Origin: Chloroflexota bacterium
Lineage (GTDB): Bacteria > Chloroflexota > Anaerolineae > DTLA01
Assembly: GCA_014874485.1 (NCBI GenBank)
Contig: JADBJK010000023.1
Coordinates: 1-47,641, forward strand
Reading direction: 5' to 3'
DNA: 47,641 nt
The notes beneath the pieces were generated by a model. The model worked only from the letters and a program-made list of their open reading frames with translations. It was not told where the DNA came from and did not search any database. The position numbers and the translations under genes are program-made. Below are positions 1-47,641 of the stretch, piece by piece; position 1 is the stretch's first letter; every line of letters begins with the position of its first letter.

Positions 1-698
1 GTCTTGGCATCCACCTGCGCCTCTTCGCGCAGCGCCGGGATGCTCAGCGCGCGATGGATGAGCAGGAGCGGCGCGACGCCTAGAATCACCAGCCAGGGCC
101 CCAGTCTCCACAGGAAGGCGATCGCGCCACCCACACACGCCAGGGCCAGGTCCGTGAGCAGGTTCGTCGGGCTCAGCACTTGCGACTCGCGCAGGCTCAC
201 GTTGCGCGCCAGCATCAGCACGATGCCCACCAGCAGGTGGTTGACCAGAATATACACACACGCCGCCGCCAGCACCGCCCCGATGCCTGTCATGGTCGGC
301 GCAGGGATACGATCGGCGCCCACCAGCAAGGCCAGCGTCGCCTTGCCCGCGAACCCTGCCAGCGTGTGCCCCGCGATGTTGAACGCCTGGATGTACCACC
401 GGTACTTGACCTTGAGCCACTCGGGCACGTGCCCCACCGCCACGACGATGGCGAAGGTAACCGGGTCTTGCAGCACGATGCTGGCGAAGAAGAACGCGGG
501 CGTCAGATAGTAGTGCTGGTGTTTCGGCGTAACAACGGTGAAATACTGGGCCGTCATCGCGCCGACCAGCAGGAACCCCAGCAGGGCCCAGTCCACGTCC
601 CGCGGCGGAACGACCGCAGCCGCGCTCAGGACAGCGAGGATGGTCAAGCCAAGAATCCCCAGGATGTAGGCTCGCGCGGGCCTTGACAGGTCTTTCAT
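1..698 (-). CDS. Membrane-anchored GGDEF protein (putative diguanylate cyclase), N-terminal part only
   Basis: The gene starts at ATG 698 behind GAGAGGGGAC and runs off the left edge, so 232 codons are visible. They encode a polytopic membrane domain of about six or seven hydrophobic helices (residues ~10-30, 38-55, 64-80, 105-125, 135-165, 180-215). The last residues seen, LREEAQVDAKTG-like, match the linker and first residues (DxLTGLxNRR) of a GGDEF domain, which makes cyclic-di-GMP from two GTP. The GGDEF signature itself lies outside the window, so the enzymatic call is inferred from this junction. It sits just downstream of the subtilase pair whose leader carries a cyclic-di-GMP riboswitch. 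A hairpin separates it from them and it has its own ribosome binding site. It could instead be another signalling protein with the same sensor module. Confidence 0.72.
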   Translation of the reverse strand, partial: MKDLSRPARAYILGILGLTILAVLSAAAVVPPRDVDWALLGFLLVGAMTAQYFTVVTPKHQHYYLTPAFFFASIVLQDPVTFAIVVAVGHVPEWLKVKYRWYIQAFNIAGHTLAGFAGKATLALLVGADRIPAPTMTGIGAVLAAACVYILVNHLLVGIVLMLARNVSLRESQVLSPTNLLTDLALACVGGAIAFLWRLGPWLVILGVAPLLLIHRALSIPALREEAQVDAK

Positions 699-763
699 CC
701 GTCCCCTCTCTGCTCTGCGGAGTAGCCGAATGGTAGCATGCTACTACTGAGAGGTCAAACACA

Positions 764-792
764 AGCCCTGCCCGTTCTGCGCAGGCAGGGCT
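764..792 (-). terminator. Hairpin terminator after the subtilase operon
   Basis: A 9-bp perfect stem (764-772 with 784-792) and an 11-nt loop, followed on the minus strand by the T-rich TTGTGTTTG. It lies 12 bp past the stop of the first subtilase gene and before the GGDEF gene, as expected for an intrinsic terminator. Confidence 0.6.
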
Positions 793-804
793 GTGTGCGC
801 TTTG

Positions 805-2439
805 CTATTTCCGTGGGCCGCCGCCCCAGTTCACAGACCAGGCAGGCGCCCAGCCCCAATTCACAGACCGAGGCGGAATCCAGCCCCAGTTGACCGAAAC
901 CGGGATGCGCGGCTTGCGCCCCCAATTGACCGACGAACACACCACCGAACCCCAGTTGACGCTCCCCCAGTTCACACTCCCCCAGTTGACCGAGCCCCAG
1001 TTGACCGAACCCCAGTTGACGCTGCCCCAATTCACGCTGCCCCAGTTGACAGGCTCCGGGCCGGTCCACAGGAGCGCCGAGGCGGGCGTGCCGGTGTTGG
1101 CGGTGCCGACGCCCTGCATGTGAATCGCGTTGTACACGTTGAGAATGCCCGCCCCCGCGCCGGGCTGGTTCAGCGGCGTGGCCGATGCCTTCAGGAGCAT
1201 CTTCACCTGGTCGGGGTTCAAATCGGGGCGGGCCTGGAGCAAGAGCGCCACCGCGCCGCTGGTTACCGCTGCCGCCATGGACGTGCCCGACAGGCGGAAG
1301 TAGCGGATGTCCACCCGATGGTCCGGGTGCTCGCGGCTCAGCCGGCACCCCGCGTACGACAGCGTGCTCACGAGGTCCACGCCCGGGGCCACCAAATCGG
1401 GCTTGGAGAAGCCCTGAGGCGTGGTGCCGTAGCCGGAGAAGGGCGCTACGGTGTCATCGGCGGTCGTGCGCGTGCCGTGCTCGTCCACCGCGCCCACCGT
1501 GATCACAAACGGGTCATTGGCGGGCGGGTACACTGCGCCGCGGCTGTTCCCTGCCGAGACTACCACGACAATGCGGTTGAACCACAGGATTTCCAGCGCG
1601 GCGTCCAGCGGACTTTCGTGATACGACAGCAGACTGTCGGAGTTCAGCGACACGTTGACAACGCGGATGTTGTAAAGATTTCGGTTGAAGTAGACCCACT
1701 GCAAACCCGCGACGAGGGAGGACTCGCTGCTGGCCCCGGTCGCGTCGCACACCCGCACAGGCAGGATTTTCGCGTCGGGCGCGATGCCCACATACTTGCC
1801 GAGGCTGAATGTGCCATCGCCCGCGATGATGCCGGCGACGTGGGTGCCGTGGCCGTACTGATCTACGTACGCCGGCAGGCCCGTGGCGAAGATGCTCCAG
1901 CCCATGAGGATGCTGCGCAGCAGGTCGGGATGGTACTGCACGCCGCTGTCCACGACGGCCACGGTTACACCTTTGCCGGTGATGCCCTCGGCCCACGCCC
2001 TATCGGCGCCGATGGTGAAGTTGTAGGTGTTGGCGATGCGGTCCAACCGCGGCGTCCATTCGGTCTCCACCGCCTCGCCGTCGTCCTGTGGGAGGATGGG
2101 CCGGTCGTAGGAGACCGAGCGCACGCGCGGGTCGCTGCCCAGGCGCAGCAGTGCCGCCTCGGGCACGCGCGCCGCAAACCCCTGAATGAACTCCAAGTCC
2201 ACGCCGAGTTCGCCGCCGAGTTGTTCCACCAGCGCCTTGACAGGCGCCGTGTCCTCGTATGCGCGCACGATGACCGGCACCATACCGGCGCCGGGATTGG
2301 CCGCAAGGGCCGTCAGTTCTTCGTCTAGCCTGGGGGGCAGGGCAGACGCAGGACTCGGAGCGAACGCAGCCAGTATCGACACCAGGACCGTAACGGTGAG
2401 CGCCATTCGCCAGATGAGTCGTCTGCCTGCTTTGATCAT
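805..2439 (-). CDS. Secreted S8 subtilisin-like serine protease with VNWGS-repeat tail (copy 1)
   Basis: A 544-residue secreted subtilase, starting at ATG 2439 behind GGGAGGT. A signal peptide covers residues ~1-33 and an inhibitor-I9-like propeptide ~45-115. The catalytic domain has Asp164 (VVDSG), His197 (HGTHVAG), oxyanion Asn298 (SAGN) and Ser387 (GTSMA), so the complete catalytic set is present and the enzyme should be active outside the membrane. The last ~80 residues hold 11 VNWG motifs, seven of them as a strict VNWGS tandem, then spaced copies set in R/K/P/W-rich linkers. It is the second gene of a probable operon, 50 bp after its paralogue at 2490-4070, and so probably also under the riboswitch at 4194-4289. 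The substrate is unknown. The tail may attach the protease to a surface or polymer, which is inference. Confidence 0.93.
   Translation of the reverse strand: MIKAGRRLIWRMALTVTVLVSILAAFAPSPASALPPRLDEELTALAANPGAGMVPVIVRAYEDTAPVKALVEQLGGELGVDLEFIQGFAARVPEAALLRLGSDPRVRSVSYDRPILPQDDGEAVETEWTPRLDRIANTYNFTIGADRAWAEGITGKGVTVAVVDSGVQYHPDLLRSILMGWSIFATGLPAYVDQYGHGTHVAGIIAGDGTFSLGKYVGIAPDAKILPVRVCDATGASSESSLVAGLQWVYFNRNLYNIRVVNVSLNSDSLLSYHESPLDAALEILWFNRIVVVVSAGNSRGAVYPPANDPFVITVGAVDEHGTRTTADDTVAPFSGYGTTPQGFSKPDLVAPGVDLVSTLSYAGCRLSREHPDHRVDIRYFRLSGTSMAAAVTSGAVALLLQARPDLNPDQVKMLLKASATPLNQPGAGAGILNVYNAIHMQGVGTANTGTPASALLWTGPEPVNWGSVNWGSVNWGSVNWGSVNWGSVNWGSVNWGSVVCSSVNWGRKPRIPVSVNWGWIPPRSVNWGWAPAWSVNWGGGPRK
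823..1050 (-). repeat. 15-bp coding minisatellite (VNWGS pentapeptides) in subtilase copy 1
   Basis: Seven consecutive 15-bp units encode VNWGS, followed by a degenerate unit (VVCSS) and four further VNWG motifs separated by non-repeat residues. Codons vary between units (GTC/GTG, AAC/AAT, AGC/TCG), so the peptide pattern rather than only the DNA appears to be maintained. Confidence 0.9.
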
Positions 2440-2489
2440 GCGTTTTAACCTCCCGATAATCGTTGCTATCCCGCATCAACCGGCGGCGA

Positions 2490-4070
2490 CTAGTAGCCCC
2501 AGTTCACGGAGCCCCAGTTGACCGAACCCCAGTTGACGCTACCCCAATTCACGCTCCCCCAGTTCACGGAGCCCCAGTTGACGCTACCCCAATTCACGCT
2601 CCCCCAGTTGACCGGCTCCGTGCCTGTCCACAGCAGTTTGCTGGCTGTGATTCCCGTGTTCGCTGTGCCGTATTTGCCCAGGCTGATGGCCGCCCAGACG
2701 TTCAGGATACCCGCGCCTGCGCCCGGGTGCCGCAGCCGCGTCGCCGAGTTCATGAGCGCCCACTTCACTTGGTCGGGGTTCAGGTCTGGCCTGGCCTGCA
2801 GAAGCAGCGCCACCGCGCCGCTCGCCACGCCCGCGGCCATGGACGTGCCCGACAGCCGCAGGAACCCACCGTACAGGGCTTCGGGGTGCTGGACTGCAAT
2901 GGTGCAGTCGGCACTGGCCAGCAAGTTGATGATGTGAGCGCCCGGCGCCACGATTTCGGGCTTCCAGAACCCGTCCTCGGTAACGCCGAAGGCCGAGAAG
3001 GGCGTCAGGATGTCGTCCCACGTGTAGGGCGTGCCCATGTCATCGGACGCACCCACCGTGATCACGAATGGGTCGTTGGCGGGCGGGTACAGGATGCCCG
3101 GGACGGTGCCATTGATGGCGACACCGCCGTTGTTCCCCGCCGACACGATGACCACGATGCCGTTGAACCACAGGATTTCCAGCGCGGCGTCCAGCGGGCT
3201 GGTGTGATACGATTGCGCCGTGGCCGAGTTCATGGAGACATTCACCACGCGGATGTTGTACTCCTTGTGGTGCTCGTAAATCCACTGGAGCGCGTCCACC
3301 ATGTCCGACTCAAAGGCACGGCCGTTGTAGTCGGCGACGCGCAGGTTGATGAGGTTGACCTCCGGGGCAACGCCCTGGAAAGCCCCACCCGAACTGGCCC
3401 CGTTGCTGCCGATGATGCCGGCGATGTGCGTCCCGTGGCCGAACAGGTCCGACGTGGTCGTGTTGACACGGCTGGCGTAGGTGAGAATGGTGCTGGCGAA
3501 GGTAACATTGGCCAGAATGCGGCTGCTGCGCGTCAGGCTCGTGGCACCGGCGAGGAAGTCGGTCTTGGGCGTGATGCCGCTGTCCACCACGGCGACGGCG
3601 ATGCCGTTCCCCTTGAATCCGTAGTTCCACGCTGTGGTTGCGCCGATGGTGTAGTTGTAGGCGCTAAGGTACGCGCCCAGGCTGGTCAGCGGATCCACCT
3701 GCCCGGTGTCCTGTTTGACCATCGGGCTGTCCCACGAAATCCAGCGCACCAGCCCGCTCTGGGCCAGTTGGCGGATGGCGTCGGCGGACAGGTTGGCCAG
3801 GAACGCCGGGATGATGCTCCATGAGCGCACGACTTCCCCGCCCAGGCTGCGGACCAGGGCCTCGGCCTCGTCGCCTGGCGTCGCCTTCTGCACGATGACG
3901 GCAATGCGGGCCTCGCCGTCGGCCTCGGCCAGCAGCGCGCGGAGCGCGGGATCAACGGGCAATGGACGGCTCAGAGGTTGCGCGGCGGGGAGCGCAGTAA
4001 CGAGGAGCAAGCAGAACATGAGAACAAGGTACAGAGGTAGCCTGAACAGTTGGCCTACTCGGGTCCTCAC
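2490..4070 (-). CDS. Secreted S8 subtilisin-like serine protease with VNWGS-repeat tail (copy 2)
   Basis: A 526-residue paralogue of the next gene. It starts at GTG 4070, chosen because AAAGGAGG lies 6 bp upstream. A signal peptide covers ~1-31 and an I9-type propeptide ~50-115. The catalytic residues are Asp163 (VVDSG), His212 (GHGTHIAG), Asn313 (SAGN) and Ser410 (GTSMA). It shares long near-identical blocks with copy 1 around PLDAALEILWFN, YPPANDPFVITVGA, ARPDLNPDQVK and GAGAGILNV, so the two arose by tandem duplication. The protein ends in eight VNWG motifs (seven VNWGS then VNWGY) directly at the C-terminus, without the linkers seen in copy 1. It is the first structural gene behind the cyclic-di-GMP-I riboswitch, so protease output is predicted to follow cyclic-di-GMP level. 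The direction of the effect cannot be read from sequence. Confidence 0.93.
   Translation of the reverse strand: MRTRVGQLFRLPLYLVLMFCLLLVTALPAAQPLSRPLPVDPALRALLAEADGEARIAVIVQKATPGDEAEALVRSLGGEVVRSWSIIPAFLANLSADAIRQLAQSGLVRWISWDSPMVKQDTGQVDPLTSLGAYLSAYNYTIGATTAWNYGFKGNGIAVAVVDSGITPKTDFLAGATSLTRSSRILANVTFASTILTYASRVNTTTSDLFGHGTHIAGIIGSNGASSGGAFQGVAPEVNLINLRVADYNGRAFESDMVDALQWIYEHHKEYNIRVVNVSMNSATAQSYHTSPLDAALEILWFNGIVVIVSAGNNGGVAINGTVPGILYPPANDPFVITVGASDDMGTPYTWDDILTPFSAFGVTEDGFWKPEIVAPGAHIINLLASADCTIAVQHPEALYGGFLRLSGTSMAAGVASGAVALLLQARPDLNPDQVKWALMNSATRLRHPGAGAGILNVWAAISLGKYGTANTGITASKLLWTGTEPVNWGSVNWGSVNWGSVNWGSVNWGSVNWGSVNWGSVNWGY
2493..2612 (-). repeat. 15-bp coding minisatellite (VNWGS pentapeptides) in subtilase copy 2
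   Basis: Eight 15-bp units code for VNWGS (the last VNWGY) and end exactly at the stop codon. A higher-order pattern of about 60 bp is visible, in which the same run of unit variants recurs. This suggests expansion by slippage or unequal exchange. Confidence 0.9.
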
Positions 4071-4090
4071 GATTAGCCTCCTTTGGCGTA

Positions 4091-4147
4091 CTATCCCCAG
4101 TTCACGCTGCTCTGGCTGCCGAAGTTACGGTACTGCTGGTTTCCCAT
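4091..4147 (-). other. 18-codon mini-ORF ending in SVNWG (leader peptide or remnant subtilase tail)
   Basis: An ATG at 4147, preceded by AGGGAAG, opens 18 codons ending RNFGS-QS-SVNWG and TAG at 4091, 20 bp before the GTG of subtilase copy 2. The terminal SVNWG equals the repeat unit of the two proteases, and RNFGS looks like a degraded VNWGS. Either it is a translated leader peptide, or the residual 3' end of a third subtilase copy whose body was lost. The longer reading in this frame (from 4330) runs through the riboswitch and is not a credible protein. Confidence 0.45.
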
Positions 4148-4160
4148 GTACGACAACTTC
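4121..4160 (-). promoter_or_regulatory. Leader hairpin enclosing the mini-ORF start codon
   Basis: In the transcript, outer arms GAAGUU/AACUUC (4155-4160 with 4121-4126), an internal loop, GUAC/GUAC and an inner UGG-GAAA-CCA tetraloop form a long hairpin. It contains the AUG of the mini-ORF. It lies between the riboswitch aptamer and the first protease gene, so it may belong to the expression platform. Confidence 0.45.
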
Positions 4161-4193
4161 CCTGGGGGGCAGATACGGTTTGCCAAAACAACA

Positions 4194-4289
4194 GAGGTTC
4201 TTCGGCGGCCCGGCGATCTTGGGAGGAGGCCACAAGACCCGTAGCTTTGCGTCCCACAGTCACCCGTGGTTTGCCCTTGTCGGAACCTC
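4194..4289 (-). promoter_or_regulatory. Cyclic-di-GMP-I (GEMM-I) riboswitch
   Basis: The leader RNA shows the GEMM-I aptamer core. P1 is GAGGUUC/GAACCUC (4283-4289 with 4194-4200), followed by the conserved GGGCAAACC (4268-4276). P2 is closed by a GUGA GNRA-type tetraloop (4254-4269), followed by the conserved GGACGCAAAGC (4244-4254), then UACGGGUCU entering P3. These invariant blocks and their order match the cyclic-di-GMP-I class. P1 is followed by UGUUGUUUU, which could be part of a termination platform. The aptamer begins about 70 nt after the predicted transcription start and lies about 120 nt before the GTG of the first subtilase gene. It should therefore tune both protease genes to cyclic-di-GMP. 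Confidence 0.93.
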
Positions 4290-4366
4290 GCCATATTCAG
4301 TTGTTGCTTGGTGGCTTGGGTGTCGGGCAAAGGGAGAGTGGCGTGAATTTTCTGTGAACCTGCCTC

Positions 4367-4375
4367 ATTATAGCA
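4367..4375 (-). promoter_or_regulatory. Extended -10 promoter of the riboswitch-subtilase operon
   Basis: TGCTATAAT matches an extended -10 (TGnTATAAT). No -35 hexamer is visible at 16-18 bp (CGCCCC lies there), so the promoter may depend on the extended -10 and on a factor bound at the inverted repeats just upstream. Transcription would start near 4360. Confidence 0.65.
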
Positions 4376-4392
4376 CGTGCAAATGAAGGGGG

Positions 4393-4412
4393 GCGTTAAG
4401 GTGTCTTAACGC
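4393..4412. promoter_or_regulatory. Operator-like inverted repeat 1
   Basis: A perfect GCGTTAAG-N4-CTTAACGC inverted repeat centred about 42 bp upstream of the predicted start. This is the position of class-II activator sites. A second copy lies 32 bp further upstream. Confidence 0.55.
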
Positions 4413-4424
4413 GAAGGCCGAAGA

Positions 4425-4444
4425 ACGTTCAGGTTTCTTAACGC
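4425..4444. promoter_or_regulatory. Operator-like inverted repeat 2
   Basis: An imperfect copy (ACGTTCAG-N4-CTTAACGC) of the first inverted repeat. Centre-to-centre distance is 32 bp, about three helical turns, so proteins bound at both would lie on the same face. Over an 18-bp stretch (4396-4413 versus 4428-4445) the two copies differ at only two bases. Confidence 0.5.
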
Positions 4445-4570
4445 GGGATGCTTGGCCATCCGCCTGGGCCACAGGAGGAATCGCGAATCTGCGCGGACGG
4501 ACACAATCGTCCTAAGTACTCTGCCACAGTGAATCTTGACGGTGTGTCGGTGCGAGGGTGCGCAGTGCCC

Positions 4571-4598
4571 GTAGGGACAATTCACGAATTGTCCCTAC
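4571..4598. repeat. GTAGGGACAATT palindrome
   Basis: Twelve-bp perfect arms around CACG. A close relative, with GGGG for GGGA, occurs at 11780-11807. Both belong to a dispersed intergenic palindrome family. Confidence 0.8.
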
Positions 4599-4601
4599 TG
4601 A

Positions 4602-4698
4602 GGCGCGGAGCGCCGAAGAATCTCGCCAACCGAGATGCGTCGCGTCGCTCAGCATGACAGATGGAGTGTGAGATTGCTTCGCTTCGCTCGCAATGACA
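4602..4698. repeat. REP-like TGTCATTGCGAG elements (two partial units)
   Basis: Degenerate copies of the family seen as an array at 7656-8377, ending CTCGCAATGACA. They fill the gap between the regulator gene and the operator region. Confidence 0.75.
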
Positions 4699-4725
4699 AC
4701 GGGCCATTTTCTCTGCGGTCAAGCA

Positions 4726-5388
4726 CTAGCGCCCGGCGCGAGGGCGCATGCGCCGCTCCAGCAGGTACCCCTTGCCGCGCGAACTGACGATGTACGGCGG
4801 GCCGACGCCTGCCTTCTGGAACTTGCGCCGCAGGTTGTGGATGTGCACGCGTACTAGCTCGCCCGCCTCCCGCTCGTCCACCTCGTACCCCTGGATTTCG
4901 GAGGCGATGGCCTGAGGGCTGATGTACTTGCCCACGTTCGCCGCGAGGATGGACAGGATGTGGGTCTCCGTTGGCGTAAGGGGGATGCTGACGCCGCGGA
5001 TGGTAACTTCGCGCCGGTGCACGTCCAGGCTCATGAAGCCGTACTCGCCGCTGACCGGCTTGTTTTTGCGCACGGGCTGCTTGGCGGCCAGAACGTCGGC
5101 CGTGCCCACCAGCGCGGGCAGGCTGCGCACTACGTCCAGCGCCCCGAAGATGCCCAACACCGGGCACTTGAGGTCAAGGGTCGCCAGCGCCCGCTGGAAC
5201 GCTGCGGAGGCGTCGCGCGACATGGAGGCGAAGTCGGCCACCAGGAGGTCGGGCCGCAGTTGCGCCGCCTGGTAGAAGCGCGACTCGTGGCACTCCAAAG
5301 GGATGACCACATGGCCCTTCTCTTCCAGGCGCTGGGCCACCTCCCGCGACAGTTCCAGGTCATCCGAGATGAGCACAATCCTCCCCAT
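4726..5388 (-). CDS. Orphan OmpR-family response regulator with atypical receiver domain
   Basis: A 220-residue protein, ATG 5388 behind GGGAGGGG. Residues 1-110 form a receiver-like domain with acidic residues Asp9 and Asp10 and a possible phospho-acceptor Asp52 (LLVADF). The usual Thr/Ser and Lys signature motifs (LTA, KPF) are not recognisable. Residues ~115-213 are a winged-helix OmpR/PhoB DNA-binding domain (LTPTETHILSIL; VRVHIHNLRRKF; SSRGKGYLL). No histidine kinase is adjacent. It lies about 280 bp upstream of the tandem operator-like repeats of the subtilase operon, in the same orientation, so it is a candidate regulator of that promoter (inference from position only). The weak receiver suggests phosphorylation-independent or unusual signalling. 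Confidence 0.85.
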   Translation of the reverse strand: MGRIVLISDDLELSREVAQRLEEKGHVVIPLECHESRFYQAAQLRPDLLVADFASMSRDASAAFQRALATLDLKCPVLGIFGALDVVRSLPALVGTADVLAAKQPVRKNKPVSGEYGFMSLDVHRREVTIRGVSIPLTPTETHILSILAANVGKYISPQAIASEIQGYEVDEREAGELVRVHIHNLRRKFQKAGVGPPYIVSSRGKGYLLERRMRPRAGR

Positions 5389-5498
5389 AGGCCCCTCCCT
5401 CGTGCACGCATGGCAACTCCGGCTGGAAAGATTATACGAGAGTTCCGCTCACGCGTCAACGCTCGCCGCGGGGAATTGGCCGCCAAATCGTGCTGCGC

Positions 5499-5566
5499 TG
5501 TCATCCTGAGCGGCGACGCAGCGAATATCTTGCGAGCCGAGATGCTTCGCTCCGCTCGCAATGACA
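5499..5566. repeat. REP-like TGTCATCCTGAG element
   Basis: A single degenerate unit of the family at 7656-8377, lying in the gap between the ruvA stop and the regulator start. Confidence 0.75.
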
Positions 5567-5593
5567 GAGGTTGGGGCGAGGGCTTCGCCGCAC

Positions 5594-6172
5594 CTACCGG
5601 CCGAAGTACGCCAGCGCCAGCCGAATCCGCTCCTCCAGCGGCAACTCCTCGCGCGGGAGCGACTGCACCGCCCGCTGGGCCTCCAGCACGCTGTAGCCCA
5701 GCGAGGTGAGGGCGCTGATGACCTCGGCGTCGGCCTCCGCCAGCGCCGCCAGCGACGGGCCGACCGGGGCGGTCTGAATCTTGTCGCGCAGGTGGAACAC
5801 CAGGTTGCGCGCGGTCTTGGGGCCGATTCCCGGCACGCGACTCAGCGCGCCGATGTCCTCCTGCACGAGCGCTTTCTGCAAATCGTCGGGCGAGAAGGCG
5901 GAGAGGAGCGCCATGGCCACCTTGGGGCCGATGCCGCTCACGGTGAGGAGAAGTTCAAACAGTGCGCGCGCCTCCTCGCTGGAGAAGCCGTAGAGGGTCA
6001 GTCCGTCCTCGCGGACCTGCAAGTGGGTGAAGAGCGTTACCTCCCGGCCCACCTCGCCGAAGCGGTCCATGTCGGACGCACTCAGCACCACCTGGAACCC
6101 CACGCCGTTCACGTCCAGGATGACGGACTGCTTGCCGTGGCCGACGATCCTCCCGCGCAAGGTGGCGATCAC
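5594..6172 (-). CDS. ruvA: Holliday junction branch-migration protein RuvA
   Basis: A 192-residue RuvA, usual length. It binds four-way DNA junctions as a tetramer and loads the RuvB motor during recombinational repair. The OB-fold is at ~1-62 (MIATLRGRIV, VNGVGFQV). Helix-hairpin-helix motifs are SGIGPKVA (~78-86) and VPGIGPKTA (~113-121), and the flexible domain III that contacts RuvB is at ~145-190 (ALTSLGYS). The start is GTG 6172 with AAGGAGGG upstream inside the end of ruvC; only three bases separate it from the ruvC stop. It is the last gene of yebC-ruvC-ruvA. No ruvB is present in the window. Confidence 0.97.
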   Translation of the reverse strand: MIATLRGRIVGHGKQSVILDVNGVGFQVVLSASDMDRFGEVGREVTLFTHLQVREDGLTLYGFSSEEARALFELLLTVSGIGPKVAMALLSAFSPDDLQKALVQEDIGALSRVPGIGPKTARNLVFHLRDKIQTAPVGPSLAALAEADAEVISALTSLGYSVLEAQRAVQSLPREELPLEERIRLALAYFGR

Positions 6173-6175
6173 GGT

Positions 6176-6685
6176 TTACCCTCCTTGTTGCGTGGCTTCC
6201 GCCAGTTTTCGGTAGAGGTTGAAGGATTGCAGGTGGCACAGGGCGACGGCCACGGCGTCGGCGGCATCGTCGGGCTGGGGGATGCTGTCCAAAGCCAGCA
6301 GGATGCGCACCATCTCCTGCACCTGGTGCTTCTCGGCCCGCCCGTAGCCCACCACTGCCTGCTTGACCTGCAGCGGCGTGTACTCGTACACCGGGACTCC
6401 TGCCTGCGCCGCCGCGAGAAGGACCACGCCCCGCGCCTGCCCAACCGCAATGGCCGTCCGCACGTTCTTATTGAAAAACAACTCCTCTACGGCGACCGCA
6501 TCGGGGCGATGCGCCGCGAGGAGTGCCAGCAGATGGTTGTGGAGCAAGAGCAGGCGCTGGGGCATCGGCTCCTGCGCGGAAGTGAGGATGACGCCGCAAT
6601 CCACGAGTTGGTACGCGCCGTCCTCCTCGCGCACCAGTCCGAAGCCGGTGGTCGCCGTCCCGGGGTCTATGCCCAGCGCCAGCAT
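6176..6685 (-). CDS. ruvC: Crossover junction endodeoxyribonuclease RuvC
   Basis: A 169-residue resolvase that cuts Holliday junctions symmetrically. The RNase-H-fold catalytic acids are all present: Asp7 (GIDPGT), Glu67 (AVEELFF) and Asp140/Asp143 (DDAADA). The conserved FNKN loop and QVKQAVVG segment are also there. ATG 6685 directly abuts the yebC stop codon with no spacer, so translation is probably coupled. With ruvA three bases downstream this is the common yebC-ruvC-ruvA cluster. Confidence 0.97.
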   Translation of the reverse strand: MLALGIDPGTATTGFGLVREEDGAYQLVDCGVILTSAQEPMPQRLLLLHNHLLALLAAHRPDAVAVEELFFNKNVRTAIAVGQARGVVLLAAAQAGVPVYEYTPLQVKQAVVGYGRAEKHQVQEMVRILLALDSIPQPDDAADAVAVALCHLQSFNLYRKLAEATQQGG

Positions 6686-7444
6686 CTACGCAGCCTGATA
6701 CTTCTCCATGACCTCATCGGGGATGTCCAGGTTGGTGAAGACTTTGGAAACGTCTTCCAGTTCCTCCAGCGCGTCAATGAGGCTCATGGCTTGCAGGGTC
6801 TCTTTCTCGCCAAGGCGCATCAGGGTCTTGGGGGTCATCCAGATGGGCTCTTGCTCTTCCAGTTCATACCCGCGCTTCTCCAGCGCCTCGCGCACCCACT
6901 GGAAGTCCTCCACTTTGGTGTACACCTCCACCGTATCGTCGGAGGGAACCACGTCGTCGGCGCCGGCGTCAATGGCGGCCATGGCGATTTCGTCGGGATC
7001 CTGCCCATCGTTGACCTTGACGGCCAGGTAGCCCTTGGGTTCAAACATCCAGGCAACGCAGCCGGTCTCGCCCAAACTTCCGCCATGGCGGGTGAAGACC
7101 CTGCGGACTTCGGCAGCGGCGCGGTTGCGGTTGTCGGTGAGCACCTTGACGAGCACCGCCACCCCGTTGGGGCCGTAGCCCTCGTAGGTGATCTCAAACT
7201 CGGCCTCGCCCTTCAGTTCGCCGGTGCCGCGCTTGATGGCCCGCTCAATGTTCTCCTTGGGCATGTTGGCGGCCTTGGCCTTGTCTATGATGAGGCGCAA
7301 CTTGAAGTTCGCCGCCGGATCGCCGCCCCCTTCGCGCGCCGCGACAGAGATTTCGCGGCCCAGTTTGGTGAACAGAGCCCCCCGTCTGGCATCGGCAACG
7401 CCCTTCTGACGCTTGATCGTTGACCACTTGGAGTGTCCGGACAT
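6686..7444 (-). CDS. yebC: YebC/PmpR-family protein (DUF28)
   Basis: A 252-residue member of the YebC family, whose members act as transcription regulators or help ribosomes through proline-rich stretches. The start is taken at ATG 7444 because MSGHSKWSTIKRQKG is the invariant family N-terminus and GAGAGGAG precedes it; the reading frame is open for 63 more codons upstream but these are non-homologous. Conserved segments include the Met-Pro-Lys-Glu-Asn motif (NMPKENIERAIKRG), the YEGYGPNG block and NRNRAAAEVR. It leads the operon with ruvC and ruvA. Confidence 0.96.
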   Translation of the reverse strand: MSGHSKWSTIKRQKGVADARRGALFTKLGREISVAAREGGGDPAANFKLRLIIDKAKAANMPKENIERAIKRGTGELKGEAEFEITYEGYGPNGVAVLVKVLTDNRNRAAAEVRRVFTRHGGSLGETGCVAWMFEPKGYLAVKVNDGQDPDEIAMAAIDAGADDVVPSDDTVEVYTKVEDFQWVREALEKRGYELEEQEPIWMTPKTLMRLGEKETLQAMSLIDALEELEDVSKVFTNLDIPDEVMEKYQAA

Positions 7445-7469
7445 ATACTCCTCTCCCTCAGAGAAAAGC

Positions 7470-7495
7470 CTTCCCGCGCGTCTCACGGCGGGAAG
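7470..7495 (-). promoter_or_regulatory. Leader hairpin of yebC, possible attenuator
   Basis: Stem CTTCCCGC/GCGGGAAG (8 bp, 10-nt loop) in the yebC 5' leader, followed on the minus strand by GCTTTTCTC. It lies between the promoter and the ribosome binding site, so it might act as an attenuator. The T-run is weak. Confidence 0.4.
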
Positions 7496-7511
7496 AACAG
7501 TCGTTTCTTGT

Positions 7512-7520
7512 ATTATACCA
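7512..7520 (-). promoter_or_regulatory. Extended -10 promoter of yebC-ruvC-ruvA
   Basis: TGGTATAAT, an extended -10 about 70 bp upstream of the yebC ATG. No clear -35 at the usual distance. Confidence 0.6.
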
Positions 7521-7604
7521 CAACCTGGCCCTTTCGCGCCAAAAGACTTGCCCTGGGATTCGGCAGCGTCGGCGCGGGACGGGAACCGCGAATGGACGCG
7601 CAGG

Positions 7605-7639
7605 TTCCATTCACGAATCGCACGAATCGGCACGAATGT
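7605..7639. repeat. CACGAAT triplet repeat
   Basis: Three CACGAAT motifs spaced 9-10 bp. The same element occurs at about 15936-15966, 20938-20966 and 21045-21072. At 7641 and 21073 it is followed by the same TAACAGGCTCCCTT and then by REP-like units. Confidence 0.75.
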
Positions 7640-7655
7640 AACAGGCTCCCTTCAC

Positions 7656-8377
7656 TGTCATTGCGAGCGAAGCGAAGCAATCTCGTACCCCGGGGATTGC
7701 TTCGGGCGCTGCGCGCCCTCGCAATGACAATCCCTACCTGTCATGCCGAGCGGAGCGAAGCAATCTCGTACCCCGGGGATTGCTTCGGGCGCTCCGCGCC
7801 CTCGCAATGACAATCCCTACCTGTCATGCCGAGCGGAGCGAAGCATCTCGGTTGGCGAGATTCTTCGCGGCTTCGCCGCTCAGAATGACAGTTTGGCCCT
7901 GTCATTGCGAGCGAAGCGAAGCAATCTCGTACCCCGGGGATTGCTTAGGGCGCTGCGCGCCCTCGCAATGACAATCCCTACCTGTCATGCCGAGCGGAGC
8001 GAAGCATCTCGGTTGGCGAGATTCTTCGCGGCTTCGCCGCTCAGAATGACAGTTTGGCCCTGTCATTGCGAGCGAAGCGAAGCAATCTCGTACCCCGGGG
8101 ATTGCTTCGGGCGCTCCGCGCCCTCGCAATGACAATCCCTACCTGTCATGCCGAGCGGAGCGAAGCATCTCGGTTGGCGAGATTCTTCGCGGCTTCGCCG
8201 CTCAGAATGACAGTTTGGCCCTGTCATTGCGAGCGAAGCGAAGCAATCTCGTACCCCGGGGATTGCTTCGGGCGCTGCGCGCCCTCGCAATGACAACCTC
8301 TGCCTGTCATTGCGAGTGAAGCGAAGCATCTCGTACCCCGGGGATTGCTTCGGGCGCTGCGCGCCCTCGCAATGACA
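7656..8377. repeat. REP-like hairpin array, 9 units, with 161-bp dimeric period
   Basis: Nine units start TGTCATTGCGAG or TGTCATGCCGAG and end CTCGCAATGACA or CTCAGAATGACA, so each is an imperfect palindrome. Two types are seen. A (~70 bp core) contains GAAGCAATCTCGTACCCC and GATTGCTTCGGGCGC; B contains GAAGCATCTCGGTTGGCGAG and TTCTTCGCGGC. The order is A A B A B A B A A. A-B pairs recur with an exact 161-bp period (starts 7900, 8061, 8222). The stretch holds no credible gene. It lies after the agmatinase stop and before the yebC promoter. Confidence 0.9.
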
Positions 8378-8405
8378 CGCCACCAAGAATCGCCGCGATA
8401 CAGCA

Positions 8406-9335
8406 TTAGCCCCGGCTGGCCAGCAGGCACAGCATCTCGTACATGAGGTTGGCCGCAAGGAGCGCCGTGATCTGCCCAGGGTCAAAGGCCGGGCACACCT
8501 CCACGACGTCAAACCCCACGATGGGCAGGCCGCGCAGGCCCCGCACCAGCGCGAGCATCTCCCGCGCCGAGAACCCGCCCACCTCGGGCGTGCCCGTCCC
8601 AGGCGCGCAGGACGGGTCGGCGGCGTCTATGTCCAGCGTAACGTACACCGGGCTGCGCACCGTCTCGCGCACGCGGGCCACGACGGCGGCGACCCCTATC
8701 TCCGCCGCCTCGTCCATGGGGATCAGGCGCAGGCCCAGCGCCCGCGCCTCGTCCAGGTCGCCCGCGGCATCCACCGACCCACGGATGCCCACCTGCACCG
8801 ACGCGGCGGGGTCAATCAGCCCCTCTTCCACGGCGCGGCGCACCCATGTGCCGTGGCCGTGGCGTTGGCCGTGCTCCGTGTCCCACGTGTCGGGGTGCGA
8901 GTCAAACTGCACCAGCGACAGGGTCCCGTGCCGCGCCGCGACCGCCCGCACCAGCGGCAGCGTTACCGAGTGGTCGCCGCCCATGGCCATGGGGAACGCG
9001 CCCGCCTCCACCACGCCCGCCGTCCAGTCCCGAACCGCGCGCAGGGTCTCGTCCACATACGCGGGAACCACCGGCACATCGCCCAAATCTCCCACGCGCA
9101 GCGCCTCAAACGGAGCCACCCGCCACCACGGGTGATATTCCCGCAGCAGGCCCGACACCGCGCGAATGGCGGCGGGAGCGTGGCGCGCGCCGCTGCGGTA
9201 CGTGGTGGCGCTGTCGCATGGCACGCCGAACACCGCCACGTCCAGCCCGTCGGGGCTTGTGGCGGCGGGAACGTGGGCGAAGGTGGACACCCCTGCATAG
9301 CGGGGCGGGCGGCCAAACCGCGCTTGCCAATCCAT
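8406..9335 (-). CDS. speB: Agmatinase / ureohydrolase-family enzyme
   Basis: A 309-residue manganese-dependent ureohydrolase. Family members hydrolyse agmatine to putrescine and urea, or related guanidino compounds. All metal ligands are visible: His122 (GGDHS), Asp145, His147 and Asp149 (QFDSHPD), and Asp235 and Asp237 (LDIDAADP). The block APGTGTPEVGG is typical of agmatinase-like members rather than arginases. The substrate could still be another guanidino compound such as guanidinobutyrate. ATG 9335 follows AGGAGG, and the gene starts 3 bp after the GT26 glycosyltransferase stop, so it is the last gene of an rpiB-glycosyltransferase unit with no obvious pathway link. Confidence 0.9.
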   Translation of the reverse strand: MDWQARFGRPPRYAGVSTFAHVPAATSPDGLDVAVFGVPCDSATTYRSGARHAPAAIRAVSGLLREYHPWWRVAPFEALRVGDLGDVPVVPAYVDETLRAVRDWTAGVVEAGAFPMAMGGDHSVTLPLVRAVAARHGTLSLVQFDSHPDTWDTEHGQRHGHGTWVRRAVEEGLIDPAASVQVGIRGSVDAAGDLDEARALGLRLIPMDEAAEIGVAAVVARVRETVRSPVYVTLDIDAADPSCAPGTGTPEVGGFSAREMLALVRGLRGLPIVGFDVVEVCPAFDPGQITALLAANLMYEMLCLLASRG

Positions 9336-9338
9336 GCG

Positions 9339-10088
9339 CTACCTCCTCGTGAGGCGGTCGGCGATGACGGCGAACAGGAACTGCGGGAGCGCCAGCATCC
9401 GCCGCCAGCGCCATGGCTGGTGGATGAGGCGGTGGAGCCATTCCAGGCCCATGCGCTGCATCCAGAGGGGCGCGCGCTTGGCCCGGCCCGCGATGAAGTC
9501 AAAGGCTCCGCCCACGCCCATCGCCATCGGCACGCCCAGCCGAGCCAGGTTGCGCGCGATCCACAGGTCCTGCTTCGGCGCGCCATAGGCCACGAACAGC
9601 ACATCCGGGGTCGCCGCGGTGATGCGCGCGACGATGGCGTCCTCCTCGTCGGGCGCGGGCGACCCGGCGTAAGTTCCGGCGACGGTCAGGCCCGGGTTGG
9701 CCTGGACCAGCCGCCGCGCGGCTTCTTCTGCCACGCCGGGCGCTGCCCCCAGCAGGTACAGCCGATACCCGCGCTCCGCAGCCAGCGCAGCGACGCGCAT
9801 CACGGTATCCACGCCCGTAACCCGCTCCTTGAGCGGCGTCCCCAGGATGCGCGCGCCGAGCAGCAGGCCGACCCCGTCGGGGAGCGACAGGTCGGCGTGG
9901 AGCAGCACATCGCGGAACGCGGCGTCGCGCCGGGCGGCCATGACGAACTCTGGGTTCACCGTTACCACCTGGCGCGGCTTCCGCTCGCGGATGAACGCAT
10001 CCAGAATCTGCAACGCCTCGCGGCTGTCCACGTTGTGGACGGGGATGCCAAGGAAACGGACTATCTGGACGTGGGCGAGCGGGGTCAT
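9339..10088 (-). CDS. WecG/TagA/CpsF-family glycosyltransferase (GT26)
   Basis: A 249-residue GT26 enzyme, which typically adds N-acetylmannosamine-type sugars to an undecaprenyl-linked GlcNAc in surface polysaccharide or teichoic-acid-like polymer synthesis. Family blocks are VVTVNPEFVMAARRD (~41-54), the HADLSLPDGVGLL segment (~64-76), ERVTGVD and YGAPKQDLWIARN. The start ATG 10088 overlaps the stop of the preceding GT4 gene (ATGA), which fits translational coupling; the open frame extends 78 codons upstream but without homology. The C-terminal basic, aromatic segment (LEWLHRLIHQPWRWRRM) is the membrane-association tail usual for the family. Confidence 0.92.
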   Translation of the reverse strand: MTPLAHVQIVRFLGIPVHNVDSREALQILDAFIRERKPRQVVTVNPEFVMAARRDAAFRDVLLHADLSLPDGVGLLLGARILGTPLKERVTGVDTVMRVAALAAERGYRLYLLGAAPGVAEEAARRLVQANPGLTVAGTYAGSPAPDEEDAIVARITAATPDVLFVAYGAPKQDLWIARNLARLGVPMAMGVGGAFDFIAGRAKRAPLWMQRMGLEWLHRLIHQPWRWRRMLALPQFLFAVIADRLTRR

Positions 10089-11179
10089 TGGGCTGCGTCC
10101 TCCAGGGCCTTGAGAATGGTCTCGGCGCAGCGCCGCCAGGTGAACCGCTGTGCCCGCTCTCGGCCCCGTCGCACCAATTCGGCGCGCAGACCCTCGTCGG
10201 CCAGGACGCGGTTCATGGCGGCGGCCAGCGCCTGCGTATCCGTCGGCGAGACGAGAATCGCGGCGTCCCCGGCCACCTCCGGCAGCGAACTGGTGTTGCT
10301 GCACACCACCGGCGCGCCGCACGCCATCGCCTCCAGCACAGGCAAGCCAAACCCCTCGTAGAGCGACGGGAAGGCGAACAGCGCCGCACCAGTCAGCAGC
10401 GCGGGCAAATCCTCATCGGGCACGTAGCCAGGGAACAGCACCCGCTCGCCGATGCCCAACTCCTCGGCGCGGCGCAGAATCTCCCCGTACATCCAGCCTT
10501 TGCGGCCCGCCAGCACCAGCCGATGGGGCGGCGGGACGTGGGCGAACGCCTCAATCAGGCGCACTAGGTTCTTGCGCGGCTGGAGCGTGCCCACGTACAG
10601 CACATAGGGCGGCTCAATCCCATAGCGGCGCTGCACCGCCTCCATCGCCGCCGCGTCCCGCACCGGCTGCAAGTCGGGCCGCAGCCCCGGATACGCCACG
10701 CGAATCTTATCGGCGGGGACGCCGTAGAACCGCACCAGGTCCTCGCGGGTGGCGTGGGAGTCGGCGATGACGAGGCGGCCGGCGCGGGCGTTGTGGCGCG
10801 TGCCCCAGTCCAGGTACATCCGCGCGGCCCACGGGTGGGCTTGCGGGAAGTACCGGTAGCCCAGGTCGTGCACCGTCGCCACCGCCCGCCCAGGCCACAG
10901 CGGCAGCACGTGTGCGGGGACGAACAGCACGTCGGGCGGCCACAACCGCACCTCGGCGGCCAGGCGGATGTGCGTCCACAGGCGCGGGAACGGGATGACG
11001 CGCAGGCGCACGTTGGGCCGGGCGGGGAACAAATCCGGCTCCGGCGGCTGGTTGAAGTACAGCGTGAAAGTGTGCTGCGTGCCCAGGTCAATGAGCGCGC
11101 GGATGACGTGGAGCGAATAGTTCTCGGTGCCGGTGCGCACCGTGCGGGCGGCGCGGCTGGCGTCTATGCCGATGTGCAT
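10085..11179 (-). CDS. GT4-family glycosyltransferase (group 1)
   Basis: A 364-residue GT-B-fold glycosyltransferase. The N-terminal acceptor domain begins MHIGIDASRAAR. The C-terminal donor domain has YVGTLQPRKNL (~195-205, Arg202/Lys203 phosphate binding) and the EX7E motif PSLYEGFGLPVLEAMACG (Glu275, Glu283). The donor is a nucleotide sugar, with mannose-type sugars common in this group; the acceptor is unknown. It lies 10 bp after rpiB and overlaps the GT26 gene by 4 bp, so the two transferases probably act on the same surface glycan. Confidence 0.93.
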   Translation of the reverse strand: MHIGIDASRAARTVRTGTENYSLHVIRALIDLGTQHTFTLYFNQPPEPDLFPARPNVRLRVIPFPRLWTHIRLAAEVRLWPPDVLFVPAHVLPLWPGRAVATVHDLGYRYFPQAHPWAARMYLDWGTRHNARAGRLVIADSHATREDLVRFYGVPADKIRVAYPGLRPDLQPVRDAAAMEAVQRRYGIEPPYVLYVGTLQPRKNLVRLIEAFAHVPPPHRLVLAGRKGWMYGEILRRAEELGIGERVLFPGYVPDEDLPALLTGAALFAFPSLYEGFGLPVLEAMACGAPVVCSNTSSLPEVAGDAAILVSPTDTQALAAAMNRVLADEGLRAELVRRGRERAQRFTWRRCAETILKALEDAAQ

Positions 11180-11189
11180 GGCGGGCGAC

Positions 11190-11642
11190 TCACCGTCGGT
11201 GGGCTTGCTCCACCTCGGCGATCTTGTCCAAGCGGCGCTGATGCCGAGGCGAGTCGCTGAACTCGGTCCGCAGCCAGATGTCCACGATGTCCAGGGCGAG
11301 GCCCGGCCCCACCACGCGCCCGCCCAGGCACAGGACGTTGGCGTTATTGTGTTCGCGGCTCATGCGGGCCGAGTAGGTCTCCAGGCAGACGGCGGCGCGG
11401 ATGCCCCGGACCTTGTTGGCCGTCATGACCATGCCCTGGCCCGTGCCGCAGATGAGGATGCCGCGGTCAAACTGCCCGGCCGCCACAGCCTCGGCCACGG
11501 CGCGGGCGTAGTCGGGGTAGTCGGTGGACTCGTGGGACCGCGTCCCGAAGTCCTGCACGTCGTGCCCCTGGGCCTGGAGATGCTGGCAAATGACGTCCTT
11601 CAGGTCCACGCCGGCGTGGTCGGCGCCGATTGCGATTTTCAT
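11190..11642 (-). CDS. rpiB: Ribose-5-phosphate isomerase B
   Basis: A 150-residue RpiB/LacAB-family sugar-phosphate isomerase that interconverts ribose 5-phosphate and ribulose 5-phosphate in the pentose phosphate pathway. The signature is present: IGADHAG (Asp8, His9), catalytic Cys65 in ICGTGQGM, and SREHNNANVLCLGGR (His98). The start is ATG 11642, preceded by GGAGGGGAG; the upstream open frame is non-homologous. It is the first gene of a four-gene unit behind the promoter at 11673-11681. Confidence 0.96.
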   Translation of the reverse strand: MKIAIGADHAGVDLKDVICQHLQAQGHDVQDFGTRSHESTDYPDYARAVAEAVAAGQFDRGILICGTGQGMVMTANKVRGIRAAVCLETYSARMSREHNNANVLCLGGRVVGPGLALDIVDIWLRTEFSDSPRHQRRLDKIAEVEQAHRR

Positions 11643-11672
11643 GGCTCCCCTCCACGAGCGAGATGCAGCGCC

Positions 11673-11681
11673 ATTATACCA
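11673..11681 (-). promoter_or_regulatory. Extended -10 promoter of the rpiB unit
   Basis: TGGTATAAT about 30 bp upstream of the rpiB ATG. It has the same extended -10 form as at 7512-7520. Confidence 0.6.
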
Positions 11682-11779
11682 CATGCGCCGAAGCCGCGCA
11701 GATTCCCGCAGAGGCAACGCCCGTAGGGGCAGTTCAGCAGGGGGCAATTCCGGAGGGCCAATTCAGCAGGGGCAATTCC

Positions 11780-11807
11780 GTAGGGGCAATTCATGAATTG
11801 CCCCTAC
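11780..11807. repeat. GTAGGGGCAATT perfect palindrome
   Basis: A 28-bp perfect palindrome (arms GTAGGGGCAATTCA), preceded at 11719-11779 by three or four partial GGGGCAATTC copies. It lies just after the tsaC stop and may act as a transcript end, although no T-run follows. Confidence 0.8.
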
Positions 11808-11819
11808 GGTGCCCCCCAA

Positions 11820-12446
11820 TCACAGGCCCAGCAGCGGGGCCAAATCCTCCCAGCGGATGGGGCCGGCGCGGACGATGCGCGGCGGGGTAACCGTGAGGTC
11901 CAGAACCGTGGAGGGGACCCCGCCCGGGCACGGGCCGCCGTCCAGAATCAGGTCCACCGCATCGCCCAGCGCGGCCTCCACTTCGTCGGCGGTAACGGAA
12001 TCAGGACGGCCCGACAGGTTGGCGCTGGTGGTGGCCAGAGGCGAACCCGCGCGCTCAATCAACGCCAGGGCCAGCGGATGGTCGGGCACGCGCACGGCCA
12101 CCGTCGGCCCGCCCGCCGTTACCACATCGGGGACATGGGCCGACTTCTCCACGATCAGGCTCAGCGCCCCCGGCCAGAACGCGCCGGCCAACTGCCACGC
12201 GGCGGGCGGCACACGCTTGGCGATGCGGTGCAGGTCGCGCACGTTGGCAACGAGCACAGGGATGGCCTTGGAGCGGTCGCGGATTTTGGCCGCGAACAGC
12301 CGTTCCACCGCGTCCTCCCGAAACACCAGCGCCCCGACGCCGTACACCGTGTCGGTGGGGAAAGCCACCAGCCCGCCTTCGCGGAGCACCTGCGCCGCTT
12401 TGTCCAGGGCCTCGTGCATGTTGTCAGGCGTTACCCGAATGCGCAT
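11820..12446 (-). CDS. tsaC: L-threonylcarbamoyladenylate synthase (Sua5/YrdC/TsaC family)
   Basis: A 208-residue single-domain protein. The family condenses threonine, bicarbonate and ATP into threonylcarbamoyl-AMP for the t6A37 modification of ANN-decoding tRNAs. Visible signatures are the PTDTVYGVG block (~30-38), KIRDRSKAIPVLV (~54-66), the FWPGALSLI segment and SPLATTSANLSGRP (~134-147). ATG 12446 starts 2 bp after the DUF711 stop, so it is the third gene of a SpoU-methyltransferase/DUF711/tsaC unit. Two of the three products act on RNA. Confidence 0.95.
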   Translation of the reverse strand: MRIRVTPDNMHEALDKAAQVLREGGLVAFPTDTVYGVGALVFREDAVERLFAAKIRDRSKAIPVLVANVRDLHRIAKRVPPAAWQLAGAFWPGALSLIVEKSAHVPDVVTAGGPTVAVRVPDHPLALALIERAGSPLATTSANLSGRPDSVTADEVEAALGDAVDLILDGGPCPGGVPSTVLDLTVTPPRIVRAGPIRWEDLAPLLGL

Positions 12447-12448
12447 GG

Positions 12449-13642
12449 CTACCTTCCGATGCCAGGGGCCTTGCCCCCGATTTTCAAAATCGCCGCGTTG
12501 GCGAAGTACTCAAAATCAAACTCGGTGATTTCGCCTGCCTGCTTCCCCGGAATCGGCATCAGGCGGGCCGTGAGGGGCTTGGCGAGCCGCGTGGACAGCG
12601 CCGCCAAATCCCACAGGATCGCCGCGAGTTCGTCCTGCGTCGCATTGCCGGGGAGCGGCACCGTGTCCAACCCCGCCCCGCACACGGCGGAGTACAGGAG
12701 CAGGTGGTCCAGCGAGTAGGCACCCTCTCGGCTCCGCTGGGCCAGCACCGCATCTTCCAGAACCGGCAGGAACAGCCCACAGAAGCCGGTCTTTGGGAAC
12801 TCGGCCGACTGGACGGCGCGGGTGAGCAGCGCCGCGGCGAACAAGGTCCCGCGCGAGCCAAATCGGTCGCCCGTCAGCGCCTCAATCGCCTGCGCGATGC
12901 TCCGCTCGGGGGTTGGGTAGGGCGCGAGGGAGAAATCTATGCCCGCGAATCCCATGCCCAAGTCCTGGGCCAGCGCTCGCGCCGTTTCCGCGATGCGGTC
13001 GGCGTGGGACTGGACGGCGGCGCGCAGGTCGGCTTCCGCCTGTTGCGCCGACTGCGCCTGCGAGAAGGCTTGTACGGCCAGGCTCGCCGCCTCGGTCGCT
13101 ACGGCGAAGCGGGCCGCCCCGCCGCCATGATAGGCCACGGGGAAGAACGGCGACCACGGAGCGCAATTGCACAGGGCTGCCAGCCGCAGATTGCCGAATC
13201 CGTTCGCCACGCTGCGACTCACCCGCGCGATGAGCGAGGCAGCCACGCGGATGCCCTCGGCGTCCACGCCCGTGGTGGGCGAAGCGACCGTCGCGCCGAA
13301 GAACACGCCCTGGGTCGCCGCGATGGCGTCGGGTATCTCCTCGGCCAGGCGCCACCCGAAGGCGCGGTGCGCGCCCGGGGCCGGCCCCAGGGACACGTAG
13401 TCCACACCGGCCTCGCGCGCGGCGGCTTCCACCTCAACGGCTACGTCCGGCAGGGAGAAGGCTTCCACGTCGGCGGCGAACTCGGGGAAGGGCTGCGTCG
13501 CCAGGCGTATGGACTGGACGCGGTAGCCCGCATCGGTGAATGCGCGGCGGGCCGCCGATGCGAAGCGTGCAATCTGCTCCCACTGTGGGGTCTGGAGCGG
13601 ATACGCCAAATCCACGAAACAGGTGAGCGACCGAATCTCCAT
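12449..13642 (-). CDS. DUF711 / UPF0210-family protein
   Basis: A 397-residue protein of the UPF0210 (DUF711) family, related in fold to pyruvate-formate-lyase-like enzymes but without known function. It begins MEIRSLTCFVDLAYPL. Conserved-looking blocks are VDYVSLGPAPG, VRSVANGFGNLRLAAL-like NGFGNLRLA, GMGFAGIDFSLAPYP (close to the family's G-x-D-x-S-L-A-P segment) and FPKTGFCGLFLPVLEDA. The start ATG 13642 lies 2 bp after the methyltransferase stop. Reading further upstream in this frame only crosses the methyltransferase gene. No function is assigned. Confidence 0.85.
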   Translation of the reverse strand: MEIRSLTCFVDLAYPLQTPQWEQIARFASAARRAFTDAGYRVQSIRLATQPFPEFAADVEAFSLPDVAVEVEAAAREAGVDYVSLGPAPGAHRAFGWRLAEEIPDAIAATQGVFFGATVASPTTGVDAEGIRVAASLIARVSRSVANGFGNLRLAALCNCAPWSPFFPVAYHGGGAARFAVATEAASLAVQAFSQAQSAQQAEADLRAAVQSHADRIAETARALAQDLGMGFAGIDFSLAPYPTPERSIAQAIEALTGDRFGSRGTLFAAALLTRAVQSAEFPKTGFCGLFLPVLEDAVLAQRSREGAYSLDHLLLYSAVCGAGLDTVPLPGNATQDELAAILWDLAALSTRLAKPLTARLMPIPGKQAGEITEFDFEYFANAAILKIGGKAPGIGR

Positions 13643-13644
13643 CG

Positions 13645-14439
13645 CTAGTCCTCCTTGCGCCGCCTCTGTCGGAAGGCTTCCATCAAGATGACGCTCGCGG
13701 CCACCGCTGCGTTCAGCGACTCCGTGCCCCCCATCATGGGGATGGCGATGGGCGTGGCCTCCAAAGTTCGGACGCCCTGGCCGGCCCCATGCGCCTCGCC
13801 GCCGACCACCAGCACAGCCGGGCGTGTCCAGTCCACCCGGTCGTAGGGCAAGTCGGCGCGGGCATCGGCCAGGTACACCGGCACCCGCCCCACCACCTGC
13901 CGAATCCCGTCCCACGCGCGGTCGGGGAACACCGGCAGGCGAAAGTGCGCACCCATGCCCGCCCGCACCACCTTCGGTGAGAACGGGTCCACCGTGCCGG
14001 GCGTCAGGATGACCCAGTCGGCGCCGGCCGCCTCTGCCGTGCGCAGCGCCGTGCCCAGGTTGCCCGGGTCGCGCCACTCGTCCAGGATGAGGCCGATGCG
14101 CTGCGGCCTCTTGGGCGGGGGCCAGGTCGGCATCTCCACGACCGCCAGCACCCCCTGCGGCGTCATCGTGTCGGCCATGGCCCGCATGACCGCTGGCGAC
14201 ACGGCGAAGCAGGCGCTCGCGGCCTGGTGGAGTTGCGGGAGCAGCCGTGCGCCCATCGGCGACGCGGCGAACTCCTCGGTGAAAAACGCCTCGCGGATAG
14301 CCGCGCGGGCCTGCAAGGCATCCGCCACCAGCCGCGCCCCTTCCGCGATGAAGCACCGCTCCCGCTCGCGGACGTTCTGCCGGTGCAAGGAGCGCGCGTA
14401 CTTGACCCGCGGATTGGCCGTGCTGGTGATCGTGATCAT
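13645..14439 (-). CDS. SpoU/TrmH-family RNA 2'-O-methyltransferase
   Basis: A 264-residue SPOUT methyltransferase that uses S-adenosylmethionine to methylate ribose 2'-OH in rRNA or tRNA. An N-terminal substrate-binding domain (ITSTANPRVKYARSLHRQ) is followed by motif 1 LDEWRDPGNLGTALRTAEAAG, motif 2 VVGGEAHG and motif 3 IPMMGGTESLNAAVAASVIL, which form the trefoil knot. ATG 14439 is preferred because homologues begin with the ITSxxNPxVK segment; a TTG at 14475 would add 12 residues. No good ribosome binding site is seen at either. The target nucleotide is unknown. The gene heads a compact unit with DUF711 and tsaC and lies after rplT. Confidence 0.93.
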   Translation of the reverse strand: MITITSTANPRVKYARSLHRQNVRERERCFIAEGARLVADALQARAAIREAFFTEEFAASPMGARLLPQLHQAASACFAVSPAVMRAMADTMTPQGVLAVVEMPTWPPPKRPQRIGLILDEWRDPGNLGTALRTAEAAGADWVILTPGTVDPFSPKVVRAGMGAHFRLPVFPDRAWDGIRQVVGRVPVYLADARADLPYDRVDWTRPAVLVVGGEAHGAGQGVRTLEATPIAIPMMGGTESLNAAVAASVILMEAFRQRRRKED

Positions 14440-14524
14440 ATCCGAATACAACAAAACGAGGGAAAGTGGGGGCAATCCTCACATTCCCTCAGATTGTGCG
14501 CAAGGTTGACCGCAGGCCGATGGC

Positions 14525-14881
14525 CTACGCCAAGGCGTTGCGGGCCACGTCAACCAGGCTGGCGAAGGCTTTCGGATCGGTAACCGCCATGTCCGCCAGC
14601 ACCTTGCGGTCCAGTTCCACGCCGGCGGTCTGCAATCCCTGCATGAAGCGGCTGTAGGACAGGCCCTGCTCGCGCGCGGCCGCGTTGATGCGGAGAATCC
14701 ACAGGCGGCGCATATCGCGCTTGCGGTTGCGGCGGTCGCGGTACGCGTAGGACAGCGACTTGAGCATCGCCTCGTTGGCGCGGCGGAACAGTTTGCTCCG
14801 AGTGCCGAACTGCCCCTTGGTCAGTTTGAGTACTTTCTTATGCTTCTGATGGGCGGGAACGCCCCGTTTCACTCTAGGCAA
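14525..14881 (-). CDS. rplT: 50S ribosomal protein L20
   Basis: A 118-residue L20, full length. Family blocks are [37 protein letters not shown]-type [29 protein letters not shown] and [15 protein letters not shown]20 binds 23S rRNA early in 50S assembly and in many bacteria represses its own operon. The start is TTG 14881 behind GGAAGGGGG, set by the invariant N-terminus MPRVKRG. It is the last gene of infC-rpmI-rplT, 35 bp after rpmI. Confidence 0.98.
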
Positions 14882-14916
14882 AGTCGGATACCCCCTTCCG
14901 TCTAAGTCTTACGATA

Positions 14917-15126
14917 CTACTGCTGTTTGAGGTAAGGAGCAAGCCGAGCCACCCGGCGCTTGAGCCCCCTGGACTCCACAACCAGCATCTCGTCAAATTG
15001 AGCCTTCACGCGCGCGGACTTGTTCCGGCGCAGGTGGCTCTTCATCTGCTTGGTGCGCAGCAACTTGCCGCTCCCGGAGTAGCGGAAGCGCTTGGCCGTG
15101 GTCTTGTGCGTCTTGATCTTCGGCAC
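14917..15126 (-). CDS. rpmI: 50S ribosomal protein L35
   Basis: A 69-residue L35. The N-terminus PKIKTHKTTAKRFR and the segments GKLLRTKQMKSHLRRNKSA fit the family. The start is GTG 15126, behind GGGAGGG; the open frame continues 14 codons upstream but those residues are not part of L35. The gene lies between infC and rplT, 106 bp after infC, with a strong hairpin in that gap. Confidence 0.97.
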   Translation of the reverse strand: MPKIKTHKTTAKRFRYSGSGKLLRTKQMKSHLRRNKSARVKAQFDEMLVVESRGLKRRVARLAPYLKQQ

Positions 15127-15172
15127 GTGAACCCTCCCAGTCGTATGATCCAGTTCTGTCGTAATCAAGTGC

Positions 15173-15203
15173 GAACCGCCTGCCAGACGGTGGCCGGCGG
15201 TTC
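15173..15203 (-). promoter_or_regulatory. infC-rpmI intergenic hairpin, possible L20 autoregulatory site
   Basis: In the transcript an 8-bp stem GAACCGCC/GGCGGUUC (15196-15203 with 15173-15180), one mismatch and a 4-bp inner stem GCCA/UGGC close a 5-nt loop. No U-tract follows. It lies 46 bp upstream of the rpmI GTG, the same place as the L20 operator in Escherichia coli. The function is inferred from location. Confidence 0.5.
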
Positions 15204-15232
15204 TGCTCGCTCGTTCGCTACACAGTGTCCGC

Positions 15233-15751
15233 CTAGGACTTCTTGGCCGGACTCAACACCATCAGGAGACTTCTACCGTCAACCTGGGGCGGCTGCTCAA
15301 CGGTAGAGACGTCCCCCAACATATCTGCCACCTTCTGGAGCACTTCCATCCCCAATTCCGGATGGCTCGCCTCGCGCCCCCGGAAGCGGACCCGGACCTT
15401 GACCTTGGCGCCGCTCTCCAAGAATCGGCGGGCGTCGCGCACCTTGTACGTTACGTCATGGTCGCCGATCTTGGGGCTCAGGCGGATTTCTTTGACATCC
15501 ACCGTCTTCTGAGCCTTGCGGGCTTCGCGCTCCTTCTTGGTGCGTTCGTAGAAGAACTTGCCGGCGTTCAGGATGCGGCACACCGGCGGATCGGCGTTCG
15601 GCGCCACTTCCACCAGGTCCAAATCCCGGTCGTAGGCCATCTGCAGGGCGTCGCGCAGGGACATGATGCCGACCTGCTCGCCGTTTTCGTCTATGACGCG
15701 CACCTGGCGGGCCTGGATCTCTTCGTTGACGCGTTGGGTCCTGCTGCTTAT
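15233..15751 (-). CDS. infC: Translation initiation factor IF-3, probable AUA start
   Basis: A 172-residue IF-3. The family N-terminus RVNEEIQARQVRVIDENGEQVGIM is read in frame well upstream of the first standard start (GTG 15703, which would cut off RVNEEIQARQ). Going upstream the frame holds no ATG, GTG or TTG, but ATA at 15749-15751 lies 6 bp after TAAGGAG (15758-15764). I therefore set the start at ATA. IF-3 genes use AUU, AUC or similar rare starts elsewhere, which lets IF-3 repress its own synthesis because it rejects non-canonical initiation codons. The C-terminal domain (KEIRLSPKIGDHDVTYKV; KVRVRFRGRE) is complete. It heads infC-rpmI-rplT. Confidence 0.93.
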   Translation of the reverse strand: MSSRTQRVNEEIQARQVRVIDENGEQVGIMSLRDALQMAYDRDLDLVEVAPNADPPVCRILNAGKFFYERTKKEREARKAQKTVDVKEIRLSPKIGDHDVTYKVRDARRFLESGAKVKVRVRFRGREASHPELGMEVLQKVADMLGDVSTVEQPPQVDGRSLLMVLSPAKKS

Positions 15752-15826
15752 GTTGTGCTCCTTACTGTCGCAATAAGATGAAGGTGTGAACCCCTGCTCT
15801 TGCAGGCAAGCCTTTACAACTTTGCG

Positions 15827-15855
15827 AGTATAACATGACTCGCAAAACCCGTCAA
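15827..15855 (-). promoter_or_regulatory. Sigma-70-type promoter of infC-rpmI-rplT
   Basis: -35 TTGACG (15850-15855), a 17-bp spacer and -10 TATACT (15827-15832). Transcription would start near 15820, giving a 5' leader of about 70 nt. The leader contains a small CCTGC-AAGA-GCAGG hairpin. Confidence 0.8.
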
Positions 15856-15935
15856 ATCAACGCCGATGGGCACTGGGTTTCGCCGCTTATTGGCGATTCG
15901 GGGCATGGGGCTGCTGCGAAGGCCGCGAATGTTCA

Positions 15936-16165
15936 ATCCACGAATCGCACGAATCTACACGAATGCACAAAGGTGCCATTCGGGTTCGTTCGCGCGGGTT
16001 GGCGGTTTCTCCACATTGTCATGCTGAGCGAAGGCGAAGCATCTCGCACCCCGGGGATTGCTTCGGGGCTGCGCCCCTCGCAATGACAACCTCTGCCTTT
16101 CATTGCAAGCGAAGCGAAGCAATCTCGGTTGGCGAGATATTCGCGGCTGCGCCGCTCGGGATGAC
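15936..16165. repeat. CACGAAT triplet and two REP-like units
   Basis: A CACGAAT triplet at 15936-15966 is followed by REP-like units at 16017-16088 (A-like) and 16098-16165 (B-like). They fill the region between the divergent infC and response-regulator genes. I see no gene here. Confidence 0.75.
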
Positions 16166-16335
16166 CACGGCAACCAACAGTCCTGGACCGACTCGGCGTT
16201 TGACCTGCGCCCGCTCCTGCGGCTATACTCTGGCCGAAGGGTGCGGTGCGGCGGGCAGGGCAGACCCCTCCGCCCTGGGCGAAGCGAAGGATTCCGCCGC
16301 CGTGCCCACATTCGCAGTCGGGGAGAGGACAGACC

Positions 16336-17016
16336 ATGACCAAGAAAATCCTGGTGGTGGACGACGAGCGCGAAATCGTGAAAGTCGTCCGCGCCTACCT
16401 GCAGGATGCGGGCTTCTCCGTGGTAACGGCTGCCGACGGCCAGGAGGCGCTGACTGTATTCCGCCACGAGAAGCCCGCGCTGGTCATCCTGGACTGGATG
16501 CTGCCCAAGATGAGCGGGATAGACGTGTGCCGCGCCCTGCGCAAGGAGTCCGACGTGCCCATCATCATGCTGACGGCCCGCGTGGAAGAGACCGACAAAC
16601 TCATCGGGCTGGAACTGGGGGCCGACGATTACGTTACCAAGCCGTTCAGCCCGCGCGAGTTGGTGGCGCGCGTGCGGGCCGTGCTGCGGCGCGCCGAGGG
16701 CGGCGAGGCCCCGCCCGAAATCGTGGAGGCGGGCGACGTGCGCCTGGACATGGCCAGCCGCACGGTGGAGGTTCGGGGCAAACGGGTGGACCTGACCCCC
16801 ACCGAGTTTGACCTGCTGGCCGTCCTGGCCCAGAACCCTGGGCGCGTCTTCACCCGCATGCAACTGCTGGACAAGGTGCAGGGGTACGCCTACGAGGGGT
16901 ACGAGCGCACCATAGACGTGCACATCAAGAACCTGCGGCAGAAGATAGAGGAGACGCCGTCGGAGCCGCGCCACATCGTTACCGTGTACGGCGTGGGGTA
17001 TCGGTTTGAGGCGTGA
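16336..17016 (+). CDS. OmpR/PhoB-family response regulator
   Basis: A 226-residue two-component regulator. The receiver domain (1-~120) has Asp9/Asp10, phospho-acceptor Asp53 (VILDWMLP), the MLTA switch Thr and Lys in YVTKPFSP. The winged-helix DNA-binding domain (~130-225) has LTPTEFDLLAVLAQN, RTIDVHIKNLRQKI and TVYGVGYRFE. ATG 16336 follows GGGGAGAGGA; the open frame upstream is not homologous. No kinase gene is adjacent. The nearest candidate partner is the BaeS/PhoR-like kinase at 21738, on the same strand 4.7 kb downstream, with unrelated genes and repeats in between. Confidence 0.95.
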   Translation: MTKKILVVDDEREIVKVVRAYLQDAGFSVVTAADGQEALTVFRHEKPALVILDWMLPKMSGIDVCRALRKESDVPIIMLTARVEETDKLIGLELGADDYVTKPFSPRELVARVRAVLRRAEGGEAPPEIVEAGDVRLDMASRTVEVRGKRVDLTPTEFDLLAVLAQNPGRVFTRMQLLDKVQGYAYEGYERTIDVHIKNLRQKIEETPSEPRHIVTVYGVGYRFEA

Positions 17017-17089
17017 GCGGGACGGAGACCTCGCACCGCAGAGACGCGGAGAACGGGGGGAGAGGACATCGCCATCGCAGAGGGCAAGT

Positions 17090-17830
17090 ATGATCCCGTA
17101 CATCCATGTTTACGCGGACGAGAGTCGGCTGAAAGGAGAACGATACATGCTGATCGGCGGGCTATGGATTCCCGCACTCGCCGAACCTGCCTTGCGACAA
17201 GATATCGCCCAACTGTGAACCAGCCATCGCCTGATAGCCGAACTCAAGTGGACAAAGGTCTCCCGCGCCAAGCTCTCGGCGTATGAAGACCTGGTGGACC
17301 TGTTCGTGAAACACTGCGAGGCCGCCTTTCATTGTATCGTCATTGACGTTACCCTTCTGGATTACAAGACCTTCTCGCGAGGGGACGATGAACTGGGGTT
17401 CTACAAGTTCTACTTCCAACTCATCAGCCGCAAACTGGCTCAGGGCTATCGGTATCTGGTCTTCACTGACGCCCGGCGAAACCGGCGTGCCTACAGACTG
17501 GACGTTCTCAAGATGTGCACGAACCGATGGTGGGCCAAAGAACAAGGCAGTCCGGGCACAGCACCGGTGCGGGCCGTTGAGGCTCGCAACTCCAAAGACG
17601 AAAATCTGATCCAGATGGCAGACGTCCTTCTGGGCGCAGTGGGTTACGCTTGGAACGGACATGCGGAGAGCCGCGCAAAATTGGACTTGATCAGGCACAT
17701 TGAGCAACGCTTGGGCGGAATCTCCCTGAGTAGGGGGACTCCGCGAAGTGCACCCAAGTTCAACATCTGGCACTGGCGGCCGTCAGCCGCTTCACTCGCC
17801 AGACAGCAGAAAAAGCGCCCTGGCTCCTAA
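17090..17830 (+). pseudogene. DUF3800 protein gene interrupted by an in-frame TGA
   Basis: The frame from ATG 17090 encodes YIHVYADESR, the acidic N-terminal motif of DUF3800 (a predicted RNase-H-like family often found with defence or mobile genes). It meets TGA at 17216-17218 after 42 codons. The same frame then continues uninterrupted to TAA 17830 with further family features (HRLIAELKW, YLVFTDARRNRR, IQMADVLLGAV). Without the stop the product would be 246 residues, a usual length. A single CGA-to-TGA change would explain the break. Alternatives are a sequencing error or translation restarting at ATG 17294. The genuine function of the family is unclear. Confidence 0.75.
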
Positions 17831-17908
17831 CTTTGCCCTGAGGGCAACTCACCGTACACTGGGTACGGGTTTCGGTAACCAGTGGCGCCTTTCTATAAAC
17901 AATTATAC

Positions 17909-17925
17909 GGCAGAAATGCCTTTTT
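17909..17925 (+). terminator. Small hairpin with T-run after the DUF3800 gene
   Basis: GGCA-GAAA-TGCC followed by TTTTT in an unusually AT-rich stretch (17880-17950). The stem is short, so it is a weak terminator candidate. The rest of 17831-18025 holds no gene. Confidence 0.4.
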
Positions 17926-18025
17926 GTCAATAGCCATTTCCACAATTCCAGGACACGCACTAGGCTAGGAGGTGCGCTGCCGATCCGAAGTAGAACACCA
18001 ATGCCGCGACAGGCAGGGAGGCACG

Positions 18026-19402
18026 ATGGATCTCGTCATCAAGAACGGCACACTCATCACCCCCGACGGGCCGTTCAAGGCCGACGTCGGGATAGAAGGC
18101 GAGCGCATCGCCGCCATCGGCGAGGGGCTGACGGCCCCAAACGTGCTGGACGCCGCGGGCAAGTACGTGCTCCCTGGCGCCATTGACGTGCACGTGCACA
18201 TGCAGATGCCCGTGGGCGACGTGGTCTCCAGCGACGACTTCTACACGGGCACCGTTGCGGCGGCCTGCGGCGGCACCACGACCATCGTTGACTTCGTGGA
18301 GCCGAAGGGCCTGCAATCGCTGATGGACGCGCTGCATCAGCGCCGCGCCGAGGCCGATGGCCGCGTCGCCGTGGACTACGGCCTGCACATGACGCTGAAC
18401 TCCGACGACCCCCTGCGGCTGGCGGAGATTCCCGCCGTCATGGAAGCCGGCTGCACGACGTTCAAGTTGTACATGGCCTACGAGGGCCTGCGCCTGAGCG
18501 ACGGGGCCATGCTCCGCGCCCTGGCCGCGCTCCAGAAACACCGCGGCCTGCCCATCGTCCACGCCGAGAACCACGACGCCATCCAGTACCTGACGGAGAA
18601 GTTCCTGCGCGAGGGCAAGACGGCCCCGCGCTACCATCCCTTGACCCGCCCCGACTTCATGGAAGGCGAGGCGACGGCGCGGGCGCTGGCGCTGGCGCGG
18701 GTTGTGGGCCTGCCCATGTACATCGTGCACGTCTCCTGCGCCGAGGCGCTGGGGGCCGTGCGCACGGCGCGGGCGAAGGGCCAGCCCGCCTATGGCGAAA
18801 CGTGCCCGCAGTACCTGCTGCTGACGCGCAAGGAGTACGAGCGGCCCGGGTTCGAGGGGGCCAAGTTCGTCATGTCGCCGCCGCTGCGCGAGGAGGCGGA
18901 CGCCGCCAGACTGTGGGACGCGCTGGCTTCCGGCGACTTGCAGGTGGTAGCCACAGACCATTGCCCGTTCTTCTACGAGGGGCAGAAGGACAAGGGCCGC
19001 GCTGCGTTCAACAAGATTCCCGGCGGCGCGCCCGGCGTGGAGACCCGCCTGCCGCTCCTGTACACGTTCGGCGTGCGCGCCGAGCGGCTGTCGCTAGGGC
19101 AGTGGGTGCGGGTGTGCTGCGAGGAGCCGGCGCGGCTGTTCGGCCTGGCCCCCCGCAAGGGCCGCATCGCCGAGGGCGCCGACGCCGACCTGGTCATCTT
19201 CAACCCCAAGCGGCACGTCGTGCTGCATTCCCAAATCCTGCACCAGAACGTGGACTACACGCCCTACGAGGGGCTGGAACTCGTCGGCTATCCGGAGACC
19301 ACGCTGTTGCGGGGGCAGGTCATCGTCCGCGACGGTGAGTTCGTCGGCCACGCGGGGCAGGGCCGGTTCATCCGGCGGCACGTGTCGGGCGCGTGGGGTT
19401 AG
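18026..19402 (+). CDS. hydA: Dihydropyrimidinase / D-hydantoinase family cyclic amidohydrolase
   Basis: A 458-residue amidohydrolase that opens cyclic imides: dihydrouracil or dihydrothymine in pyrimidine breakdown, or hydantoins. The binuclear metal site is complete: His56 and His58 (DVHVHMQ), carboxylated Lys147 (TFKLYMAYEG), His179 (VHAEN), His235 (IVHVSC) and Asp311 (ATDHCPF). The YMAYEG and ETCPQYL segments support the dihydropyrimidinase/hydantoinase branch over dihydroorotase, and allantoinase is less likely. ATG 18026 is chosen for GGGAGG upstream; the frame is open 18 codons earlier. It stands alone, with repeats before the MFS gene, so an uptake link with that permease is only a possibility. 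Confidence 0.93.
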   Translation: MDLVIKNGTLITPDGPFKADVGIEGERIAAIGEGLTAPNVLDAAGKYVLPGAIDVHVHMQMPVGDVVSSDDFYTGTVAAACGGTTTIVDFVEPKGLQSLMDALHQRRAEADGRVAVDYGLHMTLNSDDPLRLAEIPAVMEAGCTTFKLYMAYEGLRLSDGAMLRALAALQKHRGLPIVHAENHDAIQYLTEKFLREGKTAPRYHPLTRPDFMEGEATARALALARVVGLPMYIVHVSCAEALGAVRTARAKGQPAYGETCPQYLLLTRKEYERPGFEGAKFVMSPPLREEADAARLWDALASGDLQVVATDHCPFFYEGQKDKGRAAFNKIPGGAPGVETRLPLLYTFGVRAERLSLGQWVRVCCEEPARLFGLAPRKGRIAEGADADLVIFNPKRHVVLHSQILHQNVDYTPYEGLELVGYPETTLLRGQVIVRDGEFVGHAGQGRFIRRHVSGAWG

Positions 19403-19415
19403 CCGTTCCCCGCCC

Positions 19416-19561
19416 TGTCATTCTCGTGGCGGCGAGGTCGCGAAGACCCTCGCCAGCCGAGATGCTTCGCTCGCAATGACAGATGGGGTGTCATTGCGAG
19501 GGGCGAAGCCCCGAAGCAATCCCCGGAGCGCGAGAGCGCTTCGCTTCGCTCGCAATGACAT
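19416..19561. repeat. Two REP-like units between hydA and the MFS gene
   Basis: Units of the TGTCATTGCGAG family, one degenerate (TGTCATTCTCGTGGCGG) and one with GAGGGGCGAAGCCCCGAAGC. They fill most of the gap and end just before the MFS promoter. Confidence 0.75.
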
Positions 19562-19590
19562 GGAGAAACCGCAGCGCGTCCTGTGAACGT

Positions 19591-19619
19591 TTGGAGTCTT
19601 GCAGGTGCAGGCGTATAAT
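19591..19619 (+). promoter_or_regulatory. Promoter of the MFS transporter gene
   Basis: -35 TTGGAG (19591-19596), a 17-bp spacer and -10 TATAAT (19614-19619), 18 bp before the ATG at 19637. Confidence 0.7.
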
Positions 19620-19636
19620 CGCCGCGGAGAACGGAC

Positions 19637-20968
19637 ATGGCCCAAAACGAGCACGAGACGCGCGCAATCTTGCCTCCAAACTATCGCTGGAACATGGCGG
19701 CCCTGATGGGCGACTGGATCAGTTTCGGGCTGGCGATGACCTTCGTCAGCGTGAGCACGGTCCTGCCCACGCTGGTGGACCGCCTGTCGGGATCGCCTGT
19801 CGCCGTGGGCATGGTGAGCACACTGGCATCGGGCGGTTGGCTGCTGCCCCAGTTGTTCGCCGCGGGCCGCATTAGCCGCCTGCCGTGCAAGAAGCCGGCG
19901 ATCATTATCCCGTCGCTCATCGGGCGGCCCATGTTCATCCTGGGCGCGCTGGCGCTGTTCTGGCTCGCCGAATCGCGGCCCTCCCTGGTGGCGGCCATCG
20001 TGCTGGCCGGCTTCGGCATCTTCAACATGTGCGACGGCATCGCCAGCGTGGCGTGGTTTGACCTGTTCAGCAAGGCCATTCCCCCGTGGCGGCGCGGGCG
20101 GTTTATCGGCACGACGCAGGTGGTCAGCGCCGTGCTGACGACGGGCGTGGGCGGGCTCATCGGGTACATCCTGGGCGACCGAAGTCCGCTGGCCTACCCC
20201 GCCAACTACGCGGCACTGTTCGTCGCGGCGGCGGGATTCCTGGCCCTGTCGCTCCTGTTCATCGCCAACATCCGCGAAACGCCGTGCCAGGTTGACGACG
20301 CCGCGCTTACCTTGCGCGACTACGCCCGCGAACTGGGGAGCATCTGGCGGGGCGACGCGAACTTCCGCACCATCTCGGCCATACGCCTGCTGCTGGGGCT
20401 GACCTCGCTCTCGTCGCCTTTCTACGCGGTGTACGCCATCAATCAGAAAGGCGTGCCCACCGCCACGATCGGCATCTTCCTGTCGGCGCAGATCGTGGGC
20501 GGGTTCCTGTACTCCATCCTGGGCGGGTATCTGCTGGAGCGGTTCGGTGGGCGGCTGACGACCCGCGTAGAGGCGTTCATCGCGGTGGTCGCGCCGACCC
20601 TGGCCGCGGTTGCGGGCGTGTTCATGCCCGGCAACTCGTCGTGGTTCATCGGGGCGTACCTGTTGCTGTTCGCTTCGTTGGGCGCGCTCAACAGTTCGTT
20701 CATGCTGGGGCACATGAACTACCTGCTGGAGATCGCGCCGGAGAGCAAGCGGCCCATCTACGTTGGGCTGAGCAACACGCTCACCGGCATTATCATCGTA
20801 TTCCCGCTGCTGGGCGGCACGCTGGCGAGCGCGGTGTCGTACGAGCCGCTGTTCGCGCTCACGGCGCTGGGGCTTCTGCCCGCCCTGGGCCTGACCGCTC
20901 GGCTGGTGGAGCCGCGCGCATTGGCGAAGAAGGTTCCATCCACGAATAACACGAACGCTCACGAATAG
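19637..20968 (+). CDS. Major facilitator superfamily (MFS) transporter
   Basis: A 443-residue membrane protein with about 12 hydrophobic segments in two halves separated by a polar loop (~215-240, RETPCQVDDAALTLRDYARE). After the first pair of helices the loop RISRLPCKKP is positioned like the MFS motif between TM2 and TM3. ATG 19637 follows GGAGAACGG, with a promoter directly upstream. The substrate cannot be deduced. The final residues KKVPSTNNTNAHE are encoded by a CACGAAT triplet repeat (20938-20966), so the gene appears to end inside a dispersed repeat and this tail is probably not ancestral. Confidence 0.88.
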   Translation: MAQNEHETRAILPPNYRWNMAALMGDWISFGLAMTFVSVSTVLPTLVDRLSGSPVAVGMVSTLASGGWLLPQLFAAGRISRLPCKKPAIIIPSLIGRPMFILGALALFWLAESRPSLVAAIVLAGFGIFNMCDGIASVAWFDLFSKAIPPWRRGRFIGTTQVVSAVLTTGVGGLIGYILGDRSPLAYPANYAALFVAAAGFLALSLLFIANIRETPCQVDDAALTLRDYARELGSIWRGDANFRTISAIRLLLGLTSLSSPFYAVYAINQKGVPTATIGIFLSAQIVGGFLYSILGGYLLERFGGRLTTRVEAFIAVVAPTLAAVAGVFMPGNSSWFIGAYLLLFASLGALNSSFMLGHMNYLLEIAPESKRPIYVGLSNTLTGIIIVFPLLGGTLASAVSYEPLFALTALGLLPALGLTARLVEPRALAKKVPSTNNTNAHE

Positions 20969-21072
20969 AGCCGCACGGGGCTATCCCTAGCACTCGGCCA
21001 CAGAGAAAAGCCCCCGTCGTCATTGCGAGCGGAGCGAAGCAAATCCACGAATCGCACGAATCTACACGAATG
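20938..21072. repeat. CACGAAT triplet repeats at the MFS gene 3' end and downstream
   Basis: Triplets at 20938-20966 (inside the last codons of the MFS gene) and 21045-21072, with a truncated REP-like unit (21018-21044) between them. Confidence 0.7.
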
Positions 21073-21090
21073 TAACAGGCTCCCTTATAC

Positions 21091-21408
21091 TGTCATGCTG
21101 AGCGAAGCGAAGCATCTCGGTTGGCGAGATTCTTCGCGGCTGCGCGCATCAGAATGACAGTGTGGCCCTGTCATTGCGAGCGCAGCGAAGCAATCTCGCA
21201 CCTCAGGGATTGCTTCGGGCGCTGCACGCCCTCGCAATGACGACTTGGGCCTGTCATTGCGAGCGAAGCGAAGCAATCTCGCGCCCCAGGGATTGCTTCG
21301 GGCGCTGCACGCCCTCGCAATGACGACTTGGGCCTGTCATTGCGAGCGAAGCGAAGCAATCTCGCGCCCCAGGGATTGCTTCGGGCACTGCGCGCCCTCG
21401 CAATGACA
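21091..21408. repeat. Second REP-like array (one B-type and three A-type units)
   Basis: Four tandem units of about 80 bp, each bounded by TGTCAT and ATGAC sequences. A-type units here carry GGGATTGCTTCGGGCGCTGCACGCC and are nearly identical to one another, so they have expanded recently. A further fragment lies at 21418-21440. Confidence 0.85.
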
Positions 21409-21440
21409 ACCTCTGCCCGTCATTGCTTTGCTTCGCTCGG

Positions 21441-21680
21441 TGTAACAGACGGCGCGCCGCCCCTTCGCGCATTTCGTGCCCTTTCGCGCCCTTCGTGATC
21501 CAAACCCCCGCCCACGGGCCCCTCGCGCACAGCACGCACGCCCTTTCGTGCCTTTCGCGCTCCTTTCGCGCCCTTCGTGCTCCATCTGCCCCCACACGTC
21601 ACAAGACGGCGCGCCGCCCCTTCGCGCCCTTTCGTGCCCTTTCGCGCCTTTCGCGATCCAACCGCCCCCCGCACGCCCCG
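21441..21680. repeat. CCTTTCGCGCCCTTCGTG low-complexity repeats
   Basis: About ten loosely periodic copies of TTTCGCGCC/TTTCGTGCC in two blocks, each block opening with GGCGCGCCGCCCCTTCGCGC. No gene is credible here. The open frame that leads into the kinase is a by-product of this composition. Confidence 0.65.
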
Positions 21681-21692
21681 TGCCGGCGACAC

Positions 21693-21721
21693 TTGCCGGA
21701 TGCGCCTGTCGCCGATATACT
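21693..21721 (+). promoter_or_regulatory. Promoter of the sensor kinase gene
   Basis: -35 TTGCCG (21693-21698), a 17-bp spacer and -10 TATACT (21716-21721), giving a leader of only about 10 nt before ATG 21738. It supports the chosen start. Confidence 0.7.
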
Positions 21722-21737
21722 GCGGGCGGAGGGGAAT

Positions 21738-23132
21738 ATGCGAACACTCTGGCTGAAAATCGTCGGCGTGATGGCTGTCGTCCTGATCCTGGCGCTGGGC
21801 GCGGTGGGCTACGCCTACAACCGCGCGGCGACCGCCGGCCTGGGCGTGTACGTCAGCACGGGAGGGCTGCGGTGGGCGCAGGCGCTGGCCCCGCAGTTGG
21901 AGGACTACTACGCCCGCGTGGGATCGTGGGACGGCGTCGCCGCGTTCCTGGGCGCCTACGCCACACCTGGAGCGGGCAGGGGCCACGGCGCTATGGCGGG
22001 CGCGGGCGGTGGCCTGCCGCCTGGACAGCGGGTCATTGTCGCGGACGCGCAGGGCCGCGTGGTGGCCGACACGTTCGGCGAACTCATCGGGCAGACGCTG
22101 GCCGAGGATGACCTGCAACAGGGCGCGCCGTTATCGGTGAATGGCGCGCGCGTGGGCACGCTTGTGGTGGCGGCCCCCATGCTGAACCAGGGGCCCGAAG
22201 CCGAGTTCCTGGCCACCGTTCGGAACGGCATCGTCGTGGGCGGGGTGTTGGCAGGGGTTCTCGCCCTTCTGCTCGGCAGCCTGCTCGCGTTCCAGGTTAC
22301 GTCGCCGCTGCGGGCACTCACGCGGGCGGCGCGGCGCGTGGCGGGCGGCGACCTGGCCCAGCGCATCCCCGTCCGCTCGCAGGATGAGGTGGGCGAACTG
22401 ACACAGGCGTTCAACGAGATGGCGGCGGCGCTGGAGCGCAACGAACAGGCGCGCCGCAACATGATCGCCGACATCGCCCACGAGTTGCGCACGCCCCTGA
22501 CCGCCATTCGCGGCAACCTGGAGGGCATCCTGGACGGCGTGTTCCCCGCCAGTGGTGAGTCTGTCGCCCCGGTGTACGAGCAGACGCTGCTCCTGTCGCG
22601 CCTGGTGGATGACCTGCGCGACCTGGCGCTGGCGGACGCGGGGCAATTGCGCCTGGAGCGTCGGCCGCTGGACGTGGCCGGACTGCTGCAAGGCGTGGCG
22701 GCCGCCGTCCAGCCTCAGGCTGCGGCCCAGGGCATCCGCCTGGAAGTTCGCGTGACGGAGGCGTTGCCGCCTGTCCATGCCGACCCGATGCGCATGCGTC
22801 AGGTGCTGCTGAACCTGGTGGGCAACGCCCTGCGGCACACGCCCGAAGGCGGCGCGATTACGCTGTCGGCGGAGGCGGCCGAGGGCGCGATCACCGTGTC
22901 GGTGCGCGACACGGGACCGGGGATTGACCCTGCGGACCTGCCACGCATCTTTGACCGCTTCTACCGTGGGGATCCCTCGCGGGCGCGCGACAGCGGCGGG
23001 CACGGCCTGGGGCTTGCCATCGTCAAGCGCTGGGTGGAACTCCACGGCGGGCGCGTCTGGGCCGAGAATCTCCCGTCGGGCGGCGCGCAGTTCTCCTTCA
23101 CCCTGCCCGTAGCCTCTGGCGGGAGTTTGTAA
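21738..23132 (+). CDS. Sensor histidine kinase (BaeS/PhoR-like)
   Basis: A 464-residue membrane kinase. TM1 is at ~7-27, an extracytoplasmic sensor at ~28-160 (with a Gly/Ala-rich stretch at 78-93), TM2 at ~164-186 and HAMP at ~186-238 (SPLRALTRAARRVAGGDL). The HisKA phospho-acceptor is His248 (IAHELRTPL). The HATPase_c domain has N-box Asn363 (LVGNALRHTP), DTGPGID (Asp391) and GGHGLGLAIVKRWVE, so ATP binding and autophosphorylation look intact. ATG 21738 is fixed by GGCGGAGGGG and the promoter. No regulator gene flanks it. The OmpR-type regulator at 16336 on the same strand may be its partner. Confidence 0.95.
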   Translation: MRTLWLKIVGVMAVVLILALGAVGYAYNRAATAGLGVYVSTGGLRWAQALAPQLEDYYARVGSWDGVAAFLGAYATPGAGRGHGAMAGAGGGLPPGQRVIVADAQGRVVADTFGELIGQTLAEDDLQQGAPLSVNGARVGTLVVAAPMLNQGPEAEFLATVRNGIVVGGVLAGVLALLLGSLLAFQVTSPLRALTRAARRVAGGDLAQRIPVRSQDEVGELTQAFNEMAAALERNEQARRNMIADIAHELRTPLTAIRGNLEGILDGVFPASGESVAPVYEQTLLLSRLVDDLRDLALADAGQLRLERRPLDVAGLLQGVAAAVQPQAAAQGIRLEVRVTEALPPVHADPMRMRQVLLNLVGNALRHTPEGGAITLSAEAAEGAITVSVRDTGPGIDPADLPRIFDRFYRGDPSRARDSGGHGLGLAIVKRWVELHGGRVWAENLPSGGAQFSFTLPVASGGSL

Positions 23133-23223
23133 GACTAGCGTCAAAAGTTTTTCGCTACCTCGCCATTTCGTGGCCCTTGACGGGCGTGGCACCCCCAAAT
23201 AGCCGACGTCTTCGTTCTGTTTC

Positions 23224-23252
23224 TTGACAAACGAAGTTCCCTGTGGTATAAT
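23224..23252 (+). promoter_or_regulatory. Consensus sigma-70 promoter of the ROK regulator gene
   Basis: -35 TTGACA (23224-23229), a 17-bp spacer and an extended -10 TGGTATAAT (TATAAT at 23247-23252). This is a full match to consensus and the strongest promoter in the window. The start of transcription would be near 23259. Confidence 0.88.
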
Positions 23253-23301
23253 GATTGCAACTGACTGTATTCTTCGTGTAATGCCCATGGGCGGGTGCAG
23301 C

Positions 23302-24543
23302 ATGGATTCTACCGGCTGTGGCGGGGCCATTGATTTCGGCCGCATGCGCGAAATGAATCGCTCGCTGATCCTGAACGTCATTCGGCAGGAGGGATCGGTG
23401 TCGCGCGCCGCCATTGCCCGCCGCACCCGCCTGAGCCGCTCCACCGTCTCAAGCATCGTCTCGGAACTTTTGGAAGCGAACCTGGTTCATGAAGTCGGGC
23501 GGGGGCGCTCCAGCGGGGGCCGACGCCCCATCCTCATCAACCTGAACTACAACGCCGGCTATGTCGTCGGCGTGGATTTGGGGGCGACCCACCTGATTAT
23601 CCTGATCGCCAACCTGAACGGCGATGTGATCGCGCGGCGCGAGACCGATTTCTCGGTGGCCGTTGGCCCCGACGCGGGCCTGAAGCAGATCGCCGACGCG
23701 GTTCGCCAGTGCCTGGCCGATGCGGGCATCTCCCTGGATCGCGTCCGGGGCCTGGGTATGGGCGTGCCGGGGCCGGTGGAATACGCCGAGGGGCGCGTGG
23801 TGGCCCCGCCCATCATGCCCGGCTGGCACGGCGTGGCCCTGCGCGACCGCCTGTCGCGGGAACTGGGCGTGCCGGTGTACGTGGACAACGACGCCAACCT
23901 GGGCGCTTTGAGCGAGCACTGCCACGGCGCCGGGCGCGGATACGCCAACCTGGCCTACATCAAGGTGGGCACGGGCATCGGCTGCGGCCTCATCCTGGGC
24001 GGGCAACTCTACCGCGGCGAGGTGGGCAGCGCCGGCGAAATCGGCCACGTTACCATTGACGAGAACGGCCCGCCCTGCAAATGCGGCAGTTACGGCTGCC
24101 TGGAGAGCATGGCGGGCGGCCCGGCCATCGCCCTGCGCGCCCAGCAGGCCATCCGCGCGGGGCAGGCCACCTCGCTGGCCGCCATCCAGCCGCCGGAATC
24201 CATCACCGCGCGGGACGTGGCGTTGGCGGCCCAGATGGGCGACAAACTGGCCCAGCAACTGTTCGCCGAGGCCGGCAGGCACATCGGCGTGGCGCTGGCA
24301 AGCCTCGCCAACCTGCTCAACCCCGGCCTCATCATCATCGGCGGCGGCGTGGCCCAGGCGGGCCGCCTGCTGCTGGATCCCATACGCAAGACCCTGGAGC
24401 AACGCGCGCTGCAGCCCGTGGCGCAATCCACGCGCGTGGTCCAGTCGGTCGTGGGGCGCGATGCATCTGCCCTGGGCGCTGTGGACCTGGCCTTGCAGGA
24501 AGTCTTCCAGTCCCCGGCGCTCATCACTTGCGCGGCGGCCTGA
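23302..24543 (+). CDS. ROK-family transcriptional repressor (NagC/XylR/Mlc-like)
   Basis: A 413-residue ROK regulator. The N-terminal winged helix-turn-helix is at ~30-66 (VSRAAIARRTRLSRSTVSSI). The sugar-kinase-like domain has a phosphate-binding GVDLGATH (~90-97), the catalytic-type Asp197 (VDNDANLGA), and a zinc site from His249 (GEIGHVTI) and Cys259, Cys261 and Cys266 (CKCGSYGCLE). ROK repressors release DNA on binding a sugar or an EII protein. ATG 23302 is preferred, behind a GGGCGGG that could act as a weak ribosome site; starts at 23281 or 23287 are possible. The open frame begins at 23224, but that is the -35 element. It lies next to the alpha-glucan transport and degradation genes and probably controls them. 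Confidence 0.92.
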   Translation: MDSTGCGGAIDFGRMREMNRSLILNVIRQEGSVSRAAIARRTRLSRSTVSSIVSELLEANLVHEVGRGRSSGGRRPILINLNYNAGYVVGVDLGATHLIILIANLNGDVIARRETDFSVAVGPDAGLKQIADAVRQCLADAGISLDRVRGLGMGVPGPVEYAEGRVVAPPIMPGWHGVALRDRLSRELGVPVYVDNDANLGALSEHCHGAGRGYANLAYIKVGTGIGCGLILGGQLYRGEVGSAGEIGHVTIDENGPPCKCGSYGCLESMAGGPAIALRAQQAIRAGQATSLAAIQPPESITARDVALAAQMGDKLAQQLFAEAGRHIGVALASLANLLNPGLIIIGGGVAQAGRLLLDPIRKTLEQRALQPVAQSTRVVQSVVGRDASALGAVDLALQEVFQSPALITCAAA

Positions 24544-24556
24544 GAAATGCTATCAT
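24528..24556 (+). promoter_or_regulatory. Probable promoter of the sugar transporter genes
   Basis: -35 TTGCGC (24528-24533, inside the end of the ROK gene), a 17-bp spacer and -10 TATCAT (24551-24556) preceded by TGC. This would give a leader of about 140 nt before the binding-protein gene. I see no clear operator. Confidence 0.5.
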
Positions 24557-24700
24557 TCAGGCAATCCATGACACTCGGCCACCCGAAAAGCCCATAGAAA
24601 GGGGGGATGTGGACATCAAGACAGACTCCGGGATACCGTTGCGACCGTCTAACTCTGAGGGCGAACCCATTCAGACCACAGAAAGAAAAGGAGTGAGAAC

Positions 24701-26002
24701 ATGAAGAAGAACCTGTACCTCGTTCTTGGGCTGCTCGTCATCGTGAGCATGCTCGCCGTTGCCTGCGGCGCCAAGCCGACACCGACCGCGCCGCCGCCGT
24801 ATCAGGCCAAGCCGACACCGACGCCTGAGCCGACTGTGCCGCCGACGCCGACCGAGGCCCCCAAGCCGGTCAAGATCACCATCTGGCACCAGTGGTCCGG
24901 CGACTACCTGACCGCCATTGCGCAGGCATTCAAGGACTACGAGGCCGCGCATCCGGGCGTTACCATTGACCTCACCAAGCCCGATGACGTAACGGCCGCG
25001 CTCAAGGTCGCCATCCCCGCCGGCGAGGGCCCGGACATCATCGCCTGGGCCAACGACCAGATCGGCGCCAACGCCCTGATCGGCAACATCGTCCCGCTGG
25101 ACGACTTCGGGATTGACATGAAGTTCCTGGAGAGCACCTACGAGCCTGCGGCGGTCAAGGGCGTCGTGTACCAGGGCAAGATCTGGGCGCTGCCCGAGTC
25201 CCAGGAAGGCATCGCCTTCGTGTACAACAAGGCGCTCGTTACCGACGAGTTCCTGCCGAAGGACCCGCTCAACTTTGACGACCTGCTGGCCAAGGCCAAG
25301 GCCTTCGCCGAGAAGAACCCCGGCAAGTACCTGGTCTGCAACCAGGGCCTGGGCAACCCCGACGCCTACCACGTGGCTCCCATCTACTTCGGCTTCGGCC
25401 TGCCGGGCTACGTGGATGACATGGGCAACGTGTACATGGGCTCGCCCGAGAGCGTCAAGGCCGCCAAGTGGATGGTGGAGTTCAGCAAGTACGCTCCCAA
25501 GGAGACCAGCCACGACATCTGCAAGAGCCTGCTGACCGAGGGCAAGGTGGGTGCCTGGTGGACCGGGCCGTGGGCCATCGCCGACATTGAGAAGGCCGGC
25601 ATTGACTACGGCATCGCCCCCATGGGCCGCCCGTTCGTCGGCATCAAGACCGTCATGCTCTGCAAGAACGCCGTGGACCGCGGCAACCAGGCGGTCGCTC
25701 TGGACATCATGAAGTACTACACCAGCGCCGAAGTCCAGAAGAAGATCACCCTGGTCAACAAGACGATCCCCGCCAACACGGCCGCGCTGAAGGATCCCGA
25801 GGTCCAGAAACTGTACACCTTGGCCGGGTTCGGCGCGTCGCTCAACCTGGGCGTTCCGATGGGCAACTCGCCGTTCGCCAACGCGCAGTGGGGGCCTGTA
25901 GGCGACGCCACCACCGCAGTGTGGACGGGCGCGCAGACGCCTGAGGACGCTATGGCCGCGGCGAAGGCAGCCATTGAAAAAGCCATCGCGGAGATGAAGT
26001 AG
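24701..26002 (+). CDS. Sugar ABC transporter substrate-binding lipoprotein (MalE-like)
   Basis: A 433-residue extracytoplasmic solute-binding protein of family 1. The lipoprotein signal ends LAVAC with Cys22, followed by a Pro/Thr-rich tether (~24-55). The mature domain opens ITIWHQWSGDYLTAIAQAFKDYEA, typical of maltose/maltodextrin-type receptors, with GPDIIAWANDQIG and ALPESQEGIAFVYNKALV. The C-terminal region includes AWWTGPWAIADIEKAG. ATG 24701 follows GAAAGAAAAGGAG. It is the first gene of a transporter set. A strong hairpin separates it from the permease genes, consistent with the usual excess of binding protein over permease. The substrate is inferred as malto-oligosaccharides from the nearby GH13 and GH57 genes. 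Confidence 0.94.
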   Translation: MKKNLYLVLGLLVIVSMLAVACGAKPTPTAPPPYQAKPTPTPEPTVPPTPTEAPKPVKITIWHQWSGDYLTAIAQAFKDYEAAHPGVTIDLTKPDDVTAALKVAIPAGEGPDIIAWANDQIGANALIGNIVPLDDFGIDMKFLESTYEPAAVKGVVYQGKIWALPESQEGIAFVYNKALVTDEFLPKDPLNFDDLLAKAKAFAEKNPGKYLVCNQGLGNPDAYHVAPIYFGFGLPGYVDDMGNVYMGSPESVKAAKWMVEFSKYAPKETSHDICKSLLTEGKVGAWWTGPWAIADIEKAGIDYGIAPMGRPFVGIKTVMLCKNAVDRGNQAVALDIMKYYTSAEVQKKITLVNKTIPANTAALKDPEVQKLYTLAGFGASLNLGVPMGNSPFANAQWGPVGDATTAVWTGAQTPEDAMAAAKAAIEKAIAEMK

Positions 26003-26013
26003 AATCGGTTAGC

Positions 26014-26053
26014 GAAGAGGGGAGGCGTGGGCCTCCCCTCTTCCCTTGTTTTT
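26014..26053 (+). terminator. Strong hairpin between binding protein and permease genes (attenuator-type terminator)
   Basis: A 13-bp perfect stem (26014-26026 with 26031-26043), a GTGG loop and TTGTTTTT. It lies 11 bp after the binding-protein stop and 20 bp before the permease start, so partial termination here would lower permease expression relative to the binding protein. Confidence 0.85.
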
Positions 26054-26072
26054 CAAGCCAGGGGAGGTCGCC

Positions 26073-27290
26073 ATGGTAGGCTGGTCCGGCCGCCGCAAGA
26101 CGCTCACAATCCTTCTCTTCATCGCGCCCACCCTCATCGGAATCCTGATCTTCAGCGTGTACCCCATCCTGTACAACACGTTCATCTCCTTCACGAACCG
26201 CGGGATGTACCGCCCGAACCCCGACTGCACACAAACGCTGACATCCATCTTTGAGCCGTCGTGCTGGCCCATGTTCCGCGAGCGCGCACCCAAGGGTCTT
26301 GGTCAGCCCTACTCGTTGCAGACGCCCTTTTACGGCAACTACGCAACCCTTATCGGCAAATTATTCACCAAGGAGTCTATGGTGGCATTGTTGTTTATCC
26401 TCATAGCGTTGTTGCCACTTTGGGGGGCGCGCCGTCTGAACCAGCACTACGACCGACAGTTGACCCGCCCCGTCTCATCCTTTGTGGTATGGCTGGGCGG
26501 CCTGGTCGGGGTGGCGCTGCTGGCGTGGGTGCTGAAATTGCCCGCACAGATCGCCGTCCTGATGAAAGCGGGCGATTTCTTCGTGGTAACGATACGAACC
26601 ATTCTTTACGTGGCCGTCTGCATCCCGCTGTTCTTCATCGTGGGGCTGGCGCTGGCGCTCATCCTGAACAGCAGCAACCTGCGCGGGCGGACCGCATTTC
26701 GGGTCATCATGATCGTGCCGTGGGCCGCATCCACCGTTGCCATCATGATGTCGCTGGTGTGGCAGTTCTTCTTCCGCGAGCAGGGCACCATCAACCAGTT
26801 GCTGAAACTGGTGGGCATCCAAGGCCCCGCGTGGCTCAACAACCCCACCCTGGCGTTTGCGGTCATCGTCCTGGCCAACGTGTGGTACACCTACCCGTTC
26901 TTCATGACGGTGATCCTGGGCGCGCTGCAGTCCATCCCACCCGAACAGTACGAGGCCGCCGAGGTGGACGGGGCCAACTGGTGGGACAAACTGACGAAGA
27001 TCACGCTGCCCCTGCTGCGACCGGCGGTGCTGCCCGCCACCGTGCTGAGTTCCATCACCACGTTCCAGATGTTCGGCACGGTCTGGGCCATCACCCAGGG
27101 GCGACCCAGCATGGGCGCGGGCGCTCCAGGCGCGACCGAACTGGTCATGGTGTACGCCTACAAGCAGATTTTCCAGACGAACGCCTACGGCCGAATGGGG
27201 GCCTACGCCGTCATCATGTTCGTGTTCCTGTTCCTTGCGACCCTGTATAGCCTGCGGGTTACGCGGATCACGAAAGGAGCCTACGAATGA
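26073..27290 (+). CDS. Sugar ABC transporter permease (MalF-like)
   Basis: A 405-residue inner-membrane permease. TM1 is at ~11-32 (ILLFIAPTLIGILIFSVYPIL). A periplasmic insert and two additional helices (~100-150) precede the MetI-type core of five or six helices. The EAA loop that contacts the ATPase is seen at ~300 (YEAAEVDGANWWDKLTKITLPLLRP). ATG 26073 follows GGGGAGG. The gene overlaps malG-like downstream by the ATGA sequence. It imports the sugar bound by the neighbouring receptor(s); no ATPase gene is in the window. Confidence 0.93.
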   Translation: MVGWSGRRKTLTILLFIAPTLIGILIFSVYPILYNTFISFTNRGMYRPNPDCTQTLTSIFEPSCWPMFRERAPKGLGQPYSLQTPFYGNYATLIGKLFTKESMVALLFILIALLPLWGARRLNQHYDRQLTRPVSSFVVWLGGLVGVALLAWVLKLPAQIAVLMKAGDFFVVTIRTILYVAVCIPLFFIVGLALALILNSSNLRGRTAFRVIMIVPWAASTVAIMMSLVWQFFFREQGTINQLLKLVGIQGPAWLNNPTLAFAVIVLANVWYTYPFFMTVILGALQSIPPEQYEAAEVDGANWWDKLTKITLPLLRPAVLPATVLSSITTFQMFGTVWAITQGRPSMGAGAPGATELVMVYAYKQIFQTNAYGRMGAYAVIMFVFLFLATLYSLRVTRITKGAYE

Positions 27291-28132
27291 GACGATCAAC
27301 GCCTGGCGTCAAGATTCTGCAATACGTGATCCTCGCTGCCGCAACCATCTTCGCCCTGTATCCGGTCTGGTTCGCGGTTCTGGCGTCCGGACGGGCCGGC
27401 GGCCGCCTGTACACCTTCAACCTGGTGGGGATGTTCATCCCCGTGGAGTGGACGTGGGAGAACTACCGCGTGATGCTGCTGGGCGGCCAGCCGTTCCTCC
27501 AGTGGATGCGCAACAGCCTGTTCGTGGCGGGGGTAACGACGGTGGCCTGCATCGTGGTCGCCACCTCGGCGGCCTTCGCCTTCTCGCGGTTCCGGTTCAA
27601 AGGGCGCGAGGCAGGCCTCATCTTCCTGCTGGCCATCCAGGCGTTCCCGGGCGTGCTGGCCCTGGTCCCGCAGGCACAACTGCTGACCGCCATCGGCCTG
27701 TACAAGAACCCCTGGGGCCTCGTCATCGCCTACACGTCGTTCACCCTGGTCTTCTGCACCTGGAACCTGAAGGGCTATTTTGACACCATCCCGATTGACC
27801 TGGAAGAGGCGGGGATGATTGACGGGTGCGGTCCGGTGCAGTCGTTCCTGCTCATCGGGTTGCCCCTGGCGCGGCCGGCGCTGGCCGTTACGGGCCTGTT
27901 CGCCTTCATGACCGGCTGGGGCGAGTACGCCCTGGCCTCGGTCATCATCCCCGCGCCCGATTCGGCCAAGACGCTGATGGTGGGCATGTACAAGATCGCC
28001 AACGAGATCAACATCCCCTGGGGCTACTTCGCGGCGGGCGCGGTCATGGTCATCATCCCGGTCCTGCTAGTCTTCCTGTACCTCCAGCGGTATCTGGAGT
28101 CGGGGCTGACCCTGGGCGGCGTCAAGGGTTAG
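27287..28132 (+). CDS. Sugar ABC transporter permease (MalG-like)
   Basis: A 281-residue permease with six predicted helices and the EAA loop DLEEAGMIDGCGPVQSFLLIGLPLARPAL (~178-206, shown here in part as LEEAGMIDGCGP). It begins within the stop of the MalF-like gene (ATGA), so translation is probably coupled. It forms a heterodimer with that protein. After its stop (28132) the next 200 bp hold a palindrome and a possible promoter for the second binding protein. Confidence 0.93.
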   Translation: MRRSTPGVKILQYVILAAATIFALYPVWFAVLASGRAGGRLYTFNLVGMFIPVEWTWENYRVMLLGGQPFLQWMRNSLFVAGVTTVACIVVATSAAFAFSRFRFKGREAGLIFLLAIQAFPGVLALVPQAQLLTAIGLYKNPWGLVIAYTSFTLVFCTWNLKGYFDTIPIDLEEAGMIDGCGPVQSFLLIGLPLARPALAVTGLFAFMTGWGEYALASVIIPAPDSAKTLMVGMYKIANEINIPWGYFAAGAVMVIIPVLLVFLYLQRYLESGLTLGGVKG

Positions 28133-28176
28133 TGTGGAACGACAAGCGGCCTGGCCCGGGTTTCGGACATTGCGCA

Positions 28177-28204
28177 GTACGGGCGACCCATGCGTCGCCC
28201 GTAC
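28177..28204. repeat. GTACGGGCGAC palindrome
   Basis: Eleven-bp perfect arms around CCATGC, 45 bp past the permease stop. No T-run follows. It resembles the GTAGGGGCAATT palindromes in architecture (GTA at the outer end, short loop), so it may be another dispersed palindrome rather than a specific terminator. Confidence 0.7.
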
Positions 28205-28251
28205 AATGTGAGTATATGCCTGCTCAATCTGGCGCGCGAGAAGGAATGCGG

Positions 28252-28257
28252 TATAAT
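28252..28257 (+). promoter_or_regulatory. Possible -10 element before the second binding-protein gene
   Basis: TATAAT 75 bp upstream of the GTG at 28332, with only CTGGCG at 17 bp upstream as a poor -35. It would allow expression apart from the permease genes. Confidence 0.45.
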
Positions 28258-28331
28258 ACCCTCACCGACGGGCAATCCGCCAGGCGCGAAATGGCGGGTC
28301 GCCATACTCTGCGAAAGAGAGGGAGGGTATC

Positions 28332-29609
28332 GTGAGACGCTTTGGCTTTCTTACTACGCTGTTCGTTCTCGTGTGCGTCCTGGCCGCCTGCGGGACCGGT
28401 AGCACCACAGGCCGGTCGCCACAAGGCCAGGCCGAGCCGACTCCCACGCCGACGCCCGAGCCCCAGCCCGTCTCGCTCGTCATCTGGCACGGCTGGCAGC
28501 CCGAAGCGCTCGCCAACGTGGAGCCCATCTTCCGCGCCTACGAGGCCCAGCACCCGAACGTGCATATTGAGTTGGTGCACGTGCCCGACATGGCAAACCG
28601 CGTCATCTCGGCGATTCCGGGCGGCGAGAAGGTGGACATCCTCGCCTTCGGCATGGACTGGGTGGGGCGCCTGGCCGACAAGGGCCTCATTGTGCCCGTG
28701 AGCGACCACGGCGTTACCCGCGACTTCATGCGGAGCACCTACATCGGCCCCGCCGCCGACGCCATGTTCTACAAGGGCAAGGTGTGGGGCTTCCCCGAGG
28801 CGGTGGAGTGCGTAACCTGGATTTACAACAAGGCGCTGGTCTCCCAGCAGGAGATACCGAAGACGACCGACGAGTTGCTGGCGAAGGCCAGGGACTGGAA
28901 CGCGGCGCATCCGGGGCAGTTCTTCTTCGTCTATCCTGCGCAGAACGACCCGTACTTCTCCGCGCCCTGGTGGTACGGCGCGGGGGCGTACTTTGTCAAA
29001 GAGGACGGCTCCGTGGGCCTGGAATCCGAAGGGGGGCTGCGGGCGGCGCAGTTCCTGGCGCAACTGCCCCCGCTGATGCCGCAGCCGGTGGACTACGTCG
29101 CCGCGGTGGCGCTGTTCAAGGAGGGCAAGGCGGCCATCATCCAGAACGGGCCGTGGCTCATCCCGGAGTTGCAGGCGCTGGGCATGGATTACGGTCTGGC
29201 GCTGATGCCCGAGTTCAGCGGCACCGGGCGCAGGGCCATGCCCTTCGTCAGCGGCAAGGCGCTGATGCTCACGCCCAACTGCGAGCGGCCCGATGTGGCG
29301 ATTGACCTACTGAAATACTTCACCGGCGCGGAGGCCCAGATCGCGCTGGCCAAGGCCAACCGCGCCATCCCGACCAACAAGGCCGCCATCGCCAGCGCCG
29401 ACTTGCAGGCCATGCCCGACATCGCCCACTTCGCGGCGCAGGCCGAGTTGGGCGTCCCGCTCCCCAGCACGCCCTACATGAGCGGGCTGTGGGAGCCGGT
29501 AACCGCCGCGCTGGAGGCGCTGTGGGCCGGCCAATCGCCCGAGCAGGTGCTGCAGGAGGCGCAGGCCCAGGCGCTCAAGAACATTGCGGATTTGAAAAGC
29601 GGCCATTAG
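28332..29609 (+). CDS. Second sugar ABC transporter substrate-binding lipoprotein
   Basis: A 425-residue family-1 solute-binding protein with a classic lipobox LAAC (Cys20) and a Pro/Thr-rich tether (~30-48). The domain opens LVIWHGWQPEALANVEPIFRAYEA and contains VWGFPEAVECVTWIYNKALV and IIQNGPWLIPELQALG. It is a distant paralogue of the protein at 24701. The start is GTG 28332 behind GGGAGGG. No extra permeases follow it, so it may feed the same permease pair with another glucan, or act as a glucan sensor. The GH13 gene follows after 115 bp. Confidence 0.92.
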   Translation: MRRFGFLTTLFVLVCVLAACGTGSTTGRSPQGQAEPTPTPTPEPQPVSLVIWHGWQPEALANVEPIFRAYEAQHPNVHIELVHVPDMANRVISAIPGGEKVDILAFGMDWVGRLADKGLIVPVSDHGVTRDFMRSTYIGPAADAMFYKGKVWGFPEAVECVTWIYNKALVSQQEIPKTTDELLAKARDWNAAHPGQFFFVYPAQNDPYFSAPWWYGAGAYFVKEDGSVGLESEGGLRAAQFLAQLPPLMPQPVDYVAAVALFKEGKAAIIQNGPWLIPELQALGMDYGLALMPEFSGTGRRAMPFVSGKALMLTPNCERPDVAIDLLKYFTGAEAQIALAKANRAIPTNKAAIASADLQAMPDIAHFAAQAELGVPLPSTPYMSGLWEPVTAALEALWAGQSPEQVLQEAQAQALKNIADLKSGH

Positions 29610-29720
29610 CCTTTGGCCTCTGGCCTCTGGCATACCCTTGCAGCCCGCGGACGGGCTCGCTCCGCGCACCGGGCTAAAGGCCAAAGGCTGATGGCTAAAG
29701 GCCACAGGCCAGAGGCTTGA
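29610..29720. repeat. Inverted-repeat spacer rich in GGCCTCTGGCC / GGCCAGAGG
   Basis: Left block CCTTTGGCCTCTGGCC and right block GGCCACAGGCCAGAGG, with further AAAGGC copies, could fold into a long hairpin between the binding-protein stop and the amylase start. No T-run is seen, so the function is unclear. Confidence 0.5.
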
Positions 29721-29724
29721 CCGT

Positions 29725-31551
29725 ATGGAAGACTTCATCTTCGGCAACCTGACGCTCACCGACGAGATCGTCGCGAAACTGACCCGGCAGATGCGGGGCG
29801 TGTACCATGGCCACCGCATGGACCCCACGCCCGCTGCACCCGGTCGGCCGGTCGCGCTGTTCGCCACGACCGGGCCCGCCGTCGCCGCCGACGCCGCCTA
29901 TCTCTACTACACCACCGACGGCTCGGAGCCGCAGGGTATGGGCGGGCAGGCGTCGCACGGCCATGTGCTCCCCATGCAGCGCGTGAGCACCGAATGGGTG
30001 CCCCTCCTGTGGGATTACGTGGCGTGGTGGAAGGCCGAATTGCCCCCGCTGCCCGCCGGTACCAAGGTCCGGTACAAGATTGAGGCGCGCGACTCCGTCG
30101 GGGCAACCAGCACCTTCGCCGACAACGGCGCGGCGGACTCCCAGACCGCGACGCGGTTCTCGTTCCCGGTGGGCGACGCCGAGCCGCCCGCCTGGGCCAG
30201 GGAAGCCATCATCTACCACGTCTTCGTGGACCGGTTCAACCCGGGCGCCGGGCGCAAGTTTGCCAACCCCGGCGACCTGCGCGGGTTCTACGGCGGGACG
30301 CTGCGCGGCGTAGCCGAGCGCCTGGACTATATCGCGTCCCTCGGCGCGAACGCCATCTGGCTCTCGCCCATCTTCGCCAGCCCGTCGCACCACGGGTACG
30401 ACGCGACGGACCTGTACGCGATTGAGCCGCGGCTGGGGACCGCCGACGACTTCCGCGCGCTGGTGGAGGCGGCCCACGCGCGGGGCATCCGCATCATCCT
30501 GGACTTCGTCCCGAACCACGTGTCCAACCGACACCCGTACTTCGTCAGCGCCCAGACCGACCCGCGCAGCCCCTACCGCGACTGGTTCACCTTCCGCCGC
30601 TGGCCCGACGAATACGAGTCGTTCTTCGGCGTGAAGTCGCTGCCGCAGTGGAACAACGAGCACCCGCCTGCCCGCGCCTACATGCTGGACGTGGCGCGGC
30701 ACTGGATTCAGGAGTTCGGCGTGGACGGCTACCGCCTGGACTACGCCAACGGCCCGTCGCACGACTTCTGGACCGACTTCCGCCTCGCCGTCAAGGCGGC
30801 CAATCCCGATGCGTTCCTCTTCGGCGAGATTGTGGAGGGCGGCGGGTTGCTGCGGACGTACCAGGGCCGCCTGGACGGCAGCCTGGACTTCCTGCTGACG
30901 CACAACCTGCGGCGGGCCTTCGCCTTCGGCACGATGAGCCTGGCCGAGTTGAGCACGTTCGTGGACCGGCACGGGGCCTACTTTGACCCGCGCTTCGTCC
31001 GCCCCAGTTTCCTGGACAATCACGACATGAACCGCTTCCTGTGGGTGGTGAAGGGCGACAAGCGGAAGTTGCGACTGGCGGCGCTGTGCCAGTTCACGCT
31101 GGCCGGCCCGCCCATCGTGTACTACGGGACCGAGGTGGGCCTGTCGCAGGAGCGCGACTGCCGCACGCCCGACGGCCACGGTCGGCCCCACGAGGCCCGC
31201 GCCCCCATGCTCTGGGGCGACGCGCAGGACGCCGACCTGCTGGCGTACTACCGGGCGCTAGGGCGTATGCGGCGCGAGCGGCCCGTCCTGTGGCGCGGCG
31301 AGCACACGACGCTGGCCGTGGACAACCCGCCGGGCACATGGGCCTACGCCCGCGCGGACGGCGCGGATGTTGTCGTGGTGATACTCAATGCGGGAGATAC
31401 CGCGGCAGAGGTCTCGGTTCCCGTGGCGGGCCTGGGGCTGGCCGACGGGACGCGCCTGCGCAACCTGCTGGGCGAGGAGGTGTATGCCGTCGCGGGAGGA
31501 CGGCTCAGGGTGGGGCTGGCGCCGGTGTCGGGGGTGGCGCTGGCCGTATAA
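29725..31551 (+). CDS. GH13 alpha-amylase-family enzyme (cyclomaltodextrinase/neopullulanase-like)
   Basis: A 608-residue GH13 enzyme acting on alpha-1,4/1,6-glucans. The N-terminal beta-domain is at ~1-155 (a CBM34-like position, typical of cyclomaltodextrinase/neopullulanase). The TIM-barrel has the conserved regions DFVPNHVS (~260-267), GYRLDYANG with nucleophile Asp339, FGEIVEGG with general acid Glu368, and FLDNHDMNR with Asp434, followed by a C-terminal beta-domain. No signal peptide is present, so it should work in the cytoplasm on imported malto-oligosaccharides. ATG 29725 has only a weak AGAGG upstream. It is co-directional with the transporter genes and with the GH57 lipoprotein, which would make oligosaccharides outside. 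Confidence 0.93.
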   Translation: MEDFIFGNLTLTDEIVAKLTRQMRGVYHGHRMDPTPAAPGRPVALFATTGPAVAADAAYLYYTTDGSEPQGMGGQASHGHVLPMQRVSTEWVPLLWDYVAWWKAELPPLPAGTKVRYKIEARDSVGATSTFADNGAADSQTATRFSFPVGDAEPPAWAREAIIYHVFVDRFNPGAGRKFANPGDLRGFYGGTLRGVAERLDYIASLGANAIWLSPIFASPSHHGYDATDLYAIEPRLGTADDFRALVEAAHARGIRIILDFVPNHVSNRHPYFVSAQTDPRSPYRDWFTFRRWPDEYESFFGVKSLPQWNNEHPPARAYMLDVARHWIQEFGVDGYRLDYANGPSHDFWTDFRLAVKAANPDAFLFGEIVEGGGLLRTYQGRLDGSLDFLLTHNLRRAFAFGTMSLAELSTFVDRHGAYFDPRFVRPSFLDNHDMNRFLWVVKGDKRKLRLAALCQFTLAGPPIVYYGTEVGLSQERDCRTPDGHGRPHEARAPMLWGDAQDADLLAYYRALGRMRRERPVLWRGEHTTLAVDNPPGTWAYARADGADVVVVILNAGDTAAEVSVPVAGLGLADGTRLRNLLGEEVYAVAGGRLRVGLAPVSGVALAV

Positions 31552-31702
31552 GTAGCGCTCGCGGCGGTATATGCCACTTGGCTATGAGGCTGAGTCGCGC
31601 GAGACCGATAGGTCATCCTGAGAGGACCTGAACGCGGCCTGGAATAGGTTGAATATCCTGACGAATGATGGAATCCAGTCCTGATACGAGGAGGTATCCG
31701 AA

Positions 31703-34700
31703 ATGAAGAAGAGCCTTTCTGTGCTGTCCGTACTGTTGATTCTCGCCATGCTGCTGGGCGCGTGCGGGCCCAAGGCGACGCCGACGCCCACCACCGCGCC
31801 GACCAAACCGCCGGCGACGGCCGTGCCGCCGACCGCGACGCCTGCGCCGGAGCCACTGTACCTGGCCATCATCTGGCATCAGCACCAGCCGATGTACTAC
31901 AAGGACCAGGCGGCCAACATGTACATGAAACCCTGGGTGCGCGTCCATGCCACCAAGGACTACGTGGACATGGCGGCCATGCTGGAGCAGTACCCCAAGG
32001 TCCACGTTACGTTCAACCTCACGCCCACGCTCATCCGCCAGTTGGACGACATCGCCGCGGGCGCGAAGGACAAGTACTGGGTCATCGCCGAGAAGCCGGC
32101 AGACCAGTTGACGGTGGACGACAAGAAGTTCATGCTCCAGCGCTTCTTTGACATCAACCGCAAGATCATCGCCCGCTTCCCGCGCTACCAGCAGTTGCTG
32201 GACGACCGTGGCACGGACCTGAGCGACACCGGCCTGGAGGCCACCATCGCCCGCTGGACCGACGCCGAGTGGCGAGACCTGCAGGTGCTGTTCAACCTGG
32301 CGTGGACCGACCCCGACTGGCTGGCCCAGGAGCCCCTGAAGGCGCTCAACGAGAAGGCGGCCAACTACTCCGAGGCCGACAAGGCCATCCTGTTCGCCGA
32401 GCACCTGCGCCTGGTCAGGGAGGTCATCCCGATCCACAAGAAACTGCAGCAGGCCGGGCAGATTGAGATCACCATGACGCCCTATGCGCACCCCATCCTG
32501 CCCCTGCTGGTGGACACGAACCTGGCGCTCCAGGCCGCGCCGAAACTCCCGCTGCCGTCCCGCTTCATGTACGGCCAGGACGCGGTCGCGCAGGTGCAGA
32601 AGGGCGTGGAACTCTACAAGGAGCACTTCGGGCAGCCGCCTGCCGGGATGTGGCCCGCCGAAGGCGCGGTGGCGCAGGAAATCGTCGGCATCGTCGCCAA
32701 TGCGGGCATCAAGTGGATGGCATCCGACGAGGGCGTGCTGGCCCGCTCGCTAGGCAAGCCCGGCTTCAACCGCAACTCCGCCGAAGTCGTAACCGAGGCC
32801 GACGACCTGTACCGACCCTACTACGTAACGTCGGGCGACAAGCCGCCGGTCCTCATGGTCTTCCGCGACGTGGTCATTTCGGACAAGGTCGGGTTCACGT
32901 ATTCGGGCACGCCGGGCAAGGCCGCCGCGCAGGACTTCATGAACCGCCTGCGGAACATCGCCGCGCGGCTGAAGGAGGAAGGCAAGCCCGGCCCGCACCT
33001 GGTAACCGTCATCCTGGACGGCGAGAACGCCTGGGAGTACTACCCCAACGACGGCAAGGAGTTCCTGCACACCCTGTACCAACTCCTGAGCGAGGCGACG
33101 GACATCAAGACCGTTACCCCCTCGGAGTACATGGCGATGTACCCCGACCAGCGCAAGATTGAGAAACTGTGGGCCGGCTCCTGGATCAGCGCCGACTTCA
33201 CCACCTGGATCGGCGAGGACGAGGAGAACCTGGCGTGGGACTACCTGGGCAAGGTGCGCGCCGACCTGCAGAAGTACGTCGGCGGCATCCGCCCGACCAC
33301 GCCGGAGAAACTGGCCCGGGCGATGGATTTCATGTACGCCGCCGAGGGTTCCGACTGGTTCTGGTGGTACGGGGCCGACCAGAACAGCGGCGACGACGCC
33401 TCGTTTGACGAGATGTTCCGCCGCACGCTGATGGACGTGTACAACGCCCTGGGCGAGACGCCGCCCGACTTCCTATACGTTCCCATCATCGCCAAGCCGC
33501 CCCAGCCGCCCACGAAGGTGGTAGAAGGGCTGTTCACGCCGATGGTGGACGGCAAGGCGGGCAAGGAGGAGTGGGCCACCGCGGGCTACTACGCCGTCGT
33601 GGGTGGAGCCATGGCCCGCGCCAACGACATCATCACCGACCTGTACTACGGGTTTGACGCCAAGAACATCTACATCCGCCTGGACGCCAAGGCCGACTGG
33701 GCCACGATAAGCCCCGACACCTACGTGGGCATCTACCTGTCTGCGCCGGGCGCCGCCGCATTCAACAGTTTCTCGCGCTTCGGCGCGAAGCAGGAGCCGC
33801 GCACGCTGCTGGGCTTTGGCGCAGCCTACGAACTCGCCGCCCACTTCCAGGACGGCAAACTGGCGGGCCTGCTGTCCAAGGCGAAGGGCGACAACACCTG
33901 GGCCGAGCCGAAAGCCCTGGACACCGTCGCCAGCCAGGGCAACGTGCTGGAGATCGCCGTGCCCTACGACCTGCTGGGCAAGTTTGACGCGGGCGACGTC
34001 ATCAACTTCCGCGTGGTCGTGGCCCTCAACGGGGCCGACGTGCAAATCGTGCCGTCCGAGGGCGTCGCCAAGGTGGTCGTGCCCGACCTGGGGCTGGTTA
34101 CCAACGTCCTGGAGGTGCAAGACCCCGTCGGCGACGATCACGGCCCAGGCTCATACACCTACGCGACCGACCCGGTCTTCGGCCCCGGAGCCTTTGACGT
34201 CAAGAAGTTCACCGCGGGCTACGACGACAACAATATCGTCTTCAAGTTTGAGATGAACGGGCCGGTGGAGAACGTCTGGAGCTCGCCCAATGGCCTGTCG
34301 GTGCAGACCTTTGACATCTACATTGACAAGGACGGCAAGGCGGGTTCGGGCGCGAGGCTGCTCCTGCCGGGCCGCAACGCCGCCGTGTCCGCCGATGAGG
34401 CGTGGGACTTCGTCATCTGGGCCGAGGGCTGGACGCCGGGCATCTACAAGGCGGGCGCAGACGGCAAGCCGGAGAAGATTGACGGCGCCCAGTTCCAGAT
34501 TCTGGCCGACCCGGCCCAGCGCAAGGTTACCATCCGCGTCCCGAAGGACATCCTGGGCGACGACCCGCAGAACTGGGCGTTCCTGGCCGTCGTGTGCGGG
34601 CAGGAGGGCTACCCGTCCACGGGCGTGTGGCGCATCCGCGACGTGAACCCCAAGGCCGAGCAGTGGCGCTTTGGCGGCGCGCCGCAGGACACCAACCACA

Positions 34701-34846
34701 CGCGCATCATGGACGTGGTCTGGCCCGCCGACGCCAAGCCCACGCAGGAGGAGATGCTGAGCGCGTACACGCCGAGCACCGAGACCAACATGGACAAACT
34801 CGGCCCGAATGACTTCGCGCAGTTGAAGATGCTCAAGGCCAAGTAG
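31703..34846 (+). CDS. Surface lipoprotein GH57 amylase/amylopullulanase with C-terminal carbohydrate-binding modules
   Basis: A 1047-residue lipoprotein. The signal ends LLGAC (Cys21) and a Pro/Thr tether runs ~25-50. The GH57 barrel starts YLAIIWHQHQPMYY (~53-66) and carries nucleophile Glu320 (GMWPAEGA) and acid Asp439 (VILDGENAW). It is followed by an all-beta region from ~590 (GLFTPMVDGKAGKEEW). From ~800 there is a glucodextranase-C-type module (EVQDPVGDDHGPGSYTYATD) that probably binds glucan. The enzyme should hydrolyse starch, glycogen or pullulan at the outer surface and supply the neighbouring transporter. ATG 31703 follows GAGGAGG. An exact specificity (alpha-amylase, amylopullulanase or branching-type) cannot be fixed from motifs alone. 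Confidence 0.92.
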   Translation: MKKSLSVLSVLLILAMLLGACGPKATPTPTTAPTKPPATAVPPTATPAPEPLYLAIIWHQHQPMYYKDQAANMYMKPWVRVHATKDYVDMAAMLEQYPKVHVTFNLTPTLIRQLDDIAAGAKDKYWVIAEKPADQLTVDDKKFMLQRFFDINRKIIARFPRYQQLLDDRGTDLSDTGLEATIARWTDAEWRDLQVLFNLAWTDPDWLAQEPLKALNEKAANYSEADKAILFAEHLRLVREVIPIHKKLQQAGQIEITMTPYAHPILPLLVDTNLALQAAPKLPLPSRFMYGQDAVAQVQKGVELYKEHFGQPPAGMWPAEGAVAQEIVGIVANAGIKWMASDEGVLARSLGKPGFNRNSAEVVTEADDLYRPYYVTSGDKPPVLMVFRDVVISDKVGFTYSGTPGKAAAQDFMNRLRNIAARLKEEGKPGPHLVTVILDGENAWEYYPNDGKEFLHTLYQLLSEATDIKTVTPSEYMAMYPDQRKIEKLWAGSWISADFTTWIGEDEENLAWDYLGKVRADLQKYVGGIRPTTPEKLARAMDFMYAAEGSDWFWWYGADQNSGDDASFDEMFRRTLMDVYNALGETPPDFLYVPIIAKPPQPPTKVVEGLFTPMVDGKAGKEEWATAGYYAVVGGAMARANDIITDLYYGFDAKNIYIRLDAKADWATISPDTYVGIYLSAPGAAAFNSFSRFGAKQEPRTLLGFGAAYELAAHFQDGKLAGLLSKAKGDNTWAEPKALDTVASQGNVLEIAVPYDLLGKFDAGDVINFRVVVALNGADVQIVPSEGVAKVVVPDLGLVTNVLEVQDPVGDDHGPGSYTYATDPVFGPGAFDVKKFTAGYDDNNIVFKFEMNGPVENVWSSPNGLSVQTFDIYIDKDGKAGSGARLLLPGRNAAVSADEAWDFVIWAEGWTPGIYKAGADGKPEKIDGAQFQILADPAQRKVTIRVPKDILGDDPQNWAFLAVVCGQEGYPSTGVWRIRDVNPKAEQWRFGGAPQDTNHTRIMDVVWPADAKPTQEEMLSAYTPSTETNMDKLGPNDFAQLKMLKAK

Positions 34847-34877
34847 CGCGCCCTGAGCGCACGTTCCGCAGACGCAA

Positions 34878-34910
34878 AGACCTCCGAGGTCACGAGGGCC
34901 TCGGAGGTCT
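34878..34910 (+). terminator. Hairpin terminator after GH57, also downstream of hicA
   Basis: A 12-bp stem AGACCTCCGAGG/CCTCGGAGGTCT with a 9-nt loop, followed on the plus strand by ACATTTGTTT. It lies between the convergent GH57 and hicA genes and may serve both. An identical 37-bp copy lies at 35479-35515. Confidence 0.7.
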
Positions 34911-34943
34911 ACATTTGTTTCGGCGGAGGCTCGGGGCTGCACT

Positions 34944-35168
34944 CTACAAGAGATCGCTCAACTGTTCCGGCGTCATATCGCAGTCCCGCAAGATCTGTGC
35001 CATCAGCCCTGGCCCAATCGTCTCACCGCGGTGCACGGGCACGACCGTACGGCGCCCGTCGGGGTGCCGCAGGAAGTGGTGGCTTCCCTTCACGCGCACA
35101 GTTTCAAAGCCCGCCTTGAGCAATGCGGCGATCAGCCTCTGCCCCGTGATTCGCGGAAGCCTGCTCAT
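34944..35168 (-). CDS. hicA: HicA mRNA interferase toxin
   Basis: A 74-residue HicA (YcfA-like) with a double-stranded-RNA-binding-like fold that cleaves mRNA. Features are MSRLPRITGQRLIAALLKAGFE, catalytic His30 in VKGSHHFLRHPDG and VVPVHRGETIGPGLMAQILRD-type GETIGPGL. ATG 35168 overlaps the hicB stop by the ATGA sequence, so the toxin is made after its antitoxin (hicB-hicA order). The pair is bracketed by two identical hairpins. Confidence 0.95.
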   Translation of the reverse strand: MSRLPRITGQRLIAALLKAGFETVRVKGSHHFLRHPDGRRTVVPVHRGETIGPGLMAQILRDCDMTPEQLSDLL

Positions 35169-35380
35169 ATCTCCACCAGAAGCCGCTGCACACCGACGAA
35201 TTCACGCGGTTCCGGCTCCTGTCCTTCCACCTCCAGGCACAACTCAATGGCCTCGCGGATTCGCCTCATGAGGGTATCCAATGACTTGGCCTGGGTGTGG
35301 CACCCGGGCAGTTCCGGCACCGAGGCCACGTAGTAGCCCTCGGAGTCGCGCTCTATGATCACGTTGAACGCCCTGACCAT
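35165..35380 (-). CDS. hicB: HicB-family antitoxin
   Basis: A 71-residue HicB (UPF0150) with FNVIIERDSEGYYVASVPELPGC, the degenerate RNase-H-like fold that neutralises HicA, and no C-terminal DNA-binding domain visible. The start is ATG 35380, chosen for GGGGAGG; a further ATG at 35398 would lack a site. A promoter precedes it at 35423-35451. If transcription is autoregulated it would need another DNA-binding partner. Confidence 0.93.
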   Translation of the reverse strand: MVRAFNVIIERDSEGYYVASVPELPGCHTQAKSLDTLMRRIREAIELCLEVEGQEPEPREFVGVQRLLVEI

Positions 35381-35422
35381 GGGAACCTCCCCGTGCATCG
35401 CACTGCACTACATTCTACTGGT

Positions 35423-35451
35423 ATCTTACAGCCCTGCCTGCACTCTGTCAA
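35423..35451 (-). promoter_or_regulatory. Promoter of hicBA
   Basis: -35 TTGACA (35446-35451), a 17-bp spacer and -10 TAAGAT (35423-35428), about 43 bp before hicB. Confidence 0.75.
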
Positions 35452-35482
35452 GCGCAGTTCGCATCCCCTTCATCTTATGCAA

Positions 35483-35515
35483 AGACCTCCGAGGTCACGA
35501 GGGCCTCGGAGGTCT
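35483..35515 (-). terminator. Second copy of the AGACCTCCGAGG hairpin, after the AOR gene
   Basis: Same hairpin as 34878-34910; 37 bp (35479-35515) are identical. It lies 24 bp past the AOR stop. On the minus strand it is followed by TTTGCATAAG, a weak U-tract, so termination is likely but not certain. Confidence 0.6.
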
Positions 35516-35538
35516 CTTGCACTCGCGGTCTTCTGGGG

Positions 35539-37395
35539 CTACAGCATCCAGTCCAGCCCGAGCCGCTCCAGCGTCTCCTTCTTGGGCAGACCCGATTTCT
35601 GGTCCCAGCCCATGGCCTCAAAGTAACTGTCCAGGTTCTTCTTCAGGTCCACCACCTCGCCCTCGCCGCGGCCATCGGGGGCCGGCTCCTTCAAGAACCG
35701 CTCGGGCAGGGTGTCGTCCTTGCGGTCAAACCCGAAGCGGGCGTTGATCTGGCGCTCCATGTTGATGACGCGCTCGGCGGCCTTCAGCAGGTCGTCCTTG
35801 GTGATGGTGCGCCCCATCGCGGCGGAGGTCAGTTTCGCCCAGGTGGATGTCTTGATAGCCAGCGTGATGGAGGCGAACAGGCAGACGCCCAGCATGTTGG
35901 TCGCCATGGACAGTTCCTGGAACGGCTTGACCCACGCCTTGTTGCCGTCCTCCAGGTAGTTGATGTCACCCGTGATGCCCAGTTCCTCGTCGCGGTACCC
36001 GAAGGCGTCAATGGCGGACGCATACGGGCGCAGATGGTCGGCGCCGCGGGCGGACGTGGCATGCACGATGGACTCGCCCTTGCTGGCGCGAACACCGTCG
36101 GCGGCCATCTCCAGGCCCTTCACGTGCATGGCGGCCTTCTCGGCCTTGGGCCCGAGTTTCTCGGCGGCCCGCTTCACGCCGTTGGCTAGCAGGTCGCCGA
36201 TGCCCTCGCGGTGGGCGATCATCTTCACGAGTTCCACGACTGCGTCGCCGTTGCCCCAGGTCAGGTCCAAGCCGCCCGTCTGCTCCTTGGTCAGCAGGCC
36301 CATCTCGTACCATTCCATCGCCGTGGCGATGACCTGGCCTGTGGAGATGACATCTAGGCCGAAGTTGTTCGCCAGGTGGTTGGCCGCAGCGACGGCGTTC
36401 AGGTCGGTAACGAAGCACTTACTGCCGAACGCAGCGACGGCCTCGTATTCGGGGCCACCTCCCTCCAGCCCCGCGTACTTGCCGCTCTTGATTTTGGTAT
36501 GGCGGCCGCAGGCGATGGGGCATCCGAAGCACGCGTAGGGCTTGACCTCCAGCGTCTCGTGGTACGCCTTGTAGGTCAGGAGGTCCTTGGACTGAGGGAA
36601 CGAGGTGCGCTGCCAGTTGCGGGTGGGCAGGATTCCCAGCGCGTCAATGGCATCGTAGAACGAAGGCGTCCCGTAGGGGTGCAATTCGTCGCGCACGAAG
36701 GCTTCGGCGAAGAGTTCGTCGCGGGCGGCCTTGGCGGCTTCCTTGAGTGCCTCGGGGTCGGCGATGGGCAGCGGCTGGGTCCCGCGCACGGCGATGGCCT
36801 TCAGGTTCTTGGCCCCCATCACGGCCCCTGGCCCGCCGCGCCCGAAGGCCCTGTGCTTGTCCGTCATGATGTTGGCGAACAGGACGCCCTTCTCGCCCGC
36901 GGGGCCGATGGACGCGATCTGCAACCCCTGCGCGCCCACCTCCTTCTTGATGGCGTCCTCAGTCTCCTTGACGCCCTGGCCCCACAGCGACGACGCGTCG
37001 CGGATTTCCACCTTGTCGTCCTGGATGAGGAGGTACACCGGCTTGTCGGCCTTGCCGGTGATGACGAGGAGGTCCCATCCGGCCTTCTTCAGGGCCGGGG
37101 CGAAGTGCCCGCCTGCGTTCGCCGCGCCGATGGTGCCGGTCGCCGGCGAGCGGAAGATGACGCAGGCGCGGCCGCTGCACGGGGCCGCCGTGCCGGTCAG
37201 CGGGCCGGTGGCGAAGATCATCGGCTGCTCGGGAGCGAGACCGTCGCGGTCATCGTGCACCAAATCCCAGAACAGGCGGACGGCCACACCCTCGCCGCCC
37301 AGGTAGTCCCGGTACCACTCGGCCGGGATGTTCTGCACCGTTGTGGTGCGGTTGGAGAGATTCACAAACAGCGCGCGCCCTGTGTACCCTTTCAT
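35539..37395 (-). CDS. aor: Aldehyde:ferredoxin oxidoreductase (tungsten-pterin AOR family)
   Basis: A 618-residue AOR-family enzyme, full length, that oxidises aldehydes to acids with ferredoxin, using a W- or Mo-bis-pterin and a 4Fe-4S cluster in the cytoplasm. The cluster ligands are Cys289, Cys292 and Cys296 (ACFGCPIACG) and Cys505 (MLGVCLFA). Pterin-binding-type regions include ATGPLTGTAAPCSGRACVIFRSP (seen in part: GPLTGTAAPCSGR), NAGGHFAPALKKAGWD and MGAKNLKAIAVRG. ATG 37395 follows GGAGGTAAAG; the frame is open 42 codons earlier but unrelated. It is monocistronic with a leader of about 170 nt. The aldehyde is unknown, and it suggests anaerobic amino-acid or sugar fermentation. Confidence 0.95.
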   Translation of the reverse strand: MKGYTGRALFVNLSNRTTTVQNIPAEWYRDYLGGEGVAVRLFWDLVHDDRDGLAPEQPMIFATGPLTGTAAPCSGRACVIFRSPATGTIGAANAGGHFAPALKKAGWDLLVITGKADKPVYLLIQDDKVEIRDASSLWGQGVKETEDAIKKEVGAQGLQIASIGPAGEKGVLFANIMTDKHRAFGRGGPGAVMGAKNLKAIAVRGTQPLPIADPEALKEAAKAARDELFAEAFVRDELHPYGTPSFYDAIDALGILPTRNWQRTSFPQSKDLLTYKAYHETLEVKPYACFGCPIACGRHTKIKSGKYAGLEGGGPEYEAVAAFGSKCFVTDLNAVAAANHLANNFGLDVISTGQVIATAMEWYEMGLLTKEQTGGLDLTWGNGDAVVELVKMIAHREGIGDLLANGVKRAAEKLGPKAEKAAMHVKGLEMAADGVRASKGESIVHATSARGADHLRPYASAIDAFGYRDEELGITGDINYLEDGNKAWVKPFQELSMATNMLGVCLFASITLAIKTSTWAKLTSAAMGRTITKDDLLKAAERVINMERQINARFGFDRKDDTLPERFLKEPAPDGRGEGEVVDLKKNLDSYFEAMGWDQKSGLPKKETLERLGLDWML

Positions 37396-37574
37396 GTTCG
37401 CTTTACCTCCATTGGTAAGGTTGTACTGCGCGTCGGCGCAAAGCATGAACGCATTGAAACTGGGGGTAGCGGTCCGTGCGGTCTTTTCCTGTGGTGCATC
37501 ACCTCCCCTCTGCGAAGACACGGTGAGGCAGGGATCGGAACGAGAATAGAGAAACGATAGTGCAGTGTATCACA

Positions 37575-37603
37575 ATTATATGGAGAATCGGCGTTCGGGG
37601 CAA
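37575..37603 (-). promoter_or_regulatory. Promoter of the AOR gene
   Basis: -35 TTGCCC (37598-37603), a 17-bp spacer and -10 TATAAT (37575-37580). Transcription would start near 37568, leaving a leader of about 170 nt before ATG 37395. Confidence 0.7.
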
Positions 37604-37714
37604 ATCGGGGCCTGTGCAGATTGGGCAAGCGCGGTTCAGGGCGCGCCGCACTTCCGGCAGTGGGTCGCACCTTGCCCCAGAGCGCGGCCAACAAGAAACC
37701 GCGGGACCGAGCGT

Positions 37715-37744
37715 TTGTGCGCAGCCCACGCTCCGCGCTATAAT
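37715..37744 (+). promoter_or_regulatory. Promoter of the C26-peptidase/murI pair
   Basis: -35 TTGTGC (37715-37720), an 18-bp spacer and -10 TATAAT (37739-37744). It is divergent from the AOR promoter 110 bp away. It shows that the ATG at 37753 would be almost leaderless and supports ATG 37774. Confidence 0.7.
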
Positions 37745-37773
37745 GCGGCCACATGCCAACATCAGGAGGCCCC

Positions 37774-38508
37774 ATGACCCCACCCGTCATCGCCATACCG
37801 TGCCGCCACGACGCGTCCGGGCGGCATCACCAACTGCCCATGCAGGGGATGGGCCAGGCGTACCTGTCGGCCGTCATCGCGGCGGGGGGCGTGCCTGTGC
37901 TCGTGCCGCTGGGCCTGGATGAGCCGCGCCTGTTCCGCGCCCTGGAGCGCACCGACGGCCTGCTCCTGGCCGGCGGGGAGGACATCGCGCCGGCGCTGTT
38001 CGGCGAGGAGCCGCATCCCAACCTGGGCACCGTGGACGCCGACCGCGACGCGGCGGAGGTGGCGCTGGCGCGGCGGGCGCTGGAGGCGGGCCTGCCCCTG
38101 CTCGCCGTCTGCCGTGGCATCCAGGTGCTCAACGTGGCGGCGGGCGGCACGCTGTACCAGGACATCCCCAGCCAGGTGTCCGGCGCGCTGAAGCACAATT
38201 GCTTCTACCCGGAGTATCCCCGCGACCACATCGCCCACACCGTGGCGATTGCCCCCGATAGCCGCCTGGCTACCATCCTGGGGCGGGATGTGGCCGTGCC
38301 GGTCAATTCGCTGCACCACCAGGCGGTCAAGGCGGTGGGCGCGGGGCTGCGGGTCGTGGCCCAGGCCCCCGACGGCATCGTGGAGGCGGTGGAGGGCACG
38401 GGCGGCGCTTGGGTGCTCGCCGTCCAGTGGCATCCGGAGGAATTGGCCCCATCTCGGCCCGACATGGCGGCCTTGTTCCGCGCCTTCGTGGAGGCGGCAG
38501 GCCGATGA
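37774..38508 (+). CDS. Gamma-glutamyl-GABA hydrolase-like peptidase C26 (class I glutamine amidotransferase fold)
   Basis: A 244-residue protein of the PuuD/peptidase C26 type, which hydrolyses gamma-glutamyl amides such as gamma-glutamyl-GABA. The catalytic triad is visible: nucleophile Cys113 (LLAVCRGIQVLNVAAGG), His220 and Glu222 (VQWHPEE). The LLLAGGEDIAPALFGEEPHP segment is family-typical. ATG 37774 is preferred over 37753 for CAGGAGG upstream. It overlaps murI by ATGA, so the two are co-translated. The true substrate may be another gamma-glutamyl compound, and no other putrescine-degradation genes lie here. Confidence 0.9.
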   Translation: MTPPVIAIPCRHDASGRHHQLPMQGMGQAYLSAVIAAGGVPVLVPLGLDEPRLFRALERTDGLLLAGGEDIAPALFGEEPHPNLGTVDADRDAAEVALARRALEAGLPLLAVCRGIQVLNVAAGGTLYQDIPSQVSGALKHNCFYPEYPRDHIAHTVAIAPDSRLATILGRDVAVPVNSLHHQAVKAVGAGLRVVAQAPDGIVEAVEGTGGAWVLAVQWHPEELAPSRPDMAALFRAFVEAAGR

Positions 38509-39341
38509 TCGGCGTGTTTGATTCAGGCGTGGGCGGGCTGTCGGTCCTGCGCGAAATCTGGGCGCAACTGCCCGACGAGGACACGCTGTACTTCGCCGAC
38601 ACCGCCCATTGCCCCTACGGCTCGCGCAGCGCCGACGAGATTCGCGCGCTGTCGGTGCGAATTGCCGATTTCCTGATTCGGCGCGGCGCGAAGGTCATCG
38701 TCGTCGCCTGCAACACCGCCTCGGCTGCCGCGCTGCATCACCTGCGCGAGCGATTCGCCGTGCCCATCGTGGGGATGGAGCCCGCCGTCAAGCCTGCCGC
38801 CGAGCGCACCCGCGCGGGCAAGGTGGGCGTCATCGCCACCGAGGTAACCTTCCAGGGCGAACTCTTCGCCCGCCTGCTGCAGCGCTACGCCAACGGCGTG
38901 GACGTGCTCACGCGGGCCTGTCCGGGGCTGGTGCAGCAGGTGGAGGCGGGGAAGTTGGACGACCCCGAGACCGACCGCCTGCTGCGCCTGTACCTTCAGC
39001 CGATGGTGGACGCGGGGATTGACTCGCTGGTGCTGGGGTGCACGCACTACCCGTTCCTGCGCGATGCCATCGCCCGCGTCGTGGGGCCGAATGTGGACAT
39101 CCTGGACCCCGCGCCCGCCGTGGCCCGCCAGACGGCCCGCGTGCTGGAGCAACACGGCCTACGCGCCCAGACGCACGGCCCCGCGCGCCGCCTGTTCTAC
39201 ACGTCGGGCGACCTGCGCGCGTTTGAGGCCATCGCCGGGCGACTCCTCGGCGTGCCCGTCCGGGCTGCATTCGCCGCGGAGATTGCCGAGAACGCAGAGG
39301 GGACAATCAGCGACGGCGATGCCGAGGCGCGGGGGGATTGA
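38505..39341 (+). CDS. murI: Glutamate racemase MurI
   Basis: A 278-residue cofactor-independent racemase making D-glutamate for peptidoglycan. The catalytic cysteines are Cys69 (VVACNTAS) and Cys179 (LGCTHYPFL), with Asp7/Ser8 (FDSGVGGLSV) and PYGSRS at ~37-42. ATG 38505 overlaps the previous stop (ATGA); the longer frame upstream is the other gene's antiparallel coding. The family core ends near residue 258 (AIAGRLLGVPV). The remaining tail AEIAENAEG... is encoded by an ENAETAE-type repeat, so the gene probably runs into a dispersed repeat. Confidence 0.95.
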   Translation: MIGVFDSGVGGLSVLREIWAQLPDEDTLYFADTAHCPYGSRSADEIRALSVRIADFLIRRGAKVIVVACNTASAAALHHLRERFAVPIVGMEPAVKPAAERTRAGKVGVIATEVTFQGELFARLLQRYANGVDVLTRACPGLVQQVEAGKLDDPETDRLLRLYLQPMVDAGIDSLVLGCTHYPFLRDAIARVVGPNVDILDPAPAVARQTARVLEQHGLRAQTHGPARRLFYTSGDLRAFEAIAGRLLGVPVRAAFAAEIAENAEGTISDGDAEARGD

Positions 39342-39408
39342 TGTCCTAACGGGTCTTTCCTCGGGTCTTTGTGCAGCCAAGCCGCAGGGCACACACGCAG
39401 GTGCGCAC

Positions 39409-39663
39409 CTACGTGGTCTCTGCGGTCTCCGCGTTCTCCGCGGTGAAATCCTCGGCATACACGGCGACCTCAAACGTGGTCAGGATAGGTGGCGGCGTCT
39501 CCGGAAGCGGGAATTCCTCTAGGTAGAGTTCGGTAGCCTCTTTTAGGTTCGCCAGCGCCTCCTCAAGGGTACGCCCCTGGCTTGCTGTGCCCACTTGTGG
39601 GCACTCGGCCACATAGAGGTCGTTCTCTCTGTAGATCACGGCGGTAAACACACGCACCGGCAT
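39409..39663 (-). CDS. Lone HicB-like (UPF0150) protein
   Basis: An 84-residue HicB-like protein (VRVFTAVIYRENDLYVAECPQVGTASQG; LEEALANLKEATELYLEE). The start is ATG 39663, with AGGAGG upstream; an earlier ATG at 39696 is poorer. No hicA gene is beside it, so it may be an orphan antitoxin or regulator, or a relic of a pair. The tail AEDFTAENAETAETT is encoded by the same repeat that ends lipA and lies in the tandem units at 39714-40501, again a repeat-derived end. Confidence 0.8.
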   Translation of the reverse strand: MPVRVFTAVIYRENDLYVAECPQVGTASQGRTLEEALANLKEATELYLEEFPLPETPPPILTTFEVAVYAEDFTAENAETAETT

Positions 39664-39713
39664 TTCTGCGCCTCCTGACGACAATTGTAGCGGCATCGGG
39701 GCTACCGGTCAAA

Positions 39714-40501
39714 TGTGTCTTTATGGCTTGGCGGTAGAATCCTTCGCAGCCTCTGCGGTCTCCGCGTTCTCCGCGGTGAAATCCTCTACCTGCTGGCGGG
39801 CTTCAGGAACACACAGGCCAGGGGATTTGAAGCGCGGAACTCGCGAAGGGGCGCAACAGGACGTCGCCCCAGGGCCTCTTCTCAATTGACGCATTGGCTC
39901 CGCTTGGGAGCGAGTGCAAGACAGCCCGCCCCCATCCCCGCGCGGGGCTGAAGCCCCCGCGCTGAAAGTGCAAAGCCCCTTCGGGCTGGATTGGCCCGCG
40001 GGGCGTTCACCTTTCCCGGCTTCTGTCGGCGGACAGGAAATCATCGGTTATGGAGTTGTCCTTTGTGTCTTTATGGCTTGGCGGTAGAATCCTTCGCAGC
40101 CTCTGCGGTCTCCGCGTTCTCCGCGGTGAAACCCTCCACCTGCTGGCGGGCTTCAGGAACACACAGGCCAGGGGATTTGAAGCGCGGAACTCGCGAAGGG
40201 GCGCAACAGGACGTCGCCCCAGGGCCTCTTCTCAATTGACGCATTGGCTCCGCTTGGGAGCGAGTGCAAGACAGCCCGCCCCCATCCCCGCGCGGGGCTG
40301 AAGCCCCCGCGCTGAAAGTGCAAAGCCCCTTCGGGCTGGATTGGCCCGCGGGGCGTTCACCTTTCCCGGCTTCTGTCGGCGGACAGGAAATCATCGGTTA
40401 TGGAGTTGTCCTTTGTGTCTTTATGGCTTGGCGGTAGAATCCTTCGCAGCCTCTGCGGTCTCCGCGTTCTCCGCGGTGAAATCCTCCACCTGCTGGCGGG
40501 C
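39714..40501. repeat. 350-bp tandem duplication: two full copies and a third partial copy
   Basis: Copies are 39714-40063 and 40064-40413, nearly identical (for example CTCTACC versus CTCCACC near the ENAETAE segment). The first 88 bp of the unit recur at 40414-40501, where they form the 3' end of lipA. Each full copy contains the ENAETAE coding stretch, GGGGCTGAAGCCCCCGCGCTG and GGGGCGTTCACC-type sequence. The two identical 107-codon frames (39721-40044 and 40071-40394, minus strand) are by-products, not genes. Confidence 0.95.
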
Positions 40502-41335
40502 GTGGTACGAACTGCGCACCAGCGGCCCGGCCTCCACGTGCTTCAGTCCCAGCGCCACGCCTTCGCGGGCCAGCGCCGCGAACTCCTCCGGCGGCACGTA
40601 GCGCTCCACCGGCAGGTGGGCGCGGCTGGGCTGCAGGTACTGCCCCAGCGTCAGCAGATCGCAGCCGACGCGCACCAGGTCGGCCATGACCGCCCGCACC
40701 TCGTCGGGCGTCTCGCCCAGGCCCAGCATCAGGCCGGACTTGGTGAGCGCGCGCGGGGCCATCTCCTTCGCCCGCCGGAGCAGGCGCAGCGAGCGGTCGT
40801 AGTCCGCGCCGGGCCGCGCGACCGGATACAGCCGAGGCACGGTCTCCAGGTTGTGGTTCAGCACATCGGGGCCGGCGTCCATGACAACCCGCAGCGCGTC
40901 CTCGCTGCCCTGGAAGTCGGGGACGAGCACCTCCACCCTGCAGTCGGGCGTGCGGCGGCGGATGGCGCGGATGGTCTCGGCGAAGATGGCCGCGCCACCG
41001 TCGGGCACGTCATCCCGCGTTACCGACGTGATGACGGCGTACTTCAGCCCCAGCGCCTCCACGGCGCGGGCCACCCGCTCCGGCTCGTCCCAATCCAGCG
41101 GCTGGGGCATCCCCTTGGGCACGGCGCAGAACCGACACCGCCGCGTGCACACGTCGCCCAGGATGAGGAACGTGGCCGTGCCGCTGTGGAAGCACTCGCC
41201 CTTGTTGGGGCACTGCGCCTCCTCACAGACGGTGTGCAAGCCCAGGTTGTCCAGCAGGCTATTCACTTCCCGATATGCGCCGCCCGCGGGCAATCGCACC
41301 CGCAACCACGGCGGCTTCGGCCCCGAAACCGGCAT
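40421..41335 (-). CDS. lipA: Lipoyl synthase
   Basis: A 304-residue radical-SAM enzyme inserting two sulfurs into octanoyl groups on lipoyl domains. The auxiliary 4Fe-4S ligands are Cys37, Cys42 and Cys48 (CEEAQCPNKGEC), the radical-SAM cluster is Cys63, Cys67 and Cys70 (CTRRCRFC), and the conserved RSSY is at ~274-277. ATG 41335 follows AGAGGGGG. The natural C-terminus after RSSYHA is replaced by a 25-residue tail (RQQVEDFTAENAETAE...) from the repeat at 40414-40501. It is the last gene of the gyrA/lpdA unit, 37 bp after lpdA, and would supply lipoate to the complexes served by Lpd. Confidence 0.96.
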   Translation of the reverse strand: MPVSGPKPPWLRVRLPAGGAYREVNSLLDNLGLHTVCEEAQCPNKGECFHSGTATFLILGDVCTRRCRFCAVPKGMPQPLDWDEPERVARAVEALGLKYAVITSVTRDDVPDGGAAIFAETIRAIRRRTPDCRVEVLVPDFQGSEDALRVVMDAGPDVLNHNLETVPRLYPVARPGADYDRSLRLLRRAKEMAPRALTKSGLMLGLGETPDEVRAVMADLVRVGCDLLTLGQYLQPSRAHLPVERYVPPEEFAALAREGVALGLKHVEAGPLVRSSYHARQQVEDFTAENAETAEAAKDSTAKP

Positions 41336-41372
41336 CCCTGCCCCCTCTCCGCTGATCGCTGTCTGCTGACGG

Positions 41373-42770
41373 CTAATAGTGAATCGGCATCCCCGCCGCC
41401 GCGTGGGCCGCCTCCATGACAGCCTCCGACAGCGTGGGGTGCGGCCGGACGGCCCGCGAGAACTCCTCGGCGGTGAACTCCTGCCGCAGTGCCAGCACCG
41501 CCTCGCCGATGAGTTCGGTGGCCCCAGGCCCGATGATCTGCACGCCCAGCAGCGCGTCGTAGGCTTCGCTCACCACGAGTTTCACGAACCCCTCGCGCTC
41601 GCCCAGGATGACCGCCTTGGAGCAGGCCATGAAGGGGAACTTGGCGGTGCGGACAGCGTGGCCTTTCTCCCGCGCCTGGGCCTCGGTCAGGCCGACGCTC
41701 GCCACCTCCGGGCGCGAGTACACGGCGCGCGGCATGTGGTCGTAGTTCAGCGGGCGCGGGTTCAGCCCCGCCATGTGCTCCACCGCCACGATTCCCTCGG
41801 CGCTGGCGACATGGGCCAGTTGCAGCGTAGGCACGCAGTCGCCGATGGCATAGATGGACGGCACGTTGGTCTGCATGTGCCCGTTGACGGGGATGAAGCC
41901 GCGGTCGGTCTTGACCCCTGCCGCTTCCAGGCCCAGGCCGTCGGTGGCCGGGCCGCGCCCCACGGCCATCAGCAACTTCTCCGCCGCGACGGTCTCGGCC
42001 TTGCCCGCGGCGGTGGTGAACGCCACGCGCACGCCCTGCTCGTCGGTCTCCACCTTTTCCACGCGCGCGCCCACCTCCACGCGGATGCGCTGGCGCTTCA
42101 GGCTCTTGGCCAATTCCTCGGCCACCTCCGCATCCTCGGCGGGGAGCACCTGGGGCAGCGCCTCCAGCAGCGTTACCTTGCTCCCCAGCGTCTGGAACAG
42201 GCACGCGAACTCCACGCCCACCGCCCCCGCGCCGATGACGACGAGGCTGGCCGGGATGTGATCCAACTCCAGCGCGCCGGTGCTGGACAGCACGCGCTCC
42301 TCGTCAATCGTTACGCCCAGCAGCGTCTTGGCGCGCGCACCGCTGGCGATGAGGATGTGCCGCGCCGACAGGGTCTCGGTTGCGCCGTCGGCCTTCTGCA
42401 CCCTCAGCGACGCGGGCGAGAGGAGCGTCGCCGTCCCCTGGACCAGCGTAACCTGGTTCTTCTTCAGGAGCGACTCCACCCCCTTGCGCAGGCGCGACAC
42501 GACCTGTTCCTTGCGCTTCTGGATTTGCGCCCAGTCCACCGTTGCGCCTGTGAGTTGCACGCCGTACTCGGCGGCAGATTGCGCCAGGCTCCACGCCTCG
42601 GCGCTGCGCAGGAGCGCCTTGGTGGGCACGCACCCTCGGTTCAGGCAGGTGCCGCCCACCTGGTCTTTCTCCACCAGGGCCGCCTTCATCCCCAGTTGCG
42701 ATGCGCGGATGGCGGCCACGTACCCGCCCGGACCGGCCCCGATGATGGCGATGTCGTAGGTGTCTGTCAT
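41373..42770 (-). CDS. lpdA: Dihydrolipoyl dehydrogenase (E3)
   Basis: A 465-residue flavoprotein disulfide reductase that reoxidises dihydrolipoyl groups of 2-oxoacid dehydrogenase or glycine cleavage complexes with NAD+. The FAD fold is IIGAGPGGYVAA (~9-20), the redox disulfide Cys42/Cys47 (GGTCLNRGCVPT), the NAD fold VVIGAGAVGVEFA (~176-188) and the active-site His444/Glu449 (HPTLSE). ATG 42770 follows TAGGAGG. It lies between an alpha/beta hydrolase gene and lipA; no E1 or E2 genes are in the window. Confidence 0.97.
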   Translation of the reverse strand: MTDTYDIAIIGAGPGGYVAAIRASQLGMKAALVEKDQVGGTCLNRGCVPTKALLRSAEAWSLAQSAAEYGVQLTGATVDWAQIQKRKEQVVSRLRKGVESLLKKNQVTLVQGTATLLSPASLRVQKADGATETLSARHILIASGARAKTLLGVTIDEERVLSSTGALELDHIPASLVVIGAGAVGVEFACLFQTLGSKVTLLEALPQVLPAEDAEVAEELAKSLKRQRIRVEVGARVEKVETDEQGVRVAFTTAAGKAETVAAEKLLMAVGRGPATDGLGLEAAGVKTDRGFIPVNGHMQTNVPSIYAIGDCVPTLQLAHVASAEGIVAVEHMAGLNPRPLNYDHMPRAVYSRPEVASVGLTEAQAREKGHAVRTAKFPFMACSKAVILGEREGFVKLVVSEAYDALLGVQIIGPGATELIGEAVLALRQEFTAEEFSRAVRPHPTLSEAVMEAAHAAAGMPIHY

Positions 42771-43740
42771 GGAATCCTCCTATCGGCTTCAGTTGTGCGT
42801 CAGAATGTCCAGAATCGCTCGCTGCACTTCCGTCTGCTGCATCAGCCGCGTGTGGGCGTAGGGCGGCAGATCCCCGCCGAACCACGCCAGCGGGTCGTCT
42901 GTCGCCGGCCGCGTTACGTCCACGCAGTACCCGTTGCGGAACACGGCGGGCACGGGTCTCGCCCCCGGAACCGCGGTGGCGCTGTGGAGCATGGTCAGCA
43001 AATCCCCGAAGTGCACCTCCACGGGGACGCAGGCAGTCCGGGTAGGGATCAGGAACTGCACCGTGATCTGCCCCGCCAGGCACCAAAACCGCACGTCCCT
43101 GGGCGTGCACTCCGGGCGATTCAGGTACCGCAACAGGAAACTCTTCTCCGAGATTTGCAGCAGCCCCAGCGCCCTGGGCGAGATGGGCGGGCCGGATTCG
43201 CCGGGCATCTCGGCCAGCACCCGGTCGCGCAGCGCGTCAAACGCCGCGAAAGCCCGCTTCATCGCGTCTTTGGCGCGCGCGGGCATGAACAGCCGCAGCC
43301 ACCCCATTCGCCTCTCCCAGTCTCCGGCAACGGACTCCAGGCGCGCCCCTCGGTTGGGCGTGCCCACCAGGATGACCTTGTCCACGTTGCCGTTGTAGCG
43401 CGTGCCCAGGGCGTCGGGCGTCCGGCGGCTCAAGTAGTACCGTGCGAGGATGCCCCCCGCGCCCAGGGCCACGAGGCTCACCTTGTCAGGCCCGCCCAGC
43501 GCCCGGCTCTCCGCCGCCAGGGCGTCCACCTGGAACGCCTCGCCATCCGGCACGGCGGCGGCATCCGACAGGCGATGCGCGATCTGGATGAGGTCGCCCT
43601 GCGCGTCGTATCGGGGCACCGTCCCGTGCCGCACGTAACCGTATTCAAAGCGGCGGATGAGGCGCGGGTCCAGTCCCCCCTCGTTCACCAGGCGCGAGAT
43701 GACGCCCCAGCGGTCCCAGTCGTCGGGCGAGCCTCCCAGG

Positions 43741-46251
<2,511 letters not shown>

Positions 46252-46286
46252 GGGTCTCCTGAGTTTGCTCCTTGGGGTAGGGGTGT

Positions 46287-47366
46287 CTACTTGTCCAAAT
46301 CTCGGGCGAACATGTAGAGGATGGTGGACTGCTGGCTTGACGCAGGTCTCCATCCGCGCATCGTGGAGAGGGCCTTCATCTGCGCGACGAAATCCTTCTC
46401 CCAGGCGTTCTCCGGCTTCAGGTACGACAGGATGGCGGGCCAGTACTCATCGCTGTCGGGCGGCGGCAGGTCGGGCAGTTCCTGCTGCACCATCACCTTG
46501 ACCGGCACGGTCGTCGCGCCGCCGTTGGAGATGACCTCAATCTTGCCGGTGTAACTTCGCCCAGGCTTCAGCCCCGACGGGGTGAGCGTTACCACAATCT
46601 CGTTGCGATCGCCCTTGAACTCGTCGCGGTCCACGGCGAGCCAGGCGTGCTTCACGCGGATTTCGCCCTCAAACTCGCCTTCGCCCGCGTTCTGCACGTG
46701 CAGCGTCATCTCAATCGGCGCGTCGGTGCGGCGAACCGTGCCCGCGTCCAGCAAGGGCGGCTCCACCTTCAGAATAGGGCGAGACTCCGGCGCCACGGTA
46801 ACCCGCACCGGGATGAACACCGCACCGTACAGCAGCGACGTGATGGCGACTCGCCCCTGGTAGGTTACGCCGCCACGCAGGTCCGTGGTGTCCACCGTGA
46901 TGCGGATGACCACCGCATCCTTGCGGCGGGCGGCGACTTTCGCGCGAATCCAGGATTGGTGGGGCATCATCTCGCCGCGGAACCGTCCGGCGCGGCTCAT
47001 GGACAAGGTTACGTCGGCCTCAACGACCTGGCCGCGCTGGACGTGGTCAAACCGCACCTCTGCGGGCGTAAGCGTAAGCGACGGGCGAATGTCAGCAACC
47101 CACAGGGGTCCCTGCGTCGCGGACACGTGGTACCGCGAGCCGTAAACGCGCTGCCACTCCTGATGGTACTCCGCGCGCTTCTGGGGGTCGCCCAGCACCT
47201 CGTAGGCGAGGTTGATCTCCTGCATGCGCTGGTTCGCGTCCGGGTCCGGGTTCAGGTCCGGATGGTACTTCCGCGCCAATCGTTTGTATGCCGCTTCCAC
47301 CACATCGGGGTCGGCTTCCGGATCCACTTGCAGGATCCGATAGTAGTCCACCAGTTTCTTGCTCAC
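46287..47366 (-). CDS. J-domain protein with immunoglobulin-like repeats
   Basis: A 359-residue protein. The J domain is at ~6-70 ([34 protein letters not shown]) with His35-Pro36-Asp37, the motif that triggers DnaK ATP hydrolysis. The usual Gly/Phe region, zinc-finger and DnaJ C-terminal domains are missing. Instead ~95-200 and ~205-295 hold two beta-rich Ig/BACON-like repeats ([18 protein letters not shown]...[18 protein letters not shown]). The C-terminal ~60 residues are alpha-helical and aromatic. GTG 47366 is set by the J domain; the ribosome site is weak. It is the first gene before gyrA, 35 bp apart. No signal peptide is seen, so it should be a cytoplasmic co-chaperone with an unusual client module. 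Confidence 0.85.
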
Positions 47367-47403
47367 TTCAAACTCACACCGGGATTCAAGACGTTCGCTT
47401 TCG

Positions 47404-47433
47404 ATTATACCCCGTTTTGCACTTTTCTGCCAG
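47404..47433 (-). promoter_or_regulatory. Promoter of the J-domain/gyrA unit
   Basis: -10 TATAAT (47404-47409) and a fair -35 CTGGCA (47428-47433) with an 18-bp spacer, about 38 bp before the GTG start. Confidence 0.55.
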
Positions 47434-47587
47434 TTGCGCGGGGCGCGGGGTGCATTTCAGTTCAGGGGCAAGCCTGCTGCAATGGGCACGTGGAGCAGGC
47501 CGTGAGCCGCTCCCCACCAACGAAATCCACTTTCGCCGCCCGACGTGCAGCGAAGGGGCTGCTTAACCTCACCTAACCCCTCCCACA

Positions 47588-47629
47588 CCCTCCCCTTTCC
47601 TCTCCGCCCGCGGAGAGGAAAGGGGAGGG
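47588..47629. repeat. 19-bp perfect inverted repeat
   Basis: Arms of 19 bp (CCCTCCCCTTTCCTCTCCG and its complement) around CCCG, flanked by GGGGTGGGGA. The sequence is pyrimidine/purine asymmetric. It resembles a dispersed intergenic element and could be a terminator for a gene beyond the edge. The interval 47434-47587 otherwise holds no gene. Confidence 0.8.
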
Positions 47630-47641
47630 CCGGGGTGGGGA

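Follow-up and report, generated by a model that had tools for sequence, protein, structure and literature searches.

A probable cyclic-di-GMP riboswitch in the leader of a two-gene subtilase operon, and recurrence of the arrangement in Chloroflexota

Does an RNA that senses cyclic-di-GMP stand in front of the two secreted proteases encoded at this locus, and what would such an arrangement do? We analyzed the whole 47,641-nucleotide stretch (the window) together with related loci from other Chloroflexota genomes. The sequence-only reading had described an aptamer with all invariant GEMM-I blocks, and the covariance models bear this out: cmscan against Rfam gave a single gathering-level RNA match in the whole window, a full-length hit to RF03167 with 65 bits against a cut-off of 59 (E value of 3.3e-13), and RF01051 scored 62.7 bits against a cut-off of 35 at the same site. 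RF01051 is the parent model, and RF03167 is the “GGC” variant of Rfam. The blocks GGGCAAACC and GGGACGCAAAGC, the P2 stem closed by a GNRA loop (GUGA, 4263-4260), and the closing P1 stem are all intact (Table 1). MIR918 matches at 7960-8235 were discarded as chance hits arising from inverted repeats.

In the Vc2 structure, cyclic-di-GMP is contacted by residues G20, A47, and C92. The RF03167 alignment places the putative ligand contacts of the window aptamer at G 4275, A 4248, and C 4205, which we take to be the counterparts of these residues. The aptamer would accordingly carry the standard G/A/C contact set, and for this reason cyclic-di-GMP is most likely its ligand. The same genome has a second c-di-GMP-I aptamer (G000:C71:89895-89817; L001, L067), which precedes a 131-amino-acid secreted-looking protein without a Pfam match and lies about 3.5 kb from a GGDEF gene.

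Table 1. Features of the window at and around the aptamer
Feature	Position	Strand	Basis
Operator-like repeats TTAAGAAACCTGAACG and TTAAGACACCTTAACG, 32 bp apart	4441-4426 and 4409-4394	minus	kept in L058
Extended -10 element TGC-TATAAT (TGCTATAAT)	4375-4367	minus	sequence; kept in L058
c-di-GMP-I (GEMM-I) riboswitch aptamer	4284-4200	minus	Rfam RF03167 and RF01051 covariance matches
Candidate anti-Shine-Dalgarno segment GGCCUCCU, apical P3, complementary to Shine-Dalgarno AGGAGGCU	4224-4231	minus	duplex test, low-energy folds
Candidate switching sequence CUUCGGCAGCC, complementary to aptamer 3' strand	4114-4124	minus	duplex test
Shine-Dalgarno AGGAGG of subtilase 1	4077-4082	minus	sequence
Subtilase 1, 526 aa, signal peptide, SVNWG tail at about residues 488-525	4070-2490	minus	PF00082 147.8 bits, PF01469 38.9 bits
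Subtilase 2, 544 aa, signal peptide, SVNWG repeats and looser VNWG tail	2439-805	minus	PF00082 166.9 bits
Terminator-like hairpin, weak T run, between subtilase 2 and c-di-GMP enzyme	764-792	minus	hairpin kept in L239
Promoter-like TTGACC-17-TACCAT before c-di-GMP enzyme	730-758	minus	kept in L239
MASE9-like N-terminal membrane sensor of GGDEF/HD-GYP enzyme	698-3	minus	PF20972 22.6 bits, just below cut-off 24.3

The aptamer ends 129 nt before the GTG start codon of subtilase 1. A near relative, L058, is about 88% identical to the window in the surrounding region and keeps the promoter, the operators, and the leader; its P2 stem has a G-C pair where the window has G-U, so that the stem is kept. 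Transcription starting downstream of 4194, which the sequence-only reading had named among the outcomes that would refute it, is unlikely because the predicted extended -10 element lies upstream of the aptamer and is conserved in L058. The operator-like repeats follow a pattern (TTAAGANACCTNAACG) with just two exact copies genome-wide, both at this locus; a dedicated regulator is likely, and the winged-helix gene at 5388-4726 is a candidate. Between the aptamer and subtilase 1, a minus-strand frame at 4147-4091 (MGNQQYRNFGSQSSVNWG-stop) ends in SVNWG-stop. We rejected it as a leader peptide, since its start codon is not kept in L058 and SVNWG reads SENWG there; the frame is probably a remnant of the 3' end of a tailed gene. 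The window also contains many copies of a palindromic repeat (TCATTGCGAGCGAAGCGAAGCAATCTCG and its variants), at 4560-4700, 5510-5570, and 7640-8390.

How the aptamer might act on the operon was approached through duplex tests and folding. Pairing of the apical P3 segment GGCCUCCU with the Shine-Dalgarno sequence gave p values of 0.017 in the window and 0.006 in L058, and CUUCGGCAGCC can form 10 of 11 pairs with the aptamer 3' strand in the window and 11 of 11 in L058 (p values of 0.045 and 0.001, respectively). Minimum-energy folds accommodate both pairings at once, nested in a single structure in which the Shine-Dalgarno sequence is occluded. When the aptamer is enforced, the Shine-Dalgarno sequence is not robustly freed, and the outcome varies with the transcript ends; an ON switch predicted by folding was therefore dropped, although the apo folds do close the Shine-Dalgarno sequence. 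No intrinsic terminator was found behind the aptamer in the leaders of the window and L058, which makes translational control through the predicted P3 anti-Shine-Dalgarno segment more likely in the window. In three other SVNWG loci (L047, L051, and L044), the aptamer is followed by an intrinsic terminator whose left arm is able to base-pair with the 3' strand of the aptamer; this pairing clearly beats shuffled sequences in L044 only (p value of 0.01, against 0.08 and 0.28 in the other two). The terminator layout in these relatives suggests an OFF switch, in which high cyclic-di-GMP would mean less protease. An anti-Shine-Dalgarno segment as a class-wide device was rejected, because CCTCC occurs in just 11 of 97 aptamers.

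Both genes behind the leader encode predicted proteases of family S8, with Peptidase_S8 E values of 5e-43 and 8e-49 and with the Asp, His, and Ser catalytic motifs intact in the alignment. The gap between them is just 50 nt, so the two genes likely form one operon, and the earlier description of an aptamer ahead of two tandem, repeat-tailed secreted proteases holds. PF01469 (Pentapeptide_2) matches at 38.9 and 37.4 bits against a cut-off of 26.4, scores that low-complexity repeats can reach by composition. Foldseek matched a window subtilase best to 3afg (E value of 6e-25), and, together with PF00082 and the catalytic motifs, this is what the enzymes share with the propeptide subtilisins of family S8 such as Tk-SP; unlike these, they add a C-terminal (SVNWG)n tail, which AlphaFold2 predicted with very low confidence (pLDDT below 30) in a model that is weak overall (mean pLDDT of 58).

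The module described earlier stands as far as the tailed pair and the riboswitch are concerned, but its most informative neighbor, a GGDEF/HD-GYP gene directly behind subtilase 2, had been overlooked. The gene is cut by the contig end and resumes on C77 (L240), the first 25 codons of which repeat the end of the window protein and are followed by GGDEF and HD-GYP motifs; an intact homologue of 912 amino acids in L239 (6929-9667) has GGDEF, MASE9, and HD domains by Pfam. The motifs in L240 and the Pfam domains in L239 place the downstream gene among the GGDEF/HD-GYP enzymes, and GGDEF genes are present in the window genome. Because a terminator-like hairpin and a promoter-like site intervene, the enzyme of the window may be a separate transcription unit. 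In L243 and L052, the subtilase-cyclase gap is 78 to 84 nt and terminator free, which makes cotranscription plausible there, whereas the intervening hairpin and promoter-like site make it doubtful in the window and L239.

Of 13 scorable tailed loci, 8 have a c-di-GMP enzyme gene as the following gene, in the same orientation as the subtilase, with the window and L239 counted separately. Besides these two, L241, L243, L052, and L049 have a GGDEF gene in this place; L244 and L247 have one of the GGDEF-EAL type, that of L247 being read by motif only from a partly masked sequence. The further lineages concerned are Herpetosiphonaceae, Anaerolineales, and another family with NSWSG tails. The sensor domains of the SVNWG loci are homologous to one another, with 31 to 38% identity between lineages. 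In L049, a strong hairpin with a T run, possibly an attenuator, lies just before the ribosome-binding site of the cyclase.

Recurrence of the arrangement was examined from two sides. Tailed subtilases were sought over the genome collection by a DNA pattern for VNWG-S-VNWG, a search blind to RNA, and in Chloroflexota this pattern leads to S8 subtilases. The sequence-only reading had proposed looking for the same riboswitch before VNWG-tailed subtilases elsewhere in the phylum; it is present upstream in five of the nine pattern-found loci outside the window (L058, L047, L051, L044, and L052), as tandem aptamers in L044 and L052. The five come from A05DMB-I-30, Herpetosiphonaceae KatS3mg057, Chloroflexus islandicus, and two Anaerolineales. 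Four further tailed loci were found via the riboswitch and are not independent for the link between tail and riboswitch. No c-di-GMP-I aptamer occurs anywhere in three of the eight genomes that encode SVNWG-tailed subtilases; the riboswitch is therefore not a fixed part of the arrangement. In L042 and L057 (apparently one contig, JANTHP010000087.1), from a genome without a c-di-GMP-I aptamer, apparently four SVNWG-tailed subtilase genes follow one another, and some of their products have large additional N-terminal domains.

From the side of the RNA, 91 genomes out of a sample of 400 Chloroflexota contain RF03167-type aptamers. The first genes downstream of 97 sampled aptamers include 15 Peptidase_S8 and 4 M6 metallopeptidase genes, where the downstream gene was taken as the longest nearby reading frame, a choice that adds some noise. 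The S8 background in 12 aptamer genomes is about 5 matches per genome, roughly 0.1% of genes; against this, 15 of 97 corresponds to an approximately hundredfold enrichment. No other group of genes stands as often behind such aptamers in Chloroflexota as the subtilases, and the wiring is thus not specific to this locus. In three Chloroflexota genomes, c-di-GMP-I aptamers precede FliA/WhiG-type sigma factors (L105, L138, and L152).

Tails rich in tryptophan are not confined to the SVNWG form. Riboswitch-linked subtilases from other families end in NSWSG (G021 and G008), GFGQWAG (G318, where the frame is apparently broken in the assembly), or EWAFLG (G088) repeats. In the same 12 genomes, no further subtilase that was examined has a tryptophan tail except the operon partner in the window. 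In the tree, the SVNWG subtilases fall in a single clade (100/98), and the SVNWG, NSWSG, and EWAFLG enzymes are grouped with moderate support (93/89); a single origin of the tails, with a changing repeat motif, is possible. A generic screen for tryptophan every five codons was abandoned because it was swamped by DNA tandem repeats. In the open-licence literature, we found no publication on such subtilase tails, the sole match concerning a bacteriocin. Small SVNWG or VNWG frames, which are candidate peptide signals or remnants, occur in L049 (a 19-amino-acid frame, MNTLYGKTRRSVNWGGSKG, between the subtilase and the GGDEF gene) and in L045 (an 89-amino-acid frame with a signal-like start at 6311-6042 on the minus strand, beside the tailed subtilase).

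Taken together, we consider it probable that a c-di-GMP-I riboswitch lies in the leader of a two-gene subtilase operon and belongs to a recurrent cassette with cyclic-di-GMP feedback. Binding of cyclic-di-GMP to the leader aptamer would alter protease output, and the cassette would tie the tailed subtilase to the second messenger by the riboswitch, by the neighboring membrane GGDEF enzyme, or by both. By this logic, the membrane enzyme would transduce an external signal into cyclic-di-GMP, to which the riboswitch would respond by tuning the protease level to the sessile or dispersing state, closing a feedback loop. More tentatively, the riboswitch, the tailed subtilase, and the membrane GGDEF enzyme might constitute a conserved Chloroflexota cassette in which the protease itself, or else peptides derived from its tail or the nearby small SVNWG frames, act via the sensor while cyclic-di-GMP feeds back; the enzyme would have a MASE9-like sensor in SVNWG loci and come with or without an HD-GYP or EAL domain.

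Several known systems resemble parts of this arrangement. LapD-LapG likewise joins cyclic-di-GMP signaling to a surface-acting protease, but its protease is a cysteine protease bound by a GGDEF/EAL receptor protein, and it includes neither a riboswitch nor a subtilase. The RF01051 and RF03167 riboswitches share with the window the sequence blocks, the P1/P2/P3 layout, the GNRA loop, and the inferred contacts; the window differs in its candidate anti-Shine-Dalgarno segment inside P3, its terminator-free leader, and its target operon. In Vibrio cholerae, the leader of gbpA also contains a class I aptamer (Vc1) and has no apparent terminator, and its product is likewise secreted, but GbpA is a chitin-binding colonization factor rather than a protease, and Vc1 is reported to be activating (PMC4744006). 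A precedent in principle is ZmpI/PPEP-1 (CD2830) of Clostridioides difficile, a secreted protease that cyclic-di-GMP represses and whose mRNA carries a class I c-di-GMP riboswitch (PMC6366702); the general principle of controlling secreted proteolysis through such a riboswitch therefore has a forerunner. ZmpI/PPEP-1 is a zinc metalloprotease whereas the window enzymes are subtilases, its adhesin substrates are described as being under opposite riboswitch control, and the part of that account drawn on here describes neither an adjacent cyclase nor a tryptophan-repeat tail (PMC6366702). The same review states that c-di-GMP riboswitches rarely control cyclic-di-GMP metabolic genes (PMC6366702).

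The precedent also gives weight to a plainer explanation, namely, an ordinary riboswitch-protease unit of the ZmpI/PPEP-1 kind (PMC6366702), with the cyclase as a bystander under its own promoter and the tails unrelated to signaling. The hairpin and promoter-like site before the enzyme fit such a unit, as do tailed loci without an adjacent cyclase; in C. islandicus, G088, and G318, the riboswitch is present and no cyclase is adjacent. However, the enzyme adjoins tailed subtilases in several lineages at the frequency given above, compared with none of six untailed riboswitch-linked subtilase loci, and the short, terminator-free gaps of L243 and L052 also argue against a bystander, so we regard this explanation as rather unlikely.

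Two further alternatives concern the aptamer itself. It could be a decayed relic whose regulation has possibly been lost, as the terminator-free leader and the SVNWG-stop remnant at 4147-4091 might indicate, but every aptamer block is intact, the differences from L058 preserve the P2 stem, and the promoter and operators are conserved, which makes decay very unlikely. Equally, its filing under the GGC variant, with an RF03167 score about 2 bits above that of RF01051, might point to another ligand. The label appears to denote a G at position 47, which would be the column that gives the variant its name; after GACGC, the RF03167 consensus reads G (GACGCG), whereas the window reads A (GACGCA), which sets it apart from the variant. 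By regular expression, A occupies this position in 92 of 98 sampled Chloroflexota aptamers, the remainder being five unmatched by the expression and a single G call that is an artefact of it. With canonical G, A, and C as the inferred contacts, a ligand other than cyclic-di-GMP is extremely improbable.

Little was found published on c-di-GMP signaling in Chloroflexota, and our search of the open-licence literature found no description of a cassette of riboswitch, tryptophan-tailed subtilase, and cyclase, which is a weak sign of novelty. What looks new here is the subtilase class, the tryptophan tails, the breadth across Chloroflexota, and the adjacent cyclase. If the proposed circuit is true, the cassette would be a compact feedback circuit linking surface proteolysis with the decision between sessile and motile life, and it would give a testable role to the unexplained tryptophan-repeat tails.
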